A program made the translations under genes and the position numbers. Shown here in pieces: positions 1 through 64,000 of a stretch of DNA of 64,000 bases (the stretch's first letter is position 1; each line of letters opens with the position of its first letter). Source of the stretch: Leptothermofonsia sichuanensis E412 (GTDB lineage Bacteria; Cyanobacteriota; Cyanobacteriia; Leptolyngbyales; Leptolyngbyaceae); assembly GCF_019891175.1 (NCBI RefSeq), contig NZ_CP072600.1:2294001-2358000 (forward strand). Direction: 5' to 3'. Under the pieces are notes generated by a model that saw only the letters and a list, made by a program, of their open reading frames with translations, was not told the DNA's origin and did not search any database.

Positions 1-517
1 TGGAGGCTGAATAGGGGCTATTGGGGGCGTAGGGAGTCGTCTCCGAAAAGGCAGGGTCATCGGCTCCCAGGCTGCCATATACTTCATCGGTTGAAACATG
101 GTGGAAGCGATAGTGGGCAGGCTGGTCGCTGGCATTCCAATACTGGCGGAAAGCTTCTAGCAGCGTAAAGGTGCCAATCACATTGGTGCGAACAAAGGCA
201 TCCGGTCCCAGAATCGACCGATCTACATGGGATTCGGCGGCAAAATGCGCCACGACATCGATCGCCTCTTCCTGGAGTAACGCATCGATCAGGGGACGGT
301 CGCAAATGTCTCCCTGGACAAACCGTAGATTGGCTCTACCTTCCAGCCCTGCCAGGTTCTTACGATTACCGGCATAGGTTAAGGCATCCAGCACAACAAC
401 GCGATCGCCTGGATAGCGATCGCACCAGTGATGCACAAAATTAGAACCAATAAACCCTGCCCCGCCAGTAATTAAAATCTTGCGGGGTTCCCTGGTCAAA
501 CGCTGTTGTTCCACCAC
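1..517 (-). CDS. rfbB: dTDP-glucose 4,6-dehydratase (3' part missing)
   Basis: Second enzyme of dTDP-L-rhamnose synthesis: it converts dTDP-glucose to dTDP-4-keto-6-deoxyglucose with bound NAD+. Translating the minus strand from a GTG at 517 gives an open frame to the window edge (172 codons). It shows the Rossmann motif GGAGFIG (about residues 18-24), AAESHVDRS, the STDEVYG segment with the catalytic Thr-Asp-Glu, and YSAS just at the edge, where the catalytic Tyr of YxxxK lies. The Lys and the C-terminal half are outside the window. GGAG at 527-530 lies 9 nt before the GTG at 517; a second GTG follows directly. It sits 144 bp downstream of rfbA on the same strand, so rfbC-rfbA-rfbB probably form one operon. 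The family call is secure; the start is likely but not certain. Confidence 0.9.
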   Translation of the reverse strand, partial: MVEQQRLTREPRKILITGGAGFIGSNFVHHWCDRYPGDRVVVLDALTYAGNRKNLAGLEGRANLRFVQGDICDRPLIDALLQEEAIDVVAHFAAESHVDRSILGPDAFVRTNVIGTFTLLEAFRQYWNASDQPAHYRFHHVSTDEVYGSLGADDPAFSETTPYAPNSPYSAS

Positions 518-661
518 TGATATAGTCTCCAAACGATCAAGCAGGTTGAGAAATCTATTAGAGCTTTAGCCGAAGTCATCAAGATTCAATTGGGGCAGCG
601 CATCTGGGTGAGGTTGCTACCAGCGACCAGCGCAGGTTTGGTTCAGATACGGTACCCCAAC

Positions 662-1735
662 TTACGCCAGTTCAACCTGGGAATCATCCCCAATCATAAA
701 CCGCAGGGCTTTGGGGCGTTGGGGCGCGGCTTTAATCTGCGCCCGTTGTCCAACCACACTGTCTACAATCCGATGGTGAATCCCGGTAACTTTTGCCCCT
801 TGCAAAATAACACTGTGCTCCAAATCAACGTCAATCAGTGACACCTGATTCGCAATACTGCTGTAGGGACCGATAAAACAATTCTCCAGGTAACAGTCCT
901 GACCAATTGTGACAGGACCCCGCACAGTGCAGTTAATTAATCGGGAACCCGTTCCCACCTGAACCCGCCCAAAAATTTGACTCTGAGCGTCAATCTCACC
1001 AGCCACATCCGATTTCAAGCAGGTATCGAGGATGATTTGATTTGCTTCCAGCAGATCGTCCTTCTTCCCTGTATCCAGCCACCAACCCTCAATCTGGCGA
1101 GCTTCTACATGCTTCTGGACGTTGATCAAATCCTGAATCGCGTCTGTGATTTCCAGTTCACCCCTGGCAGATGGCTGAATTCGATCAATCGCTGCGTGAA
1201 TGGTGTTGGCAAAGAAGTAAATACCCACCAGTGCCAGGTTGGAAGGAGGGACCTTGGGTTTTTCCACGAGATGCATAACCCGTCCCTGAGCATCCACCTG
1301 AGCAACGCCAAATGCTGTAGGGTTCGCCACTGGACGTAACAGGATCAGTGCATCCATGTGCTGATCTTTGAAATCGTTCAAGAATGAATTCAGATCGCTC
1401 TGGATCAGGTTGTCACCCAGATACATTACAAACGGGTCATCTCCCAGGAAGGGGCGGGCAACCTTAACCGCGTGGGCCAGGCCAGCAGGCTGTTCCTGGA
1501 GGATATAGGTGATGTTGGCACCAAACTGCTCACCATCGCCAGTCTTTGCCTTTACCTCTTCCCCTGTTTCAGGACTGATGATAATACCAATATCGGTGAT
1601 ACCCGCCGCGACGATCGCCTCAATCCCGTACCAGAGAATTGGTTTATTGGCTACAGGAACCAGTTGCTTGGCACCTGTATAGGTGAGCGGACGCAGTCGT
1701 GTACCCTTACCACCGCTAAGAATAATTGCTTTCAT
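662..1735 (-). CDS. rfbA: glucose-1-phosphate thymidylyltransferase, long form
   Basis: Makes dTDP-glucose from dTTP and glucose-1-phosphate, the first step towards dTDP-rhamnose. The N-terminus carries the nucleotidyltransferase signature GGKGTRLRPLT (residues 8-18), the metal-binding Asp in YLGDN (D108) and VEKPKVP (E158-K159). The 357 residues exceed the ~290 of the short RmlA form. The extra C-terminal part (about 240-350) has the hexapeptide-like pattern of a left-handed beta-helix, as in long-form enzymes. The ATG start fits the family N-terminus exactly. It lies 24 bp after rfbC and before rfbB, consistent with co-transcription. Confidence 0.94.
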   Translation of the reverse strand: MKAIILSGGKGTRLRPLTYTGAKQLVPVANKPILWYGIEAIVAAGITDIGIIISPETGEEVKAKTGDGEQFGANITYILQEQPAGLAHAVKVARPFLGDDPFVMYLGDNLIQSDLNSFLNDFKDQHMDALILLRPVANPTAFGVAQVDAQGRVMHLVEKPKVPPSNLALVGIYFFANTIHAAIDRIQPSARGELEITDAIQDLINVQKHVEARQIEGWWLDTGKKDDLLEANQIILDTCLKSDVAGEIDAQSQIFGRVQVGTGSRLINCTVRGPVTIGQDCYLENCFIGPYSSIANQVSLIDVDLEHSVILQGAKVTGIHHRIVDSVVGQRAQIKAAPQRPKALRFMIGDDSQVELA

Positions 1736-1759
1736 GGGAATGTCCGTGAGAAATGCAGG

Positions 1760-2305
1760 TCAGGAATAAATTTCAGCAGATTTGAACAGTTGCCCTCCCT
1801 CATCCTTAGCAGACAGGATCGGGGCTGCGGTCAGGGGCCAGTCAATTGCCAGGTCAGGATCGTTCCAGAGAATACATCGCTCATGTTGCGGTGCATAGTA
1901 GTCCGTTGTTTTATAAAGGACTTCGGCATAGTCTGAGAGTACCAGAAACCCGTGGGCAAACCCGGCGGGAACCCAGAGCATCCGCTTGTTCTCAGCACTG
2001 ATAAGGCAACTGATCCATTGCCCAAAGGTGGGTGAACTCTTACGAATATCTACAGCTACATCAAATATAGTTCCCACAATAGCCCGCACCAGTTTCCCCT
2101 GGGATTGCTGAATCTGGTAATGCAGTCCACGCAAAACATTCTGGCAGGAGCGCGAATGATTATCTTGCACAAAATGGGCGGTAATCCCTGCCTTGTCAGC
2201 GAAAGCCCGCTCATTATAGCTTTCAAAGAAAAAACCGCGGTCATCCCCGAAAATACGGGGTTCAATGATTAATACATCAGGAATTTCGGTGGGCAAAATG
2301 TTCAT
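1760..2305 (-). CDS. rfbC: dTDP-4-dehydrorhamnose 3,5-epimerase
   Basis: Epimerises dTDP-4-keto-6-deoxyglucose at C3 and C5, the third step of dTDP-rhamnose synthesis. The 181-residue cupin-fold protein has the family motifs GFFFESYN (24-31), QDNHSRS (47-53), LRGLHYQ with the catalytic His62, and Tyr131 in the YKTTDYY segment, plus the substrate-binding W..DP.L.I.WP pattern near 147-157. Length is normal. It is the first gene of the minus-strand rfb operon. The last-step reductase gene (rfbD) is not within the window and may lie beyond the left edge. Confidence 0.94.
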   Translation of the reverse strand: MNILPTEIPDVLIIEPRIFGDDRGFFFESYNERAFADKAGITAHFVQDNHSRSCQNVLRGLHYQIQQSQGKLVRAIVGTIFDVAVDIRKSSPTFGQWISCLISAENKRMLWVPAGFAHGFLVLSDYAEVLYKTTDYYAPQHERCILWNDPDLAIDWPLTAAPILSAKDEGGQLFKSAEIYS

Positions 2306-2754
2306 TCTGGCTCTCTTAAAATGTCTCAGTTCATGAAAGCTTCAACTATATTCACTAACCCATGACGGGATTCCCATACAAGTTCAAATCAGACTGTACG
2401 TTTTATAGCCCCTTAGTCCAGAGATCTCCAGAGGTACCCTGGGGTCTTTACTGAAACATAAATTCGTAAAGGGATGAAATTTAGAGTTCAATCCAGCCTT
2501 GAAGCCTTTCTGGTAAGCATCTCCAGGGATTTATGGGAGAATAGTTCAATTTAAGTTCTATGAACTTTTGATGGAGCATTTGGGACAGTTTTAGGGTACC
2601 CAACTTGCAGAGAGGTTTACCTGCTTTCTGGCATCCCGTCAAAGAGTGGTCTGCCCGCCTGCCAAAGGGCATTGAAGGTTACGGAGAAACATCGCGTGGG
2701 ATGATAAAAACAGTGAAGTTGAGCTTGTGGGCAACCTTGTGAGCATTCTGGTGG
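2306..2754. other. divergent intergenic region between rfbC and hpxO
   Basis: About 450 bp without a convincing gene on either strand. It must hold the promoters of the leftward rfb operon and the rightward urate operon. It is AT-richer near rfbC. I could not pick a defensible -10/-35 pair or operator. The short open frames inside have no recognisable sequence. Confidence 0.5.
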
Positions 2755-3924
2755 GTGAGCAGCGTGAATAACCTGAAGGTGATTGTGATTGGTGCTGGGA
2801 TCGGTGGGCTGACCGCTGGAATTGCCCTGCATCAGGCTGGATATGCGGTTGAAGTTTATGACCGTGTCAGGGAGTTGCGTCCGGCAGGCGCGGGTATTTC
2901 GCTCTGGTCCAATGGGGTAAAAGTTTTGAATCGCCTGGGGTTAGGGGACCGGATGGCGAAAATTGGTGGTGTGATGGATGGGATGCAGTACCGGCGCTTT
3001 ACAGGAGAACTGTTGAATGATGTGAGTTTAGCTCCTTTAATTGAGGCTGTTGGGCAGCGCCCCTATCCAGTTGCTCGCTCGGATTTGCAACAGATGCTGC
3101 TAGAGTCCTATCCGGGGGAGGTAAGGTTGGAATGCCGCTGTGTGAGTGTTCAGGAAGATGAAACAGGGGTGACGGCTTTCTTTGAAAACGGGCACGCAGC
3201 CAGGGGTGACCTGGTGGTGGCAGCAGATGGTGTGCGTTCGGTACTGCGTCAGTATGTGCTGGAACAGATGGTAGAGCCAGAGTATGCCGGTTATGTGAAC
3301 TGGAATGGATTGGTGCCCGTCAGTCAAGATTTAGCTCCCAACAATCTCTGGATGATTTATGTCGGCGAGTACAAACGGGCTTCGATGATGCCCGTAGGGG
3401 GCGATCGCTTCTACTTTTTCTTTGATGTGCCCATGACCAGAGAGGAGGCCCAGGAAGCGGGAGACATTCGGGCTGACCTGAGGAAGTTTTTTAAGGGTTG
3501 GGCGGAACCAGTGCAATCACTGATCCAGCGGCTTGATCCAGAAACGACCAACCGGGTGTTGATTCACAGTGTTGGTCCGCTGGCTCGAATGGTGCGGGGG
3601 CGAGTGGCGTTACTGGGTGATGCTGCCCATACAACCTGTCCTGATTTGGGGCAGGGAGGCTGTCAGGCGTTGGAAGATGCCCTGGTGTTAACCCACTATT
3701 TAATGACTACAAATCTGGGCATAGAGTATGCACTAAAGCGCTATGAAACCGAGCGGATGGCACGGGCAAATCCAGTGGTGGAGAAGGCGCGGCGTCGGGC
3801 AGAGCAAATTCACGGCAAAGATCCGGCTGTGACCCAACAGTGGTATGACCAATTAGCCAATGAAAAACCCACGGATGTTACAGATGCGATCGCTAAAATT
3901 ATCCTGGCGGGACCTATGAAATGA
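2755..3924 (+). CDS. hpxO: FAD-dependent urate hydroxylase (HpxO type)
   Basis: Flavin monooxygenase predicted to convert urate to 5-hydroxyisourate with NADH and O2, replacing classical uricase. The 389 residues contain the FAD-binding GAGIGG (13-18), a DG motif near 158-159 and the second FAD motif LLGDAAH (286-292). From memory it closely parallels Klebsiella HpxO, including the [10 protein letters not shown] segment and the C-terminal HGKD...WY. HpxO's catalytic Arg204 and Tyr216 appear to match Arg208 and Tyr220 here. The start is GTG at 2755, chosen because the FAD motif follows at the normal distance. The stop overlaps the next gene's ATG (ATGA). The adjacent 5-hydroxyisourate hydrolase strongly supports urate as the substrate. 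Confidence 0.9.
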
Positions 3925-3980
3925 CCAGTAAGGCGATGACTGATAAGGCGATGACAGGTAAGGCAATGACAGGTAAATTG
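3921..3980 (+). repeat. 15-bp tandem repeat containing start codons
   Basis: Four consecutive 15-bp units of the type ATGACNRRTAAGGCR at the 5' end of uraH. Each begins with ATG and keeps the reading frame, so each is a possible start. The last unit diverges at its end, where the conserved protein begins. Confidence 0.85.
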
Positions 3981-4328
3981 ACAACCCACGTTTTGGATAC
4001 GGCTCACGGCTGTCCGGCGGCGGGGATGGTGGTGGAATTATGGTCAGTTGATGGACAATCGGGGCAAAAAACCTTGCTAAAAACGACCTCAACCAATCAA
4101 GATGGGCGTACAGACGTTCCCCTGTTGACCGATGGAGCATTAAAAGTCGGCATCTATGAACTGGTATTCAGGGTGGGGGACTATTTTCAACAGCAATCAG
4201 TGGCTACTCCGGATCTGCCTTTTCTTGATCGGGTTCCGATTCAGTTCGGCATTGCCGATGCCGACACCCACTACCATGTTCCCCTATTGACTTCACCCTG
4301 GTCCTACAGCACCTACCGGGGAAGCTAA
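3921..4328 (+). CDS. uraH: 5-hydroxyisourate hydrolase (transthyretin-like)
   Basis: Hydrolyses 5-hydroxyisourate, the product of the upstream enzyme, to OHCU. The family signature is clear: [11 protein letters not shown] (20-30) with catalytic His23, Arg63, HYHVPLL with His119, and the C-terminal YRGS tetrapeptide (132-135) that separates HIU hydrolases from true transthyretin. The first 20 residues are four copies of a five-residue unit MT(S/D/G)K(A/L), encoded by a 15-bp tandem repeat. This gives four in-frame ATGs at 3921, 3936, 3951 and 3966. The family normally begins at the last one, so the protein may really start there. ATGA overlap with hpxO and TAATG overlap with the next gene imply translational coupling. 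Confidence 0.93.
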
Positions 4329-5332
4329 TGCCTATGAAAGCCATGATTTTAGAGGCTCCCGGTCAACCATTACGGGAAGCAGAGTTGCCCATTCCTGAAC
4401 CCGATACCGGGCAGGTTTTAATCCGCGTTCATACCTGCGGGGTGTGTCGCACGGATTTGCATATTGTGGATGGGGAATTGAGGCAACCGAAACTGCCTTT
4501 AGTGCCGGGGCATCAAATTGTCGGCACGGTTTCGGCCTTAGGGCCAGGGGTCAACCGATTTGCCGTGGGCGATCGCGTGGGTGTTCCCTGGTTAGGATAT
4601 ACCTGCAACCACTGCCGCTATTGCCGGACTCAGCGCGAAAACCTCTGTGACAATGCCACATTCACGGGTTATCAGATCGACGGCGGTTATGCTGAATACA
4701 CCGTTGCAGACGAGCACTTTTGTTTCCCCATCCCGGCGGGCTACCCGGATTTGCAAGCAGCCCCTCTCCTCTGTGCCGGGTTGATTGGCTACCGTGCTTT
4801 AATGATGACTGGGGATGCTGAACGATTGGGGCTTTACGGCTTTGGAGCCGCTGCTCACATCGTCATTCAGACCGCCCGCCACCAGGGACGCCAGGTTTTT
4901 GGGTTTACGCGACCAGGAGACACGGAGGGGCAACAGTTCGCGCGGAACCTGGGGGCTGTTTGGGCCGGTGGTTCCAATGAAACCCCTCCTGATTTACTGG
5001 ATGCAGCAATTATCTTCGCGCCAGTAGGGGCACTGGTACCGGCGGCATTGAGGGCGATCGCGAAAGGTGGAACGGTTGTCTGTGCGGGAATTCACATGAG
5101 CGATATCCCGGCTTTTCCCTACGAGATCCTTTGGGGTGAGCGTGTGCTACGCTCCGTTGCCAACCTTACCCGACGCGATGGTGAAGAATTTCTCGCCCTG
5201 GCTCCCCAAATCCCTGTTTACACGCAAGTTGAACCATTTCCTCTAACCGCCGCAAACGATGCCCTGGCCGCCCTCCGCCACGGCAAAATACAGGGAGCAG
5301 CAGTCCTGAAACTTGATCCGCAATGCGCGTAA
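4328..5332 (+). CDS. zinc-dependent alcohol dehydrogenase family protein
   Basis: Medium-chain dehydrogenase/reductase of 334 residues. Catalytic-zinc ligands are visible as Cys40 (GVCRTD) and His62 (PGHQIVG). The structural-zinc lobe has four cysteines in YTCNHCRYC...C (93, 96, 99, 107). A Rossmann segment GLYGFGAAAH follows. It resembles the cyanobacterial AdhA-type NADP-dependent alcohol/aldehyde dehydrogenases. The start ATG at 4328 overlaps the uraH stop (TAATG); a second ATG two codons later would give the more common MKAM start. Its place as third gene of the urate operon is unusual. A role in handling an aldehyde or ureide product is inference only. Confidence 0.85.
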   Translation: MPMKAMILEAPGQPLREAELPIPEPDTGQVLIRVHTCGVCRTDLHIVDGELRQPKLPLVPGHQIVGTVSALGPGVNRFAVGDRVGVPWLGYTCNHCRYCRTQRENLCDNATFTGYQIDGGYAEYTVADEHFCFPIPAGYPDLQAAPLLCAGLIGYRALMMTGDAERLGLYGFGAAAHIVIQTARHQGRQVFGFTRPGDTEGQQFARNLGAVWAGGSNETPPDLLDAAIIFAPVGALVPAALRAIAKGGTVVCAGIHMSDIPAFPYEILWGERVLRSVANLTRRDGEEFLALAPQIPVYTQVEPFPLTAANDALAALRHGKIQGAAVLKLDPQCA

Positions 5333-5485
5333 AACCTGCACTATCTTAAGAAGGCGCTCAGAGAGTTTGGTGAGAACTATTTACGTCAGAGGGGTTAAAG
5401 AATCGTTTCAGAGCCTATCTCAATCACAAAATTCGTGGGTTAGACTCTACCAAAGTCAGGATCGGTTTGGAGTAGCCATGCGCTC

Positions 5486-6112
5486 ATGACGACCATTCAA
5501 GCGAAAACTCTCAGCCTCTATGAATTAGAGCAAAAATTCAACCTGAGGCTGGCGGCTCCAGATCAGGTGCCCCTTCCCTGGAATCCAGGTCAATCTCCCT
5601 TATCTGAGCAAGAAATTCAGACGTTAGCTCATATCACCGACAATTACAACAATCAGATGCGGTATCTACCGCTGTCGGAAGAGTTGGTCAAGATGGTGGT
5701 GCTGTCGCCATTGCTGGATTTAGCGGGCTTCTATGGTAAAAACTTTCGGCTGGCGACGGAGGAGCCTGTCGAGATCCTGCTGCAAGAAGAGGATGAACTA
5801 ATTAAAGGGCGAATTGATGTGCTGATTGTGCAGGAGCAACTGTGGATTCTGGCAATCGAATCGAAACGAGTGCAACTGGATGTGATGGCAGCCCTGCCCC
5901 AACTTTTGTTTTACCTGTTAAACAGCCCAGCCCAACAACCTGATCCACTGGGTTTGATCACCAATGGACGAGAATTTGTGTTTGCTCAGGTATTGAAAGC
6001 AGAGCCAGAGCCACCCCGCTATACCTGCTCTGATGCTTTCTCGATTAATCGTCCTCAAGAGTTTCAGAGTGTTTTCGGCATCCTCAAGCACCTGACCACG
6101 CTGCTGCAATAG
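5486..6112 (+). CDS. PD-(D/E)XK-type restriction endonuclease-like protein
   Basis: A 208-residue protein resembling the N-terminal nuclease domain of type I restriction R subunits, a stand-alone family common in cyanobacteria. The predicted active site is Asp111 (GRIDVLIV) followed by Glu125-Ser-Lys127 (AIESKR), a D...ExK pattern. No helicase domain is present, and no hsdM or hsdS gene is nearby. It is therefore an orphan and may act in DNA repair or defence, or be inactive. It begins 153 bp after the alcohol dehydrogenase with an ATG. It probably has its own promoter, but none was identified. Confidence 0.7.
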   Translation: MTTIQAKTLSLYELEQKFNLRLAAPDQVPLPWNPGQSPLSEQEIQTLAHITDNYNNQMRYLPLSEELVKMVVLSPLLDLAGFYGKNFRLATEEPVEILLQEEDELIKGRIDVLIVQEQLWILAIESKRVQLDVMAALPQLLFYLLNSPAQQPDPLGLITNGREFVFAQVLKAEPEPPRYTCSDAFSINRPQEFQSVFGILKHLTTLLQ

Positions 6113-6527
6113 TCCTGCCATTGATACCCAGACACTGCCATCGACGGGTGCCTTCACAGGAAGGATGGCAGAGATTGGTACATCACTCCCAAGTATTACC
6201 GTGCCTATCTGAATAGGACAACAGCATTGACTACCCCAAAACTGCCTGCTTCAGTAATCTGCTGGCAATACTCTCCGGCAATGCCATACCAGGACAGGAC
6301 TTCAACCAGGCGATCGCTGCCCTTAAAGTGGGTCAGATGCCGTAGCATTAGTCACATCTCTATCTAAAGGCAGAGTCCATCTCTACATATAGCCAGAGGC
6401 TAGTTGCCTGAGCTTCAAAAGATAGTGGAGCCAGCACTGATTAGAAATCGAATGGCGTGGTGTTCTATCGAGACGTATTCAAACTCAAGGGTGCATCTGC
6501 GATCTGCAAGTGTTGGTTCAGTAGGAG
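6113..6527. other. intergenic region, possibly decayed
   Basis: About 415 bp. On the minus strand a 47-codon frame at 6205-6348 starts with ATG and has a plausible protein-like composition (HFKGSDRLVEVLSWYGIAGE segment). It has no clear ribosome site and I do not recognise it; it may be the remnant of a longer gene. Nothing else is evident. Confidence 0.35.
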
Positions 6528-6728
6528 TTGCACCTGATGATACAGTACTCAATTATCTATAAACCGCATCGCAATCGTAAACATCCCTGGATTCTAAAAG
6601 TTTGGGAACCTGCGCCAGCACCACGGGATCATTGCAAAGTTTCCTACTTGTTTAATGCCCAATACTGGTTGAAGACCCAGGCTGAGGCTCAGGCAATTTT
6701 AGCTGAATTTCAGCAGGTGCCTGGTTGA
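6528..6728 (+). CDS. small hypothetical protein
   Basis: A 66-residue frame with an aromatic-rich composition (YKPHRNRKHPW, ..YLFNAQYWLKT) and an amphipathic C-terminal helix ending AQAILAEFQQ. The composition looks like a real protein rather than a shadow, and no competing gene overlaps it. I do not recognise a family. No signal peptide or membrane segment is visible. It is convergent with galK, 104 bp away. Confidence 0.45.
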   Translation: MHLMIQYSIIYKPHRNRKHPWILKVWEPAPAPRDHCKVSYLFNAQYWLKTQAEAQAILAEFQQVPG

Positions 6729-6791
6729 GCCAGAGGAGCGGCTGAATTACAGGACGACCTGAACATCTTCAGCAGGAACACCAGGAACTTG

Positions 6792-6820
6792 CTTTGTGTC
6801 CTTTGTGCCTTTGTGGTGAG
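6792..6820. repeat. CTTTGTGTCCTTTGTG-type dispersed repeat
   Basis: CTTTGTGTCCTTTGTGCCTTTGTGGTGA, an internally repetitive intergenic sequence just beyond the galK stop. A diverged copy, part of a longer inverted repeat, lies at 37907-37936. Confidence 0.6.
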
Positions 6821-6832
6821 TTGTACAGGTAT

Positions 6833-7909
6833 TCATCCTCGATCCTCAGAAGAGATAACTAAAAGGCGTCCTTTGCGTTCCGACGGGTGATACTGGGAAA
6901 GGACAGCCTGGGCGATCGCCCGTCCCTCACCGGCTGCCACCAGCGCTACACAGGCTCCCCCAAATCCGGCACCGGTCAGTTTTGCTCCAAAAACCTGGGG
7001 GGTTTCTTGCAGGCATTTTACCAGGCTATCCAGTTCTGGCGTGGATACATCGTAATCATCCCGCAGACTGGCGTGGGACGCATTCATCAAGTGCCCAAAC
7101 TGCCTGGCAGACATTGACTGACGGGCTTCTAAGACCCGCGCATTTTCGGTGATGACGTGGCGGGCACGCCGTTGCAGCGGTTCTGGTAAATTGCCAATCG
7201 CACGGATATCCGGCACATCCCGCAACGCTTTCACTCCTAGCTGGCGAGCGGCGGCTTCGCACTCTGCCCGTCGCTGGTTGTAGCTACTGCCTGCCAGAGT
7301 GCGGGGGACGCCACTGTCCAGTACCAGGATTTCGGCACCATCGGGTAGGGGCAGGAGCTGGTAGTCCAGGTGGCGGGTGTCCAGAAACAGGAGGTGCTTT
7401 GGGTCAGCCAGACTGGATGCCATCTGATCCATAATGCCGCACTGTACTCCGGCATACTGTTGTTCCGCCTGCTGTCCCAGTCGAGCAAGGGACACATCAT
7501 CCAGGGGCAGGTGGAGCAGCGATCGCAATCCGCGCAGGGTCGCTATTTCGAGGGCAGCGCTACTGGATAACCCCGCCCCAATTGGGACGGAGGAGGTAAT
7601 CCACAGGTTCAGGGGGGGGATGGCATAGCCTGCCTGTTCCAGCACTTTGATACACCCATAGGGATAGCTGGCAAATCCTGGGATGCCAGTTGCTGTCGGG
7701 CTGATATCAACCTTCTCCGCCAGTTCTACCGAGTAAATATGGTGGCAATTGTCAGGACTCCAGCCAATCGCGGCGATCGTCTGTTGAGGAATGGCTGTTG
7801 GTAACACAAACCCCTCATTGTAGTCCGTGTGTTCCCCCAACAGGTTGACCCGTCCGGGGGCACTTGCCTGAACCTGGGGGGCTGCCTTAAAAACCTGCTG
7901 AAATTCCAT
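6833..7909 (-). CDS. galK: galactokinase
   Basis: GHMP-family kinase that phosphorylates galactose to galactose-1-phosphate (Leloir pathway). The galactokinase signature GRVNLLGEHTDY lies at about residues 19-30, the GHMP ATP-binding PIGAGLSSSAALE in the middle, and the third motif LTGAGFGGACVAL near the C-terminus. I take the ATG at 7909 (358 residues) because it gives a normal N-terminus and reduces overlap with the upstream gene to 23 bp. An in-frame ATG at 7993 would add 28 Thr/Pro-rich residues inside that gene. The overlap suggests co-transcription with the large SLATT/SLOG-type gene. No galT or galE is nearby. Confidence 0.92.
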   Translation of the reverse strand: MEFQQVFKAAPQVQASAPGRVNLLGEHTDYNEGFVLPTAIPQQTIAAIGWSPDNCHHIYSVELAEKVDISPTATGIPGFASYPYGCIKVLEQAGYAIPPLNLWITSSVPIGAGLSSSAALEIATLRGLRSLLHLPLDDVSLARLGQQAEQQYAGVQCGIMDQMASSLADPKHLLFLDTRHLDYQLLPLPDGAEILVLDSGVPRTLAGSSYNQRRAECEAAARQLGVKALRDVPDIRAIGNLPEPLQRRARHVITENARVLEARQSMSARQFGHLMNASHASLRDDYDVSTPELDSLVKCLQETPQVFGAKLTGAGFGGACVALVAAGEGRAIAQAVLSQYHPSERKGRLLVISSEDRG

Positions 7910-10900
7910 GGGTGCTGTTATCGGAATCGCTGATGGTGCTGGATGGACTGTGCTGTTTCCAGTAGTCAAATTTGGTCGTGTCAATGTGATCAACCATCCC
8001 TCCCAACTGTTTCACCTGTTTCACCATATCCGCCGTACCGCCCAGCCCATCGCCTCCCTGCCCGTTCCACAGGGCAATCAACCTCACCCCCTTAATGTCG
8101 TATACCAGGGTTGAATACAGTGCCCAGCGGTTATTCCGTGCATAAACATCGTCTCCAGCGGGCACCGGACCCAGACGATTACCCTGAAGATGCACAATCA
8201 CATTGGGATGGTTGTAAATGTTGTAGAACCGCTCTACCCAGTGGTCGCCGGCAAAACTGACCGACTGTTGAATAAACTCTGAGGGGTCAAAGGGCAGGTA
8301 TACCTCTGCCCGCATATTGCGTTTGAGGCAGGCTTCCAGGAAAAGAATGTCTCCCCCACAGGCAATGCCTGGTGAAATGGCAATACAGTTGCTATTGGCT
8401 TGCAATCGATCTAATGAGTGTTCAATTCGCTGGGCAGCTTCCGCCTCCATTGCTGCCGGAAATCGAGGTTTCGTGCGATTCGGATGGTCTATCATATGCC
8501 CGGTGAACATAAATACCTGCGTTGGTTGGGTGACTTCGTCCGGTTCAGAACGAACAAATTGCTGGTTGCGCTGTTCAAAGCGCTTCAGCCCGTATTCCAA
8601 AACAGTGATGCCCGCCTGCACATGCTCTGGACGAAATCCGAACAGTTCCATCAGCTTCAACTGATCAAGGGTCGCCTGCAAAGCATATTTATTGTTCCAG
8701 AGTATTGCCAGCGCTTTTCGGTAGGCCGTTGCCACCTGCTGGGGGGACTCTGCCGCACACACCGCCAGATCTCCCAGGGAAAGAGCCGCCCAGTAGTCGT
8801 TGGGGCATTTCAGCAAATTGCTTTCCAGACAAAACTGGACCGCCCCCTGAAGCACAGATCGCCTGTTGCGGTAAGCGGCTTCATCAGCGTCACCACTGGA
8901 GAACGGAGCGATTTCTGCCAGGTGATCCAGCAGGGCAATTAAGGTGAGCGCGTTAATGCCGGGATAGTATTTGTTTTGATCGATGAAATACCCACGGAGA
9001 TAGTTTTCAATTGACTTTTGCAATAGACAGGAGGTTGCATAGGCAGCCTGAATTCGCAGTTGCTCATCGGTAATCGAAATCCAGTTTTGTTTCCATAAAT
9101 CTTTATAAATCCGAGCCAGATAGGTGGTGGCATCCACGCAGGCTGGTTGTTCCCGAATCAGATCTTCCAGTTTAACGATCGCCTCATCAAATTGCCCCAG
9201 ACGGCTCAGATGGTAGGCCTCTTCGCAACGGAAGGTAATACTTTCCGGGTTAATTTTAAGACCCTGGCGATACTGCTTGAGGGCAAGGGCAGAATTCCCC
9301 ATACTTTTGAGTGCCTTGCCCGCTTCGGTGATAATGTCTTCCTTGATCAGGGGGTTGCTGACCTCCTCTGCCAGCAAAATCACATCTCCAATGCGCTTTT
9401 GCCGCTGGGCGATCGCAATCAGAGATTGCAATGAGTTGTATTCCCGCCAGTAGCCCTCTGCTAAGGGGGTGCGCAGGGCTTTGCGATCGGGTTCGGGCAG
9501 GCCAGTCAGCAAATTGAAAATGGGGCTATGGGTGCGGCTGCGCTCGGAAGTCCAGGTCGCCTGGATCATATTGATCAGGGCCTGTTTGTCCTTGGTAAGA
9601 AACTGCCTGTCAGCACAGCCGCTGTCATCACAGTGGTAAACCAGGGTGCGGACGTTGAAGATATCAAACGGCATGTAGGAACGTCCTGCCTGAATATGGA
9701 CTGAGCCTCGCCGCCGCAGGGCATGGCGAATGCCCAGCTCATAGAAGACGTTGGCATTGTCAATGCTGAGGTCAGCCACCACCAGATCTGCCAGCAGCAA
9801 TTCCTGAAACATATCTGCCAGAATGTCACCGCTGGCAGCTTCTTCATCCGCCCGGAAGGATTCAAAGCCAGCTTCTTCAATGGCGGGTTTGATCAGGTTC
9901 TGGTAGATGTTGTTGAAGTCAATCCAGCGCCCGTCCGGTCCTTGTTTGCGTCCAAAGGGCATGACCACAAAGGCATGGGGGCGATCGCGGTGGGGTGGCG
10001 GCACTGGTGCCAGTATCGTGGGTTCAGTGGGAGCAGGCTTAACTGGTTCTGGCATCCTCTTTCCATTCGGTGCTGGTTCAGATGAGGATTCTGGGGCAGA
10101 TTCGGGAGCGGATTCTGGGGCAGATTCGGGGCAGGAATCGGGAACCGCAGGCTCCGGTACTTCCATCAACGCCTCTGAACGGCTTGGTGGAATGGCGACC
10201 TGCACCGCTTGCGCAAGGGCGACTGGCAATGGTTGAGCCATATAAGACTGCATTTGAAATGCATCTGTGGTTTGCAGCAGTTCCAGGGAGTCCTTCGTCT
10301 GGTCTGCAACCTGGCGATAGGGAGCCTCAATCAACGTTTCGGTCGCGAGCACCAGCCGAAAATATGCCTGAGCGGTTTGCTCTGACGGTGGCAAGCTTTG
10401 CCAGTAATCCTTGAGCAGTGCCAGACCGATGGCTATCTGATTCTGAGTATCGAGCCAGTGGTTGAGGTTACTGACCCTGACCCAGAGCAAAAATGCCAGT
10501 CCAATGGCAGGGGCGATCGCCCCCCAGCCCAACCCATCCGAATTCACAATTGGCAACAGCACGATCAGCCCAAGGCATCCCAGAATTCCTGACTGGTGGC
10601 GATCGCGGCTGATCAGTAGTTGTCCTGCCTGCTGCCTTGCCTGCTCTAACTGAGGTAGCAGACGTTGCTGCAAATAGTCCTCTGCTTGCAAATCGTCTGC
10701 ATCATCACTCAGGTCACCGACAGAGGGCGTAGTAGACAGCAACTGCCGACTGCCTCGTAACCGCTCCTGCACCTGTTGCTGAATTCTGGCAATCTGCTGA
10801 TTCAGCCACAGGTTGCGGTTAGAGGACTGCTGTAGTTGGGTGCGGTAGAGATAAATAGCCCGTTCAGTCGCTGCGGTGCCAGCACTCAGGGTAAGCCAGT

Positions 10901-11192
10901 CCTGATCCTCCCGGAAGCGATCAGGTTGAACCACCAATGCAGCAAAAACCAGCCCTGCTATCATCAACCCGGCTCGACCAGCTTGAAGCAGCCCCATCCG
11001 GTTGGCTGCACCCTGAAGCAAACAGGGCAGCACTGCCAGGGCGATCGAACTGAGCACAAGCGCAATGACTCCCCTCTGCCACCAGTGATAACGCTGACAG
11101 GCAACTCTGGCATTGAGCTGAAGCTGGCGGTGGAACTGTTGAGCAGCGGCCAGAGCCGCAGTCGTCGCAATATTGGATACACTCTGACTCAT
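7887..11192 (-). CDS. SLATT-like/deoxyribosyltransferase-like/TPR/SLOG-like multidomain protein
   Basis: A 1101-residue protein with a modular layout. Residues 1-300 have hydrophobic segments near 41-60, 74-89 and 203-237, with coiled-coil-like helices between, resembling SLATT/DUF4231 membrane effectors. Residues 345-400 are a Pro/Glu/Ser linker with PESA repeats. Residues 405-545 resemble nucleoside 2-deoxyribosyltransferases or related Rossmann-like enzymes: FVVMPFG (408-414) and DLVVADLSIDN..VFYELG, with Glu485 as likely nucleophile. Residues 570-880 are TPR-like helices (DUF4071-like). Residues 890-1075 look like a SLOG-type Rossmann domain with GH.ID and PGIACGGDILFLE (941-953). These modules occur in nucleotide-signalling conflict systems. 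Activity here is inferred. The 3' end overlaps galK by 23 bp. Confidence 0.72.
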   Translation of the reverse strand: MSQSVSNIATTAALAAAQQFHRQLQLNARVACQRYHWWQRGVIALVLSSIALAVLPCLLQGAANRMGLLQAGRAGLMIAGLVFAALVVQPDRFREDQDWLTLSAGTAATERAIYLYRTQLQQSSNRNLWLNQQIARIQQQVQERLRGSRQLLSTTPSVGDLSDDADDLQAEDYLQQRLLPQLEQARQQAGQLLISRDRHQSGILGCLGLIVLLPIVNSDGLGWGAIAPAIGLAFLLWVRVSNLNHWLDTQNQIAIGLALLKDYWQSLPPSEQTAQAYFRLVLATETLIEAPYRQVADQTKDSLELLQTTDAFQMQSYMAQPLPVALAQAVQVAIPPSRSEALMEVPEPAVPDSCPESAPESAPESAPESSSEPAPNGKRMPEPVKPAPTEPTILAPVPPPHRDRPHAFVVMPFGRKQGPDGRWIDFNNIYQNLIKPAIEEAGFESFRADEEAASGDILADMFQELLLADLVVADLSIDNANVFYELGIRHALRRRGSVHIQAGRSYMPFDIFNVRTLVYHCDDSGCADRQFLTKDKQALINMIQATWTSERSRTHSPIFNLLTGLPEPDRKALRTPLAEGYWREYNSLQSLIAIAQRQKRIGDVILLAEEVSNPLIKEDIITEAGKALKSMGNSALALKQYRQGLKINPESITFRCEEAYHLSRLGQFDEAIVKLEDLIREQPACVDATTYLARIYKDLWKQNWISITDEQLRIQAAYATSCLLQKSIENYLRGYFIDQNKYYPGINALTLIALLDHLAEIAPFSSGDADEAAYRNRRSVLQGAVQFCLESNLLKCPNDYWAALSLGDLAVCAAESPQQVATAYRKALAILWNNKYALQATLDQLKLMELFGFRPEHVQAGITVLEYGLKRFEQRNQQFVRSEPDEVTQPTQVFMFTGHMIDHPNRTKPRFPAAMEAEAAQRIEHSLDRLQANSNCIAISPGIACGGDILFLEACLKRNMRAEVYLPFDPSEFIQQSVSFAGDHWVERFYNIYNHPNVIVHLQGNRLGPVPAGDDVYARNNRWALYSTLVYDIKGVRLIALWNGQGGDGLGGTADMVKQVKQLGGMVDHIDTTKFDYWKQHSPSSTISDSDNSTHGISAGF
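10080..10137. repeat. repeat encoding a PESA-rich linker
   Basis: Short imperfect repeats of GCAGATTCGGGAGCGGATTC type inside the large gene, coding on the minus strand for repeated Pro-Glu-Ser-Ala. They probably make a flexible linker between the membrane part and the cytoplasmic enzyme-like domain. Confidence 0.7.
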
Positions 11193-11596
11193 GATGGCTA
11201 AAGTATTGACACAGGGATTCAGCGTTTCTCAGGTTCAGCCAGCCGCAGTCAGGCTGAGCCAGTACGGGGTATGGTGAAGTCAATCCAGGGGTTGTTCGCC
11301 GCTTGGGGTGATTCAGTACAGATAGGTCGGTGTTCGGTCAGGAAAATTTTGAAGGTCGCAGACCCATCAAAATTTAACTCTAATCGAATGGTATTGAATT
11401 AAGTCAAATGAGATCGCTCAGAAAGGGCAAACATCCTCACCCGCACCATGATGATCTTTGGTCAGGGAGCGATCCGCTGCCGCCCCACAACTTCACCATT
11501 CGCGTTCTGCATCCAGGGATAAAACTACGACGATGGCTCGCCAGCGACCCCGCACGAAACCATCAAAAGCCGACGGACGTAAGCGTTTAGCTCAGA
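11193..11596. other. intergenic region upstream of the multidomain gene
   Basis: About 400 bp between the leftward multidomain gene and the 3' end of the ABC1 kinase gene. It should carry the promoter of the former and a terminator for the latter. A 48-codon plus-strand frame from 11533 (basic start MARQRPRTKPSKADGRKR) runs into the kinase gene and is probably not coding. No clear hairpin plus T-tract was found. Confidence 0.4.
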
Positions 11597-13249
11597 TTAG
11601 CGCAACCGTCCCGATCGCAAAATACTCACAATCAACCATAGACCCAGAAAACTGGCAGAGAAGAACAACACAACACTGACCCAAAACAAAAGCCCAGTCC
11701 CTCCGTTCGCCAGGGTCAGGGCGGCACCCATAATCAGAGCACCCACCAGAATGCTGAGGGAGAGACGGTTAGCAGAATCATCGATACTGCGGCGCAAACC
11801 GTCCATGTCCCGCATGTTCAAATTCCATTGCAACGTTTCAGTCGTAATGCGCTCCAGTAACAGTTCGACCTGACGGGGAGACTGAAGCCCCAGGTTCTTC
11901 AAATCCAGGGCGGTTCTCAACAATGCCTGGATGGGAGCTTCCCCCACCAACTGCCGTCGGAACAGGTCTGTCATTAAAGGCTTCACCTGCTCAGAGAAGT
12001 TAAAGTCCGGATCAAGCTTACGGGCAACACCTTCTAGGTTGGCAACGGTTTTGGCATACAGCCCCATATTGCCCGGAATGCGCAAATGGTTAGACCGGGC
12101 TTTCTGCAAGACTTCGTAAAATAACTGGCTGAAGCTGATCTGGGACAGACTGACATTGAAGTAACGCCGGAGCAGGCGATCGTAGTCATTTTCCAACCGG
12201 GCAAGGTTGACCGGCTCGATTGACTCTGCCAGTTGCAGGGTCAGTTGGGTGCAGCGTTGAGCATCCAGGTTAACGATCGCCAGTAACATTTCCGTTAGTA
12301 TCTGCTGTGTGCGAGGGTCTAACCGTCCTACCATGCCGCAGTCCAGTAAAGCTATGCGTCCGTCCTGTAAATAAAACAGGTTTCCAGGGTGAGGATCTGC
12401 ATGGAAGAAGCCATCAATATAAATCTGCTGGAAAAATGCCCGCACCAGCAGACTCACCACAGCCTGTCTTTCTGCTTTGGAGTCACCCGCAAACCCCACG
12501 CCGGAAAAGTTTGCCAGCAACAGGGGCACCCCATCCAGCCACTCCATCACCAGCAGCTTACTGGTTGTCAGGTCCCAGTAGATTTCAGGAACAACCAGGC
12601 GATCGGGGTCAAACCAGCGACTGTCCGAGAGATTGCGTCGCAGTTGATCGGTGTGGGCAGCCTCCAGGGAAAAATCCAGTTCCCCCCGGAGTGAAGTTGC
12701 AAACTCTTCTGCCAGAGTCTTGAGGTCGTAATATCGTCCAAAGTTAGTCCGGCTCACCAGATCGGCAAGGCTACGAATCAAAGCAATATCCTGCTCAATC
12801 ACAATCTCAATGCCCGGACGCTGAATTTTAAGGGCAACCTCTCGACCGTCCGCCAGGGTCGCGCGATGGGTTTGGGCGATCGACCCGGCAGCCACAGGTT
12901 GGGGATTAATCATCTTAAACGCTTCCTCCAATGGGGTGCGGAGTTGCTGCCGAATGACCACTTCAACATCCTGCCAGGGAACTGGCGGCACCTCTGCCTG
13001 TAATGCGGTCAGTTCAGTAATGTACTCCTGCGGCAACAGGTCTGGACGGGTACTGAGGAGTTGCCCCAGCTTGACATAGACGGGACCTAATTCCACCAGG
13101 ATGTTGCGCAGGACAGCTGGTGGAGGCAGTTGAGGTTCTTCGGCACGAGTGCCAGTCAGCAACCGACGCATATAGCCCCAACCATTCCGCAAAACAACCT
13201 CAGCAATTTCGCGTTGACGGGTACTGTTCTGGGCAAGACGTGAAAACAT
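11597..13249 (-). CDS. ABC1/UbiB-family atypical protein kinase-like protein
   Basis: A 550-residue AarF/ABC1/UbiB family member; relatives support prenylquinone metabolism and stress responses in cyanobacteria and plastids. Family marks are KLGQ (60-63), the Ala-rich nucleotide loop AAGSIAQ (120-126) that replaces the normal P-loop, Lys141 in VALKIQRPG, DPHPGN (285-290), and DCG (303-305) in place of the usual DFG. Two hydrophobic segments at about 500-545 should anchor the C-terminus in a membrane. Its lipid or quinone substrate cannot be told from sequence. It begins with ATG 100 bp downstream of manC on the same strand. Confidence 0.88.
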   Translation of the reverse strand: MFSRLAQNSTRQREIAEVVLRNGWGYMRRLLTGTRAEEPQLPPPAVLRNILVELGPVYVKLGQLLSTRPDLLPQEYITELTALQAEVPPVPWQDVEVVIRQQLRTPLEEAFKMINPQPVAAGSIAQTHRATLADGREVALKIQRPGIEIVIEQDIALIRSLADLVSRTNFGRYYDLKTLAEEFATSLRGELDFSLEAAHTDQLRRNLSDSRWFDPDRLVVPEIYWDLTTSKLLVMEWLDGVPLLLANFSGVGFAGDSKAERQAVVSLLVRAFFQQIYIDGFFHADPHPGNLFYLQDGRIALLDCGMVGRLDPRTQQILTEMLLAIVNLDAQRCTQLTLQLAESIEPVNLARLENDYDRLLRRYFNVSLSQISFSQLFYEVLQKARSNHLRIPGNMGLYAKTVANLEGVARKLDPDFNFSEQVKPLMTDLFRRQLVGEAPIQALLRTALDLKNLGLQSPRQVELLLERITTETLQWNLNMRDMDGLRRSIDDSANRLSLSILVGALIMGAALTLANGGTGLLFWVSVVLFFSASFLGLWLIVSILRSGRLR

Positions 13250-13345
13250 TCTGAGGAGTTAGTTGGTGGATTATGGAGTTGTTAGCTACTGAAAAAAACT
13301 CTAGCAACTAACCCCTAAAACCTAACAACTAAATGACCCAAAATG
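13250..13345. repeat. inverted GTTAGTTG/CAACTAAC repeats between manC and the kinase gene
   Basis: GAGTTAGTTGG and GTTGTTAGC are followed by AGCAACTAACCCC and CCTAACAACTAA. The arms can fold into alternative hairpins. GTTAGTTG words recur upstream of the gene at 19061-19948, suggesting a dispersed intergenic repeat. No function is assigned. Confidence 0.5.
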
Positions 13346-13349
13346 ACGG

Positions 13350-14435
13350 TCACAGCAAATCTTTGAACTGGGGATCTGCCTGAATCTCTTTGAGAACGTG
13401 TTTGATTTCCTGGGTACGGTCTTTTTTCACAATCAGAGTAACGTTGCCATCCCGCACGATGACAGTATCTTCCAGGCCAATGGTGACAATCAAATCATCC
13501 TGGTTGGTGGCATAGAACAGTGCTCCCTGGGTATCCAGCCCAATATGCCGCGCCAGTTCGACATTGGGATTATCGCTCTTCAGCAGCCGTTCAATCGCGT
13601 TCCAGTCGCCCAGATCATCCCAGCCAAAGGAAACGGGCAATACATAAGCCTGCCCGGTTTTTTCCATCAGGGCATAGTCAATACTTTTCTTGGGAATTTC
13701 CGGGTAAGCTGCCACCCCTTTTTCTTCTAGAGGACCCAGAATTTCGGGGGCGTAAATGTTCAGCTCATCCAGGGCAACTCCCGCCCGGAAAATAAACATA
13801 CCACTGTTCCAGCTAAACTGCCGGGTTTCCAGGAACTGTTCAGCGGTGGAGCGATCGGGTTTTTCGGTAAAGCGATCAACCCGGTAAGCTGGAAATCCCT
13901 GACCGGAACCTGAGTTGACCCCGAAGGAGCCAGCCTGCTCTCCCTGCTTAATGTAGCCATATCCTGTTGATGGGAAAGTGGGTGCAATTCCCAGAGTGAC
14001 GATCGCCGCTTCCTTAGCGGCCAGTTCCGCGGCGGCCTGCAGGGTTGCCTGAAATGCCGATTCATCCTCAATCCAGTGATCTGCCGGGAAGAACCCGACT
14101 ACGGTATCCCTGCCATAGCGCTGGGTAATTTCAAGCGTGCTCCAGGCAACAGCAGGCGCAGTATCCCTCCCTTCGGGTTCCACCAGCAGGTTTTCAAGAG
14201 GCAGGTCAGGTAACTGCTCCTGTACTCCCTCTGCCAGATGGGCGGCGGTCACCACCCAGACAGACTGCCACCCGCCTGTGATTGCCTGGAGCCGGTCAGC
14301 CGTTGCCTGGAGCAGGCTTTTACCGCTGCCATCCAGGCTGAGAAACTGTTTAGGCCGATGTTTCCGACTGAGGGGCCAGAATCGTTCCCCCTTGCCACCC
14401 GCCAGGATGACAGGTACCAGAGATGGATAGGTCAT
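13350..14435 (-). CDS. manC: mannose-1-phosphate guanylyltransferase
   Basis: Forms GDP-mannose from GTP and mannose-1-phosphate, a precursor for GDP-fucose and surface polysaccharides. The N-terminus reads VILAGGKGERFWPLSRK..PKQF (9-31), the sugar-phosphate nucleotidyltransferase signature. FTEKP and the family's FSWNSGMFIFR follow further on. At 361 residues it is the single-domain type without the phosphomannose isomerase domain of bifunctional enzymes. The ATG start fits the family. It is transcribed leftwards ahead of the ABC1 kinase gene and divergent from the unknown gene at 14565. Confidence 0.92.
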   Translation of the reverse strand: MTYPSLVPVILAGGKGERFWPLSRKHRPKQFLSLDGSGKSLLQATADRLQAITGGWQSVWVVTAAHLAEGVQEQLPDLPLENLLVEPEGRDTAPAVAWSTLEITQRYGRDTVVGFFPADHWIEDESAFQATLQAAAELAAKEAAIVTLGIAPTFPSTGYGYIKQGEQAGSFGVNSGSGQGFPAYRVDRFTEKPDRSTAEQFLETRQFSWNSGMFIFRAGVALDELNIYAPEILGPLEEKGVAAYPEIPKKSIDYALMEKTGQAYVLPVSFGWDDLGDWNAIERLLKSDNPNVELARHIGLDTQGALFYATNQDDLIVTIGLEDTVIVRDGNVTLIVKKDRTQEIKHVLKEIQADPQFKDLL

Positions 14436-14564
14436 GGGTAATCAGGGTAATACTGCATGAGCACTCAATTGCTAACAATCTTAATCAATCCTTTGGGGAA
14501 CCTGGCGAGTTCTGATTGTATCTTCACCTACTCTTTTGGATAGGTTTCTAACTTCTGTAGGGAT

Positions 14565-16295
14565 GTGAAGCAGATGTATTCCCCTCCACCCAGCCAGGCT
14601 CAGCGTCAACTGTTAGCAGAAGCTCTCCAGCTTTCCCGTTATTTGCTCAACCTGCCAGCGGATGCAGATGGCAACCTGGTGCAGCAGCGGCAGCAACGGT
14701 TACGCCAGATCCAGGAGGGTTTGAAAGCCCATGCCCATCCGATTCAGCGGCAGCCGCTGGCGGTGGAATCGATTCCCCTGGAGGTGCGGCTGGCATTTGT
14801 ACAGGCTGCTTTGCGGGTCACCCGCTACCAGCACCTGGGCGGCAATACCTGGAAGGGAACGCTGGTTTCCCCGACCCTGAGCCAGTACAAACCTGACCCG
14901 ATCCCTGCCAGTTTACGTTCTGAGCAGGCGGTTGAGCAGTTGTGTCAGGGGTTTGCCCTGCCGCCAGAAACAGAAGTGGAACTGCGTACAATGCTGCAAA
15001 CGGTTGACCACTATATTCAGCAGCAACAGCAGGTGATTCAGGCGGTGATGGCAGCGGCGGAGGGAGACAAAACGGCCCTCTTTCATCATTTGTTTGGGAC
15101 TGTGCCGGTTCCAGCAGCGGCGATCGATTGTGTCTGGACTGACATGCAGCTTTTCTTCTGCGTGGACTATCAGGATGGGCAGTTGGCGGATCCTGAATTG
15201 TGGCAGAGCCTGTCTGAGCAGGAGCGATCGCAGGTGCAGGCATTTTTGCAGTCACTCAAGCAATTTACATTTGAGCTATTTCAACGGTTTCCCGTCTTTG
15301 GTCCCTGTACTCCCCAGCACCTGGACCATACCTGGTGTGCCCAACTGGCGAATGCGCTGGGGATGGATACAACAGCCGTGATCCGGGCACTGACCCGTTC
15401 TGTGGGCATTGTGCCCACCCAGAAGGCAGAGGCATTTCTGCTCCATGATATCTGGGGGCATCACTGGCAGTTAATGTTGACTCAATTTGAGAGTGACTAT
15501 GCAATTTTGATGACCTGCGATGAACCCCTCAGAGCAGGGGAAACGGCTTACACTGAAGCGGGTCCACTGACCTGTCGGGAACTGTTTTTGCTAGAGGGCA
15601 ATCAGATCCAGGTCGATGAAGAAAGGGCCTACCTGTTTTTCCACGCTGAAGTGCAGCAACGGCTGGGATTAATGTTTACTCACCTGATTGCTGAACTGAC
15701 GGCGGACGTGGCAGAGTTCAAGTTTGTCTGGGATCATCCCCAGGCAGCCGATTTGCTGCTCAGTTCATCCCTGTTTAAATCCCAGCCAGCAAAGTTAGAT
15801 CTGACACTGGCGGACGTGGATTTTCTGTTTCTTAAGGTGTTACGTCCTCTGCTGGAAGTGCGTCTGTCTGTTTTTGAAGACACCCTGCTGGAAACTGAAT
15901 TGCTCGGTGAATGGGCACAGGCAGGCTATGAGGTCCATTCACTGGAGTTGCGCACCAGTTTGAAGCAGGCGATCGCCCATCTCTACCAGATTTTTTTGCA
16001 GGAATACAACTGCACGTATCTGCCCACCATGACCGGCGAAACCGGGATGTTCACCCAAATTGTGAGCAATCTGCTGTATTTGCAAAATGCAATGAACAGT
16101 CTCTATACCGATTTCATTGCCCAGTCAAATCCTGCTCTGCCCTTTCAGGATTTATTGATTGTGTTCACAGGTTGCTACTGCTCCAGCGATAGTTTTGCAG
16201 AGTTTTGGGCAATTGATGATGTGCTGGCAGGTTATTTTTTACCCTGCTGGTATCAGCTAGAACGTTCACTGGAATCATCCAAATCTGAGCACTGA
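14565..16295 (+). CDS. conserved-looking protein of unknown function, 576 residues
   Basis: A long, clean frame of balanced composition, rich in Gln, Leu and aromatic residues, with no signal peptide or clear transmembrane helix. I do not recognise a domain. Visible features are a helical N-terminal half, a Gln run at 152-156, and a striking HDIWGHHW motif (His294, His299, His300) that could bind metal. The C-terminal half is Asp/Glu- and aromatic-rich, ending near YCSSDSFAEFW. The start is GTG at 14565; an ATG three codons later is possible. Its last 43 bp overlap the 3' end of the convergent tilS gene. It may be a cyanobacterial enzyme, but nothing shows which. Confidence 0.7.
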   Translation: MKQMYSPPPSQAQRQLLAEALQLSRYLLNLPADADGNLVQQRQQRLRQIQEGLKAHAHPIQRQPLAVESIPLEVRLAFVQAALRVTRYQHLGGNTWKGTLVSPTLSQYKPDPIPASLRSEQAVEQLCQGFALPPETEVELRTMLQTVDHYIQQQQQVIQAVMAAAEGDKTALFHHLFGTVPVPAAAIDCVWTDMQLFFCVDYQDGQLADPELWQSLSEQERSQVQAFLQSLKQFTFELFQRFPVFGPCTPQHLDHTWCAQLANALGMDTTAVIRALTRSVGIVPTQKAEAFLLHDIWGHHWQLMLTQFESDYAILMTCDEPLRAGETAYTEAGPLTCRELFLLEGNQIQVDEERAYLFFHAEVQQRLGLMFTHLIAELTADVAEFKFVWDHPQAADLLLSSSLFKSQPAKLDLTLADVDFLFLKVLRPLLEVRLSVFEDTLLETELLGEWAQAGYEVHSLELRTSLKQAIAHLYQIFLQEYNCTYLPTMTGETGMFTQIVSNLLYLQNAMNSLYTDFIAQSNPALPFQDLLIVFTGCYCSSDSFAEFWAIDDVLAGYFLPCWYQLERSLESSKSEH

Positions 16296-17296
16296 TGGCG
16301 GATGGTTGCCTCCTGCTGGCCAGGTTTGAGCCAGATCCAGGCATCCGACACAACGGCGATCGCCCCGCCGGGCAGGGGATCGGTCTGGGAGCGATTGGGA
16401 GCCGGAATCAAATTGACAACCTTTTCAATCTGCTCAAAGCCAGGAGTGCAGGGAAGGGTTGTTTGGAGAAACTGGCGAATTACTCGTCTTTGCAGAGCCA
16501 GGGGAGCCTGCCGTAAATGCACCCGATTCAGGGCTGCTCTGGTCGAGTCCAGGGACCGTTGCAGCCATGTCTGGGCTTCGGCTTCCAGGTAGTCCACGTC
16601 GGCTCGCAGCAGTTCAGCGGTCTGAGCCAGGGTTCGTTCTGCCTGGGGGTTGAAGTGGGTGCAGAGGTAAGGCAGCAATTCCTGACGGATGCGGTTGCGA
16701 GCATACTTTAAGTTCTGGTTAGAGGGATCGTTCCAGAAGGTGAGATGCTGGCTCTGACAAAACTCAGCCGTTTCGGCACGAGTGATGGTTAAGAGGGGGC
16801 GGATCAGAAAAATTCCGGGTGCCAGGGGACGCTTCCAGGTCAGGGCTTGCAGTCCATCTGTGCCACTGCCACGGATCAAGTTATAGAGAAGGGTTTCAGC
16901 CCGATCGCTGGCGGTGTGCCCGGTGGCGATGAAAGCATAGTCATGCTGGCGAGCAAGGTCTGTTAATGCCCGGTAGCGCCATTCTCTGGCACCAGCTTCG
17001 GTGGTGTCCACATGCTCTGCGGTTTTGGAGTAGAAGGGTAAGTTCCAGGACTGGCTGAGGGCTTGAACAAACTCCCCATTGCCCGAATCCTCCTGCCAGC
17101 GGTGTTCGCAGTAGGCAACTGCCAGTTCCCAGTGCCACCGGGGTTGAAGATCCAACAATAATTTAATTAGGCAGAGGGAATCCTGTCCCCCAGAGACCGC
17201 AACCAGCAGGCGCTGTCCAGGGGGGATTAATTGTTGCTCCTTTAAGGTTTTATGGCAATGGGTATGCAGGAGCGTCCAAGGTGAAGCATTACTCAT
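16253..17296 (-). CDS. tilS: tRNA(Ile)-lysidine synthetase
   Basis: Modifies C34 of the minor tRNA-Ile(CAU) to lysidine, changing decoding from AUG to AUA. The PP-loop ATP-pyrophosphatase motif AVSGGQDS lies at 33-40, followed by conserved segments such as ATGHTASDRAET and FLIRPLL. At 347 residues it is shorter than E. coli TilS (about 430), in keeping with compact forms lacking the full C-terminal domains. The ATG start fits the family. The 3' end overlaps the convergent unknown gene by 43 bp. A tRNA with a CAU anticodon that looks like its substrate lies at 31255-31327. Confidence 0.92.
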   Translation of the reverse strand: MSNASPWTLLHTHCHKTLKEQQLIPPGQRLLVAVSGGQDSLCLIKLLLDLQPRWHWELAVAYCEHRWQEDSGNGEFVQALSQSWNLPFYSKTAEHVDTTEAGAREWRYRALTDLARQHDYAFIATGHTASDRAETLLYNLIRGSGTDGLQALTWKRPLAPGIFLIRPLLTITRAETAEFCQSQHLTFWNDPSNQNLKYARNRIRQELLPYLCTHFNPQAERTLAQTAELLRADVDYLEAEAQTWLQRSLDSTRAALNRVHLRQAPLALQRRVIRQFLQTTLPCTPGFEQIEKVVNLIPAPNRSQTDPLPGGAIAVVSDAWIWLKPGQQEATIRHQCSDLDDSSERSS

Positions 17297-17382
17297 TCAC
17301 TCGGATTAAAGAGGCGGGCTTGTTGTGGGGGCAGGTTTCCCAACAGGCGGTGTGAGGGGTGGGTAGCACGGAAACCCCACTT

Positions 17383-17451
17383 AAAGGCTATCCGAAAAGC
17401 CCCAATGGACAAAGCTTAAACCCAGACTGAGGAAGTTTTCGGATAGGCTTT
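17383..17451. repeat. 69-bp inverted-repeat element, MITE-like or terminator
   Basis: Arms AAAGGCTATCCGAAAA (17383-17398) and TTTTCGGATAGGCTTT (17436-17451) pair over 15 of 16 positions around a 37-nt spacer. The outer right base is part of the TAA stop codon of the KGK gene. It could be a small non-autonomous element or act as a terminator between the KGK gene and tilS. Confidence 0.6.
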
Positions 17452-17867
17452 TAGTCAAAATCTCCTTCATCAAGGTAAGCGCTATTGTTGTAAGGCGATT
17501 CCAGCTTTTCAGGGCGATGGGGATTGCCGTAACGCGATTCAGTGGTGGGTTCATGGCTGGTCCGACGTTCTTTACGGCGACTATCCAGCAGTTTGGGTGT
17601 GGGGTCAGAGTCGGGACAAAATTCCAGCCGAATCCTGACTCTGCCGCGCTGCCAGCCCCGGTTGCCAAATCGGAGCGCTTCACATTCCAGGCCATCGCCG
17701 AACCAGCCCTCGTTGGCATCATCCCAGTCGGGTTCGCGATCGCTGATTGCCTGTGCCAGGGCATCAATAAACTCACCAACCTTAAAAGTAGGGTTCATCA
17801 TCAGAACCCGCCCAACGCTGATAAACAGCACCTCATCATCATCCAGCGGCTGAAATTGCTCATTCAT
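17451..17867 (-). CDS. KGK-domain family protein
   Basis: A 138-residue member of a family found mainly in cyanobacteria and named for a conserved Lys-Gly-Lys. Typical marks are the acidic start DDDEVL, FKVGEFIDAL (28-37), WFGDGLECE (55-63) and GWQRGRVRI..EFCPD (71-85). The eponymous KGK triplet here is Arg-Gly-Arg (74-76), a conservative change. The C-terminal 50 residues are hydrophilic and probably disordered. Function is unknown for the family. It starts 2 bp after the ccsA stop, so the two are almost certainly co-transcribed. Confidence 0.8.
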   Translation of the reverse strand: MNEQFQPLDDDEVLFISVGRVLMMNPTFKVGEFIDALAQAISDREPDWDDANEGWFGDGLECEALRFGNRGWQRGRVRIRLEFCPDSDPTPKLLDSRRKERRTSHEPTTESRYGNPHRPEKLESPYNNSAYLDEGDFD

Positions 17868-17868
17868 G

Positions 17869-18888
17869 TTAGAAAAACCAACCGTAGCTATGGAGTCCTT
17901 TCCCTAACAGGTTAACGCCTAGATAACAAACCCAGACGACCAGAAAACCTGTTGCTGCCAGAATGGCCGGTCGCCGTCCCTGCCATCCTTTGGTAATGCG
18001 GGCATGGAGGTAGGCAGCAAACACCAGCCAGGTAATCAGTGCCCAGGTTTCTTTAGGATCCCAACTCCAGTAAGATCCCCAGGCTTCATTTGCCCAGACA
18101 GCCCCGGCAATAATGCCAATGGTGAGCAGGGGGAACCCCAGCCCAATAATGCGGTAACTGATATTGTCGAGAGTATCTGCCAGGGTCAACCGTTGGGGAG
18201 AGAGCGGTGCTGAAGCGGATGCCGCTACTGGAGGGGTAAGGACGGCAGTAGCAACACGGCTGGTTTCGACGGCTGGAGGGGGAGGATTCGGGGGGGGCAG
18301 GGAAACAGGTTCTCCATCCCGGCGTAACTGGTAAGGTTTGTCCCGGTAAGCACCCGTACCGACTGAGCTGCCCCGCAGTTCAATATTCTGACCGCGGGTG
18401 ACAACCAGAAAGGCGATCGCCAGGAGTGCCCCGACCATCAGGGTCGCATAGCTCAACATCATTACACTGACGTGCATCATCAGCCAGTTAGATTTGAGGG
18501 CAGGCACCAGGGGAGCGGATTCCTGCATGGTGTCTGGCAGGGAAAGGGCGGCAAAGGCTGTAATTGCCATGGCTACGGGAGCTGTCACCACACCAACCAG
18601 ACGGCTACCGCTCATATTCTCAGCAATCAGGTGAACGGTCGTTACCCCCCAGGTCAGGAAAAAGAGCGACTCGTACAGGTTGCTGATTGGAAAGTAGCCT
18701 GCTTCAAGCCAGCGGGCACCCAGCAGAGCCGCCACACACAAATTGGCGATCGCCATCCCTGTGGTGCCCCCAATTGCCAGATAGGGCAGGCGCGGAAACG
18801 CTGCCCCGATCCAGTACACCAGCATGGTGACAAACAAAATAGCAAATGACGTGTTATCTAAAACATTTTGTAACCGGACCAGATCCAT
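17869..18888 (-). CDS. ccsA: cytochrome c biogenesis protein CcsA (often named CcsB/ResC)
   Basis: Integral membrane protein of System II cytochrome c maturation. It carries haem across the thylakoid or plasma membrane to apocytochromes such as c6 and f. It has about eight hydrophobic segments and the haem-handling WWD motif [13 protein letters not shown] at 270-282, with a conserved His near the C-terminus (LHSYGWF). At 339 residues it is close to plastid ycf5. A proline/alanine-rich stretch at about 190-240 (PPPNPPPP, then [11 protein letters not shown]) is a soluble insertion longer than I expect in this family. The partner ccs1 is not in the window. Confidence 0.9.
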
Positions 18889-19060
18889 CGTTCCCCCAGG
18901 GCATCTAAAGGCATTTGCAGCAATTCCTTTCTCTATCCTACGATGGACGGGGGATGAGTTAGGGAAGCTTCTGGAAAGGAGTTCTGGTCAGCAACACGGC
19001 CATGCTAATCTCACAGGTTCCGTCGGAACGTCTCTACGAATTCAGCCTCATTGGCGCAAA

Positions 19061-19948
19061 TCATACTCCCAAATAGCGGCGCAGAAAGCTTTCTAGCGTT
19101 TCTAGCTGGAACCCAAAAACCGATTCCAGATGGGCCGTTTCTGCCGTTGAACAGAAAAATTCATTTGCCAGTAAAGCCCGCAGAGTACCTAAAGAGGTCC
19201 GTAGTTTGGGGTTGAACAAGCCAATCATCCCCCGCAGTCCATCGAAGGCTAACAGGGGTGGATTAAGAATCCACGGCTCTCGATTAAACACGCGACTGAA
19301 GATTTTAGGAATTTCTTCCCGTTTTAGAATTTCAGGACCGCCCACGGGCAATACCTGATTTCGCGCTCCTTCCCTGGATACCGAATCTACCGCAATCCGT
19401 GCCAGATCGTCTGTACTTACGATAGATGAGCGATTTTGTGGATCGCCAATCAATAAATAAACCCCTGTCTGCCGGAAACGCTCCGCCAGGGGTAACAGGT
19501 TGGAGGCAAACCCGGAAGGACGCAAAATGGTGTAGTTCAGCCCACTGGCTTGCAGATATTTCTCGACTGCCCGCTTTGCCTTAAAGACGGGAGCATCCTC
19601 ATAACCCCGATCTGCTCCCAGTACAGAGATAAAAACAAAGTGCTGGACACCGGCAGCTTTTGCCTGGTCAATCAGTTCAATGTTTGCCTGGTAATCGAGG
19701 GTTTCTGCATCTCCCCCGGAGGTTTCATTGGAGCCGTGGGCACTGATAACATACTGCACCCCCTGGCAGGCTTTCTGGATATCGCGATCGCGGAGCAAAT
19801 CCCCAATGAAAATCTCTGCTCCCCGATGTTCCAGTTCATCATAGCGAGAGGTCAGCCGAACGAATGCCCTGACTGGTAATTCGCGTTCACGGAGTAGCCG
19901 TACAATTCGCCGGCCCAATCCTCCAGTTGCTCCAGTGATTAAGAACAT
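19061..19948 (-). CDS. NAD(P)-binding atypical short-chain dehydrogenase (NmrA/Ycf39-like)
   Basis: Rossmann-fold protein with the nucleotide-binding motif FLITGATGGLGRRI at its N-terminus and a downstream FVFISVLGAD segment. It belongs to the atypical SDR/NmrA group often annotated NAD(P)H-binding or Ycf39-like in cyanobacteria. The classical YxxxK catalytic pair is not obvious, so it may bind cofactor without a standard dehydrogenase activity. I choose the ATG at 19948 (295 residues) because the motif follows at once. An upstream in-frame ATG at 19999 would add 17 residues from a GTTAGTTG-repeat stretch. It lies convergent to no gene and divergent from the glycosyltransferase. Confidence 0.8.
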   Translation of the reverse strand: MFLITGATGGLGRRIVRLLRERELPVRAFVRLTSRYDELEHRGAEIFIGDLLRDRDIQKACQGVQYVISAHGSNETSGGDAETLDYQANIELIDQAKAAGVQHFVFISVLGADRGYEDAPVFKAKRAVEKYLQASGLNYTILRPSGFASNLLPLAERFRQTGVYLLIGDPQNRSSIVSTDDLARIAVDSVSREGARNQVLPVGGPEILKREEIPKIFSRVFNREPWILNPPLLAFDGLRGMIGLFNPKLRTSLGTLRALLANEFFCSTAETAHLESVFGFQLETLESFLRRYLGV

Positions 19949-20152
19949 GGTTGTTAGTTGATGATGATTAATGATTGGCTGCCATCTAAAAGCTAACAAT
20001 TAACCATCCTGCATTGCACAGAAATCATAAATTTTCTCCGGTATCCCTGGCAGTGTTTTACCTGGATGCTCAATGGCTGTTCCATTCAGTTTCCTGGCCA
20101 CCCGATCAGGTAAGCTTACCTACGGACGATCGCATGGTGGAGAGGCATTTTA

Positions 20153-21154
20153 ATGCGAACACTTTATTTCCTGGTACCTGGAACGGGCGGTAAGTTTGCC
20201 TGTGGAGGACTGTGGGCAGAGCTAAAAACCCTTAAAATTGCCCGGCAGATCTGTAGTGCTGAGGTGGTGACCTATCGCCAGCGAGAACCAGGCGTGTTGT
20301 TTCTGGATGATGTTCTGCGCAGAGAAAACTTAGACGCCATTGTATTTGTGATCAGTTGGGGGTTTGATGTGGCTAAACTGGCATCCCGACTGAACCATTG
20401 CCATGTGATTTACCATGCCCACAGTGCCGGGTATGGGTTCCGACTACCCGCCAGAATTCCCATCATTACCGTCAGTCGCAATACGATGGGGTACTGGGGA
20501 CAGCGATCGCCCAACTCACTCATATACTATTTGCCCAATCAAATCTCAGATGAGTTTCGTAATCTGCATCTGGAACGGGATATTGATGTCTTAGTGCAGG
20601 CACGCAAATCGTCGGACTACTTATTACAGGCGTTGATTCCGGCACTTAAACAGCAATGCAGGGTTGAAGTGGTGGATTCCTATGTGGACGATCTGGATAA
20701 GCTGTTTAACCGTGCCAAAGTTTACCTCTATGATTCTGCTGAGTACTGGGCACAACAGGGGGTGAGTGAAGGGTTTGGATTACAGCCGATGGAAGCCCTT
20801 GCCTGCGGGTGTCAGGTCTTCTCCAGTGTCAATGGTGGGTTGTCAGATTACTTAGATCCAGGATTTAATTGCTACAAAATTGCAGGCTATTCCACAGAAT
20901 ACGATGTGCAGCGGATTCTGGAAGCGATCGCCCACCCCACCCTGCCGCCCCTTTCGGATTCTGTTCTGGCAGAGTATCGTCTGGAAAACATCACTCAGCG
21001 ACTCTCAACAATTTTGAGTGAGATCAATGGGTTTTTTAACCATCAAAACCGCTATCCAGAAAATATTCCAGACCTGACCTGGGTTCGTCTGATGCAGTTG
21101 AATCTCAACCGAATCGCTGGCAAGCTGAAGAAAAAACTGTCTGCGCGTAGCTGA
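20153..21154 (+). CDS. glycosyltransferase, GT-B fold (family 4-like)
   Basis: Predicted sugar transferase of 333 residues. The C-terminal half carries the retaining GT-B pattern EGFGLQPMEALACGC (206-220), with two glutamates (E206, E214) typical of the E-x7-E donor site, then SVNGGLSDYL. The N-terminus GTGGKFACGGLWAE resembles a sugar-acceptor loop. It is shorter than most GT4 enzymes and ends in a basic tail (GKLKKKLSARS) that could associate with membranes. GGAGAGG upstream of the ATG is a good ribosome site. The neighbouring GST-like gene starts 18 bp after its stop. The sugar and acceptor are unknown; surface polysaccharide is plausible. Confidence 0.82.
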   Translation: MRTLYFLVPGTGGKFACGGLWAELKTLKIARQICSAEVVTYRQREPGVLFLDDVLRRENLDAIVFVISWGFDVAKLASRLNHCHVIYHAHSAGYGFRLPARIPIITVSRNTMGYWGQRSPNSLIYYLPNQISDEFRNLHLERDIDVLVQARKSSDYLLQALIPALKQQCRVEVVDSYVDDLDKLFNRAKVYLYDSAEYWAQQGVSEGFGLQPMEALACGCQVFSSVNGGLSDYLDPGFNCYKIAGYSTEYDVQRILEAIAHPTLPPLSDSVLAEYRLENITQRLSTILSEINGFFNHQNRYPENIPDLTWVRLMQLNLNRIAGKLKKKLSARS

Positions 21155-21171
21155 TCTGCCCTCCTCCAACG

Positions 21172-22179
21172 ATGAAAAAAGCGCTCCCCCCCAAGCTGAT
21201 CATCCAGTCCGGCAAATTTATCTGGACGACAATGTGGCATCTGATGATGTCCAGATTGGCTCCCCGTAGTCCATCAGGGGAATATATTCGTCCAGAAAGT
21301 CAATTCCGTCGTTTCATTGGAACAGATCCATATCCGCCAGCCGCCGGACGGTACAGGCTTTATGTGGGATTAGGTTGCCCCTGGGCACACCGGACACTGG
21401 TGACACGGGCACTGAAGGGATTGGAGGATGCGATTCCAATAACGGTCGTGTCTCCTTCTCCGATTGAGGGGGGGTGGATATTTCAGCAACCGGAGGAAGG
21501 GTGCCGGACCCTGGCTGAACTCTATGCCAAAGCGCAACCAGGTTATGCCGGACGCTCTACGGTGCCGGTGTTGTGGGATACGGAAACTCAGGCGATCGTC
21601 AACAATGAGAGTTCAGAGATCATTGTCATGTTGAACTCCGAGTTTAACGAATTTGCCCGCAACCCCACCCTGGATCTCTATCCAGCGGAATTGCAAGAGA
21701 CCATTGATCAGTGGAATGCCAGGATTTATCCCGCGGTGAATAACGGAGTCTACCGCTGTGGCTTTGCCCAAACCCAGGCGGCATACGAAAAAGCCTGCTA
21801 CGAGTTGTTTTCTACCCTGGATGAAATTGAGGCAGCCCTGGAAACCCATCGTTACCTGTGTGGCGATCGCGTAACGCTGGCAGATGTGCGTCTGTTTACC
21901 ACCCTGTTTCGCTTCGATATTGTCTACTACGGGCTGTTCAAGTGTAATCGCCGCCGGATTCAGGACTACAAAAACCTGGGAGCCTACCTGCGTGACATCT
22001 ATCAGCTTCCCCGTGTGTCAGAGACGTGCAACCTGGAAGCCATCAAACAAGAATATTACGGCAATCTGTTTCCCCTCAATCCAGGCGGCATTATTCCAGT
22101 TGGTCCAGATATGGCAGGTTTGATGGAACCTCATGGGAGAGGGGAGGGAGACAGACCTAAATTCCGCATCCCTGAATAA
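21172..22179 (+). CDS. glutathionyl-hydroquinone reductase-like GST (Xi class)
   Basis: Omega/Xi-like glutathione transferase of the YqjG/ECM4 family, which reduces glutathionyl-hydroquinones back to hydroquinones. The catalytic Cys69 sits in GLGCPWAHR (67-74). TVPVLWD and NNESSEI follow as glutathione-binding segments, and the C-terminal helical domain has the family's DVRLFTTLFRFD. At 335 residues it is of normal length. A basic hydrophobic N-terminal extension precedes the domain. It is probably co-transcribed with the upstream glycosyltransferase (18-bp gap). Its 3' end overlaps the convergent TrkA-like gene by 23 bp. Confidence 0.88.
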   Translation: MKKALPPKLIIQSGKFIWTTMWHLMMSRLAPRSPSGEYIRPESQFRRFIGTDPYPPAAGRYRLYVGLGCPWAHRTLVTRALKGLEDAIPITVVSPSPIEGGWIFQQPEEGCRTLAELYAKAQPGYAGRSTVPVLWDTETQAIVNNESSEIIVMLNSEFNEFARNPTLDLYPAELQETIDQWNARIYPAVNNGVYRCGFAQTQAAYEKACYELFSTLDEIEAALETHRYLCGDRVTLADVRLFTTLFRFDIVYYGLFKCNRRRIQDYKNLGAYLRDIYQLPRVSETCNLEAIKQEYYGNLFPLNPGGIIPVGPDMAGLMEPHGRGEGDRPKFRIPE

Positions 22180-22837
22180 AGTCAATCATCTGATGCATCG
22201 ATCCTGGCTTGGTTACAATCAGCACGGTCGAACCTGATTCAAGAACCGTATTCCCATTGGGAATGGCTAAGGCGGCATGGGGATGGGACTGGTAACCAAT
22301 AATGAGTGAATCGGGAGGAAACTGAGGGTCTTGGGCAATTTCGGCGAGACTGCGCCCAGTGACATTGCAATTCTCAGGAATTGCCAGTTTCAAGACCTCA
22401 ATCTGACCCTGCTCAAAATGCATGATCGATTCGACCTGGGGATATTCGATCGCATTTGCCATCGTTGAAACCGCCAGGTCAATCGCATTGATAATTCGAG
22501 TCGCACCGGCAATTCGGTAAGGTTCCATGAAGTCCCGGTGACGCATTCGGACCAGAATATGATGGACACCAAAGTGTTTTCCTAAAGTAACCATTGCCAG
22601 GTTGAGGGCATCATCTCGCAGGACCGCTGCCAGAGCATCTGCTTTACGAATCCCCGCTTCCAATAACACCTCTGTACTGACTGCGCTACCTTCAAACGCC
22701 ATCACCCCCAGCCGCTCACGGGCATAGCGACAGGCAACCGGATCTACATCTACGATCGCAACCACGTGGCCCAGGTTTACTAACTGCTGCGCTAACTCAA
22801 GCCCAACCAGTCCTGCACCGCCAATCAGTACATACAT
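22157..22837 (-). CDS. TrkA-family potassium uptake regulatory protein
   Basis: NAD(H)-binding RCK regulator of a K+ channel or transporter. The N-terminus MYVLIGGAGLVGLELAQ is the GxGxxG Rossmann motif, with an acidic end of strand 2 (IVDVDP). The C-terminal part (about 140-227) matches a TrkA-C ligand-binding domain. Start ATG 22837 is fixed by GGAGG on the minus strand at 22845-22849, 7 nt upstream; a longer in-frame start at 22888 lacks this and adds non-family sequence. No membrane partner is adjacent. The stop lies inside the convergent GST-like gene. Confidence 0.87.
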   Translation of the reverse strand: MYVLIGGAGLVGLELAQQLVNLGHVVAIVDVDPVACRYARERLGVMAFEGSAVSTEVLLEAGIRKADALAAVLRDDALNLAMVTLGKHFGVHHILVRMRHRDFMEPYRIAGATRIINAIDLAVSTMANAIEYPQVESIMHFEQGQIEVLKLAIPENCNVTGRSLAEIAQDPQFPPDSLIIGYQSHPHAALAIPNGNTVLESGSTVLIVTKPGSMHQMIDFIQGCGI

Positions 22838-22844
22838 TGAGCAA

Positions 22845-22849
22845 CCTCC
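22845..22849 (-). promoter_or_regulatory. ribosome binding site that decides the TrkA-like start
   Basis: Perfect GGAGG 7 nt before ATG 22837. It supports the shorter protein over the upstream in-frame ATG at 22888. Confidence 0.8.
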
Positions 22850-22897
22850 ATAGGGGAATTTTGAGTCTAACGTACACTGATTAACCAAAAGGTGAGG

Positions 22898-22991
22898 TAT
22901 AGCGATCCTAATCTGGATTGTGAGAAAGGATTTCCCAGGAAGCCTTTCTCACAGAGCCTCTCACTCTCACAACTGATTTAGGACTGCTATA
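22898..22991. mobile_element. MITE-like hairpin element, copy 1
   Basis: About 94 bp with imperfect terminal inverted repeats TATAGCGATCCTAATC and (reverse complement of the far end) TATAGCAGTCCTAAATC. Inside is the hairpin TGTGAGAAAGG...CCTTTCTCACA. A second copy in opposite orientation lies at 49351-49441 with close identity over its length. No coding capacity. Its size and termini fit a non-autonomous miniature element. It lies between the divergent TrkA-like and acetamidase genes. Confidence 0.7.
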
Positions 22992-23123
22992 GATACCCGA
23001 TTGAATACTTTTCGCCGTAGGGCTTCTACACTCTAAGATCGCAGATCCAAAATCCAAAATAGTAGTACAAATGTGGTACGGTTTAACCAATTCTGTCGCA
23101 GGCAGAATCTCAAGCTATCCTCA

Positions 23124-24107
23124 ATGGCGACTGCATCATTCATGACTGACCATATTCTGAAGGCAACCTGTGAAACCGTCCATTTTGGCGGTTTTTCCTC
23201 TGAGCTAAAGCCTGCTTTAGTGGTGGAATCGGGTGATCGCATCCACGTTGAAACCTTTTCTGGGATGAATGTGTACCAGAAAGCACCGGCTGAGTTTGTT
23301 CCAGATGCATTTCGTGAGATTTGCGAAAACCTGCCGGGCGATCGCCGGGTCGGACCCGGCCCCCACCTGCTGACAGGACCCATTGTGGTGAATGGGGCAG
23401 AACCGGGCGATATCCTGGAAGTGCGTCTGGAAGAAATTACTCCCAGTCTGCCAGTCGGGTTTAACGCCATTCGTTCTGGTTGGGGGGCATTACCCCAGGT
23501 CTTCACTCAGCCTGCCCTGCGCTTTATTCCCCTTGATTTGATCAATCAAACGGCTGAGTTTCCTCCTGGAAGTGGTATCCGCTTTCCGCTTCAGCCCTTC
23601 TTCGGGATTTTGGGTGTGGCAACGGCAGAAACCAACCGGACTTCGGTTCCCCCCGGACTTTATGGTGGCAATATTGACAATCGCCAGTTGCAGGCAGGTT
23701 CGCGAGTATTTCTGCCCATTTTTCTGCCGGGTGCTCTGTTTTCCATTGGGGATGGGCACGCGGCTCAAGGGGATGGAGAGGTAAACGTGACGGCGATCGA
23801 AAGCTCCATGAACGGAACCATCCAGCTCATCCTGCGAAAAGACTTGAACTTCACTGCCCCTTTTGCCGAAACACCTGCGGACTTCATTTCGATGGGATTT
23901 GGGCAAACTCTGGATCAGGCATTTGAACTTGCTCTCCAACACATGATCAATTTTTTAGAACACTACACAGGGATCTCCGCTGAGGAAGCATACGTTTTGT
24001 GTAGCCTGGCGGTGAACTTTCACATTACCCAGGTGGTCAACAGTCCTCAAAAAGGAGTACATGGGTTACTACCCAAAACCATTCTGCCCCCCACCGTCCG
24101 TTTGTGA
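23124..24107 (+). CDS. acetamidase/formamidase family protein
   Basis: Predicted to hydrolyse formamide or acetamide to ammonia and the acid (FmdA_AmdA family). Recognisable segments include GPHLLTGPIVVNGAEPGDILEV, GVATAE near the middle, FSIGDGHAAQGDGEV and the C-terminal HITQVVNSPQKGVHG. Length is close to the family's ~310-400. Starts at 23124 (MATAS) or 23142 (MTDHIL) fit the family best. A longer frame from 23073 adds 17 atypical residues. No strong ribosome site separates them. The neighbouring deaminase-like gene downstream suggests a role in nitrogen recovery from nucleobases or amides. Confidence 0.85.
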   Translation: MATASFMTDHILKATCETVHFGGFSSELKPALVVESGDRIHVETFSGMNVYQKAPAEFVPDAFREICENLPGDRRVGPGPHLLTGPIVVNGAEPGDILEVRLEEITPSLPVGFNAIRSGWGALPQVFTQPALRFIPLDLINQTAEFPPGSGIRFPLQPFFGILGVATAETNRTSVPPGLYGGNIDNRQLQAGSRVFLPIFLPGALFSIGDGHAAQGDGEVNVTAIESSMNGTIQLILRKDLNFTAPFAETPADFISMGFGQTLDQAFELALQHMINFLEHYTGISAEEAYVLCSLAVNFHITQVVNSPQKGVHGLLPKTILPPTVRL

Positions 24108-24167
24108 ACCACAGCAGATGCCGAGGATTCAGAGGGCAGAGGGGCAGTCAGGGAAACCGTCAAGCTT

Positions 24168-24200
24168 AGACTTCGGAAGTTTTGAAAACCTCCGAGGTCT
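24168..24200. terminator. strong hairpin after the formamidase gene
   Basis: AGACTTCGGAAGTTTT and AAAACCTCCGAGGTCT pair along almost their full length, with one wobble and one mismatch. No T-run follows on the plus strand, so it may be a dispersed intergenic hairpin that stabilises or ends the transcript rather than a classic terminator. Confidence 0.5.
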
Positions 24201-24344
24201 TGAATTCCACTTTCTGCCGAATAATGAAATTCCGTCCTGATCGCACTCCAATTCAGCGATCGCCCTTAGCTCTCAGTCAACCACCACACAACCCCTTTCC
24301 TTCTTCTTCCCCTCTCTCTTCCTTTCCCTTTCTTCTCATAGCAA

Positions 24345-25667
24345 ATGATTCCCCTATCCAATCATTACTGGTTAACCAATACGCGCATTCCATCGGCTTT
24401 AATGGTACGCAGTGGACAGGGTAAAAGCAGACATTGGTTAACTCCATCCCCCGCCCCATCCTCAGACCTGCTCTCAGTGGATCTCGAAATCATTAATGGT
24501 TCCATCACCAGCATTGCTACATCAGGAACTCTATCAAGTTACACGGCTCCAGCAGTCAATTTGCAAAATGGTATGGTGTTCCCGTGCTTTGTAGACATTC
24601 ATACTCATCTAGATAAAGGGCATATCTGGGAACGAACACCCAATCTCGATCGCACCTTTACCAGTGCCCTGACCCAGATTCAGATAGACTCTGACCGATA
24701 CTGGAATGCAGAGGATGTCTACCGCCGCATGGAATTTGGGTTGAAGTGCAGTTATGCTCACGGGACTAAAGCAATCCGCACCCACATCGACTCTGGGGGC
24801 AAACTGGCAGACCTGAGCCTGGAAGTCTTCAGAAGCCTGCAACAGGAATGGCAGGATCGGCTCATCCTGCAACCAGTCTGCCTGGTGGCATTGGACTATT
24901 ACTTAACCCCCGCAGGGGAAAAACTGGCAGACCAGATCGCAGACCTGGGTGGAATCCTGGGTGGAGTTGCTTTTATGAATCCTGATATTGAGGCACAGGT
25001 TGATCGCGCCTTTACGCTGGCCAAGGAACGAAAACTCAATCTGGACTTGCATTCAGATGAGACGGCTGATCCAGATTCCATTACTCTGCAATACATTGCA
25101 GCGGCAGCTATTCGGTACCACTACCAGGGCAACGTAGTATGTGGACACTGTTGCAGTCTCTCCGTCCAGGAATCTGCGATCGCTAAAAAGACGATCGCCC
25201 TTGTCAAAAAAGCTGGAATTGGAGTGGTCAGCCTGCCCATGTGTAACCTCTACCTGCAAGACCGGCAGTCCGGTCGCACTCCCCGCTGGCGCGGAGTGAC
25301 CTTGCTGCATGAGCTTCAGCAGGCAGGCGTGCCCGTGGCAATCGCCAGCGACAACTGCCGGGATCCATTCCACGCCTTTGGTGATCATGATGCCCTGGAA
25401 GTATTTTCAATGTCGGTCAAAATCGCTCACCTGGACAACTCCTATGGAAATTGGTGCCGTTCCATCACCATGACTCCGGCTGACCTGATGGGGTTACCTA
25501 CCGTGGGGCGAATTGGCGTCGGCTTCCCAGCAGATCTTGTTCTGTTTCGGGCACGCAATTATGGCGAATTATTATCCCGCCCACAGCACGATCGCATTGT
25601 CCTGCGAGCGGGTAAGGCAATTGACACCACCCTGCCAGACTACGCCGAACTGGATGATTTACAGTAG
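24345..25667 (+). CDS. codA: cytosine deaminase-like amidohydrolase
   Basis: Metal-dependent deaminase of the amidohydrolase superfamily, likely acting on cytosine or a related cyclic amidine. Metal and catalytic residues line up with CodA: His86 and His88 (DIHTHLDKG), His236 and Glu239 (LHSDE), His268 (GHCCSLS) and Asp336 (ASDNCRDPF). The residue after that Asp is Asn, whereas E. coli has Asp314, a position linked to substrate preference. Length 440 is normal. The first ~45 residues are Ser/Pro-rich, so the true start may lie further in. It follows the formamidase gene on the same strand after 237 bp that include a hairpin. Confidence 0.83.
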   Translation: MIPLSNHYWLTNTRIPSALMVRSGQGKSRHWLTPSPAPSSDLLSVDLEIINGSITSIATSGTLSSYTAPAVNLQNGMVFPCFVDIHTHLDKGHIWERTPNLDRTFTSALTQIQIDSDRYWNAEDVYRRMEFGLKCSYAHGTKAIRTHIDSGGKLADLSLEVFRSLQQEWQDRLILQPVCLVALDYYLTPAGEKLADQIADLGGILGGVAFMNPDIEAQVDRAFTLAKERKLNLDLHSDETADPDSITLQYIAAAAIRYHYQGNVVCGHCCSLSVQESAIAKKTIALVKKAGIGVVSLPMCNLYLQDRQSGRTPRWRGVTLLHELQQAGVPVAIASDNCRDPFHAFGDHDALEVFSMSVKIAHLDNSYGNWCRSITMTPADLMGLPTVGRIGVGFPADLVLFRARNYGELLSRPQHDRIVLRAGKAIDTTLPDYAELDDLQ

Positions 25668-26216
25668 ATGGCATCCACCCGTGAATAGTCCACGAGCGCG
25701 ATCGCCCATCTTTCTGGTAAAGGGCGTTGCTGATTTTGGGTATGTTGCTGGTTTTGGGTATGAATTGAGCATTGGATGAATTGAAGACTTTCAATTCATC
25801 CGACTATTCAGCATTACCCTGGTAAAGTGGGAGGTAAAGTGGGATTTCTTCGATTTAATCGGTATAGTCCCGTCAGGCTTTAACAGAAATTTATCAACCA
25901 ACCCTGGGAACATTAAGATTAGACATTTTGACTTAAATTGAATTTTATAGCGGTAGCCTCCTTCTCTGTCCCCCGTCCCCTGTCCCCTCCCCCCTGCCAT
26001 CAGACTATACCTGAAAGATAGAAGATGCTCTACCTTCTATTAAGATAAGTAAAGATTGTGAATGGCCTGCGGTAGCCTGCCTCAGCCCTGGCTGAAGTGC
26101 AACTGAGGCTCTCCGGATTACCCGCTCCACCGCCTTAAGCCTCACTGACAACCGGACCCTGACATCCCACAGGAACGCCAAAGGCGAACACCCCTCACCC
26201 CTCACCCCTCACTCCC
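25668..26216. other. repeat-rich intergenic region
   Basis: About 550 bp with no credible gene. It holds a dispersed hairpin (25774-25801), a C/T-rich tract of the CCCCTGTCCCC kind (about 25961-25997) and a CACCCCTCACCCCTCAC stretch just before the next gene. The start ATG of the TPR gene follows that last stretch without a clear Shine-Dalgarno sequence. Confidence 0.6.
25751..25806. repeat. dispersed hairpin repeat, copy A
   Basis: GTTTTGGGTATGAATTGAGC is followed by a perfect 12-bp stem GGATGAATTGAA / TTCAATTCATCC (25774-25785 with 25790-25801, loop GACT). A partial duplicate of the left part precedes it. Copy B is at 27215-27272; the two flank the TPR gene in the same orientation. Confidence 0.75.
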
Positions 26217-27125
26217 ATGCATCACCTTCTCACCCTCTTCTTTTCCATACTTCTGGTCGTCCTCAACTGGGTTGGGTTCACCCTGCCAGCTTTTGCGGCA
26301 GAAGCAGATGCACCCGCCCCATCCGCCGCAGAATCTGCTCCGGCAACCCCATCGGCGGAAGAGACACCTGTCCCAACCCAACCCTCAGTGCTGGATTTGT
26401 ATCAACAGGTTGAGAATTTATTCAACAAAGCCTTTGAAGCAACTAATAACGGCGATTTCGCAACTGCGGAAGATTACTGGACTCAAATTATCGAACAATT
26501 TCCAGAAAATGCAGCCGCCTGGAGTAACCGGGGGAATGCCAAAGTCAGTCAAAACCATTTTCAGAGTGCCCTGGCTGACTATGATCGGGCAATTGAGCTG
26601 GCACCGGATTCTCCTGACCCCTACCTCAACCGAGGCACTGCCCTGGAAGCATTGGGTAGGTATGAGGAAGCCATCAAGAACTACAACCAGGCGCTAGAAC
26701 ATGCCCCCAAAGATGCCGCCGCATTCAACAATCGAGGCAATGCCAAAGCTGGACTGGGCAAGTGGGATGAGGCACTGGCAGACTACAAGCAAGCCGTGGA
26801 TCTTTCTCGCAACTATGCCACTGCCCGTGCCAACTACGCCCTTGCGCTCTATCAGACGGGCAAGACTGATGAAGCGATTCGTACTATGCGTGCCCTGGTG
26901 CGTAAATATCCCCAGTATGCTGACATGCGAGCCGCCCTCACAGCCGCGCTCTGGGCTGATGGCAAGGAAGGGGAAGCTGAAAGTCAGTGGGTTTCTGCTA
27001 TCGGGCTTGACTCTCGCTATAAAGATTTGACCTGGCTGAAGCAGGTGCGTCGCTGGCCTCCCCAAATGGTGACGGCGATGGAAAATTTTCTTAAGCTTCA
27101 ATCCAATCCAGACTCAGCAGTTTAA
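26217..27125 (+). CDS. secreted or lumenal TPR protein
   Basis: A 302-residue protein with a signal peptide (basic-poor start, hydrophobic core to about residue 25, cleavage likely after LPAFA). An Ala/Pro-rich linker follows, then at least four tetratricopeptide repeats between about 60 and 220, visible as WSNRGNAKVSQ, PYLNRGTALEALGRYEEA and AFNNRGNAKAGLGKWDEA. Such proteins act as scaffolds in the thylakoid lumen or periplasm. Cyanobacterial relatives are often annotated only as TPR proteins. The binding partner is unknown. It is flanked by two copies of the same hairpin repeat. Confidence 0.85.
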   Translation: MHHLLTLFFSILLVVLNWVGFTLPAFAAEADAPAPSAAESAPATPSAEETPVPTQPSVLDLYQQVENLFNKAFEATNNGDFATAEDYWTQIIEQFPENAAAWSNRGNAKVSQNHFQSALADYDRAIELAPDSPDPYLNRGTALEALGRYEEAIKNYNQALEHAPKDAAAFNNRGNAKAGLGKWDEALADYKQAVDLSRNYATARANYALALYQTGKTDEAIRTMRALVRKYPQYADMRAALTAALWADGKEGEAESQWVSAIGLDSRYKDLTWLKQVRRWPPQMVTAMENFLKLQSNPDSAV

Positions 27126-27214
27126 GTGAGAGCGATCTGCGATTGGTAAACAATCTCTTATCGCGATCCCTTCCAGGTGCAATCAGTCATAGCACCCTGT
27201 CCGGGAAGGCGGTA

Positions 27215-27272
27215 CTGATTTTGGGTATGAATTGAGCGCTGGATGAATTGAAGACTTTCAATTTATCCAGCT
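27215..27272. repeat. dispersed hairpin repeat, copy B
   Basis: CTGATTTTGGGTATGAATTGAGC followed by GGATGAATTGAA-GACT-TTCAATTTATCC (27241-27268), differing from copy A by one base in the stem. It lies downstream of the TPR gene and could also serve as a transcript-end hairpin. Confidence 0.75.
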
Positions 27273-27336
27273 ACGCAACACTACTTCAGGAATTGATTCC
27301 CAGCCCTCTTCTGCAATGTGATTTGGAATTTCTTCT

Positions 27337-28635
27337 TTGAACATCTTCAGCGGTTTAGACTCAGCCTGTCGCCGGAATTTGTGGGTTTTATTTGCCTCAG
27401 GTCTGTTATTTTGGGCAAGTCTGGCAGCCTTACTGCCTACCCTGTCACTCTACATTAAGCACATTGGTGCAACAAATTATCAAATTGGGCTTGTGATGGG
27501 GTCGTTTGCCATTGGGCTGGTGTTGTTTCGTCACTGGGTAGGGCAACTGGCAGACCAGCGAGGGCGAAAAGTTGTCCTGATGATTGGACTATTGGCCGTG
27601 GCGATCGCCCCAATCGGATACCTGCTCACCCGATCGCTGGCCCTGCTGACCGCTGTTCGAGCCTTCCATGGACTCAGCATTGCAGCATTTACAACAGGCT
27701 ATAGTGCACTGGTTGTTGATCTGTCACCAGATCACAAGCGGGGTGAGTTGATTGGAGTGATGAGCCTGGTCAACCCGGTTGGTATGGCAATTGGTCCCGC
27801 CCTGGGAGGTTTATTGCTGGGGTGGGCAGGGTATACACCTTTATTTTTGTTGTCAGCCGGATCTGGAGTAGCAGGGCTGGTTTGCGCTTCCCAGGTTGTG
27901 GCACCTCCCGTCAAGCAGTCTTTAGAGAATATGCCAGAGAATATGCCAGATTCACAGATTCAGCCGCCGCCTTCCAGGGATGAACCATTCTGGCAACTGG
28001 TAAGCAGTCCTCGATTGCGGGTTCCGCTGGTTGTGATGTTATTGATTGGACTGGCATTTGGGACCTTGAGCACGTTCGTGCCCCTTCTGATTCAGGAAGC
28101 AAGGGTGGACTTTAATGCAGGTTTCTTTTACACAGCCGCCGCGATTTCCAGTTTTTTAGTCCGGTTGCCAACTGGACGAGCCTCTGACCGTCATGGTCGG
28201 GGATTATTCATCACCTGTAGTCTGGGTTGTTACACGATCGCCATGTTAATGATCTGGAGTGCTCAAACCCCCAGTATGTTTCTACTGGCAGGGTTAATTG
28301 AAGGAGCAGGAACTGGTATTTTGATTCCAATGATGATTGCGCTCATTGCTGACCGGGCTGAGCCGCAAGAGCGGGGGCGAGTGTTTGGGTTAGTGATGAC
28401 AGGATTTGACCTGGGAATTGCAATTGCTGGACCGATTTTGGGCTACTTTGCCGATGAAGTAGGCTATCGGGGATTATTTGGACTGGCAAGCGGTCTATCG
28501 TTTCTGGCATTACTTATTTTTCTCAGTCTGAGCAGTCAAGATTTTACTGATTCCTTTAAGTTTGCCCTGGGGAAAGGGCAGGACCTGTATGCCCTCCGGT
28601 TAAAGGGAACACAGGGCACGGGAGTGAGTAGTTGA
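27337..28635 (+). CDS. MFS transporter
   Basis: Major facilitator protein of 432 residues with about twelve hydrophobic segments in two six-helix halves and a central loop at about 190-215. The conserved loop 2-3 motif appears as GQLADQRGRKVVL (about 68-80), and a related copy in the second half as GRASDRHGRGLF. The substrate cannot be predicted; drug or metabolite efflux (DHA1-like) is the general expectation. Start is TTG at 27337, since no ATG lies near the first helix. It is alone on the plus strand between the hairpin repeat and a convergent CorC-type gene. Confidence 0.87.
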   Translation: MNIFSGLDSACRRNLWVLFASGLLFWASLAALLPTLSLYIKHIGATNYQIGLVMGSFAIGLVLFRHWVGQLADQRGRKVVLMIGLLAVAIAPIGYLLTRSLALLTAVRAFHGLSIAAFTTGYSALVVDLSPDHKRGELIGVMSLVNPVGMAIGPALGGLLLGWAGYTPLFLLSAGSGVAGLVCASQVVAPPVKQSLENMPENMPDSQIQPPPSRDEPFWQLVSSPRLRVPLVVMLLIGLAFGTLSTFVPLLIQEARVDFNAGFFYTAAAISSFLVRLPTGRASDRHGRGLFITCSLGCYTIAMLMIWSAQTPSMFLLAGLIEGAGTGILIPMMIALIADRAEPQERGRVFGLVMTGFDLGIAIAGPILGYFADEVGYRGLFGLASGLSFLALLIFLSLSSQDFTDSFKFALGKGQDLYALRLKGTQGTGVSS

Positions 28636-28641
28636 GCGTTA

Positions 28642-28682
28642 TGGCAGGGGACAGGGAACAGGGGATAGGGGACAGGGGAAGA
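28642..28682. repeat. GGGGACAGGGAACAGG-type intergenic repeat
   Basis: Purine-rich tract made of GGGGACAGG, GGAACAGG and GGATAGG words. The same kind of sequence, on one or the other strand, appears at about 25961-25997, 33728-33775 and, inside a gene, at 34378-34428. Confidence 0.6.
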
Positions 28683-28746
28683 AGGATCACAGAATCAGGC
28701 GTTAAGCGTTTTAATTTGTCCTGACCTTAATGGCTACTGCTGTCCC

Positions 28747-30231
28747 TTAAAGCTCTGGCTCGTTCTGGAAGCGTGTGCGATCGCCAGGCTCTCCATCTTC
28801 AATGGTTAGTTCTTCCTCCATGCCGGAAATGGGTTCAGGGAGTTCCAGGCGATGGATCTGGATCTGATCAAGACGTGGCCCTTCGGCAGAAATAACGGTA
28901 AACTCATAGTCCCGGTAGCGCAGAGTTTCCCCCAGTTGCGGAATTTTTTGTAGATGAAATAGAATAAAGCCCCCCAGGGTTTGATAATCGTCGGTTAGAG
29001 GTAGTTCCATGTTCAGCAGCTCATTTACTTCCTCCAGATCCATCTGGGCCTGTACCAGGAATGTCTGATCATCCAGGATTTGAATGCTCAACTCTTCAGT
29101 ACTGGCAGGTTCAGCCGCACTACCCAGAATTTCAGCAATCAGATCCTGCATGGTGACCAGACCTGCGGTGCCGCCATATTCATCAAGAACCATCACCATC
29201 GACTGTCGCGATCGCTGCATCAGGGGTAACAGTTCACTGAGAGGCATATGCTCAGGTACAAACCGGGCCGGGCGAATCCAGGCTGCAATTGAATCATCCA
29301 GCGCCAGAGAACCCTCAACCAGGGGTTCTGCCAGTTCTCGGAAATGGATAATCCCTCTGACATCATCCAGGGATTCCCCAATCGCAGGATAGCGGGAATG
29401 GCCGGACTGGGCAACTTCCTCAAGCAACATCTTAAATGTGGCGTCGCTGGCAACAGCCGCAATACTGGTTCGAGGAACCATCACCTCACCCGCTGTGACT
29501 TCACCAAATTCAAATACATTCCGCAGCAATTCCCGTTCTTCTGCCTCCAGTCCAGTGGACTCGCTGGTGGTTGTAATAATCCGCTGAAGTTCTTCTGGGG
29601 TTACCTGGTTATACCACCACCCTTCACTGGTGTACTGGACGCCTATAGAGCGCAGCAGGCAGCGAGTAGACTGGTTTAAAATCCAGATGAAAGGATTGAA
29701 GATACGGGCGATCGCCAGACTGGGAGCCGCCAGCACCCGCGCCAGTTGCTCTGAATACAGGAGAGCAACTGCTTTAGGACACAGTTCACCTAAAACAATT
29801 TGTAAATAGGCAATCAGGAAAAACGCAACCGGAATTGCCAGGGTATGGGAAATTGCCAATCGATATCCCGGTGCCAGGGGCAATCGACTGATCCCATCTT
29901 CAATCAGCACAGCTAAAGCACTCTCCCCAATCCAGCCGAGTGCCAGGCTGGACAGGGTAATGCCCAACTGGGTCGTGGACAACAGACGGTCAATGCTTTG
30001 CTGCAAGTCCTGCACAGTCTGTGCCTGGGTGTCTCCTGCATCGGCTAACTGGTTGATGCGCGATCGCCGCACGGAAACAATAGAAAACTCCGCTGCTACG
30101 AAAAAGGCGTTGATTGTAATCAATAGCAGCAACGACAACATCCGCAGTACCACCGCTGACCAGGTAAAGTGCTGCGGATACACTCCTAACTCCACACTCG
30201 TTACCAGAAACCCCAGAGAAAAGATTATCAT
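28747..30231 (-). CDS. CNNM/CorC/HlyC-type membrane protein with CBS domains
   Basis: A 494-residue protein with a DUF21/CNNM transmembrane domain (about 1-200, four hydrophobic segments), a CBS pair (about 215-345, containing MVPRTSIAAV and MVMVLDEYGGTAGLVT) and a C-terminal CorC_HlyC/transporter-associated domain (about 365-460). Relatives are linked to Mg2+ or Co2+ efflux and often named hemolysin family proteins, though haemolysis is not implied here. The start lies in a hydrophobic run typical of the family. It is convergent with the MFS gene and starts 51 bp after the upstream gene at 30283 on the same strand. Confidence 0.88.
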   Translation of the reverse strand: MIIFSLGFLVTSVELGVYPQHFTWSAVVLRMLSLLLLITINAFFVAAEFSIVSVRRSRINQLADAGDTQAQTVQDLQQSIDRLLSTTQLGITLSSLALGWIGESALAVLIEDGISRLPLAPGYRLAISHTLAIPVAFFLIAYLQIVLGELCPKAVALLYSEQLARVLAAPSLAIARIFNPFIWILNQSTRCLLRSIGVQYTSEGWWYNQVTPEELQRIITTTSESTGLEAEERELLRNVFEFGEVTAGEVMVPRTSIAAVASDATFKMLLEEVAQSGHSRYPAIGESLDDVRGIIHFRELAEPLVEGSLALDDSIAAWIRPARFVPEHMPLSELLPLMQRSRQSMVMVLDEYGGTAGLVTMQDLIAEILGSAAEPASTEELSIQILDDQTFLVQAQMDLEEVNELLNMELPLTDDYQTLGGFILFHLQKIPQLGETLRYRDYEFTVISAEGPRLDQIQIHRLELPEPISGMEEELTIEDGEPGDRTRFQNEPEL

Positions 30232-30282
30232 TCGGGGTACCTGTTAGTGGCAGAACTGATAGAACTCGTGCATTTCAGTTCT

Positions 30283-30942
30283 TTACTGCGGAACTGGAAT
30301 ATCAGCCAGAGCCAGGTCAAGGTTTTGATCGGGGTAGTCAGTCAACGTCAATGAAATCTTCTCAACTCCTTCCAGCAAAGTCAAAGGCACGCTAATCTTC
30401 CCAGAGTAGGTTTCACTGGATGACGGTAGATCAGACGGTAAACCGTTAGCACTCACACTGAGTTCCTGCCCCTTATCATCCGTAACGCTCAAAAAACTGT
30501 ACAGAAAGCGAACGGGCTGGTTTCCTCCATTGCGCATATTGACTTGCATGACCAGGGAGTCTCCCTGCCGACGAACTTCATTAATTTCTAAGACAACGCC
30601 CTGGCTTTCAGTGACCATCGGAAACGCCGTTTTGTCAGAAGAGGGTTTGGCAGGGGCGTTATTCCCACTGGAAGTTGAACTGGCTTTGTTATCTTTTGCC
30701 TTTCCATTAATCCGGGACCTGGCACTGGCAATAATATCCTCCTCCCGCAAAATCGTGAACTCTTCCCGGCGAGTATTCACTCCTCGCCTTGCCAGGTTGT
30801 TTGTCGGGCGAGTATCTGGCTGGGTGACACCCTTCAGCGCCTCTCGCCCCAAAGCGATTCCCCACATGGCACTGACCATCCCCGCTCCAACCATTAATGC
30901 CAGGAGAACCAGAGTAAGCGCCACAGTCGAATTCACTTTCAT
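30283..30942 (-). CDS. membrane-anchored protein of unknown function
   Basis: A 219-residue protein with one N-terminal hydrophobic segment (about 7-29) that would act as signal anchor. A basic, low-complexity linker follows (about 45-110, Ser/Lys/Asn-rich), then a beta-rich C-terminal domain (about 115-215). That domain resembles extracytoplasmic DUF4352-like immunoglobulin-type folds: VNMRNGGNQPVRFLYSF and YSGKISVPL. No catalytic motif is visible. It precedes the CorC-type gene by 51 bp, so a shared transcript is likely. Confidence 0.65.
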   Translation of the reverse strand: MKVNSTVALTLVLLALMVGAGMVSAMWGIALGREALKGVTQPDTRPTNNLARRGVNTRREEFTILREEDIIASARSRINGKAKDNKASSTSSGNNAPAKPSSDKTAFPMVTESQGVVLEINEVRRQGDSLVMQVNMRNGGNQPVRFLYSFLSVTDDKGQELSVSANGLPSDLPSSSETYSGKISVPLTLLEGVEKISLTLTDYPDQNLDLALADIPVPQ

Positions 30943-31254
30943 AGATGATTTAGATGATTTAGGGGGTAGCTGGTTGTTTGCTCCAATTTTAGACAGGATC
31001 CCCCGGATATCAACACAAATTTCAAAGTCCTTATGAATTTAGACGTGAAACTAAGGAAGGGGAGGGAGAGCAAATGGCAAACTTCCGCCTTTCAGAAAAT
31101 CGGAATTGCCTGCAATAAACTTTGCCAGGAAATTGTTCGTAGTGGTTGTTTCAGACAGCCAACTGAAGTTGGCACTACAAACCGAAAATTGTTGGCTGAC
31201 AACGTATGGATACAAGGTCTTCTGCCAGGAATCAGGATACAATGATGGTCACAG
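30943..31254. other. intergenic region upstream of the tRNA gene
   Basis: About 310 bp between the leftward membrane-protein gene and the tRNA. It should include the promoters of both. Short frames here look non-coding. No confident -10/-35 pair was found. Confidence 0.4.
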
Positions 31255-31327
31255 CCAGGGTTGGCCGAGCGGTTTAGGCAGCGAACTCATAATTCGCCTC
31301 AGGCAGGTTCGACCCCTGCACCCTGGA
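31255..31327 (+). tRNA. trnI-CAU: tRNA-Ile2 (anticodon CAU), lysidine type
   Basis: Full cloverleaf. Acceptor CCAGGGT pairs perfectly with ACCCTGG (discriminator A). The D arm is GCCGAGCGGTTTAGGC. The anticodon stem is GCGAA/TTCGC with loop CTCATAA (CAU at 31288-31290). The variable loop is CTCAG and the T arm GCAGG-TTCGACC-CCTGC. No CCA is encoded. The TGGCNGANNGGTT..GC D arm and ..AACTCATAATT.. anticodon arm resemble plastid trnI-CAU rather than initiator tRNA, which lacks a C1:G72 pair, or plastid elongator tRNA-Met. TilS, encoded at 16253-17296, would convert C34 to lysidine. Automated callers may label it tRNA-Met. Confidence 0.88.
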
Positions 31328-31377
31328 TTTTGACGCACTGCACCCCCGATAGCTCTACGGATCTACCGCTATCTTCA

Positions 31378-31923
31378 TCACCATAAAGCAGGCACTTGCT
31401 GCGGAACGGGTGGTTCAGGCGGTACCCGGTCAACGAAGGGGGGGACGATAGCTGGAGGAGCAACAGGGCGAGCAACTACCGGGCAGCCTGCGGTTGCGCA
31501 ACCATCAATCAAGCAGTTCGGGGGGACAGGCAGGGTTCTCAATGTCTGACAGAAAGGAGTGGGCAAATCAAACACGCGAATAATGGGACCACTTGCCATT
31601 TGACGCGCCAGGATTCTGCGGTAAACATCATTAACTTCTTTCCCATCACGGCTGATCTCAATTTCGGGGAACCCACCAAACCCAAGCAGCCAATCCACCT
31701 GCCTGGGGAATGTACGATTCTTGAAAAAGTCACGATCATTATCGAAAAAAGCATCATCAAATCGTTCCTGAATACTGCTTCGATATTCCAGGGGAGCACC
31801 TCTTCTAACAGGTACAGGCGCAGGGCTAATCAACACTTCTTGAGCACTGACGGCAGAAGCACCCAGGATAGAGATTAAAGAAACACCCAGTCCGGCGATC
31901 GCATTCTTGTAGCCTGGTTTCAT
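31378..31923 (-). CDS. secreted protein of unknown function
   Basis: A 181-residue protein starting MKPGYKN with a classic signal peptide (hydrophobic core to about residue 25, likely cleavage after ASAVSA). AGGAG lies 7 nt before ATG 31923, which is why I prefer it to the in-frame ATG at 31938. The mature part has a charged region (FDDAFFDNDRDFFKN), four cysteines in the C-terminal third and a Pro/Val-rich tail. No known domain is recognised. It is probably periplasmic or outer-membrane associated. It is divergent from pyrE. Confidence 0.65.
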   Translation of the reverse strand: MKPGYKNAIAGLGVSLISILGASAVSAQEVLISPAPVPVRRGAPLEYRSSIQERFDDAFFDNDRDFFKNRTFPRQVDWLLGFGGFPEIEISRDGKEVNDVYRRILARQMASGPIIRVFDLPTPFCQTLRTLPVPPNCLIDGCATAGCPVVARPVAPPAIVPPFVDRVPPEPPVPQQVPALW

Positions 31924-32102
31924 GGGATCACTCCTCATTGCGTTTGATTAATGACTGTCTCTTTTTAAGACTTTTTAAGACTAAGATCGGGACTGGTAGA
32001 ATCCTCAACAAGAATTCCTGACTGGAATTCTTAATTACTTGCTAATGTCTACTCAAACCTCAGATTTAGCCTTTACCAATTGTACTGAATTTACCCAAAA
32101 AA

Positions 32103-32735
32103 ATGACAGAAATTCGTCAAGCGTTAACCAATATTCCTGAGTCAATTGCGACGTTAGATTTAGCTACCTTACGCCAGAAACTTTTAGATCTATTCTGTCA
32201 GGTTGCCTATCAAGAAGGAGATTTTTTGCTGTCTTCCGGTCAACACAGTTCCTATTACATTAATGGCAAGCAAATTACGCTCCATGCGTGGGGTGGTCTG
32301 GCAGTTGGTCGGATTTTGTTATCGCGGTTGTCCTCAGAAACTGAAGCGGTTGCCGGATTGACTCTCGGTGCCGATCCGATGGTGACGGCTGTTAGTGTGG
32401 TAGCCGCTTATGAGGGGCGATCGCTGCCTGCCCTGATTATTCGTAAAGAAGCAAAAGGACACGGAACGCGCGCTTACATTGAAGGTCCGGTGCTGCCGGA
32501 AGGGAGTACCATCACTGTGCTGGAAGATGTTGTCACCACTGGTGGTTCAGCCATGAAAGCCGCTGAACGTTTGCACCAAGCTGGTTATCGGGTTAATGGA
32601 ATTGTTGCCCTGGTCGATCGCCATCAGGGGGGAACAGAACTATACCAGCAGGCAGGAATTCCATTCCAGGCAGTCTTTTCCATTCAAGACATTCAGCAGC
32701 AATGGCGCGAAATTAGAAATAGTCAGTCACCTTAG
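32103..32735 (+). CDS. pyrE: orotate phosphoribosyltransferase
   Basis: Transfers a phosphoribosyl group from PRPP to orotate, giving OMP in de novo pyrimidine synthesis. The PRPP motif VLEDVVTTGGS is at 139-149. Other family segments are SSGQHSSYYINGK (44-56), LGADPM (88-93) and IRKEAKGHG (113-121). At 210 residues, length is normal. ATG start; an A-rich run precedes it. The next gene begins 3 bp after its stop, suggesting one transcript. Confidence 0.93.
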   Translation: MTEIRQALTNIPESIATLDLATLRQKLLDLFCQVAYQEGDFLLSSGQHSSYYINGKQITLHAWGGLAVGRILLSRLSSETEAVAGLTLGADPMVTAVSVVAAYEGRSLPALIIRKEAKGHGTRAYIEGPVLPEGSTITVLEDVVTTGGSAMKAAERLHQAGYRVNGIVALVDRHQGGTELYQQAGIPFQAVFSIQDIQQQWREIRNSQSP

Positions 32736-32738
32736 ACA

Positions 32739-33659
32739 ATGGAATGTTCTTCCATGCGGCGAGACTCCATTTTCTACAGAATCTTCCAGCAACAGCCTAC
32801 CCTGCTGTTTGAGTTAGTTACGCCTCCACCTGCCAATAGTGGCAGCTATCGGTTTGACTCCGTCGCAGTTAAGGAATCCAGATTTGAAATTGATGGAGTA
32901 TTCCTGCCCCCAGAAACTGACGGTACAGGAACTATTTACTTCTGCGAAGTCCAGTTCCAAAGAGATGAGCGGCTTTACGAACGGCTATTTAGTGAGTCGC
33001 TCCTCTACTTCTACCGCAACCGCGACTACTATGGTGATTGGCAAGCCGTAGTAATTTATTCATCCCGCAATATTGAACAAACGGCCCTTCATCCCCATCG
33101 ATCATTGCTCAATGGGGAGCAAGTATACCGGATATATCTGGATGAATTGGGTCCGATTCGCCAGTTGCCGCTGGGAATTGCTCTGATGGTATTGACCACC
33201 CTACAGGATAACCAGGCTCCAGAAGAAGCTCGCTACTTACTGACAAGATTGCGTCAGGAAAATCTGGATCCCGAATCAGGTCAAGCCATAATAGAACTGA
33301 TAACAACCATCATGGTATACAAATTCACCTTTTTAAGCCGGGTGGAGGTGGAATCAATGCTAGGAATCTCACTCCAGGAGACGAGAGTTTATCAAGAGGC
33401 AAAGGAAGAAGGACGTCAGGAAGGGCGTCAGGAAGGACGTCAGGAAGGACGTCAGGAAGGACGTCAGGAAGGACGTCAGGAAGAAGCAACAGCATTGATT
33501 ACACGGCAGTTGACCCGGCGATTTGGGCAAGAATTCTCTGAAGAAATGCAATCTCGGATCTCTGAATTACCGCTACCCCTACTGGAACAGTTGGGCGAAG
33601 CCTTGCTGGACTTTACGAGTCTGACTGATTTGCAGACCTGGTTAGGCACACACCTCTGA
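32739..33659 (+). CDS. DUF2887/Rpn-type PD-(D/E)XK nuclease-like protein
   Basis: A 306-residue protein of a family abundant in filamentous cyanobacteria and linked to the Rpn recombination-promoting nucleases. The predicted nuclease site is Asp52 (EIDGVF) followed by Glu70-Val-Gln72 (FCEVQFQ), a D...ExQ pattern. The C-terminal part carries six tandem EGRQ repeats (224-247), giving a charged helix before the conserved ALITRQLTRRFG segment that ends most members. It follows pyrE after 3 bp, an odd pairing that may simply reflect insertion behind a housekeeping gene. Activity is inferred only from the motif. Confidence 0.82.
   Translation: MECSSMRRDSIFYRIFQQQPTLLFELVTPPPANSGSYRFDSVAVKESRFEIDGVFLPPETDGTGTIYFCEVQFQRDERLYERLFSESLLYFYRNRDYYGDWQAVVIYSSRNIEQTALHPHRSLLNGEQVYRIYLDELGPIRQLPLGIALMVLTTLQDNQAPEEARYLLTRLRQENLDPESGQAIIELITTIMVYKFTFLSRVEVESMLGISLQETRVYQEAKEEGRQEGRQEGRQEGRQEGRQEGRQEEATALITRQLTRRFGQEFSEEMQSRISELPLPLLEQLGEALLDFTSLTDLQTWLGTHL
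33408..33479 (+). repeat. 12-bp tandem repeat, six copies
   Basis: GAAGGACGTCAG repeated six times, one unit with an A to G change, coding for (EGRQ)6. The near-perfect DNA identity suggests recent slippage or unequal recombination, and copy number is likely to vary between strains. Confidence 0.92.
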
Positions 33660-33722
33660 AGGCAGGCTACCGCAGTAGCCATTCAGTTCAGGGCAAATTA
33701 GAAAACTCAATATCGGATCCCA

Positions 33723-35330
33723 TCATCCTCCCTTCCCTGTCCCCATCTCCTGTTCCCCATCTCCTGTCCGATTGCTATACCAGGCCTGCAATGCCAACCG
33801 ATGAACTTTTAGCCAGGGGATATTGTATTGGCGAGCAATTTGAGCGCAGTCTTCATATTCGGGCTGTACATTAACGGGGGTGGACTTACTCCCATGTTCC
33901 ATCCAGGCAATTTTTACTCGAATAGTGCCATACGCCGTTTTAACTGGCTGAACTTCGCGTTGCAGAACCTGACGTTGCTGGTTAGAGTGACGGATTCCCA
34001 GGGTGGTTGTTTCCCGAAAAATGATGGTTTCACAGGCGATCGCAGCTTCTGGGGGGCAAATGACTGTCAGCAGGATACCCATTCGTGACTTTTTCATCCC
34101 GATTGCTTGAGTAAACACCTCTACTGCTCCAGCCGCGAATAAAACGTCATACAGATATCCAATCACTTGAGGATTGAGGTCGTCGATTTGAGTTTCAAGG
34201 ACAGTGACTGTTTCTGGTGGGGGGAGTGGGGTATGGGTAATAGGGAGGGGAGCGCGAGATAGCGAATGGGGGGGGTGGGGGGAGGTGGAGTATGGAACTG
34301 GGACGTGAAGGTGGCCCGGCTGAGTGCTCTCTGAGGGACTCAGCCAAACGGAATCGGAACCTGGGGCAATCCCTATCTTCTGTTCCCTGTCCCCTGGTTC
34401 TTGCACAGTTCCCTGTTTTCTTTCCCCAATCCACAGGCGCAGGATATTGGGAATTGGAAGATCAACGGTGCCTGCGCCCAAGCCAACCCGGAGCAGGGTC
34501 ATGGAAGGAGGGGGACCAAATTGAACTGCCAGCGTTGTAGCGATCGCTGCCCCAGTGGGGGTGACCAGTTCTCGCTCAATTCCATTGCTGTAAAGAGGAA
34601 TCTGACGCAGTTCAAACAACTTGAGCACAGCCGGAGCCGGAACTGGTAAACGACCATGGGCTGCCCGGATTGTGCCCCCACCCACAGGCAGGGCTGAACA
34701 GTAAATACGTTCCACACCCAACCAGTCCAGCCCCAGACAGGTACCCACAATATCCACGATCGCATCCGTTGCTCCAACCTCATGAAAATGAACCTGCTCC
34801 GGGAGAATGCCGTGGACTGCCCCCTCTGCCTCAGCCAGTTGGCGAAACACAGCTAAACTCCAGACCTCAGCCCTTGAGGGCAAGCCTGCTGCCAGGATCA
34901 TCTGCTCAATTTCTGGCAGGTGTCGGGTAGGGGTAAGGTGGGTATGGCTGCCGGGAGATGCTGGCTCATGGCTGTGACTATGCCCATGCTGCTGGAGGTG
35001 GGAATGGACATGGGCATAGCTCTCAGGTTCCCAGGGAACTCCTGCGCTAGAGTGGGCATGATGGCTTAGATGATAGGCTGTTGTAGCAGCGTCTTTCGCT
35101 TCAGAACCAGCCCCTGAGGTATTGGGGAGCGCCAGATCGACATGAATTTTGGTTGCCCGCTGACCATTGCGGTGAACCTGCTCCGCCCGCAGTTGATATT
35201 CCTTTGAAATACCAAGACGCCCTAAAGCCTCAGCCAAATAATCGAACGGAACTCCTGCGTCCACCAGTGCCCCCAGGCACATATCACCAGCAATTCCAGT
35301 TGGACAATCCAGGTAGGCAATTTTAGTCAT
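33723..35330 (-). CDS. larC: nickel-pincer cofactor biosynthesis protein LarC
   Basis: CTP-dependent nickel insertase of the lactate-racemase cofactor pathway. The N-terminus [17 protein letters not shown] is the family signature, followed by a His-rich region ([15 protein letters not shown]) expected to hold Ni2+. The C-terminus has [10 protein letters not shown] and KKSRMG as in the CTP-binding domain. Start ATG 35330 fits the signature; an earlier in-frame ATG at 35372 adds 14 unlike residues. About 80 residues between the two domains, and the tail after QAWYSN, are encoded by C/T-rich repeat tracts normally seen between genes. larB and larE are not in the window. Function may extend to other nickel enzymes. 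Confidence 0.87.
34378..34428. repeat. intergenic-type repeat inside larC
   Basis: CTTCTGTTCCCTGTCCCCTGGTTC...CAGTTCCCTGTTTTC, matching the CCCTGTCCCC words found between genes. On the coding strand it stays in frame and gives a Gln/Glu/Asp-rich stretch near [10 protein letters not shown]. Confidence 0.75.
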
Positions 35331-35516
35331 GGGCGTGCAGGAAGGGATGAAGGGATAAAAGATAGAAATCAAGGGAGAATATTTTTTATTTTCGCTTCCT
35401 TTGAACCATCCTTCATCCTACCCCTCAGAACAGAACCGTACACCCTTCATCCCTCATCCTTCATCCTTCATCCCTCATTCCTCATCCTTGACCCTCCATC
35501 CCTTTCCCCTAAACCC
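35331..35516. other. divergent larC / YrdC-family promoter region
   Basis: Holds an AT-rich stretch (AATATTTTTTATTTTCG, about 35376-35392) suited to promoters. A CATCCTTCATCC-rich tandem tract (about 35407-35500) runs up to the next start codon. Confidence 0.5.
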
Positions 35517-36188
35517 ATGGCAACTCTCTACACCCTTCACCCCGACACTCCACAGACCAGAACGGTTGAACAAATTAAAGATGAACTCCATGGTGGAGCG
35601 GTAATGCTCTATCCTACCGATACGGTATATGCGATCGGGTGCGACCTGTATTCCAAAAGTGCTGTAGAGCGTGTGCGGCAGATTAAGCAGTTATCAAACG
35701 ATAAGCCACTGACGTTTCTTTGCCAGTCCCTATCGAATATTGCTCAATACGCCGTTGTTAGCGATTCCGCCTATCGCATCATGCGGCGGCTGATTCCAGG
35801 TCCTTACACGTTTTTGCTGCCTGCGACCAAACTGGTACCCCGCCTGGTTATGAATCCCAAACGCCGAACGACTGGAATCCGGGTGCCCGACCACTCAATC
35901 TGTCTATCATTGCTGGAAGCTCTGGGCAATCCCATCATTTCAACCTCTGCCCCCCTTCTGGAGGATGAAGACCAGGGATCGGAAAATGGAGGAAAACCGC
36001 ATCACAATACCACCCGTTACGAGTTATTTGATTGTTTAGAAAAGTTAGTGGACTTGATTGTCGATAGCGGTGCTGAGCCGGGGTTTCAGGTTTCCACAAT
36101 TGTGGATTTAACCACGGAGGAACCCATTCTGGTTCGGAGGGGTCTAGGATGGGAAGAGGCATCTACCTGGGTTGTTGAAGTTGGCTAA
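35517..36188 (+). CDS. L-threonylcarbamoyladenylate synthase family protein (YrdC/YciO)
   Basis: Member of the Sua5/YrdC/YciO family, which forms threonylcarbamoyl-AMP for tRNA t6A37. Family segments are LYPTDTVYAIGCD (31-43), the KQLSNDKPLTFLC block (about 57-69), the IPGPYTFLLPA segment and RTTGIRVPDH. The 223-residue length and sequence are closer to YciO than to short YrdC, so activity in t6A synthesis is likely but not proved. The ATG follows a CATCC-repeat tract with no clear Shine-Dalgarno. It is divergent from larC. Confidence 0.83.
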   Translation: MATLYTLHPDTPQTRTVEQIKDELHGGAVMLYPTDTVYAIGCDLYSKSAVERVRQIKQLSNDKPLTFLCQSLSNIAQYAVVSDSAYRIMRRLIPGPYTFLLPATKLVPRLVMNPKRRTTGIRVPDHSICLSLLEALGNPIISTSAPLLEDEDQGSENGGKPHHNTTRYELFDCLEKLVDLIVDSGAEPGFQVSTIVDLTTEEPILVRRGLGWEEASTWVVEVG

Positions 36189-36442
36189 CCCAGCCTGTCA
36201 ACTGTCCACTGCCTGAAAAACTGGGATGCGATCTTCCAGGCAGGCGATCGCTCCCTTTTACCCCATTGCTTTCGGTGGGTTTGACCCGGATCTCTCCTTT
36301 CGCTGGAATTATTCTTTCATCATTGTGTTCATCCGTTCATGTAACCACCTGAAAAAGTGACATAGCACGCACTAGGTCATACCGTAGCGGGCAGGGTTCT
36401 TCATGTAGACACTGACAGATACCAGCAAATCCTACGGTTCCA

Positions 36443-37732
36443 TTGAGTGCACTGCCAGCCATGAATACTAAATCTACCTCCCTCCGCTCTAAAACGACCT
36501 CTTCCATTAACCAGTCCTCCGATGACTCGGCGATCGCGGACATGCCGGAAACGAGTGGGTTTTCCTATGAGCCTGAATCTATTAGAGCAACCAGTTCAGA
36601 TGAATTTATTGACCTGCAAACGTTGACCCAGATTCTTTCCCAGGAACTTAGCTCTGAGGTGAAGGCATCTACCAGTAATGTGGAAACCCTGGCAACCCGC
36701 ATTGCCGCCGAGGTCGATCGCATCTGTCAAAAGAGTGGACGCATTCAGATGTCAGGGAAAGTACGATCCTGGCAACTGTCTCTGGCACGGCACCGTCTGC
36801 AAAAATGTGTAACCTACTACCAGCTTGGTTCCCGTCGAGGACGTGCGGAACTGCACAGCACCCTGGGTTCAATGGTCTACCGATATGTGGCTCCCAGCCG
36901 GATGCAGCTTGGGTTTCAAGCTCGCTATAACCTGATTGAAGATTTTCTCCAGGGATTTTACAGCGAATCCTTGAAGGCATTTCGACGGGAAAATGAATTA
37001 CCCGATGGTTATCAACCACGTACTCGTCTGGAACTGGCAGAGTATATGGCGTTTACAGAACAGTATGCCAAACGCCGTATTAGTCTTCCCAACGGGCAAA
37101 ATCAGCAACTCGTAGTGCTGCGGTCCCAGCGGTTTGGGAAGCGGCAACCACTCGAAGTTTCCGTGGATATTGAGCAGGCATTAGAGTCTCCCAAAAGTGA
37201 AGAAGCTGAATCCCACAATCGATCGCCCCTGGCTCAACAGTTGCGGGAACAGATGGTAATCGATGCGGTGGATACCCCATCCGAAGCCGTCCTGCGCGAT
37301 CGCGTCATCTCCGAATTGATCAGCTACCTGGAATCCCAGGGACAACATGATTGTGTGGATTACCTGGTGCTCAAGCTCCAGGACCTTTCAGCGCCAGAGA
37401 TTGATGATATCCTGGGGCTTTCCTCTCGCCAGCGTGACTACCTGCAACAACGTTTTAAGTACCACGTCGAAAAATTCACCCTTTCTAAAAACTGGAAACT
37501 GGTTCACCAATGGCTGGGTGCAGACCTGGATCAGAATCTGGGGCTATCTACTCAACAGTGGCAGCGGTTCCTGGATCAGCTCTCCCCCGAACAACACCAA
37601 TTGCTGGAACTCAAGCAAGCCCACGTTTCGGATCAGGAAATTGGGCGACGACTCAAGTGCACGCCCAAACAACTGCAAAAACGCTGGGGACACCTCCTGG
37701 AACTGGCACGACAGACCAGGAATCAAAACTAA
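36443..37732 (+). CDS. hetZ: HetZ-family protein (heterocyst differentiation regulator-like)
   Basis: A 429-residue protein matching what I recall of the HetZ family: KVRSWQLSLARHRLQKCVTY..LGS..GR.ELHSTL, RTRLELAEYMAFTE.YAKRRI, QPLEVSVDIEQA and DLSAPEIDDILGL..RQRDYLQQRFKYH. The last 100 residues resemble a sigma-factor-like or helix-turn-helix region (DQEIGRRLKCTPKQLQKRW). In Anabaena, HetZ acts early in heterocyst formation, and relatives also occur in species that make none. The Ser/Thr-rich N-terminus (1-50) is probably disordered; ATGs at 36443 and 36461 are both possible. No other heterocyst gene is in the window. Confidence 0.78.
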   Translation: MSALPAMNTKSTSLRSKTTSSINQSSDDSAIADMPETSGFSYEPESIRATSSDEFIDLQTLTQILSQELSSEVKASTSNVETLATRIAAEVDRICQKSGRIQMSGKVRSWQLSLARHRLQKCVTYYQLGSRRGRAELHSTLGSMVYRYVAPSRMQLGFQARYNLIEDFLQGFYSESLKAFRRENELPDGYQPRTRLELAEYMAFTEQYAKRRISLPNGQNQQLVVLRSQRFGKRQPLEVSVDIEQALESPKSEEAESHNRSPLAQQLREQMVIDAVDTPSEAVLRDRVISELISYLESQGQHDCVDYLVLKLQDLSAPEIDDILGLSSRQRDYLQQRFKYHVEKFTLSKNWKLVHQWLGADLDQNLGLSTQQWQRFLDQLSPEQHQLLELKQAHVSDQEIGRRLKCTPKQLQKRWGHLLELARQTRNQN

Positions 37733-38025
37733 TCCACTGACTAGTGGTTTGCCAACCTTGAAATTGTGAGTCTTAGGATCAGGAAGAGGTTATTACTTTG
37801 GGGAGTTTAACTCACAAAATAATTCTTGATAGTCCACTAGTGCAGGTTGCTGAAAATAACCCGCCAGTTCTAGGTTGAACCACAAAGACACCAGGCGCAC
37901 GAAGAAACTTTGTGTCCCTTCGTGGCTTTGTGGTGAAAAACTTCTGCCGCAATCCACTAAGTTCGCTGCCGTTATCTGCATCAGGTATTTGAGTCATCGA
38001 TAATAAATGCAGAAACCAATTCAGG
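37733..38025. other. intergenic region with inverted repeats
   Basis: About 290 bp. CCACTGACTAGTGG directly follows the hetZ-like stop codon, and CCACTAGTG recurs near 37835. A larger inverted repeat, AACCACAAAGACACC...GTGTCCC..CGTGGCTTTGTGGTG (about 37878-37935), belongs to a dispersed type also seen near galK. The upstream signals of the sensor kinase must lie in the last part. Confidence 0.55.
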
Positions 38026-41000
38026 ATGCGGACAGTACCTATGGATACCCCCCTGCCAGACACGCACCTGCCTGTACCCGTTCAGCACCATGCCATCAAC
38101 TCATCCGCGGTTAGAATTTCTGGCCTGTATTTTTTGGCGGGTGTGCTGTGGATTGTGGTTACAGGCTACTGGCTGTCATTGATTCACAATCCAGCCGAGT
38201 TGCTTCGCCTGCATAGTGCAAGCTGTCTCAGTCTGGTCATGGTTTCCACAGGGCTGCTCTACAGGTACTTGAACCGGCAGCAGGGTGGACAGCTAGCAGA
38301 GAACCCGGACACGCCAAATTTCCAGTCCGCTGAAATTCCCCTACTCCATAGGGAAGCCACTACTGCCGCGCTGCTCAATGCCATTCCAGACATGATCTTT
38401 CGCATCCGTCGGGATGGAGTATTCCTCGACTTTAAGGCAGCAAAGGATTTTCATCCCGTATTGCCGCCCAAAGCTTTTCTGGGAAAGGCGATCGCCGATT
38501 TTTTCCCGGCCACCATCGCCCAACTTGCCATGCAAAAGATTCAACAAACGCTGGCAACCGGAGATGTCCAGATTCACACGTATCAACTCTTGGAACAGGG
38601 CATCTTACGGGACTACGAATCCAGAATGGTACCCTGTGGAGAAGATGAAGTGCTGGCAATCGTGCGAGATATCACCAATCAGCAGACTGCCCTGCGGGAA
38701 CAGCAACAGACCGAGGCCGCCCTGCGCCACAGCAAAGAACAGCGCCGACTAACCCTGGAATTCACCCATATTGGGAGTTGGGACTGGAACATTGAAACAG
38801 GGGAATTGCTCTGGAACGATAATCATTTCCGCCTGCTGGGTTTATCGCCCCAGTCAACCGAGGTGAGCTACCAAACCTGGCGCAATCAGGTACATCCGGA
38901 GGACATTGACCGGGTTGAACAAGCCGTTGCTCACGCTCTGGACACCCACACCAATTTTGAAGCAGAATACCGGGTGATTTACCCTGATCGCACTATCCAC
39001 TGGCTGTTGGGGCGAGGGCGTGGAATTTACGATGACGACGGCAACGCTGTCCGCATGATTGGGGTCATCCTTGATGTAAGCCGCTTAAAGCAGGTTGAGG
39101 CTGACTTGCTCGCCAGTGAAGCGCGCTTTCAAGCCTTTATGGACAACAGCCCCACCGCCAGTTGGATCACAGATACCCAGGGTCAGATTCTCTATCTCAA
39201 TCAAACCTATTTCTCCATGTTCCAACTGCCCGAGCGGGACATTCTGGGGAAAAATCTGCTTGAGGTTTATCCGCCAGCAGTAGCTCGAAAATTTATAGAT
39301 GACAATCTGACGGTTGCCCAAACAGGGCAACTTTTAGAAACTACAGAAATAACTCCCCGACCAGATGGCACTCTGGGCTACTTTTTGGTTTACAAATTTC
39401 TGCTTCCCAGCTCACCCGACCAACCCCTGGTTGGAGGTGTGGCAATTGATATGACTGATTGGAAACAGGCAGAAAACGCTCTCCGTGAGAGCGAAGAACG
39501 GTATCGCTCCCTCGTCCTGGCCACCTCCCAGGCAGTCTGGCTCACGGATGCAGAAGGGAATGCCAAAGCCGTCACTCCAACCTGGCAGACGATTACCGGA
39601 CAAAATGATGCTGACCAGAAGGGTAATGGGTGGCTCAACATCCTGCATCCCGATGACCGGGAATCGGTCTGGCAAGTCTGGAAGCAGGCAGTGGCCGATC
39701 AGATTCCCTACGAGGCAGAGTACCGGATTCTAAACACTCAGGGTGAAGAACGCTACATTGTGGCGCGGGCAGTTCCGGTGCGATCGCCCGATGGGCAGGT
39801 GCGCGAATGGATTGGCACCAGCACCGATATTACTGACCGCAAACGCGCCGAAGAAAAACTCCGCTTCCAGGCGCAACTACTGGACAATGTGCGGGAGTCG
39901 GTTGTGGCGACCGATCTGGAAGGACACATCATTTACTGGGGTAAGGGAGCAGAGGCACTGTATGGCTATCCCGCAGAGGACGTGATGGGTACTTTTGTTT
40001 CCTTTATTGTGGATTCTGAGGAACAGCCCCAGGAAGAGGAGCGAATTCGGCAGGTACTTGAACTTGGCTACTGGAAAGGAGAATATCAACAACGCCGTCG
40101 AGACGGCACTTCTTTTTGGGCAGATACGGTCATTTCCCTGGCAAAAGATGAGCAAGGAAAACCCTTTGGGTTGATCGGGATTGATCGGGATATCAGCGCC
40201 GCTAAACGCAACGAAATCATTCGCAGACAAGCTGAAGCAGAACTGAGGCGACTCAATGAGGAACTGGAGCAGAGGGTGCAGACTCGCACCCAGGAACTGC
40301 ATCAGGCAAACAATCAGTTACAGGCTGAAATTCGTGAACGGCAGCGAACTGAAGTCGCTCTCAGGCAAAGCGAAGAACTATTCCGCCAAATTTTTGAAAG
40401 CGCCCCAGTCGGTATTGCCCTGGCCAACACCCAGGACTATCAGTTCAGGATGGTCAATCCTCTCTTTTGCACCATGTTGGGTTACTCAGAGGAAGAACTG
40501 ATGGCAGGCTCCTGCCCCTCTATCAGCCACCCAGAAGATGCAGACGCTGAAAAGCCCTACGCAGAAAGCCTGTTCAGGGGGGATATCCCCGGCTACCAGT
40601 TCGTTAAACGGTACATCAAAAAGAATCAGGAGATCATGTGGGGCAGCCTCACAACCCGCGCCATTCGCAATCAGGCCGGAGAAATCCTTTACATTCTGGG
40701 GATCGTGGAAGACATCACTGAGCGTAAACGGATTGAAGACGAACGGGAGCAGGCACGGGAAGCCCTGGCTCGACGAACTGCCGAGTTAGACGGTCTGATT
40801 AACATCATGCCCGACTACATTTATGTGATTGAACGGAATACGATGCGAATTCTCCTTTGTAACCAGGCGTTTGTTGAGGGAATTGGGCAGCGCGATCGCC
40901 AGGCCGTACAGGGCAAACTGCTGTCTGAGTGTTTTTCCGAGGCAGACACTGCGTACTTTTACCAGCAGAACCAGCAGGTGTTTGACTCTGGCCAGACCCT

Positions 41001-41886
41001 GCATATCCAGGAAACCATTGTCCTGGGAAATAAACCCCACCACTTTGAAACCTTCAAAATTCCGGTCCGCCAATCGAATGGTGAAGTCTACGCCCTCCTC
41101 GGCATGTCCCGTGACTATACTGAACTGATTGAAACCCAACGCACCCTTTCCGAGCGAACTGCCCAGCTCGAAGCCTCAAATCAGGAGCTAAACGCTTTTT
41201 CCTACTCGGTTTCCCACGATCTCCGGGCACCTTTGCGTCACATCAGTGGGTTTGTCAATGCGCTGAGAAATCATCTGGCACAAACCAGCAGCCTCAACGA
41301 TCCCAAAGTTGCCCACTACCTGCAAGTCATTCAGGACAGCAGTTTTAAGATGGGGCAGTTGATCGACGGTCTGCTCACCCTGTCGCGGGTGGGGCGACGC
41401 CAGATGGCAGAACTTCCGGTTGACCTGAATCTGGTGGTACAGGCTGTCCTGGAGCGCCTATCAGAAAGTCCCCTGGTCACAGGAATGGATTCCCAGTCTT
41501 CGTCTCAACCCGTTGAATTTGTGATTGGAGCATTACCGACTGTGATGGGAGATGCCACGCTGCTGCAACAGGTCTTTGCCAACCTGCTGGAAAATGCCAT
41601 CAAATTTAGCCGGGGACGCTCTCCTGCCAGGGTTGAGGTGGGCACCTTAGCCGATGGCACTCTTTTTGTCAGGGATAATGGGGTTGGCTTTTCCATGGAA
41701 TATGCAGACCAGCTATTTGCAGCTTTCCAGCGGTTACACCCAGCTTCAGAATTTGAAGGAACGGGGATTGGATTGGCGATCGTCCAGCGCATTATTCATC
41801 GCCATGGAGGTATGATTTGGGCAGAGAGTAAAGTTGGTCACGGTGCAACTTTTTATTTCAAATTTAAAGAAAATATTAAACACTAG
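38026..41886 (+). CDS. multi-PAS sensor histidine kinase
   Basis: A 1286-residue kinase. Two hydrophobic helices (about 28-48 and 58-80) anchor it near the N-terminus with almost no external loop. About seven PAS/PAC units fill 110-1030, seen in repeated signatures such as LPERDILGKNLLEVYP, GWLNILHPDDRESVW and DITERKR. A coiled coil lies near 740-780. HisKA follows with phospho-acceptor His1064 (SHDLRAPLRH), then HATPase with NLLENAIKFS, DNGVGF and GTGIGLAIV. The signal is unknown; many PAS domains suggest redox, light or small-ligand sensing. It is 30 bp upstream of an Rcp1-like regulator, its probable partner. ATG 38026 or 38041 are both possible starts. Confidence 0.9.
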   Translation: MRTVPMDTPLPDTHLPVPVQHHAINSSAVRISGLYFLAGVLWIVVTGYWLSLIHNPAELLRLHSASCLSLVMVSTGLLYRYLNRQQGGQLAENPDTPNFQSAEIPLLHREATTAALLNAIPDMIFRIRRDGVFLDFKAAKDFHPVLPPKAFLGKAIADFFPATIAQLAMQKIQQTLATGDVQIHTYQLLEQGILRDYESRMVPCGEDEVLAIVRDITNQQTALREQQQTEAALRHSKEQRRLTLEFTHIGSWDWNIETGELLWNDNHFRLLGLSPQSTEVSYQTWRNQVHPEDIDRVEQAVAHALDTHTNFEAEYRVIYPDRTIHWLLGRGRGIYDDDGNAVRMIGVILDVSRLKQVEADLLASEARFQAFMDNSPTASWITDTQGQILYLNQTYFSMFQLPERDILGKNLLEVYPPAVARKFIDDNLTVAQTGQLLETTEITPRPDGTLGYFLVYKFLLPSSPDQPLVGGVAIDMTDWKQAENALRESEERYRSLVLATSQAVWLTDAEGNAKAVTPTWQTITGQNDADQKGNGWLNILHPDDRESVWQVWKQAVADQIPYEAEYRILNTQGEERYIVARAVPVRSPDGQVREWIGTSTDITDRKRAEEKLRFQAQLLDNVRESVVATDLEGHIIYWGKGAEALYGYPAEDVMGTFVSFIVDSEEQPQEEERIRQVLELGYWKGEYQQRRRDGTSFWADTVISLAKDEQGKPFGLIGIDRDISAAKRNEIIRRQAEAELRRLNEELEQRVQTRTQELHQANNQLQAEIRERQRTEVALRQSEELFRQIFESAPVGIALANTQDYQFRMVNPLFCTMLGYSEEELMAGSCPSISHPEDADAEKPYAESLFRGDIPGYQFVKRYIKKNQEIMWGSLTTRAIRNQAGEILYILGIVEDITERKRIEDEREQAREALARRTAELDGLINIMPDYIYVIERNTMRILLCNQAFVEGIGQRDRQAVQGKLLSECFSEADTAYFYQQNQQVFDSGQTLHIQETIVLGNKPHHFETFKIPVRQSNGEVYALLGMSRDYTELIETQRTLSERTAQLEASNQELNAFSYSVSHDLRAPLRHISGFVNALRNHLAQTSSLNDPKVAHYLQVIQDSSFKMGQLIDGLLTLSRVGRRQMAELPVDLNLVVQAVLERLSESPLVTGMDSQSSSQPVEFVIGALPTVMGDATLLQQVFANLLENAIKFSRGRSPARVEVGTLADGTLFVRDNGVGFSMEYADQLFAAFQRLHPASEFEGTGIGLAIVQRIIHRHGGMIWAESKVGHGATFYFKFKENIKH

Positions 41887-41916
41887 GGAATATTAAGTTT
41901 TTCACCCCTTGAGTGA

Positions 41917-42375
41917 GTGAGTGGAAAGCCATTGAGTACTGAGCCAACCCGCATTTTGCTGGTGGAAGATGACCCCAACGATATAGAGCTAGTTCAGATT
42001 GCCCTCAGAGATTACAAATTTCTGAGTCAAATGGATGTCGTTTCTGATGGCGAACAGGCCCTACACTATTTGCTGGGACGAGACGGTGAAACGCCAACCC
42101 GTCCCCTCCCCCGGCTGGTGCTATTGGATCTGAAACTGCCAAAAGTAAATGGCCTTCGGGTTTTACAAACCCTGCGTGCCCATCCCAGAACCCGAAAACT
42201 GGTGATAGTGGTGATGACCTCTTCCCAGGAAGACAGTGACCTGAACGCTTGTTACGATTTAGGGATTAACAGCTATATCGTCAAGCCCCTCGATTTTCAG
42301 CAATTTCTCAATGTTGCTCAACAGGTTGGTTTGTACTGGATACAGTTCAATAAACCCCCTCTATTCCTGACCTGA
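41917..42375 (+). CDS. Rcp1-like single-domain response regulator
   Basis: A 152-residue receiver without an output domain. Acidic residues Glu17-Asp18-Asp19 (VEDDPND), phospho-acceptor Asp71 (LLDLKLPKVNG), Thr in VVMTSSQ and Lys in YIVKPLDF are all present. The NDIEL start and the YWIQFN C-terminal end resemble cyanobacterial phytochrome response regulators (Rcp1 type). Start is GTG at 41917. Its stop overlaps the next gene (TGATG), implying coupled translation. It likely shuttles phosphate between the multi-PAS kinase and the following receiver-kinase. Confidence 0.9.
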   Translation: MSGKPLSTEPTRILLVEDDPNDIELVQIALRDYKFLSQMDVVSDGEQALHYLLGRDGETPTRPLPRLVLLDLKLPKVNGLRVLQTLRAHPRTRKLVIVVMTSSQEDSDLNACYDLGINSYIVKPLDFQQFLNVAQQVGLYWIQFNKPPLFLT

Positions 42376-44675
42376 TGACTTTTATGCTTGGGTGCTCTGA
42401 GCCACTGTCCCAATCTGAATCGCCCCAGGCGAGCCGTTTGCGCATACTGATTGTGGAAGATGTGCCCGCTGATGCGGAGTTGGTTGTCCTCACACTGGAA
42501 GCAGCCAATATCCCTGTCGTCTATGAAGTGGTAGATACGTTGGACAGGTTCAGGCAGCTTTTGCAAGAGCAGTCCTGGGATGTGGTGTTAGCTGATTTTC
42601 GGCTCCGAGGGTTTACCGCTTATAGAGTGTTGGAGGTGCTACGACAGTCAGGTCAGGAAACAAAACGGGACATTCCCCTGATTTTAGTTACCGGCAGTTT
42701 GGGTGAAGAGGCCGCAGTGGACTGCATCAAGGCAGGTATGACGGACTATGTCTTGAAGGATCGGTTGTTTCGTTTACCCATGGTGCTGGAGCGATCGCTG
42801 CGAGAGTTTGAACTTAACCGGCAACAACAACTGGCAACTGCCCAGATTCATCAGCAGGCACAACGAGAAGCCATTATTAATCGAATTGTGCAGGCAATGC
42901 GTGAAACCCTGATTCTGGATGAAGTTCTGCAAACAACGACCGATATGGTCAGGGATGCCCTCAATCTCAGTTGTTGTCTGGTGGTTCGCCCAGATGCCAG
43001 CGGCGTTATGGTGGTTTGTAATGTGAGTCGAACCTCCCCCGACTGGCAACACCTGCTGGATAAACCCTGTGAAGCCTTTTCCTACTATCAGGAGCCGTTA
43101 CTTCAGGGAGAACTGGTGGTCGTGGGATCCGTTGAGCAAATAACCCAGCCCGGATTTCAGGAAATCGCTACCCGCTACAGAATCGGTGCTTTACTGATGG
43201 TGCCGCTGAGGTATCAGCAAGAACATCTGGGAGGGCTATGTCTATATCAGCAAGATCACGTCCGTTCCTGGACCACCGATGAGGTGTCAATGGTAGAGGC
43301 GATCGCCGACCAGTGCGCGATCGCCATCCATCAGGCACAATTGTTTAGCCAGGTGCAGCGGCAGGCAAAACAGGAGCAACTATTAAACCAGATTGGGCAG
43401 GTACTCAACTCCAGCCTGAATCCCGACTTTATTTTGCAGGAAATTGTCCGGCTCATTGGTGAAAGCTTTGGGGTGGATCGGGTTCTTATTTTCGCGATTG
43501 AGTCCAGACAAATTCGAGTGATGACCGAGTGGCTAGCAAACAACCAGGTGCCCTCTATGGCAGACTTTACTGCCCCGGTGTTGGGCTGGTTTGACATTAT
43601 CGACATATCTCAATACGCGGAGGCCAGCCATATCCTCCATGTCCCCGACTACTCCACCCTGCCCCAATCTCCGACCCGGCTAGAAATGCTTCACCAGCGG
43701 CAAACTCGTTCCTTACTGAGTGTGCCTATTTTCATTCACGAACAGTTCTTTGGAGGACTGGATCTCTACACCACCACTACAAATCGCACCTTCCGAGAAG
43801 ATGAGATCCAGCTATTACGTCGAATTGCTGACCAGGCAGCGATCGCCCTCTACAATGCCCAGAGCTACGAACGCCTGGAAGAAATCATTCAGGCACGCAC
43901 CCGCGAACTAGAAGAGGAAAAGCTGCTTTCTGATGCCGCCAATCGGGCGAAAAGCGAATTTCTGGCCAATATGAGCCATGAACTGCGAACTCCCCTCACT
44001 GGCATCCTGGGGTTTTCCAGTGTGCTACTTAAACAAATCTTTGGACCCCTGAATAAAAAGCAGCAACAGTACATTGAAAATATTTCCTCCTGTGGCGAAC
44101 ATCTGCTGGCACTGATTAACGACCTGCTTGACCTTTCTAAAATTGAAGCCGGACGAGAAGAATTGATCCTGGAATCTGTCAGTGTGGGCGAACTCTGCGA
44201 AAGCTGCATCGCCCTGATTCAGGAGCAGGCAGAAGCCCAAGGCCTGGAGGTTTTCCTGGCGATCGCCCCAACCATTGACACTTGCATGGCCGATCGTCGC
44301 CGCCTCAAACAGATCCTGTTCAACCTCCTCTCAAATGCGGTCAAGTTTACTGAAGCAGGTTCCGTAAGATTGATTGTGGAAGAGGAAAAGGGCAACCCGG
44401 ACAAAGGAAAGGGAAGCCCCCCCTCCCCCCTTCACTCTCCGTCTTCCTTCCTCACCTTCAACGTCATTGACACCGGCATTGGCATCTCCCAAGATGGGCT
44501 TTCCCGCCTGTTTCAGCCCTTTCAGCAACTTGATGGCGGACTTGACCGCAAATACCAGGGAACCGGCCTGGGATTGGTTCTGGCACGTAAACTTGCCCAA
44601 CTGCATGGAGGCGATATCACAGTTACCTCCGAGGTGGGCCGTGGAAGCTGCTTTGCCCTGCATTTGCCGAAGTGA
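42375..44675 (+). CDS. receiver-GAF-GAF histidine kinase
   Basis: A 766-residue hybrid with an N-terminal receiver (about 22-140, Asp74 in VLADFRLRG), two GAF domains (about 165-325 and 335-500), a coiled coil, HisKA with His535 (NMSHELRTPL) and HATPase (LLSNAVKFTE, DTGIGI, GTGLGLVLA). No Cys in a chromophore-binding context is evident in the GAFs. Residues 671-691 are a Gly/Lys/Pro/Ser-rich insert in the ATPase domain. It is encoded by an intergenic-type purine/pyrimidine tract between strands where catalytic kinases normally have little sequence. It overlaps the Rcp1-like gene by one base. Confidence 0.9.
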   Translation: MTFMLGCSEPLSQSESPQASRLRILIVEDVPADAELVVLTLEAANIPVVYEVVDTLDRFRQLLQEQSWDVVLADFRLRGFTAYRVLEVLRQSGQETKRDIPLILVTGSLGEEAAVDCIKAGMTDYVLKDRLFRLPMVLERSLREFELNRQQQLATAQIHQQAQREAIINRIVQAMRETLILDEVLQTTTDMVRDALNLSCCLVVRPDASGVMVVCNVSRTSPDWQHLLDKPCEAFSYYQEPLLQGELVVVGSVEQITQPGFQEIATRYRIGALLMVPLRYQQEHLGGLCLYQQDHVRSWTTDEVSMVEAIADQCAIAIHQAQLFSQVQRQAKQEQLLNQIGQVLNSSLNPDFILQEIVRLIGESFGVDRVLIFAIESRQIRVMTEWLANNQVPSMADFTAPVLGWFDIIDISQYAEASHILHVPDYSTLPQSPTRLEMLHQRQTRSLLSVPIFIHEQFFGGLDLYTTTTNRTFREDEIQLLRRIADQAAIALYNAQSYERLEEIIQARTRELEEEKLLSDAANRAKSEFLANMSHELRTPLTGILGFSSVLLKQIFGPLNKKQQQYIENISSCGEHLLALINDLLDLSKIEAGREELILESVSVGELCESCIALIQEQAEAQGLEVFLAIAPTIDTCMADRRRLKQILFNLLSNAVKFTEAGSVRLIVEEEKGNPDKGKGSPPSPLHSPSSFLTFNVIDTGIGISQDGLSRLFQPFQQLDGGLDRKYQGTGLGLVLARKLAQLHGGDITVTSEVGRGSCFALHLPK

Positions 44676-44857
44676 AATAGGGGAATGAGTGAGGGAGTAA
44701 GGGGTGAGCCTTCTGTCATTCGTTACAAGGCAGCGCCTGATAACGAGGGAAACTAACAACACTTCTCTCTCTTCTCTCTCCTTCCTCTTCATACCGATTT
44801 AAATTGGATATAGGGCAAATAGAGTAGACTGAGAGGGTAGTTTAGATTCCCTCTGCA

Positions 44858-45370
44858 ATGGCTGGAGTCACCTCGGTTAAAGTCAAAGAAAGTCTCGATG
44901 AGCTAGTCCAACAATTGCAACAAGTGGAAACACCAAAGGACAAGGAACGCCTGCAAGTGCTGTACTGGCTCAAACAGGAAAAGCCACCCAGCATTGGTGC
45001 GATTGCCAAGGCGATCGGGAAACATCGCAATACAGTAGGGAGATGGTTATTGCAGTATCGGGAAGGTGGGGTGAGTGCCATGCTGGAACGTAAAGTGTCG
45101 TCTGGCGGTGTCCGCAAGATTCCACAATGGGCGGAAGAGGTACTGGCTAAGCGATTAAAGAACTCGGAACATGGATTTGCCAGTTATGGAGCTGTGCAAC
45201 AGTGGTTAGCGGAGGAGTTGGGTGTCGAAGCGGAGTATCATGCGGTATACCAAATGACGCGCTATCGCCTCCAAGCGAAGCTGAAAGTGGCTCGTCCGCA
45301 AAATATCAAGCAGGATTGTGAACGGCGCGAATCATTTAAAAAAACCTTGCAGATGACCTGGAGTTGTTGA
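44858..45370 (+). CDS. IS630 transposase, N-terminal frame
   Basis: A 170-residue product with the helix-turn-helix/winged-helix DNA-binding part: IGAIAKAIGKHRNTVGRWL (about 47-65) and the second homeodomain-like segment with ASYGAVQQWLAEELGVE. It ends by stop codon just after a seven-A run. A -1 shift at that run would continue through NLADDLELLSQYARQ into the catalytic frame, so this frame alone gives a truncated DNA-binding protein that may act as a regulator. Confidence 0.85.
   Translation: MAGVTSVKVKESLDELVQQLQQVETPKDKERLQVLYWLKQEKPPSIGAIAKAIGKHRNTVGRWLLQYREGGVSAMLERKVSSGGVRKIPQWAEEVLAKRLKNSEHGFASYGAVQQWLAEELGVEAEYHAVYQMTRYRLQAKLKVARPQNIKQDCERRESFKKTLQMTWSC
45338..45344 (+). other. probable -1 ribosomal frameshift site (A7)
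   Basis: TTTAAAAAAACC, seven A residues about 20 nt before the stop of the first transposase frame. Slippage by -1 joins the frames without a stop. Programmed frameshifting at A-runs is known in IS elements. Confidence 0.75.
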
Positions 45371-45933
45371 GCCAGTATGCTCGGCAAGTCATCCAGGAGG
45401 AGCGTCCTATCCGTTATTTTGCTCAGGATGAAAGTCGCTTTGGACTCAAAACCCTGATTGGGCGCTTGATTACTGCTTGTGGTATCAAACCGATTGGGCA
45501 ATGGCTATGGTTGTTCAAAGCGTTTTGGCTCTATGGGGCCGTCGAACCAGCAACCGGAGAGTCGTTTTTCTTGCAATTCTCCCATGTGGATACTGCTTGC
45601 TATCAAGCGTTCCTCGAGGAGTTCTCCAAAGCCTACCCCGATAGTCTCAACATTCTACAAGTGGATAACGGGCGTTTTCACAGCAGTAAAGATTTAGTGG
45701 TGCCAGAGAATGTGATTTTATTGTTTCAACCTGCTTACTGCCCAGAGTTAAATCCGATTGAAAGGTTGTGGGAATACCTCAAGGCAGATTTGAAGTGGGC
45801 TTCGTTCAAAACGCTAGAGCAACTCCAAGCGAAGGTCGATCAACTCCTGGCTCAATTGACTCCAGAAGTTATTGCTTCGATCACAGGATATTCCTTCATC
45901 CTGAATGCCCTATCTGCCCTGAACCCCATTTAA
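45364..45933 (+). CDS. IS630 transposase, catalytic DDE frame
   Basis: Carries the DDE_3 catalytic core: FAQDESRFGLKT (first Asp), ILQVDNGRFHSS (second Asp) and AYCPELNPIERLWEYLK (Glu, with the NPIE signature of IS630). It overlaps the first frame in the -1 register and is most likely made only as a fusion. An independent start at ATG 45364 would lack the DNA-binding part. Confidence 0.88.
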   Translation: MLSQYARQVIQEERPIRYFAQDESRFGLKTLIGRLITACGIKPIGQWLWLFKAFWLYGAVEPATGESFFLQFSHVDTACYQAFLEEFSKAYPDSLNILQVDNGRFHSSKDLVVPENVILLFQPAYCPELNPIERLWEYLKADLKWASFKTLEQLQAKVDQLLAQLTPEVIASITGYSFILNALSALNPI

Positions 45934-45989
45934 ATTTAAAATTGGTATCACTTCTCTCTCCTCACTTCTCTCTCCTCACCTCTCTCTCC

Positions 45990-47087
45990 TCACTTCTCCT
46001 TCCCCTTCTCTTTCCGCAAGTCATCAAGTGTTGCTTGCAGACGCGATCGTAGTTCCTCCGCCATGCGGTAATTAACCGCCCGACGGGACAGGATTCCTAC
46101 GCCACCTTCCCCTAGATGAGAAGCAGAATCAGAAGCAGGCTCATGGAAGTCAGATAGCTCCCCCTCTTCCCCTCTTTTCCTATCTCCTTCCTCCTGCCAG
46201 GGACACCAGACTGGCTGAACGAAATATTGCAGGCGGGTTCGTACTGCCCACACGCCCAGGGAAGGAAACAGGCAGAACGCGAGGATCAACGGAGAAATAG
46301 GAAACATTGGCAGGTGCAACCACTGTGCCAATCGCCGGACATTAAAGGTAAAGGGGTGCAGATATTCACTGCCCAGGCAAATCACAGGCACAATCGGTAC
46401 CTGGTAACGGACACTCAAGCGAATAAAGCTGGGATCAAATGTCGCCAGTTGGTACCGTTGCTGCCAGCCTTTTGCCAGTCCCCGCCAGCCTTCAGGCGCG
46501 TAGAGCAGAATGGCTTTATTCGCGATCGCCGCCTCAAAGCTCTGACGTTCCGCCCGCACCCCTCCCAGAACCTGTGCCCATCCTGGAGGCAGCCACCAGA
46601 TCAGCCAGGGATGGTCAAAAAAAATAGCATGGGCCAGTGGTTGAACAAACCAGGCTCGCTGCTGAGAAAGCAACAGTCCCAAGCTAACAAAGTCCCACGG
46701 AAAGCACATTCCCGCATGGTTCATGGCAATAATTAAGGGACCTTCCTGCGGCAGATTCTTGAGCTGGTACAGAGTCCCTCGAAAGTAGTGCTCCACAATG
46801 GGAGTCAGCACTTCTCGCTGGAAAGCAGTCTGGTAATCTGGGTCAGGCTCAACTTCCCGCCAGGCAGGTGCTTTTCCCCCAAGTCGTACCCAGCGAATGG
46901 CCAACGCCACATAAAATCCACCGGGAATCAGAAACAAACCATATTCAAACCATCGCCAACCATCTGGATCAGCTTTATAGTGCTGCCAGTGACGGTTGAA
47001 TAAAACCAGCCAACCGGGAGGGTACCACAGGCACAACCAGTCGAACCAGGTAAATCGATAGGGAGGGATGGATACTGTTACACTCAA
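45990..47087 (-). CDS. lysophospholipid acyltransferase-like protein (PlsC superfamily)
   Basis: A 365-residue membrane-associated protein with hydrophobic N-terminal segments (about 15-30 and 47-65) and an acyltransferase core: PLIIAMNHAGMCFPWDF, then YAPEGWRGLAKGW and VPIVPVICLGSE. The active-site block has His124 and Asp132 separated by seven residues rather than the usual four (HX4D), as in a cyanobacterial subgroup I recall; the acyl acceptor is unknown. A charged, repeat-derived insert (about 300-330) precedes the C-terminus. The stop lies just beyond the CTCTCTCC tract next to the IS element. Confidence 0.75.
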   Translation of the reverse strand: MSVTVSIPPYRFTWFDWLCLWYPPGWLVLFNRHWQHYKADPDGWRWFEYGLFLIPGGFYVALAIRWVRLGGKAPAWREVEPDPDYQTAFQREVLTPIVEHYFRGTLYQLKNLPQEGPLIIAMNHAGMCFPWDFVSLGLLLSQQRAWFVQPLAHAIFFDHPWLIWWLPPGWAQVLGGVRAERQSFEAAIANKAILLYAPEGWRGLAKGWQQRYQLATFDPSFIRLSVRYQVPIVPVICLGSEYLHPFTFNVRRLAQWLHLPMFPISPLILAFCLFPSLGVWAVRTRLQYFVQPVWCPWQEEGDRKRGEEGELSDFHEPASDSASHLGEGGVGILSRRAVNYRMAEELRSRLQATLDDLRKEKGKEK

Positions 47088-47188
47088 ACCAGATCCCGCC
47101 AGCGTTGTTCTCAGTTTAAGCCCGCAGAGGGTGTCCCATCAGTCAAGACAGGCTGCAAGCAGGGCATAGTCCAAACGTCCAGACACGC

Positions 47189-47932
47189 TTAACCAGCCAG
47201 AGATTCTTCATTTTCGGTATTGGAAGCTGTAGCCGGTAGTTCCAGGCAATACCCCGCACCATACACAGTCTTGATATAACGGGGATGGCGGGGATCAGGC
47301 TCCAGCTTGGTTCGCAAGTGCCGGACATGAACTCGGATAGTCTCAATATCATCATCAGGATCGTATCCCCAGACTTCTTTTAAAATTTCGCTGGGGGAAA
47401 CCGTTTGTCCGTGACGCTGTAGCAAACAATGGAGCAGTTCAAACTCCAGATGAGTCAATTTAACAGTCTGATCAAACCAGATAGCTTCAAACCGCTCTGG
47501 CACTAGCGTCAAAGGACCATAATTCAAAATTTCACTGTGCTTGGCAGCCTGGGGAATGCGGTCAGTCCGGCGCAACAATGCCCGCACCCTGGCCAGCATT
47601 TCTTCAATCTCAAATGGCTTCGTCAGGTAGTCATCGGCTCCAGCATTGAAGCCATCAACCTTATTCTGAGTCTGCCCTAATGCCGTTAACATTAACACCG
47701 GAATGTCAGCCGTGCGCTCATCTCGCCGCAGACGCTGACAGATGGTAAAACCATCGACCTTGGGCAGCATTAAATCCAACATAATCAGATCCGGCTGGAT
47801 CTGTAACGCCATTGCCTGTCCTTTAACACCGTCGCTCGCCTGATTTACATCATAGCCAGCCATTTCCAGGTTTACGGCTACCAGCTCTGAGATTGAAGGG
47901 TCATCGTCTATGACGAGTATCCGGGGCATCAT
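47189..47932 (-). CDS. rpaA: response regulator RpaA, circadian output transcription factor
   Basis: OmpR/PhoB-type regulator nearly identical, as I recall, to RpaA across cyanobacteria. RpaA is phosphorylated by SasA, dephosphorylated via CikA, and drives dusk genes and phycobilisome association. The receiver has IDDDP and phospho-acceptor Asp53 ([11 protein letters not shown]), then [25 protein letters not shown]. The DNA-binding half contains the hallmark block from [19 protein letters not shown] to [21 protein letters not shown]. At 247 residues, length is normal. It is transcribed alone, leftwards, with an AT-rich region upstream. Confidence 0.95.
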
Positions 47933-48224
47933 CCAAATGGCTAAGATTTACAGGGGTGGTTTGTGAAAACCATCAAAAGCAAGGTTCTTCTACAGATTAT
48001 AAACACGAAGTCTTAACCTTTAATAAAGAAGATGTAGCTTGCTAAAGAAAATAAAGGGAAAAGCAACATGTCTTTATTAAATTTTATCAAAACAAGTGCC
48101 TTTTGGGAGCAAGATGAGCATGGTCAGAGCACAAAGGGGTGCATATACCAGGATCCTGTTCACCCATCCAGAACACCAACCCCCGGTTCCCTGTCCCTCC
48201 CCTGCTACGAAAGCCTCAATAAGC
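47933..48224. other. AT-rich region upstream of rpaA
   Basis: About 290 bp. It should hold the rpaA promoter, which would read leftwards from the AT-rich stretch near 47990-48090. No individual -10/-35 or operator site could be fixed with confidence. Confidence 0.4.
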
Positions 48225-48250
48225 AAAAAAAGGGTACGTGACTGTACCCC
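48225..48250 (-). terminator. Rho-independent terminator of the beta-barrel gene
   Basis: Read on the minus strand: GGGTAC-AGTCAC-GTACCC followed by seven T residues. It lies about 40 bp beyond the stop codon of the gene at 48288-48842. Confidence 0.88.
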
Positions 48251-48287
48251 TGGAGACATCCTTGAATTGAATGGGTAATGGGTCAAA

Positions 48288-48842
48288 TTAGAAACGGTAG
48301 CCAAGCCCTGCCTGAAAACTCAGTGCGCTTGCCGGACTGTTTTTATATGCCCGGATGCCAAACTTGGCATCGCCATAAACAACGATGTGGTCGCCTAATC
48401 CAGACTCAGCCCCTGCCATTACCACAGCCGCATCCCGATTTCCCAGCGGAGTGGGTTGCCCATCCTTTTGCACAAAGGAGTAACCACCTCCAATATAGAA
48501 ATTGGTGTTATTTGCCACCGGCACATCATAGGTTAGCATGGGCATGACGGCGCTGTTTCGGTTGGTAAATAATACAGCCCCCCGAACAGAGATAGGAGCA
48601 TTTGGAATAGCAACGCGCCCCTGGATATTCCCCCCAAAGGTGGCAGCATCACCCTGTTGCCCTCCATTGGTTACACCCGCCGCAACCCCGGCTCCTACAT
48701 AGCTGCCATCAAAGGGAATTGGTCTGGCCGAAGCAACTCCGCTGGACAGAAATACAGGCACGATGCAGAGTGCTGTCAGCGCAGCAATTCTGGTTGGAAA
48801 GAGTTCCAGGATTGTGGTAGAAACGTTCGGAGAGCGTTGCAT
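48288..48842 (-). CDS. outer-membrane beta-barrel-like protein
   Basis: A 184-residue protein with an N-terminal signal peptide (hydrophobic core about 20-37, cleavage likely after SSGVASA). The mature part is rich in Gly, Ala, aromatic and alternating residues (SYVGAGVAAGV, NFYIGGGYSFVQ, VYGDAKFGIRAYK) and ends in Phe (GLGYRF), as outer-membrane barrels do. It may be a small eight-stranded porin-like protein. Function is not known. ATG 48842; a canonical terminator follows the stop, so it is probably monocistronic. Confidence 0.72.
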   Translation of the reverse strand: MQRSPNVSTTILELFPTRIAALTALCIVPVFLSSGVASARPIPFDGSYVGAGVAAGVTNGGQQGDAATFGGNIQGRVAIPNAPISVRGAVLFTNRNSAVMPMLTYDVPVANNTNFYIGGGYSFVQKDGQPTPLGNRDAAVVMAGAESGLGDHIVVYGDAKFGIRAYKNSPASALSFQAGLGYRF

Positions 48843-49443
48843 TTTGATGTCCTTCTAATTCTAGAGTTCGCGATGGATTGGCTAGGTCTAAAGTCGGAGG
48901 AGGAACTCAATGGGTTCCATAAGCAGGAACTGCCATTCCTGATAACAAATATGACTATTTTAGAGGCGACAGGTGCCAGGTGTCAGGGTTTACTGAGCGC
49001 ATCCGCAGAACGGTGTCAGAATCGTAAACAGATTTACAATACATTCTACTAATAGCCTTCCGGGCATATTTTGAAGGGTTTATAACCTTCAAAATTTAGC
49101 AGATTGGTTTTCCTGGAATCAGGTAATCAGGCAAAGTCCCTCTGGTGAATTACTAATGGGAAAAGGGGCGATCGCACCGGGTCAAAATCCCCTGCTAATT
49201 GCTGATGAGTGAGACGATTTCTGTAAAAGAAACCATCCATAATCAACGGTATAGCTGACGCAAAGTCAGCTTCTTTAACCGTGATACCACAGAAAATGGT
49301 TTCGGAACGAGAATTTCTGCCAGCTCCCTGAAACTATAGCAATCCTGAACTATAGCAATCCTAAATCAGTTGTAAGAGTGAGAGGCTTTGTGAGAAAGGA
49401 TTCTCCGGGAATCCTTTCTCACAATCCAGATAGGATCCCTACA
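48843..49443. other. 600-bp intergenic region with a MITE-like element
   Basis: Contains the promoter of the beta-barrel gene and, at the far end, the second MITE-like element. A stretch GACAGGTGCCAGGTGTCAGGG (about 48968-48988) belongs to the small intergenic repeats of this genome. AGGAGGAACTCAATGGG near 48897 looks like a ribosome site, but the frame behind it is short and unlike a protein. No gene is called. Confidence 0.55.
49351..49441. mobile_element. MITE-like hairpin element, copy 2 (inverted)
   Basis: Reverse-complement relative of the element at 22898-22991. Terminal TATAGCAATCCTAAATC faces TAGGATCCCTA at the other end. The centre is a perfect 16-bp stem TTGTGAGAAAGGATTC / GAATCCTTTCTCACAA (49388-49403 and 49409-49424). 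An extra copy of the left end (CTATAGCAATCCTGAA) stands just outside. It ends 2 bp from the stop codon of the next gene, so its hairpin may also terminate that transcript. Confidence 0.75.
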
Positions 49444-51435
49444 CTACGCATTAATGCCATAAATTCGATATCCACTGTCTGCCAGCATGGCATAGTCAAG
49501 CTGGTTGGGACCTGGCAGAGTGTAGATGTAACCATAGGACATGATGGATGGAACTCTGGCAGCAGGGTGATAGAAATCGCCACCATCCTGAGATTGCAGA
49601 GGAATATATTCACCATAGACCTGTCTGGAATAGTCTCCCCGGAAGGTGGCAGTTGCCGGGTTGCTCCGGTCCTGTTTGAGGTAACCAGTCCAGTTCAAGC
49701 CCAACAACCCCAGAACGTGTCCAATTTCGTGGGATACCACCTGGTACAGAACACTATCAGGCTGATTGGCAAATACAGTAGGACTGATAGCAATCTGTCC
49801 GACCCGTGGCATTACTCCATAGAATGCAGGCGAGCTGATCCAACCGCCAAATTCATAATCTGGACCACCCAGGGCAGGCTCCGTTCCGCTCGCGTCCTGG
49901 TAGAGATTGACAAAAACGAGTAAATCATCAACGTACCGTTTGCTGATAAAGCTATAGGGTCTACCCTGGGAGGTTTCCAGCCTGCGGAGAGTGCTGTTGA
50001 GTTGAAAATCAGCCCACTCATTCGCGATCGCAACCGCCCAGTCATCCGCTGCCTGTCGGGCGATCGCCTGTCGGGCTGGTGTCCAGAAACCCAGGTAATC
50101 GTTACGGAAGTCTAAATCGATATTGAATCGAGTCGGATCGGGAGCATAGGTGTTAAAAGCAGCTCCCAGATCATAGGCTGCACTGCCGCTCAACCCTCCA
50201 GCCAGCGTATAGGCAACCGTATTCCCCATCAACCGATCCTGACTGGAGCCATCTACCTCCGCAATGAATGAAACAGTCCGGGGCACAAACCAGTCATCAG
50301 GTGTAAAGGTAATTGAATTCTGAGTTCCATTCCGGATGTCACCATCCGCATCAACCACCACGAATGCACCCGTCGAAAATGCCAGCCTGACCGGGCTGGA
50401 GGGTGCCTGGGTCAGGCGAAGCTGAAACTGTCCGCGATCTCCTTCCCACCCACTAAAATTGAGGTTGTTGACTGTAACCGGGCTGACGGGCGATCGGGTT
50501 TCCTGAAAGGTAATCTGCCAGTTTGCACCGAGCTGATTGGGCAACAGGTCAACACGGTCAAACTCAAGCCCATTCATCAGCCAGGCACCGACCAGCCCTG
50601 AAATTGAGTTTTGCCACAGAATATCAACCCTGCCATTTCGATTGAAATCACCGACGCCTCGAATTTCCCAATTCAGGTCAGAGACTGGCATCAGGTAATG
50701 GGTGCTGCTCACCGCCAACCCATTCATCAACCAGACCAGGTTCTCTCCAGAGAGATAGTTTCGCCAGAGAATGTCAACATTGCCGTCCTGGGTTAAATCA
50801 CCAATAGCCTCGACTCTCAGGTTGACACCGGGTACGTCTGGTAAAAATACGCTGGATACCAGTGCTGTACCATTCATTGTCCAGATGGCATTCTGCCCGG
50901 TTGCATAATTACGCCACAGAATATCTACCCTGCCATCCCTTGTAAAATCAGCAACACCCTGAGCCTGCCAGTTTGTATCCCTTAAAGGAGAGAGAAATTC
51001 TACTGAAACCAGGCGTGTTCCATCCATTACCCAGATAGCATTGTCGCCCGTCGTATAGTTACGCCAGAGGATGTCTGCCCTATTGTCCCCGGTAAAGTCG
51101 CCAACTCCCTGAATTCGCCAGTTCAGGCTCGTTTCGTTCGCCAGGGTCACAGCCGACGACAGGGTCGTGCCATTCATCAGCCAGAGCACGACCTGACCTG
51201 ACACAGAATTACGCCACAGTAAATCTTCATGGCCATCTCCATTGAAGTCTGCTCGCAGACTGGAAGAATGAGGAAAGCTTGAAGCGGCAGGAATTGGGGC
51301 ATCCAGCAAATCAGACGACTCCAGCGTTGAGACGAATGCCAGGGACGTTGAAGAGCTGGATAGCAATCCTGTGTTTAAGGAACTCTGCTGGTATGGATTA
51401 ACACCATCGCCAGGGTTGGTGTAATCAGTAAGCAT
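49444..51435 (-). CDS. FG-GAP repeat / Calx-beta-like / metzincin-like secreted protein
   Basis: A 663-residue protein. Residues about 60-310 are at least five FG-GAP/VCBS repeats of ~45 residues (DFNGDGHEDLLWRN, then variants of VDILWRN..SG), usually Ca2+-binding beta-propeller blades. Residues about 315-420 look like a Calx-beta domain. The C-terminal 200 residues are metzincin-like: VSHEIGHVLGLLG with His569, Glu570 and His573, and a Met-turn SIMSYG near Met632. The third zinc ligand expected at position 11 of HEXXHXXGXXH is Gly, so activity is uncertain. No signal peptide; type I or another leaderless export is possible. Confidence 0.8.
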   Translation of the reverse strand: MLTDYTNPGDGVNPYQQSSLNTGLLSSSSTSLAFVSTLESSDLLDAPIPAASSFPHSSSLRADFNGDGHEDLLWRNSVSGQVVLWLMNGTTLSSAVTLANETSLNWRIQGVGDFTGDNRADILWRNYTTGDNAIWVMDGTRLVSVEFLSPLRDTNWQAQGVADFTRDGRVDILWRNYATGQNAIWTMNGTALVSSVFLPDVPGVNLRVEAIGDLTQDGNVDILWRNYLSGENLVWLMNGLAVSSTHYLMPVSDLNWEIRGVGDFNRNGRVDILWQNSISGLVGAWLMNGLEFDRVDLLPNQLGANWQITFQETRSPVSPVTVNNLNFSGWEGDRGQFQLRLTQAPSSPVRLAFSTGAFVVVDADGDIRNGTQNSITFTPDDWFVPRTVSFIAEVDGSSQDRLMGNTVAYTLAGGLSGSAAYDLGAAFNTYAPDPTRFNIDLDFRNDYLGFWTPARQAIARQAADDWAVAIANEWADFQLNSTLRRLETSQGRPYSFISKRYVDDLLVFVNLYQDASGTEPALGGPDYEFGGWISSPAFYGVMPRVGQIAISPTVFANQPDSVLYQVVSHEIGHVLGLLGLNWTGYLKQDRSNPATATFRGDYSRQVYGEYIPLQSQDGGDFYHPAARVPSIMSYGYIYTLPGPNQLDYAMLADSGYRIYGINA

Positions 51436-51620
51436 AGGATCTCAGGAGCGTATATTCTACTACCCTATAACCTTTTTCTGAGTTTCCGATGAAAAGAAAC
51501 AATGTTTGCTGGATAACCGGGATTTGTTAAATTCTTCATGAAGATGGGGGAGAAAATACGGATGAGGATTCATGGGAACGAAAAGCTGAGATTGGGCAAT
51601 CATAGCAATTCTTGTGCAAA

Positions 51621-51662
51621 CCCATTCTGGTTCACCCATTCTGGTTCACCCATTCTGGTTTA
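51621..51662. repeat. 14-bp tandem repeat, three copies
   Basis: CCCATTCTGGTTCA x 3, the last copy ending TTTA. Non-coding; probably slippage-derived. Confidence 0.85.
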
Positions 51663-51695
51663 AACCTCTAACCTGCTGGCTACAGGCTGTGTCAA

Positions 51696-51732
51696 TGACT
51701 TCGCTCAGCCAGCTTTGCCCTGAGCGAAGTCA
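51696..51732 (-). terminator. hairpin downstream of the small gene at 51775
   Basis: Perfect 13-bp stem TGACTTCGCTCAG / CTGAGCGAAGTCA with an 11-nt loop, 42 bp beyond the stop codon. The T-tract is weak, so termination is possible but unproved. CTTCGCTCAG-type hairpins are also dispersed repeats. Confidence 0.45.
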
Positions 51733-51774
51733 AGGGGCACTATTCCGACGGGTAAGGTCTTTTCTAGGAATCAC

Positions 51775-52026
51775 TTAAGTAGTCAGGATGTACCGGGTCA
51801 AAATGCTCATCACTTCACCGGGCGTTGGACCAGGCATCAGAGGACTCCATTCTCTAACTTCAGCAAAGCGTAGCCGATAAAGAGTCTGGATAGTACCCGT
51901 AACGCCCTGGCGAGAGCCAATGACCAGAATGCGCAGGGATTCTCGCTCTGGGGGTGGCTCAACAGGGGCTTTCTCTGGTGCAGAGGCAGGCGTTTCACTG
52001 GCATAGATCAGAAAGTTCTTAGGCAT
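51775..52026 (-). CDS. small conserved cyanobacterial protein of unknown function
   Basis: An 83-residue protein with a Pro/Glu-rich N-terminus and a compact domain (about 30-83): LRILVIGSRQGVTGTIQTLYRLRFAEV followed by W..LMPGPTPGEVMSILTRY. I recall very similar short proteins in many cyanobacterial genomes, so I believe it is real. The GSRQGV loop looks nucleotide-binding-like, but the protein is too short for a known enzyme fold. No function is assigned. Confidence 0.68.
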   Translation of the reverse strand: MPKNFLIYASETPASAPEKAPVEPPPERESLRILVIGSRQGVTGTIQTLYRLRFAEVREWSPLMPGPTPGEVMSILTRYILTT

Positions 52027-52111
52027 AGGAATCTTTCAATAACGATAATGACATATTAACCGTTAAAGTGTATTTTGTCAAAATCATGATGGGATTGGGC
52101 GACCTGTTCCC

Positions 52112-52600
52112 TTATTCCTCTTCGTACTGAAAGGCGGCTTTCTCCGCAACCAGGGTTAGATAGTTGGATGTGGCGCGGGTCGGGTTGTAAATTCCCTTTT
52201 CCCATTCGCTTACCGTTTGCTGGCGCACTCCCAGTTCTCTGGCCAGCTCAGTTTGGGTCATGCCCATATGCTGCCGTAACGCCCGAATCAGTTCTCCATT
52301 CCACTGCACCGTGCCATCAATCCGCTGCACCTTATAGACCGGAGGCGGTTTGCTAAAAGTCACCTGTTTTGCGTTCAGGTCGATCGCCTGAACGGTATAG
52401 TCAGCATCTATCCAGGCGGATGCCTGTAGTCCGCCTTTTTTGCGATTGCTCCACCATCCCCGCCGCTTGTGGGCGGAGTCTGGCAGCGGTTCCCCAATCA
52501 GCGTTTCAATTTCTGCAAACGTCAGGGTAACCTGGGGGCGATCGCATCGCTGCAAATACTCCAACAAAGGTTGGTATTTACTTTCGCCTTTTATAGACAT
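52112..52600 (-). CDS. XRE-type helix-turn-helix protein with N-terminal DUF7662-like domain
   Basis: A 162-residue likely DNA-binding protein. The N-terminal half (5-70) has KYQPLLEYLQRC, LTFAEIETLIGEPLPDSA and RRGWWSNRKKGGLQASAW, as in small DUF7662-type domains sometimes attached to restriction or regulatory proteins. The C-terminal half (about 100-150) is a clear XRE/Cro HTH: IRALRQHMGMTQTELARELGVRQQTVSEWEKG. The target is unknown; autoregulation is common in this class. No toxin partner lies beside it. Confidence 0.8.
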   Translation of the reverse strand: MSIKGESKYQPLLEYLQRCDRPQVTLTFAEIETLIGEPLPDSAHKRRGWWSNRKKGGLQASAWIDADYTVQAIDLNAKQVTFSKPPPVYKVQRIDGTVQWNGELIRALRQHMGMTQTELARELGVRQQTVSEWEKGIYNPTRATSNYLTLVAEKAAFQYEEE

Positions 52601-52678
52601 TTCACACGATGACGTGTACAGCTTTCTAATTAGTCATTGGCAATTTATAGCGTTAATCGCACTGAAGTAAGGGATTAA

Positions 52679-52711
52679 AGATCTCCAACTTCTTCGAGAA
52701 GTTGGAGATCT
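52679..52711. terminator. perfect 15-bp hairpin between mdh and the XRE gene
   Basis: AGATCTCCAACTTCT-TCG-AGAAGTTGGAGATCT. On the minus strand it is followed by TTTAATCCC, so it could end the mdh transcript about 70 bp past the stop. It also resembles dispersed cyanobacterial intergenic hairpins. Confidence 0.6.
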
Positions 52712-52783
52712 GAACAAACGCATTTGGCTTAATTCAGTGACATTCGACTAAACCTCTGAGGTTTTGGTCACAAGGCATAAGAC

Positions 52784-53749
52784 CTAGCCTAACAGGTCAG
52801 TCAGGCGATCGATGTTTTTCCGTACCGAGTTGGCAGATGCATGGAGTGCGGACTTCTCCTCATCGGTCAAATCAAGTTCCAGAATGCTTTCGATGCCCTG
52901 ACAGCCCAGACGACAGGGGACGCCAATGAAAATGTCTTTGAGTCCATACTCGCCCTGGAGGTAGGCAGCGACCGGCAGCAACCGGGCCTGGTTCAGCAAA
53001 ATTGCCTCGACCATAACGGATGTGGAAGACGCTGGAGCAAAGTAGGCACTGCCAGTTTTCATCATTTCAACAATTTCTGCACCCCCATTGCGGGTCCGGT
53101 CTACCAGGCGATCAATGGTGTCCGGATCCAGCAGTTCCGTGATTGGGACACCACCCACCGTAGTAAAGCGCGGCAGGGGGACCATCAGATCACCATGCCC
53201 ACCCAGGACAGTTGCATTAATGTCACTGACTGAAATGCCCAACTCCATTGATAGAAAGGTCTGAAACCGGGCAGAATCCAGTACACCTGCCATCCCCATT
53301 ACTTGCCGGGGCGGTAAGCCAGTGGCTTTCCAGGCAACATAGGTCATCACATCCAGAGGATTGGTAACCACAATCAGAACAGCATTGGGCGAGTGAACGA
53401 TCGCCTGCTTTGCCACATCCCAGACAATTTTGCCATTGGTTTTCATCAAATCTTCCCGACTCATGCCCGGTTTCCGGGGTAAGCCAGCGGTGATCACAAT
53501 CACATTCGAGTCAGCCGTGTCAGCAAAGTTGTTGGTGCCAATGATTTTGCGATCGTGCCGCTCAACCCCTCGTGCCTCCATCAAATCGAGAGCCAGCCCC
53601 TGAGGGCGACCTTCAATCACATCCAGCAGCACCACATCTGCCATATTCTTTTCAGAAATACGCTGTGCCAGAGTACTACCGACATTGCCTGCCCCAATGA
53701 TCGTGACGCGGGCAGTGGCACAGGCAATTAGAGGTGGACGTACAACCAT
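52784..53749 (-). CDS. mdh: malate dehydrogenase
   Basis: NAD-dependent malate/oxaloacetate interconversion, of the LDH-like MDH type. The Rossmann motif VTIIGAGNVGS is at 15-25, with acidic Asp43 (VVLLDV) favouring NAD+. The substrate loop has an arginine-bearing GLPRKPGMSREDL, with DVMTYV and the catalytic His in LGGHGDLMVPL further on. At 321 residues, length is normal. The first ~12 residues (MVVRPPLIACAT) are an extra N-terminal stretch, so a start further in is possible. Transcribed leftwards; a strong hairpin lies beyond the stop. Confidence 0.94.
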   Translation of the reverse strand: MVVRPPLIACATARVTIIGAGNVGSTLAQRISEKNMADVVLLDVIEGRPQGLALDLMEARGVERHDRKIIGTNNFADTADSNVIVITAGLPRKPGMSREDLMKTNGKIVWDVAKQAIVHSPNAVLIVVTNPLDVMTYVAWKATGLPPRQVMGMAGVLDSARFQTFLSMELGISVSDINATVLGGHGDLMVPLPRFTTVGGVPITELLDPDTIDRLVDRTRNGGAEIVEMMKTGSAYFAPASSTSVMVEAILLNQARLLPVAAYLQGEYGLKDIFIGVPCRLGCQGIESILELDLTDEEKSALHASANSVRKNIDRLTDLLG

Positions 53750-53864
53750 TGGTTTAACCTGCTTTTTTTCTAATCTGGGATTTTAAAAGGGCTTATGTAG
53801 CCATTATGGCTGGGTTTACCGGCCCTGAGTGGAAATGAAAAAGAAGGTTAACGGTATTGCCCCC

Positions 53865-55082
53865 TTAAAGGCTCCTCAATGCCTCGATCGGATCTAATCT
53901 GGCGGCTCGGCGGGCAGGGAAAACGCCAAAGAATAACCCAATACCTCCGGAAACACCCACTGCCAGCGCAATCGCTTCGACTGAAACGGTCGCTTGCAGA
54001 GGCGTGTAAATTCCGACGATGACCACTGCCCCAACTCCCAACACAGTCCCAATCACCCCCCCCGTCAATGCCAGAATCACCGCTTCAATCAAGAACTGCT
54101 GTAACACATCGGTCTGGGAAGCTCCAACTGCCTTCCGCAGCCCAATTTCCGACGTGCGTTCGGTCACCGATGCCAGCATGATATTCATAATTCCAATCCC
54201 CCCCACCAGCAGAGAAATGCCAGCGGTGGAAGCCAGCAGAATCGTCAATGCCCCGGTCACATTGTTGGCGGCATCCAGGGTTTCCTGCTGGTTACGCACA
54301 GTAAAATCATCTGCTCCAGTGATTTGATGGCGAACACGCAGCAAATTGGTAATCTGGTACAGGGCAATGTCAACACTAGCTTCATCCAGTGCACTGACTG
54401 AAATGCTGTTGACTGAAATGCCCTGGGGTGAGGTTCGTCCGGCAATCAGCGTTGCCATTGTGCTGATCGGAATATAAGCTGCCTCATCCTGGTTGCCGCC
54501 GCTGGATGCCCCCTTCTCTGCCATGACACCCACAACTTCAAAACTGATGTTATTAATCTGGATGCGCTCGCCCAGGGGGGAGCGATCGCCAAACAGGTTT
54601 TGTGCCAGTTGTGCCCCCAATGCCACCACCAGCCCCTGAGTGTCCACATCTGCCGGGGTCAGAAAGCGCCCATCCTTGACAGGAGTATTGCGCACCACTG
54701 AATAGGAAGCCGTTGTGCCAATTACGCTGGTACGGGTTGCATTGCCCAGATAAGTAATGAGTTGCTGCCCCGAAATCTGGGGTGCCACATCTCTGACAGA
54801 GGGAATCTGGCGGGCGATCGCCTCCGCATCAGACAACATCAGGGTATTACCACCCCTCTGGGAACCTCGACGGGCATCCCCCGTCGAGGGAAAGATAAAC
54901 AGCAGATTGGTGCCCAACGCCTGCAACTGCTCAGTGGTGTACCGCTGTGCCCCCTGTCCCACCCCAATCATGGCAATCACCGAGGCATTGCCAATGATGA
55001 TGCCCAGCACGGTCAACAGGCTGCGCAGCCGATTCGCTGACAGGGTCTTTAAAGCCATTCCAATACTTTCGGAAATATCCAT
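53865..55082 (-). CDS. MacB-type ABC transporter permease
   Basis: A 405-residue permease with an N-terminal transmembrane helix after an amphipathic start (ALKTLSANRLRSLLTVLGIIIG), a large periplasmic MacB_PCD domain (about 45-245) and a C-terminal FtsX domain with three helices (about 280-400). No ATP-binding domain is fused or encoded next to it, so the ATPase must come from elsewhere. The membrane fusion protein gene lies upstream on the same strand. MacAB-like systems export peptides, lipids or drugs or transmit force; the substrate here is unknown. Confidence 0.86.
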   Translation of the reverse strand: MDISESIGMALKTLSANRLRSLLTVLGIIIGNASVIAMIGVGQGAQRYTTEQLQALGTNLLFIFPSTGDARRGSQRGGNTLMLSDAEAIARQIPSVRDVAPQISGQQLITYLGNATRTSVIGTTASYSVVRNTPVKDGRFLTPADVDTQGLVVALGAQLAQNLFGDRSPLGERIQINNISFEVVGVMAEKGASSGGNQDEAAYIPISTMATLIAGRTSPQGISVNSISVSALDEASVDIALYQITNLLRVRHQITGADDFTVRNQQETLDAANNVTGALTILLASTAGISLLVGGIGIMNIMLASVTERTSEIGLRKAVGASQTDVLQQFLIEAVILALTGGVIGTVLGVGAVVIVGIYTPLQATVSVEAIALAVGVSGGIGLFFGVFPARRAARLDPIEALRSL

Positions 55083-55245
55083 AGGGGTAAAGGAGAAGAT
55101 GTAGGGAGAGAAAAGGGAGTTAACCTCGTTACCACGCTCCGTATGGGATCACGCTAGGACAGAAATCGGATTTCTTCTGCCGGATACCCAGGTTTCGTTG
55201 AATTTCTCATAGGAAATCCGATTTCCTGGAATTCTGAACCGATGC

Positions 55246-56574
55246 TCAGCGAAACCGTAATGCCGGACCCCGCGGTTGCCCACCTGCATCTCGCCCCTGG
55301 TTGCGGTTGGGGACATACACAAAAACAGTGTCTCCCGGTTCCACTCCCTTAAGCACCTGAGTCTGGTCACCCATTGAAATGCCTATGGTAACTGGCTTAA
55401 ACTCCGGTCTGCGATCGCCCCGGGCAAGTAAAACTCCGGTCTGCCCCTTTTCAGACACAATGGCTACCGCTGGCACCACCATGGCATCCTTGATGCGATC
55501 GCCGATAAACGCCAGGTTCACATTCATTCCTGACTTGAGTGCCTTCTGCCCCGTTTCCAGGGCGACCCGCACCTGAAACGAAGTCACATTCTGGTCAACC
55601 ACCGCCTCCGGTGCTACCAGCCGGACTTTGCCCTTAAACAACTGTCCCGGGTATGCCTCTGTTGTCACTTCGACAGCCTGACCAGGACGGATTCTGCTGA
55701 TGCTGTTTTCCGGTACCTTTGCCACCACTTCCAGGTCACTGGCGATCGCCACGATCGAAGTAGACGTGGCTGAGGACGTGGCTGAAGCGGAAGTGGTGGG
55801 GGTGACAAATGCCCCAACACTGGCATACTTCTGGGTGATGACGCCATTAAAGGGGGCACGGATCACCGTATCGTTGAGGTCAATCTGAGCCTGCTGCACC
55901 TGGGCTTCTGCCTGGGCGACAGCAGCGGCAGCATCGGCAATATCTTCAGCCCGGTTGCCGCGGCGCACCTGATCCAGACTTTCGCGGGCAACTTTCAAAT
56001 CTGCCAACGCCTGGCGTTCATCAGTAACCACAGCATCGTAAGCATCTTTAGAAATGGCTCCCTGCTGATACAAGGCCAGATTTCGAGTGACGCGATCTCT
56101 GGCTAACTGTGCCGCCGCCAGCGCAGCGTCCATCCGCCCCTGGGCCTGGGCAATCTCCTCCGGGCGGCTACCGTTGCGGGCTTTCAGGTAGCGAGCCTGC
56201 GCCTGGGCCAGGGTCGCCTCAGCCTGTGCCAGGCGGGCTTTCACATCCTGGTCTTCCATGCGAGCGATCACCTGTCCCTGCTGGACGCGATCGCCCTGAT
56301 CAACCAGCAATTCTACCAGCCGACCAGAGGTCTTGGGACTGAGATTGACTGACTGCATGGGCGTGACGGTGCCACTGGCTTGAATCCGAACATTCAGATC
56401 CTGGACCTTCACAGGTACGGTCATAGCCCCAGTGTTCCGGCGGGGTCTTCTGGAGGTCATCGATCGGTAGGCAACAACCCCGCCCGCTGCCAGCAAACCC
56501 ACCAGCGCGAATGCCACAAAAAAACGGGGAAACTTGAGTGAACCCACCAGCGGAATTTGCTTAAACGCTTTCAT
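55246..56574 (-). CDS. HlyD/MacA-type membrane fusion protein
   Basis: A 442-residue periplasmic adaptor from ATG 56574: one N-terminal membrane helix (about 17-37), then a beta-barrel/lipoyl start (VKVQDLNVRIQASGTV), a long alpha-helical hairpin rich in Gln/Ala (about 115-240), the lipoyl second half (APFNGVITQKYASVGAFV) and a C-terminal membrane-proximal domain. An earlier in-frame ATG at 56646 adds 24 residues unlike a normal N-terminus. It pairs with the MacB-type permease 163 bp downstream. The pseudopilin gene ends 84 bp upstream, so it may belong to the same transcript as the hps genes. Confidence 0.88.
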   Translation of the reverse strand: MKAFKQIPLVGSLKFPRFFVAFALVGLLAAGGVVAYRSMTSRRPRRNTGAMTVPVKVQDLNVRIQASGTVTPMQSVNLSPKTSGRLVELLVDQGDRVQQGQVIARMEDQDVKARLAQAEATLAQAQARYLKARNGSRPEEIAQAQGRMDAALAAAQLARDRVTRNLALYQQGAISKDAYDAVVTDERQALADLKVARESLDQVRRGNRAEDIADAAAAVAQAEAQVQQAQIDLNDTVIRAPFNGVITQKYASVGAFVTPTTSASATSSATSTSIVAIASDLEVVAKVPENSISRIRPGQAVEVTTEAYPGQLFKGKVRLVAPEAVVDQNVTSFQVRVALETGQKALKSGMNVNLAFIGDRIKDAMVVPAVAIVSEKGQTGVLLARGDRRPEFKPVTIGISMGDQTQVLKGVEPGDTVFVYVPNRNQGRDAGGQPRGPALRFR

Positions 56575-56657
56575 CAGGTCAACTGGGATGGGAGGTTGAT
56601 AGTAGGCAACCACAGCTACATCCAGATTAGACTGACCACCTGCCAAAAGGGTTCAAA

Positions 56658-57269
56658 TTAAGGACAATTCGCCCCTTCTGCCAGCCGGATTGAGCCGAGA
56701 AGAGTCTGGACTATGACACAGCGTCTGGTGTCAGTTTGGGCAGGAGGCACCCTGCCACTGGAAACGGTGACAGCAAACCCCTGCTCGGAAGAGTTGGGCA
56801 GGGCAGCAAACTGATTCGCCGGAACATTGACAAGACTGGTGGGAAGAGCAACCGCCCCCTTGCCATCGAACACAATCTGGTTAGCGGTAGTGTTTGTCCT
56901 CATCCGGAGGGCATTACTGGGAATATCACTGCCCAGTGATTTCCAGTTAGAGACGCTGTTGATCGGGACTGGATAGGCAGAGGCGCTGCTAAATCGGGCA
57001 TAGGCAACTCTGGGAATCCCATTGGGAGGATTGACATCAAACACCACGACACGGGGAGTGCGGGTGGTTCTGGCTTCGCTCTGTGCCTGTCTCAGCACTT
57101 GCAGAACCTGTTCACGCCCCGATGAAATTCGCTGGCGGCTCAGGAAGGCTTCCCAGCCAGGGGCGGCGATCGCAAACAAGATGCCAATAATGATAATGAC
57201 GACCAGCACCTCAATCAGGGTAAACCCCGCCACTGAGCGTTTAGGTTTAGAACATAAGTAGGGCTTCAT
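56658..57269 (-). CDS. GspH/FimT-type pseudopilin
   Basis: A 203-residue type IV pilin-like protein with a prepilin peptidase site AG|FTLIEVLV (cleavage after Gly15, Glu20 at +5), a hydrophobic helix to about 38 and a variable globular domain ending in a Cys-containing tail. It is the last pseudopilin in a run hpsA-hpsB-hpsC-this gene on the minus strand. That position suggests a minor pilin of the hormogonium polysaccharide system, though I cannot say whether it matches a named hps gene. Confidence 0.83.
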   Translation of the reverse strand: MKPYLCSKPKRSVAGFTLIEVLVVIIIIGILFAIAAPGWEAFLSRQRISSGREQVLQVLRQAQSEARTTRTPRVVVFDVNPPNGIPRVAYARFSSASAYPVPINSVSNWKSLGSDIPSNALRMRTNTTANQIVFDGKGAVALPTSLVNVPANQFAALPNSSEQGFAVTVSSGRVPPAQTDTRRCVIVQTLLGSIRLAEGANCP

Positions 57270-57348
57270 TATCAGTACTCCAGGCTGGATTAGTATAGGG
57301 CGTCAAGAGGGAGGTGGGGAAGAGGAGGAAGAAAGAGCAGAAGGAAGG

Positions 57349-58458
57349 TTACTTCGGAGCCTTATCCACGATGCCACGGGTCAGGACACGGGTTTGCAGG
57401 GGAGCAAGGCGACTGGAAACGGCACTGTCGCCAGTGGCAGTGACGGGAATACCTGCTTTGCCAGCGGCATTGCCCTGAAGGACCAGTAACACTTCCTGGT
57501 TGACTCCCAACTCACCGGACTGGTTAGCAACCAGAGCGGCACGAGTATTCCCCCGGACACAGGCATAAAAACTGGGAAAGGGGGCTGTCGTGCTCAGCGG
57601 AGTAATCCGGCTGGGAGTCGGACAGGCAGCATCTGCCTGGGCGCTGGTGGTAAAGGGAACTCGATTATCCACAAAATCGACCAGCGTATCAGGGGTATCC
57701 CCAGGGCGGACATAGGGAGCTGGCGGAGCCGTGGGAACCCCATTGATCAGCCGGAAGGGCCACTGCCGAAAACTGGCACCAGGGTCCTGGAGGGGATCGA
57801 CCCAACTGTTATTGCGAGTTCCAGCAGCGTTAAACTGAGCCAACTGATAGCGAACGATGCGCCCCTTTCCCTGCCAGATTCCCCCGGCGGTGTTATTAAC
57901 AAAGGCATAGACGACCAGAGTATAGCTTTTCCCTGAGACACAGGGCACCCCTGAGCTGATTAACTGGTTAAGGGGGTTATTGGCAACGTTGGGGTTGGGA
58001 GAGTTTTGCGCCGCGTCCCTGCATTGAGTGAGCAGGGTTTCGGGTAAGCGGTCAACCCGCCAGAATGCCAGAACCGGGGTTGAAGGAGGGGTGGACATCG
58101 AGGCAGGAATATAGTTAATCAGCCCCGGACAGGATGTGGCAAAATCTGCCGCACTATTGATGTTGCCTGCCCCGGCCAGACACTCCCCGTCATAGACAAA
58201 CACAGCCTCCCGCAGGTCCTGGGTGATGTAGTTCATGGCAAGCTGCATGTCACGCTGGGTTTCGCTGCGGGCCGCATCCCGCTGGTTAACCCCCGTCAGA
58301 TCGACCACCAGGGACAGCAACGATGCCGTGATGATGCCCCCAATCACCAGGGAAACCAGCAGTTCCAGCAGGGTGAAACCTGCCGATCGCTGGCTTCTGC
58401 GACTGCGCAACCATTGTTTTAACTGTTGGAGCGAACGGTGTCTTACCATGATTCTCAC
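57349..58458 (-). CDS. hpsC: hormogonium polysaccharide secretion pseudopilin HpsC (PilW-like)
   Basis: A 369-residue pseudopilin with prepilin cleavage AG|FTLLELLV after Gly27 (Glu32 at +5) and a hydrophobic helix. The long PilW-like globular domain includes RDAARSETQRDMQLAMNYI. The HpsC name rests on the domain type and its position directly after hpsB and hpsA. The system is needed for gliding and slime in hormogonia of Nostoc; here it probably serves trichome motility. The start is ATG 58458 or the ATG three codons on. Confidence 0.82.
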   Translation of the reverse strand: MRIMVRHRSLQQLKQWLRSRRSQRSAGFTLLELLVSLVIGGIITASLLSLVVDLTGVNQRDAARSETQRDMQLAMNYITQDLREAVFVYDGECLAGAGNINSAADFATSCPGLINYIPASMSTPPSTPVLAFWRVDRLPETLLTQCRDAAQNSPNPNVANNPLNQLISSGVPCVSGKSYTLVVYAFVNNTAGGIWQGKGRIVRYQLAQFNAAGTRNNSWVDPLQDPGASFRQWPFRLINGVPTAPPAPYVRPGDTPDTLVDFVDNRVPFTTSAQADAACPTPSRITPLSTTAPFPSFYACVRGNTRAALVANQSGELGVNQEVLLVLQGNAAGKAGIPVTATGDSAVSSRLAPLQTRVLTRGIVDKAPK

Positions 58459-58719
58459 CCGGATAGCAGTAGCGTTGAGAGGGTATAAGGGATAGGAGGA
58501 GCGGGCAGATAGGTGTTGGGAAGAAGTGAGGAGTGAGGGGAAGAAGTGAGGAGTGAGGAGTGTTCGCCTTTGGCGTTTCCGCAGGGTGGAGTGAGGGGTG
58601 GTTGGTCAGTGATCAGTTGTTAATTAAGTTAATAGTTAATAAATTTATTCTGCTGTTTGGGAACGGCAAGCCATACCTCCTTCTCTTCTTTCCCCGTCCT
58701 CCCTCTCTCCTCTCACTTA
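58459..58719. other. intergenic region with GAGGAGTGAGG repeats
   Basis: About 260 bp between hpsB and hpsC, with GAAGAAGTGAGGAGTGAGG duplicated (about 58518-58561) and an AT-rich stretch (about 58617-58655). A secondary promoter for hpsC is possible. No gene is seen. Confidence 0.5.
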
Positions 58720-59463
58720 TTAAAAATTACAAGTCCCTCTGCCAAGCTGATTACAAATCTGCCCCAGCGATCGGTTCTGGTCGTTGCGGGCCATGGTTGA
58801 GTAAAGGGCAGCCAGGGGCTGGCGGGCATTGTTTGCCTGGCGATCGCGGGCGGTGGTGCCAGCGACCAGGGATGCCCGGGTGGTCAGGAGGGTAGGAAAG
58901 GGTTCATTGGGGATATGGGCGTAGACCCGCACGCCTACGTTGAAGGCAACCGGCGGCGGAGTGGGGGTGCCCGGCAGGGTGGGGCCGTTGTTACGAAACA
59001 CCTGCATCATGTACTCCGGCATACAATCCCCATCGACATCTACCCGGATGAGGCTGTTGACAGGTATGGGAGTGGCGGTGGGATAACGAGTTGCCCCCGG
59101 ACAATCGACTGGGGACTGGAGGGGAGTGGCGGTGGAAGGCGGTGTGGTAGCAGCGGCAACATTCACCAGAGGGTTGTTGTTGCCGGTAGAACCAGGCAGG
59201 TCATTGATGGTGTAGCCGCCCCGCTCGACGACGGAGCGAATGCGGTCAATTTCTGCCTGGGCAATCTGGTTTGCCTGCTCTGTCCGCCGGGACTGGACGC
59301 GGGTGGCGGTGGCCAGCAGGATGGGCGGGGTGATTGCCAGGACGGTGATGGTAATGATGATGATGGCGACCAAGCATTCGATCAGGGTGAGTCCCTGGTC
59401 GGGAGCGGGGGAAGAACCCAGGGTGCGCAGGAGGGAGAGGGTTAGAGGAGTGGGGTGGCGCAT
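58720..59463 (-). CDS. hpsB: hormogonium polysaccharide secretion pseudopilin HpsB
   Basis: A 247-residue pseudopilin. The prepilin site is QG|LTLIECLVA after Gly24, with Leu at +1 instead of Phe and Glu29 at +5. The hydrophobic helix runs to about 48, followed by the family's RVQSRRTEQANQIAQAEIDRIRS. The globular domain has a conserved-looking GTCNF end. It lies 118 bp after hpsA on the same strand; the repeat-rich spacer may hold regulation. Name by domain and gene order. Confidence 0.85.
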   Translation of the reverse strand: MRHPTPLTLSLLRTLGSSPAPDQGLTLIECLVAIIIITITVLAITPPILLATATRVQSRRTEQANQIAQAEIDRIRSVVERGGYTINDLPGSTGNNNPLVNVAAATTPPSTATPLQSPVDCPGATRYPTATPIPVNSLIRVDVDGDCMPEYMMQVFRNNGPTLPGTPTPPPVAFNVGVRVYAHIPNEPFPTLLTTRASLVAGTTARDRQANNARQPLAALYSTMARNDQNRSLGQICNQLGRGTCNF

Positions 59464-59581
59464 GGGAGGAGAGGAGAGGAGGGGGAGGTGTGACGAGGGA
59501 AGGAGGAGGGGGACAAGAGGGAAGAAGGAAGGGGGGTGGCTCCTGGCTCCTGCCTTCTTTTCTCTGTCCTCTGCCTTCCCA

Positions 59582-62500
59582 CTAAGATGGACAGCGATTA
59601 TCCGGAATCACGTCATCCGGGAGGGCGCGGCAGAGGTTGCGGATGTAGGGGTCGTTGGCGGGGGGTTCGCTGTAGAACTCGTTGCGATCGCGGCTGGGGG
59701 TGACGAAACGGGCAGCTGCGGGACCGGCGGGAGCCAATTGCAGGGCAACATCATACCCCCAGAGACGCTGGGGTGGGCTGTAGTAGGCGATCTGTTCGTT
59801 ACCTGGTGTGGGGTTTTGACCCGGCTCCCAGACCTGCTGGTCAAAGGGGGCGGTGGCATAGTTGCTGAAGTTGAGCTGGAGGAAGGCACCGGAGAACCAG
59901 AGCCTTGTCCACCGTTCCAGGAAGCGGGGGAAGTTGTGCAACCCTCCATAGGACTGGTTCTGACGGGAAGGCACCAGCCCACTGACAATAATCGTATTCA
60001 CCCGGGTGTCCCGGGCACTCTGGGCTGGTCTGCCATTGGTGATGTCGTAAAACGCACCGTTGACGGGGTTGGACGTATAGGGAACCGGACGACGAGGTTT
60101 GCTTGGTTCTGTTGCAGGGTTGTTGGTAGCAAAGCTGGAGGGATTATACCGGGTTGGAGGCAAGGGGGTTGGCGGATTGTCTAAGGGGGGCAACGTTAAT
60201 CCAGAGCCATTCCGAGAGATTTTGACCGGCGAGAAAATATCCGCAGGATTTTCTCGCATCCAGGCGTAGCCTGTACTATTCAAAAGTGTACTGGTGCTGG
60301 GACGGTTCTGGTTCAGGAAGGTTGTGAATCCATTAGCCCCTGTACAGCCTGGTCCAAACATTCCGGCAGTGCGGTTATCGTAAACACTGACACCGCCTGT
60401 ACCACTGCTGGCATAGATGCGGTTGTAGGGGCGAAAACCGTTGGGAATGGTGACCGCGGCGTTAGAGTCTACCCGATCGCGCCCGGAGTAGGTGGTTTCA
60501 GAAATCGTAGCTCCACTGCCAGCCCCGGTGGTCATGAAGGTGTCAATGACGCTGCCATCGCAGAGGGTATCTGAAAGGACGCTAATCGCATCTGCCAGAA
60601 TTTCCGAAGGACGCCAGCGATCTTCGCCTGGGGCGGCATTGGCGAAACGGGTATCCCGCCCTGTGCGGCCATAGAACTGGGCCTCAGTATAGTTGGCATC
60701 GTCGGGCAGCCGGGTGGTGAATTCTTCCAGTCGCTGGATGCCCGTCACCTGGTCATCGGTGCCATCCTGGTGCAGGTTGTAGTCGCCCATGATGAACACC
60801 GAGTCATCGGTAAAGAAGGACAGCCCCCGGATATTGTCCTGCTCTGGGATACTCATGGCGGCGTGGCGGGCAAGTTGGGAGGCATCCCGCAGGCGGAAAC
60901 CATGGGGACGGCGATTTGGATCCGCAATTCCATCCACGGGCTTGATTGAGATCCGGGGTTCAGTACTGTCGGGATAAACCTGTTGCAGAGCCGGGTCGGT
61001 TGGGGCAGAAGGGTTGGTGGCGTTGGTCACGGTCCCTCCCACCGGGCGGTTGATGCCATCTTCCCGCACGGCATCTTCCCGGAAGGCGTAGACAATCCCA
61101 CTGACTGGCAGCCAGACATCGTTCTTGGTGGTACTGTCGGGGGGATAGGCCTCTGGGCTGGAGCCAGCCCCCCCCTGGTTTGCCGGACGGGTACGCCGCA
61201 GTAAGCCAATGTCCATGTCCATGACTCGCAGGGGCATCCATTCCCGTCCGCTGAACATGACCCGATCCAGGAAGGGGATGGCAGCAACCACACCCCGCAG
61301 CGGATCCGCGCTGGGCACCAGGATTCGATTTGGCGGTCTGTACTGAGCGTTTTCCCCAGGGACTACACCAGACGTATTGGTTAAAAGAACGGGAAGTTCC
61401 CAGGTAGGATTATCGATCAGCGGGAAGGGATTATTGAAGCCCGCCGGTAGCTTGCGGGGACGCAAAGCAACACTGGTAACCGGGCGATCGTCCAGAGGAT
61501 TATTAAACACACGATATCGGTAAACCAGCGACCGGGGTGGAGTATTGCCAGTATCTGTTGCGGCTATCAAACTCGCTGTCGTGTAACTGGGATAACTAGA
61601 AGCAACAAACATCGAGGGCAGGCCTGAGTCTACAACCCGATAAACAGTTGCTGGAGATGGGTTGACCGTGTCTTTGATGTAGGTATCTGTGATATAGGGT
61701 TCGGGCCAGGGTTGGAAGGCGGCGGGTAAAACTTCGCCCAATCGGGCACTGGGATCCAGGTTGGTCAGTTGCCCTGTGGGCTGACGAATATCCAGATCAT
61801 CACTCCAATCTCCATCAGAGTTGTTGGCACCGATGTTATCGCCCTGAAGATCAATGATTCCGTTCGTAGTGGAGATCCCGTTACAGGTTGCTCTCAATCC
61901 CAGGTGGTCATGGTCACATTCCGGGAAGAGATAGAAGAGAGAGGGCCACTTCGGAGCGACGGTTGCCTGCAAATAAACGCCATTGTTGTAAGGGGCAGCC
62001 CTTAAAATGCCTGCTGGATCATCGAAGGGGGCTGGACTTCTCGTTTCGGGTGCCCGGTAGCCGTATAAGGTGCTACCCTCTCTTGGAATATATTCCAGGT
62101 AGGCATTGGGGATTCCTGGATCGGGTGTCAGCCCCCGGTTATTGCGATTTCGTTGTGGCAACCCATAGTCCCCAGGGTAATCGTGCACAGCCGCAGCCGG
62201 GATGACCGTCCCGCACAGGCGAGAAAGAGCCATACGGAATGTTGCCAGGTCTGGGCGCACAGCGGGACTGATGTTTGCAGCCGCCTGCCCGGAAAGCCTG
62301 CCCTGGGCATCACTGTTTAAGGCAAAAATGTTTGGGTCACAGGCAGATGACCACAGGTGGGTAAAGCCTCCCAGGGACTGGGTCGTCACGTAGGGGTTAA
62401 AGTTCCAGGTGTTTGCAGCGGGGGAGGGGCGGAATCCATAGGTGCGATCGCGGCGGATCTGAAAATATTCAAAAATCAACTCTGCCATCCGCAGTTTGGC

Positions 62501-64000
62501 ATCGTTGAAAGAGGATGCAGCTTGAGTCAGGTAATATTCCCTTAACTTGCCCAAATAGGCTTCTGCCGGGACACGATCATAATCCCTGGCGTTATAGAAA
62601 GCATTATTGGAAGCCGTGGAACGTCCGTACTCATAAGTGGCAAGTAGCTGCTTGGGCAGTACCTCTGGATTCGATGGTTCGTTGACCTCCCCATCCATGA
62701 GCAATAACAGATCCTGTGCCAGGTTTTGCATGACCTGGGCTGCATTTGGCCGGGATCTGTCGTTAAAGGGATTACGGGGATCGAAACGCTGGACGCGATC
62801 GATATTGTATGCCAGCATTCCCAGGGTGCAGGAAGCGGTCTGGAGATAGGTTTTATCTGCGGGGCTGAGATTCGCGTAAGTCGTTCCACTATTCAGTTGA
62901 GCCAGCGCACGACGCAGGTTTGAGAAGTTGCCCCACATGGTCAGTTCTGGGTAGGGATGTACCCGTCCTGCTTCCTGGGTGGGTGGGAAAGCACCTGTTT
63001 GGGTTTCACTGACATGATCTCCTGCAAAGTTTGCCAGATTCTGGAGGGCAATCCGCAGGCTGGAGGCTGGATTATTGATATCTGCTTCAAACTGAGTTTG
63101 AGTCTGCCCTGGAGGCTCAAATTCCCACCCATTGGTACCCCGACCGTTGAAAAAGTCGGTCATCAATACGGTGTCTCGCTGGCTGGTAAGGCCACTCCCA
63201 CTTCCGCCGTCGCCGTCTGCTATTCCGGTCGGAGTGCTGTTGACAAAAAAGGTGGGGACAAAGTTAATGGATTGCCGCAAAGTAAATGGTGTCCCCGGAT
63301 GGGACGTACTGGCAAGGCAGGCAACCGGATAATCACGGCTGACCGCGGCATGATAGACTGCCGTGCTTTGAACGGCGGCAATATTGTCCCTCAGCGCTCG
63401 CCGCTGTTGAGCTTCATGGGTAAGGTTGGTATTACCCTGGCGGTAGGGCGGATAGAGGGGATCCCCTTCATCATCACTGGTGTCAGGATCTGCCTGACTG
63501 GCGTCGGTAACACTTCCGTAACTGGCATTCCTCAATTGGGAATAGTCTGGGTTGGCAGGCGGGAGTGGGGCTGTGGTGGCAGGGTTCTGTCGAGCAGCAG
63601 GCTGATCCTTGGGCGTTACCCAACCATTGCTGTTGCCCAACTCCAGCCGTTCACCCACCAGGATGCGTAACCCCTCATTGCGGGCACGGCGCTCCCAGTA
63701 ACCATCCAGACCTACAGTAGAGGAATCTGCCCCCGTTTCTGCTTCGGCGGCAATCAGCTTGGGGTCTGCCTGGACCGTTTCACTGGGATCCGGTGAAACG
63801 TTATCCCCGGCAGCAATCAGTTGACCAATCCGCCTGCCGCGGGGCACCACTGCCTGAGCATCATAGACAGATTTGGGACCATAGCGGTTGTCTGCCCGGT
63901 AGGTATCATCCACATAGGGCGCAGGAGCAGACTCCGCCTTAATCCGGCGGGGAAATTTATTATTGGGTCCTGTATTGGCTGGATCCAGATAGGGCTGGTT
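59582..64000 (-). CDS. hpsA: hormogonium polysaccharide biogenesis protein HpsA (5' end missing)
   Basis: A very large protein, open through the right edge: the frame continues upstream of the GTG at 63913 for 29 more codons to position 64000 with no stop, so about 1472 residues are visible and the N-terminus is outside. It is rich in Asn, Pro, Gly and aromatic residues, with no catalytic motif that I recognise. Conserved-looking blocks include DREWMP-like GREWMPLRVMDMD, SFFTDDSVFIMGDYN and GLHNFPRFLERW near the C-terminus. HpsA heads the hps locus for motility polysaccharide in filamentous cyanobacteria, and its role is unclear. hpsB and hpsC follow directly. Confidence 0.85.
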   Translation of the reverse strand, partial: NQPYLDPANTGPNNKFPRRIKAESAPAPYVDDTYRADNRYGPKSVYDAQAVVPRGRRIGQLIAAGDNVSPDPSETVQADPKLIAAEAETGADSSTVGLDGYWERRARNEGLRILVGERLELGNSNGWVTPKDQPAARQNPATTAPLPPANPDYSQLRNASYGSVTDASQADPDTSDDEGDPLYPPYRQGNTNLTHEAQQRRALRDNIAAVQSTAVYHAAVSRDYPVACLASTSHPGTPFTLRQSINFVPTFFVNSTPTGIADGDGGSGSGLTSQRDTVLMTDFFNGRGTNGWEFEPPGQTQTQFEADINNPASSLRIALQNLANFAGDHVSETQTGAFPPTQEAGRVHPYPELTMWGNFSNLRRALAQLNSGTTYANLSPADKTYLQTASCTLGMLAYNIDRVQRFDPRNPFNDRSRPNAAQVMQNLAQDLLLLMDGEVNEPSNPEVLPKQLLATYEYGRSTASNNAFYNARDYDRVPAEAYLGKLREYYLTQAASSFNDAKLRMAELIFEYFQIRRDRTYGFRPSPAANTWNFNPYVTTQSLGGFTHLWSSACDPNIFALNSDAQGRLSGQAAANISPAVRPDLATFRMALSRLCGTVIPAAAVHDYPGDYGLPQRNRNNRGLTPDPGIPNAYLEYIPREGSTLYGYRAPETRSPAPFDDPAGILRAAPYNNGVYLQATVAPKWPSLFYLFPECDHDHLGLRATCNGISTTNGIIDLQGDNIGANNSDGDWSDDLDIRQPTGQLTNLDPSARLGEVLPAAFQPWPEPYITDTYIKDTVNPSPATVYRVVDSGLPSMFVASSYPSYTTASLIAATDTGNTPPRSLVYRYRVFNNPLDDRPVTSVALRPRKLPAGFNNPFPLIDNPTWELPVLLTNTSGVVPGENAQYRPPNRILVPSADPLRGVVAAIPFLDRVMFSGREWMPLRVMDMDIGLLRRTRPANQGGAGSSPEAYPPDSTTKNDVWLPVSGIVYAFREDAVREDGINRPVGGTVTNATNPSAPTDPALQQVYPDSTEPRISIKPVDGIADPNRRPHGFRLRDASQLARHAAMSIPEQDNIRGLSFFTDDSVFIMGDYNLHQDGTDDQVTGIQRLEEFTTRLPDDANYTEAQFYGRTGRDTRFANAAPGEDRWRPSEILADAISVLSDTLCDGSVIDTFMTTGAGSGATISETTYSGRDRVDSNAAVTIPNGFRPYNRIYASSGTGGVSVYDNRTAGMFGPGCTGANGFTTFLNQNRPSTSTLLNSTGYAWMRENPADIFSPVKISRNGSGLTLPPLDNPPTPLPPTRYNPSSFATNNPATEPSKPRRPVPYTSNPVNGAFYDITNGRPAQSARDTRVNTIIVSGLVPSRQNQSYGGLHNFPRFLERWTRLWFSGAFLQLNFSNYATAPFDQQVWEPGQNPTPGNEQIAYYSPPQRLWGYDVALQLAPAGPAAARFVTPSRDRNEFYSEPPANDPYIRNLCRALPDDVIPDNRCPS

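Follow-up and report, generated by a model that had tools for sequence, protein, structure and literature searches.

Translated heptanucleotide repeats as a probable source of interdomain linker sequence in cyanobacterial LarC

The larC gene of Leptothermofonsia sichuanensis E412 contains words that are otherwise seen between genes, which raises the question of how such DNA comes to be read as part of a conserved enzyme. The gene was examined within a window of 64,000 nucleotides from the host genome (G000; 6.43 Mb, single contig), where it occupies 33723–35330 on the minus strand and encodes 535 amino acids, annotated as nickel-pincer cofactor nickel insertase from the ORF and profile matches. 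It was the single LarC match in the host genome in a profile search. Pfam PF01969 (Ni_insertion) matched residues 5–509 with 470.8 bits (cut-off 22.1), and the LarC1/LarC2 equivalogs TIGR00299/NF052512 gave 212.7 bits (cut-off 90) and 141.9 bits (cut-off 50), with extents of residues 136–301 for LarC1 and 375–496 for LarC2. The protein is LarC by profile, with a putative nickel insertion activity. The host genome also encodes LarE (TIGR00268, 320.9 bits, above cut-off) and gave no match to LarA (PF09861) in the profile search, in line with the reported synthesis of the nickel-pincer cofactor without LarA by many cyanobacteria (PMC11796402). The same work reports that Synechocystis LarC is active in E. 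coli. Among the matches listed, the top named locus came from Leptolyngbyaceae cyanobacterium HOT.MB2.61; its LarC segment and that of a genome of the same genus (G001) are identical.

All parts of the protein are read from the minus strand. The LarC1 core comprises residues 136–302 (34425–34925) and the LarC2 core residues 373–518 (33777–34214), and between them lies a linker of residues 304–372 (34215–34421). The two other segments discussed here are a His-rich loop at residues 67–132 (34935–35132) and a C-terminal tail of residues 520–535, which with its stop codon covers 33723–33773. When LarC was aligned with a 414-residue LarC chain from the PDB, the aligned blocks omitted window residues 66–131 (the His-rich loop) and 311–371 (the linker), the PDB chain having 3 residues at the first place and 1 at the second. 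An AlphaFold model built from 24 sequences had a mean pLDDT of 75.3, with values below 50 at residues 72–132, 310–367, 526–530 and 532–535; the linker and most of the tail are accordingly predicted to be disordered. The initial annotation had described an insert of about 80 residues. The insert exists, but its size was overstated, as residues 304–372 exceed the shortest cyanobacterial linkers (9–11 residues) and the single residue of the PDB chain by about 60.

The pattern CCCTGTYCCC occurs six times in the window, at 25978, 28647, 28654, 28668, 33735 and 34385, compared to a mean of 0.58 expected, and six copies were reached in none of 100 shuffles. Two copies are within larC, at 34385 in the LarC1/LarC2 linker and at 33735 in the C-terminal tail, which confirms at the DNA level that intergenic-type words are present in the middle and at the 3' end of the gene, as first proposed; the places originally named (25961, 28642, 33728 and 34378–34428) all hold CCCTGTYCCC or near variants. 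Outside larC these are CTGTCCCC/CCCTGTCCCC words at 25961–25995 on the plus strand and an array of CAGGGGA/CAGGGAA heptads between convergent ORFs at 28643–28681. Within the linker the repeat words proper occupy 34378–34410 on the plus strand, with CTGTTCCCTGTCCCCTGG at 34380–34397, and this is the part whose 11-mers are common to other intergenic DNA. The tail is read out of CCCTGTCCCC/CCTGTTCCCC words, and the 5' flank of larC (35331–35516) is a purine-rich then pyrimidine-rich stretch with CATCCTT/CATCCCT heptads.

Only a small part of the window linker consists of recognisable shared words, amounting to about 25 nt, with the remainder degenerate. The fraction of shared 11-mers over the whole linker (0.093) equals the CDS background mean (0.092) and so gives no support for a linker made entirely of dispersed repeats; shared 11-mers stand out at about 34380–34400 only within the linker, and in the tail (0.368). 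The lag-7 periodicity of the linker is weak (14/21, p 0.007 vs mononucleotide shuffles), placing the window protein outside the 30 heptad-bearing LarC defined below at 16/21. As the shared words cover about 25 nt, an origin of the other approximately 180 nt from short tandemly repeated repetitive (STRR) DNA is suggested by composition and by the relatives.

In the host genome as a whole CCCTGTYCCC was found 379 times, compared to 139 for the pattern read backwards. The initial annotation suggested that the repeats spread without regard to genes and proposed counting the words in coding and non-coding sequence. In a 444-kb sample of the host genome, 73% of which was called coding, that count gave 26 of 32 copies in non-coding and 6 in coding DNA (binomial p 3e-10), so that the words avoid genes and the claim of indifference is not supported. 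Three of the six coding copies are at residues 13–18 of an apparently over-extended start, one is in an ORF of 100 codons and two are in larC, which leaves larC as the credible exception. Tandem arrays behaved similarly. In samples of the host genome (444 kb) and of a second genome, G006 (380 kb), lags of 5 to 12 were compared and arrays at lag 7 (13/14) were the most numerous; they were distributed as 6 in called genes, 4 at edges and 19 intergenic in the first, and 28, 10 and 93 in the second. Gene calls for word and array placement, and for the purine clusters and spacers described below, were made with a simple codon-usage script whose starts are often over-extended, so that the in-gene counts are inflated; five of the six in-gene arrays of the host sample are at residues 5–28, probably ahead of the true start, and the sixth is inside PyrB.

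LarC was present in 58 of 58 genomes by profile search. Loci were taken from 57 of them, a fragment in G030 being left out, and from the best 80 of a larger set of named loci; removal of 6 loci without an ORF of at least 380 residues and of 13 duplicates reduced the 138 loci to 119 distinct LarC, the window protein included. A linker was found at the LarC1/LarC2 joint in all 119, ranging from 9 to 201 residues with a median of 36. A lag-7 score of at least 18/21 was obtained for 19 of 113 scorable linkers, for none of the 119 LarC1 or 119 LarC2 cores and for 1 of 112 His loops. At a score of at least 16/21 the numbers were 30 linkers, no LarC1 core and 3 LarC2 cores among the 119 proteins, and 2 of the 112 His loops. 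The His loops repeat instead at codon multiples, with period 6 in 8 of 112 and period 12 in 14 of 112. On a quick tree of the 119 sequences (412 columns, 45 of 116 inner branches weakly supported) the heptad state required at least 16 changes, or 13 at the stricter cut. These comparisons show that the joint has repeatedly been filled with heptanucleotide repeats in filamentous cyanobacteria, which are predicted to be read in frame.

The linkers also turn over between close relatives. Three Microcoleus proteins (L171, L178 and L182) with a core identity of 0.95–0.96 have linkers of 91, 23 and 110 residues, in which heptads and CCCCCCCC-AAGGGGGG palindromes are joined in differing assemblies with some units in common, and the equally long linkers of L159 and L173 (core identity 0.94) are related at their ends only. 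The linkers of L147 and L157 differ by 14 residues, the equivalent of six heptads. Similar linkers were retained in close, heptad-free sisters of Nostoc, Okeania and Moorena. The alignment of larC with relatives that had been proposed as a check thus found linkers differing in length and sequence except between close sisters. Outside close sisters no conservation of the linker at the residue level was found among the 119 cyanobacterial LarC, and none of them had the same insert encoded by different codons in a distant protein; non-cyanobacterial LarC were compared through PDB chains only.

These data bear on whether the linker is itself a selected feature of the protein, such as a hinge, a partner-binding segment or a metal-delivery segment, with the repetitive DNA incidental. 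That a linker of at least 9 residues occupies the joint in 119 of 119 proteins would be expected of such a feature, as would the similar linkers kept in the Nostoc, Okeania and Moorena sisters, and the His-rich linker of several cyanobacteria (for example L021 and L053) could bind nickel. Heptad-bearing sisters with core identities of 0.94–0.96 nevertheless differ widely in linker length or sequence, and a period of 7 nt is no codon multiple, unlike the periods of the His loop. A selected linker is considered quite unlikely, and a conserved protein insert is not supported.

The larC linker core words and the tail are instead probably translated STRR DNA, with a period of 7, that has been retained by filtering. 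STRR composites would keep arising at many sites through copying or joining of the genome's own words together with growth by slippage, and selection would purge them from nearly all coding positions. Persistence within a gene would depend on three filters, namely a total length that is in frame, a stop-free orientation and a structural position at which a floppy segment can be accommodated. The LarC1-LarC2 joint, a loop in PyrB and the ends of genes would then act as traps, filled and refilled with the words of each species. A period of 7 is helpful here, since a heptad array is translated into the same cyclic heptapeptide whichever frame is used (GNREQGT for GGGAACA), and a word that lacks a stop in one frame lacks it in the other two; TTCAAAA is stop-free and its complement contains a stop. 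The linker peptide, assuming that it is translated in the cell, most likely has no function beyond that of a flexible tether and would be neutral. Of the traits of STRR DNA, words that are dispersed and mainly between genes were found here; tandem heptads score at least 16/21 in 30 of 119 LarC linkers and 14/21 in the window's own.

All 11 heptad-bearing larC genes of the 58-genome set are single frames that are open through the insert, a result partly built in as complete ORFs of at least 380 residues were required; since linkers were cut from ORFs, in-frame length differences likewise hold by construction. Of the 6 loci that were dropped, two have LarC1 and LarC2 in different frames without heptads and the remaining ones are truncated where their contigs stop. 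A phase variation based on changes in heptad copy number found no support, as no out-of-frame heptad linker was seen, with the reservation of the ORF filter, and the two frame-split larC genes lack heptads. In G018 and G014 a contig terminates within the larC linker or at it. No empty site at the nucleotide level was found at larC among relatives compared at species-level divergence, so that insertion is not established over growth in place.

Growth in place, by polymerase slippage from a chance seed and with no copying between loci, is a possible but rather doubtful account of the arrays. It would agree with the difference of six heptads between L147 and L157, and with a published proposal, cited in PMC4679880 and PMC4692102, that a repeat of 7 nt matches the length of DNA in contact with the polymerase. 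Against it, the word pool is genome-specific, and a single locus has several different words that are seen again, similarly ordered, elsewhere in that genome. At G006 loci these are purine words, then AAAATTC or AAAACTC, then CACCCCA. The array AATTCAAAATTCAAAATTCAA of the G006 LarC linker gave 138 overlapping matches in G006, 99 in G010, 26 in G015 and 4 in G037, one of which is in its larC linker; 46 of the 58 genomes, including that of the window, had no match. The backwards-read control gave 41 matches in G006 and 5 in G015, and might represent a separate family of words. Nine of 58 genomes contain three consecutive copies of CTTCTGA, which are in the larC linker in G023 and in pyrB in G004, with no matches for the control. 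The heptad words belong to each genome's own pool. Slippage alone also leaves unexplained the purine-then-pyrimidine order described below.

The joint of LarC is not the only place where arrays recur, as the PyrB loop is a second such site. A lag-7 score of at least 12/14 was found for this loop in 6 of 23 genomes (G000, G001, G004, G010, G014 and G037). The loop is long without such a score in G006 (38 residues) and G013 (44 residues), and has 20–29 residues in six and 11–17 in nine of the remaining genomes. In G006 the 28 in-gene arrays are distributed over 16 ORFs, six with arrays at or near an end and ten with internal arrays. In four of these ten proteins (PdxA, a cytochrome c assembly protein, a DNA ligase adenylation domain and a methyltransferase) the array is within or between pieces of one Pfam match, the second piece being unlisted for some; one array is between CHAT and CHASE2, and the rest are outside or without a Pfam match. 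The suggestion that repeats are tolerated at domain boundaries therefore fits the LarC joint and is too narrow as a general rule, being ruled out by these four proteins, and the PyrB loop is a further departure from it.

The arrays of PdxA and LigA in G006, proteins that are usually essential, lie inside a single domain or separate its pieces, which might suggest that the insert is removed before the protein works, by RNA splicing or by ribosome bypass. Under excision an open frame would be unneeded, and the 11 of 11 heptad-bearing larC genes that are open through the insert make this scarcely credible, with the reservation that the ORF filter favours such cases. The DNA ligase gene of G006 (L101, about 4600–5250) changes frame upstream of its array, which may be real or an assembly error.

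The heptad composites have a defined order, newly described here, in which a purine-rich part is followed by a pyrimidine-rich part on either strand. The order was examined first in G006 sample 1 and the host sample, and afterwards in G006 sample 2, G015 and G023. Adjacent polar arrays in G006 were purine-then-pyrimidine in 34 cases and the reverse in 1 (20:1 in sample 1, 14:0 in sample 2). Elsewhere the ratio was 2:0 in G015, which also has one opposite pair of a pyrimidine array followed by a neutral one, and 1:0 in the host sample, with no pairs in G023. The left-right purine difference exceeded 0.1 in 40 of 47 multi-array clusters of G006 sample 1 and was below -0.1 in none, whereas array-free intergenic windows of G006 were symmetric (16% vs 18% of 705). 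For spacers of 80–700 nt, differences above 0.15 and below -0.15 numbered 27:3 of 150 in the host sample and 27:3 of 130 in G006, and the purine-first side led in all four gene orientations.

The same order is present in coding DNA. Among LarC linkers of at least 20 residues the purine difference exceeded 0.1 in 27 of 30 with heptads (mean 0.27) and in 26 of 74 others, compared to 23% of 357 segments of the LarC cores; the coding strand of the window linker is purine-rich then pyrimidine-rich with a difference of 0.36. For the PyrB loop of the six array genomes, in the order listed above, the values were 0.21, 0.28, 0.54, 0.52, 0.25 and 0.04. As the larC and pyrB inserts have no adjoining stop or start, the order looks intrinsic to the composites and not a matter of placement relative to gene ends.

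The words of the two arms in G006 were within one mismatch of each other in 1 of 20 and 2 of 14 pairs (3 of 34), compared to 2.65 and 1.43 by shuffling, which speaks against a fold-back (hairpin) origin of the composites. The mean z of RNA folding was -0.36 for 29 heptad linkers, -0.20 for 65 other linkers and 0.00 for 29 core controls. With heptad linkers folding close to their shuffles, a general role as mRNA hairpins is not supported. The 47 G006 clusters had a mean z of -0.79, with a few true hairpins reaching -8.8.

A MITE-like or palindromic mobile element inserting in frame, comparable to the Rickettsia palindromic elements, is quite unlikely on this evidence. The composites are symmetric at the purine/pyrimidine level, arrays are in frame in many genes, and a hairpin insert at the larC junction of G056 (L043) and CCCCCCCC-AAGGGGGG palindromes at that of L159, L171 and L182 resemble what an element would leave. 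The 45 G006 clusters listed have no common ends, however, as judged by eye, their arm words differ (3 of 34 within one mismatch vs about 4 by shuffling), and the heptad linkers fold like shuffled sequence. The insert of L043 (minus strand, about 1009–1278) is hairpin-like, and at this locus LarC1 and LarC2 are in different frames.

Tentatively, and with little likelihood, the composites, including those translated in LarC and PyrB, could be scars of broken chromosomes in which both 3' ends were extended with purine-rich heptads, by telomere-like addition or by repeated slippage along a short template, before being joined. This is suggested by the order on both strands, by the unmatched arm words, and by a strand rich in G and poor in C (47% G and 5% C on the G006 purine strand) that points inward, in the 5' to 3' direction, from each side.

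Heptanucleotide STRR of cyanobacteria were reportedly described by Mazel in 1990. In filamentous cyanobacteria the known STRR are likewise of period 7, dispersed and mainly intergenic (7-bp STRR are described in PMC2670836), and they enter a functional RNA gene, as indicated by the title of Vioque 1997 on STRR within RNase P RNA genes (cited in PMC4748335). The repeats described here differ in lying inside conserved enzymes at recurrent sites, in being read in frame and in their purine-then-pyrimidine order. The G-quadruplex repeats GGGGA(C/T)T of Nostoc and Xanthomonas are under-represented on the coding strand of ORFs, with the G-rich sequence on the coding strand after stops and on the non-coding strand ahead of ORFs, and 68% are intergenic in Nostoc, so that some are intragenic (PMC4692102). 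Their placement agrees with the order found here. Nostoc has few paired (inverted) repeats of this type, which fits the unmatched arms and is no test of the order; as far as the available text of that paper goes, arrays are treated singly and no recurrent coding site or composite order is named. The TAACTGA repeats of Beggiatoaceae and cyanobacteria are also heptads, mostly intergenic and sometimes in ORFs, where they are argued to be tolerated at the protein periphery or between modules (PMC4679880). They differ in consisting of one word found mostly in hypothetical proteins or protein ends, and the text available names no enzyme family in which a site recurs. Rickettsia palindromic elements (PMC10969869) similarly place repeated DNA in frame in unrelated metabolic genes, but are about 150 bp long and each encodes a conserved peptide, and no conserved element was seen among the composites described here; the palindromic arms of such elements were found in G006 at shuffle level only (3 of 34). 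Cyanobacterial heptads, their depletion in genes, their occasional presence in ORFs and the in-frame repeats of Rickettsia are therefore already known from these sources. For the recurrent filling of LarC and PyrB with STRR, and for the composite order, there was no report in the literature searched, most subscription journals lying outside it.

If the preferred reading of translated, filtered STRR DNA is right, non-coding repeats have become protein again and again at one harmless enzyme joint, which would be a natural record of the birth of linkers. The independent filling of one site many times over, for which short forms also exist, offers a test bed for the long-debated origin of STRR, and any mechanism has to account for the purine-then-pyrimidine order. 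Where a cyanobacterial protein has a long linker of low complexity, translated STRR may be the reason, and annotation should take this into account.

In Lactobacillus plantarum larC1 and larC2 are said to form a split gene whose halves are joined by a programmed frameshift. The frame is divided there at the same joint, whereas larC of the window is one frame with a repeat linker and that of G011 consists of two overlapping ORFs. In the latter (L030, minus strand, about 2280–2497) larC1 and larC2 are in different frames with almost no linker. Other material was also observed at the joint: the 201-residue linker of L061 (G042) is a longer repeated peptide of SGKSGQLAIDKGSQQPET-like units, the linkers of Moorena L138, L151, L135 and L139 differ in how many SSAN-type units they contain, these being repeats at the codon level and not heptads, and a His-rich segment is present in, among others, L021, L023, L024, L041, L053, L054 and L057. 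In the ORF neighbouring larC in the window (32739–33659), a 12-nt tandem repeat, GAAGGACGTCAG, is present in 6.3 copies at 33408–33483 and encodes EGRQ repeats.
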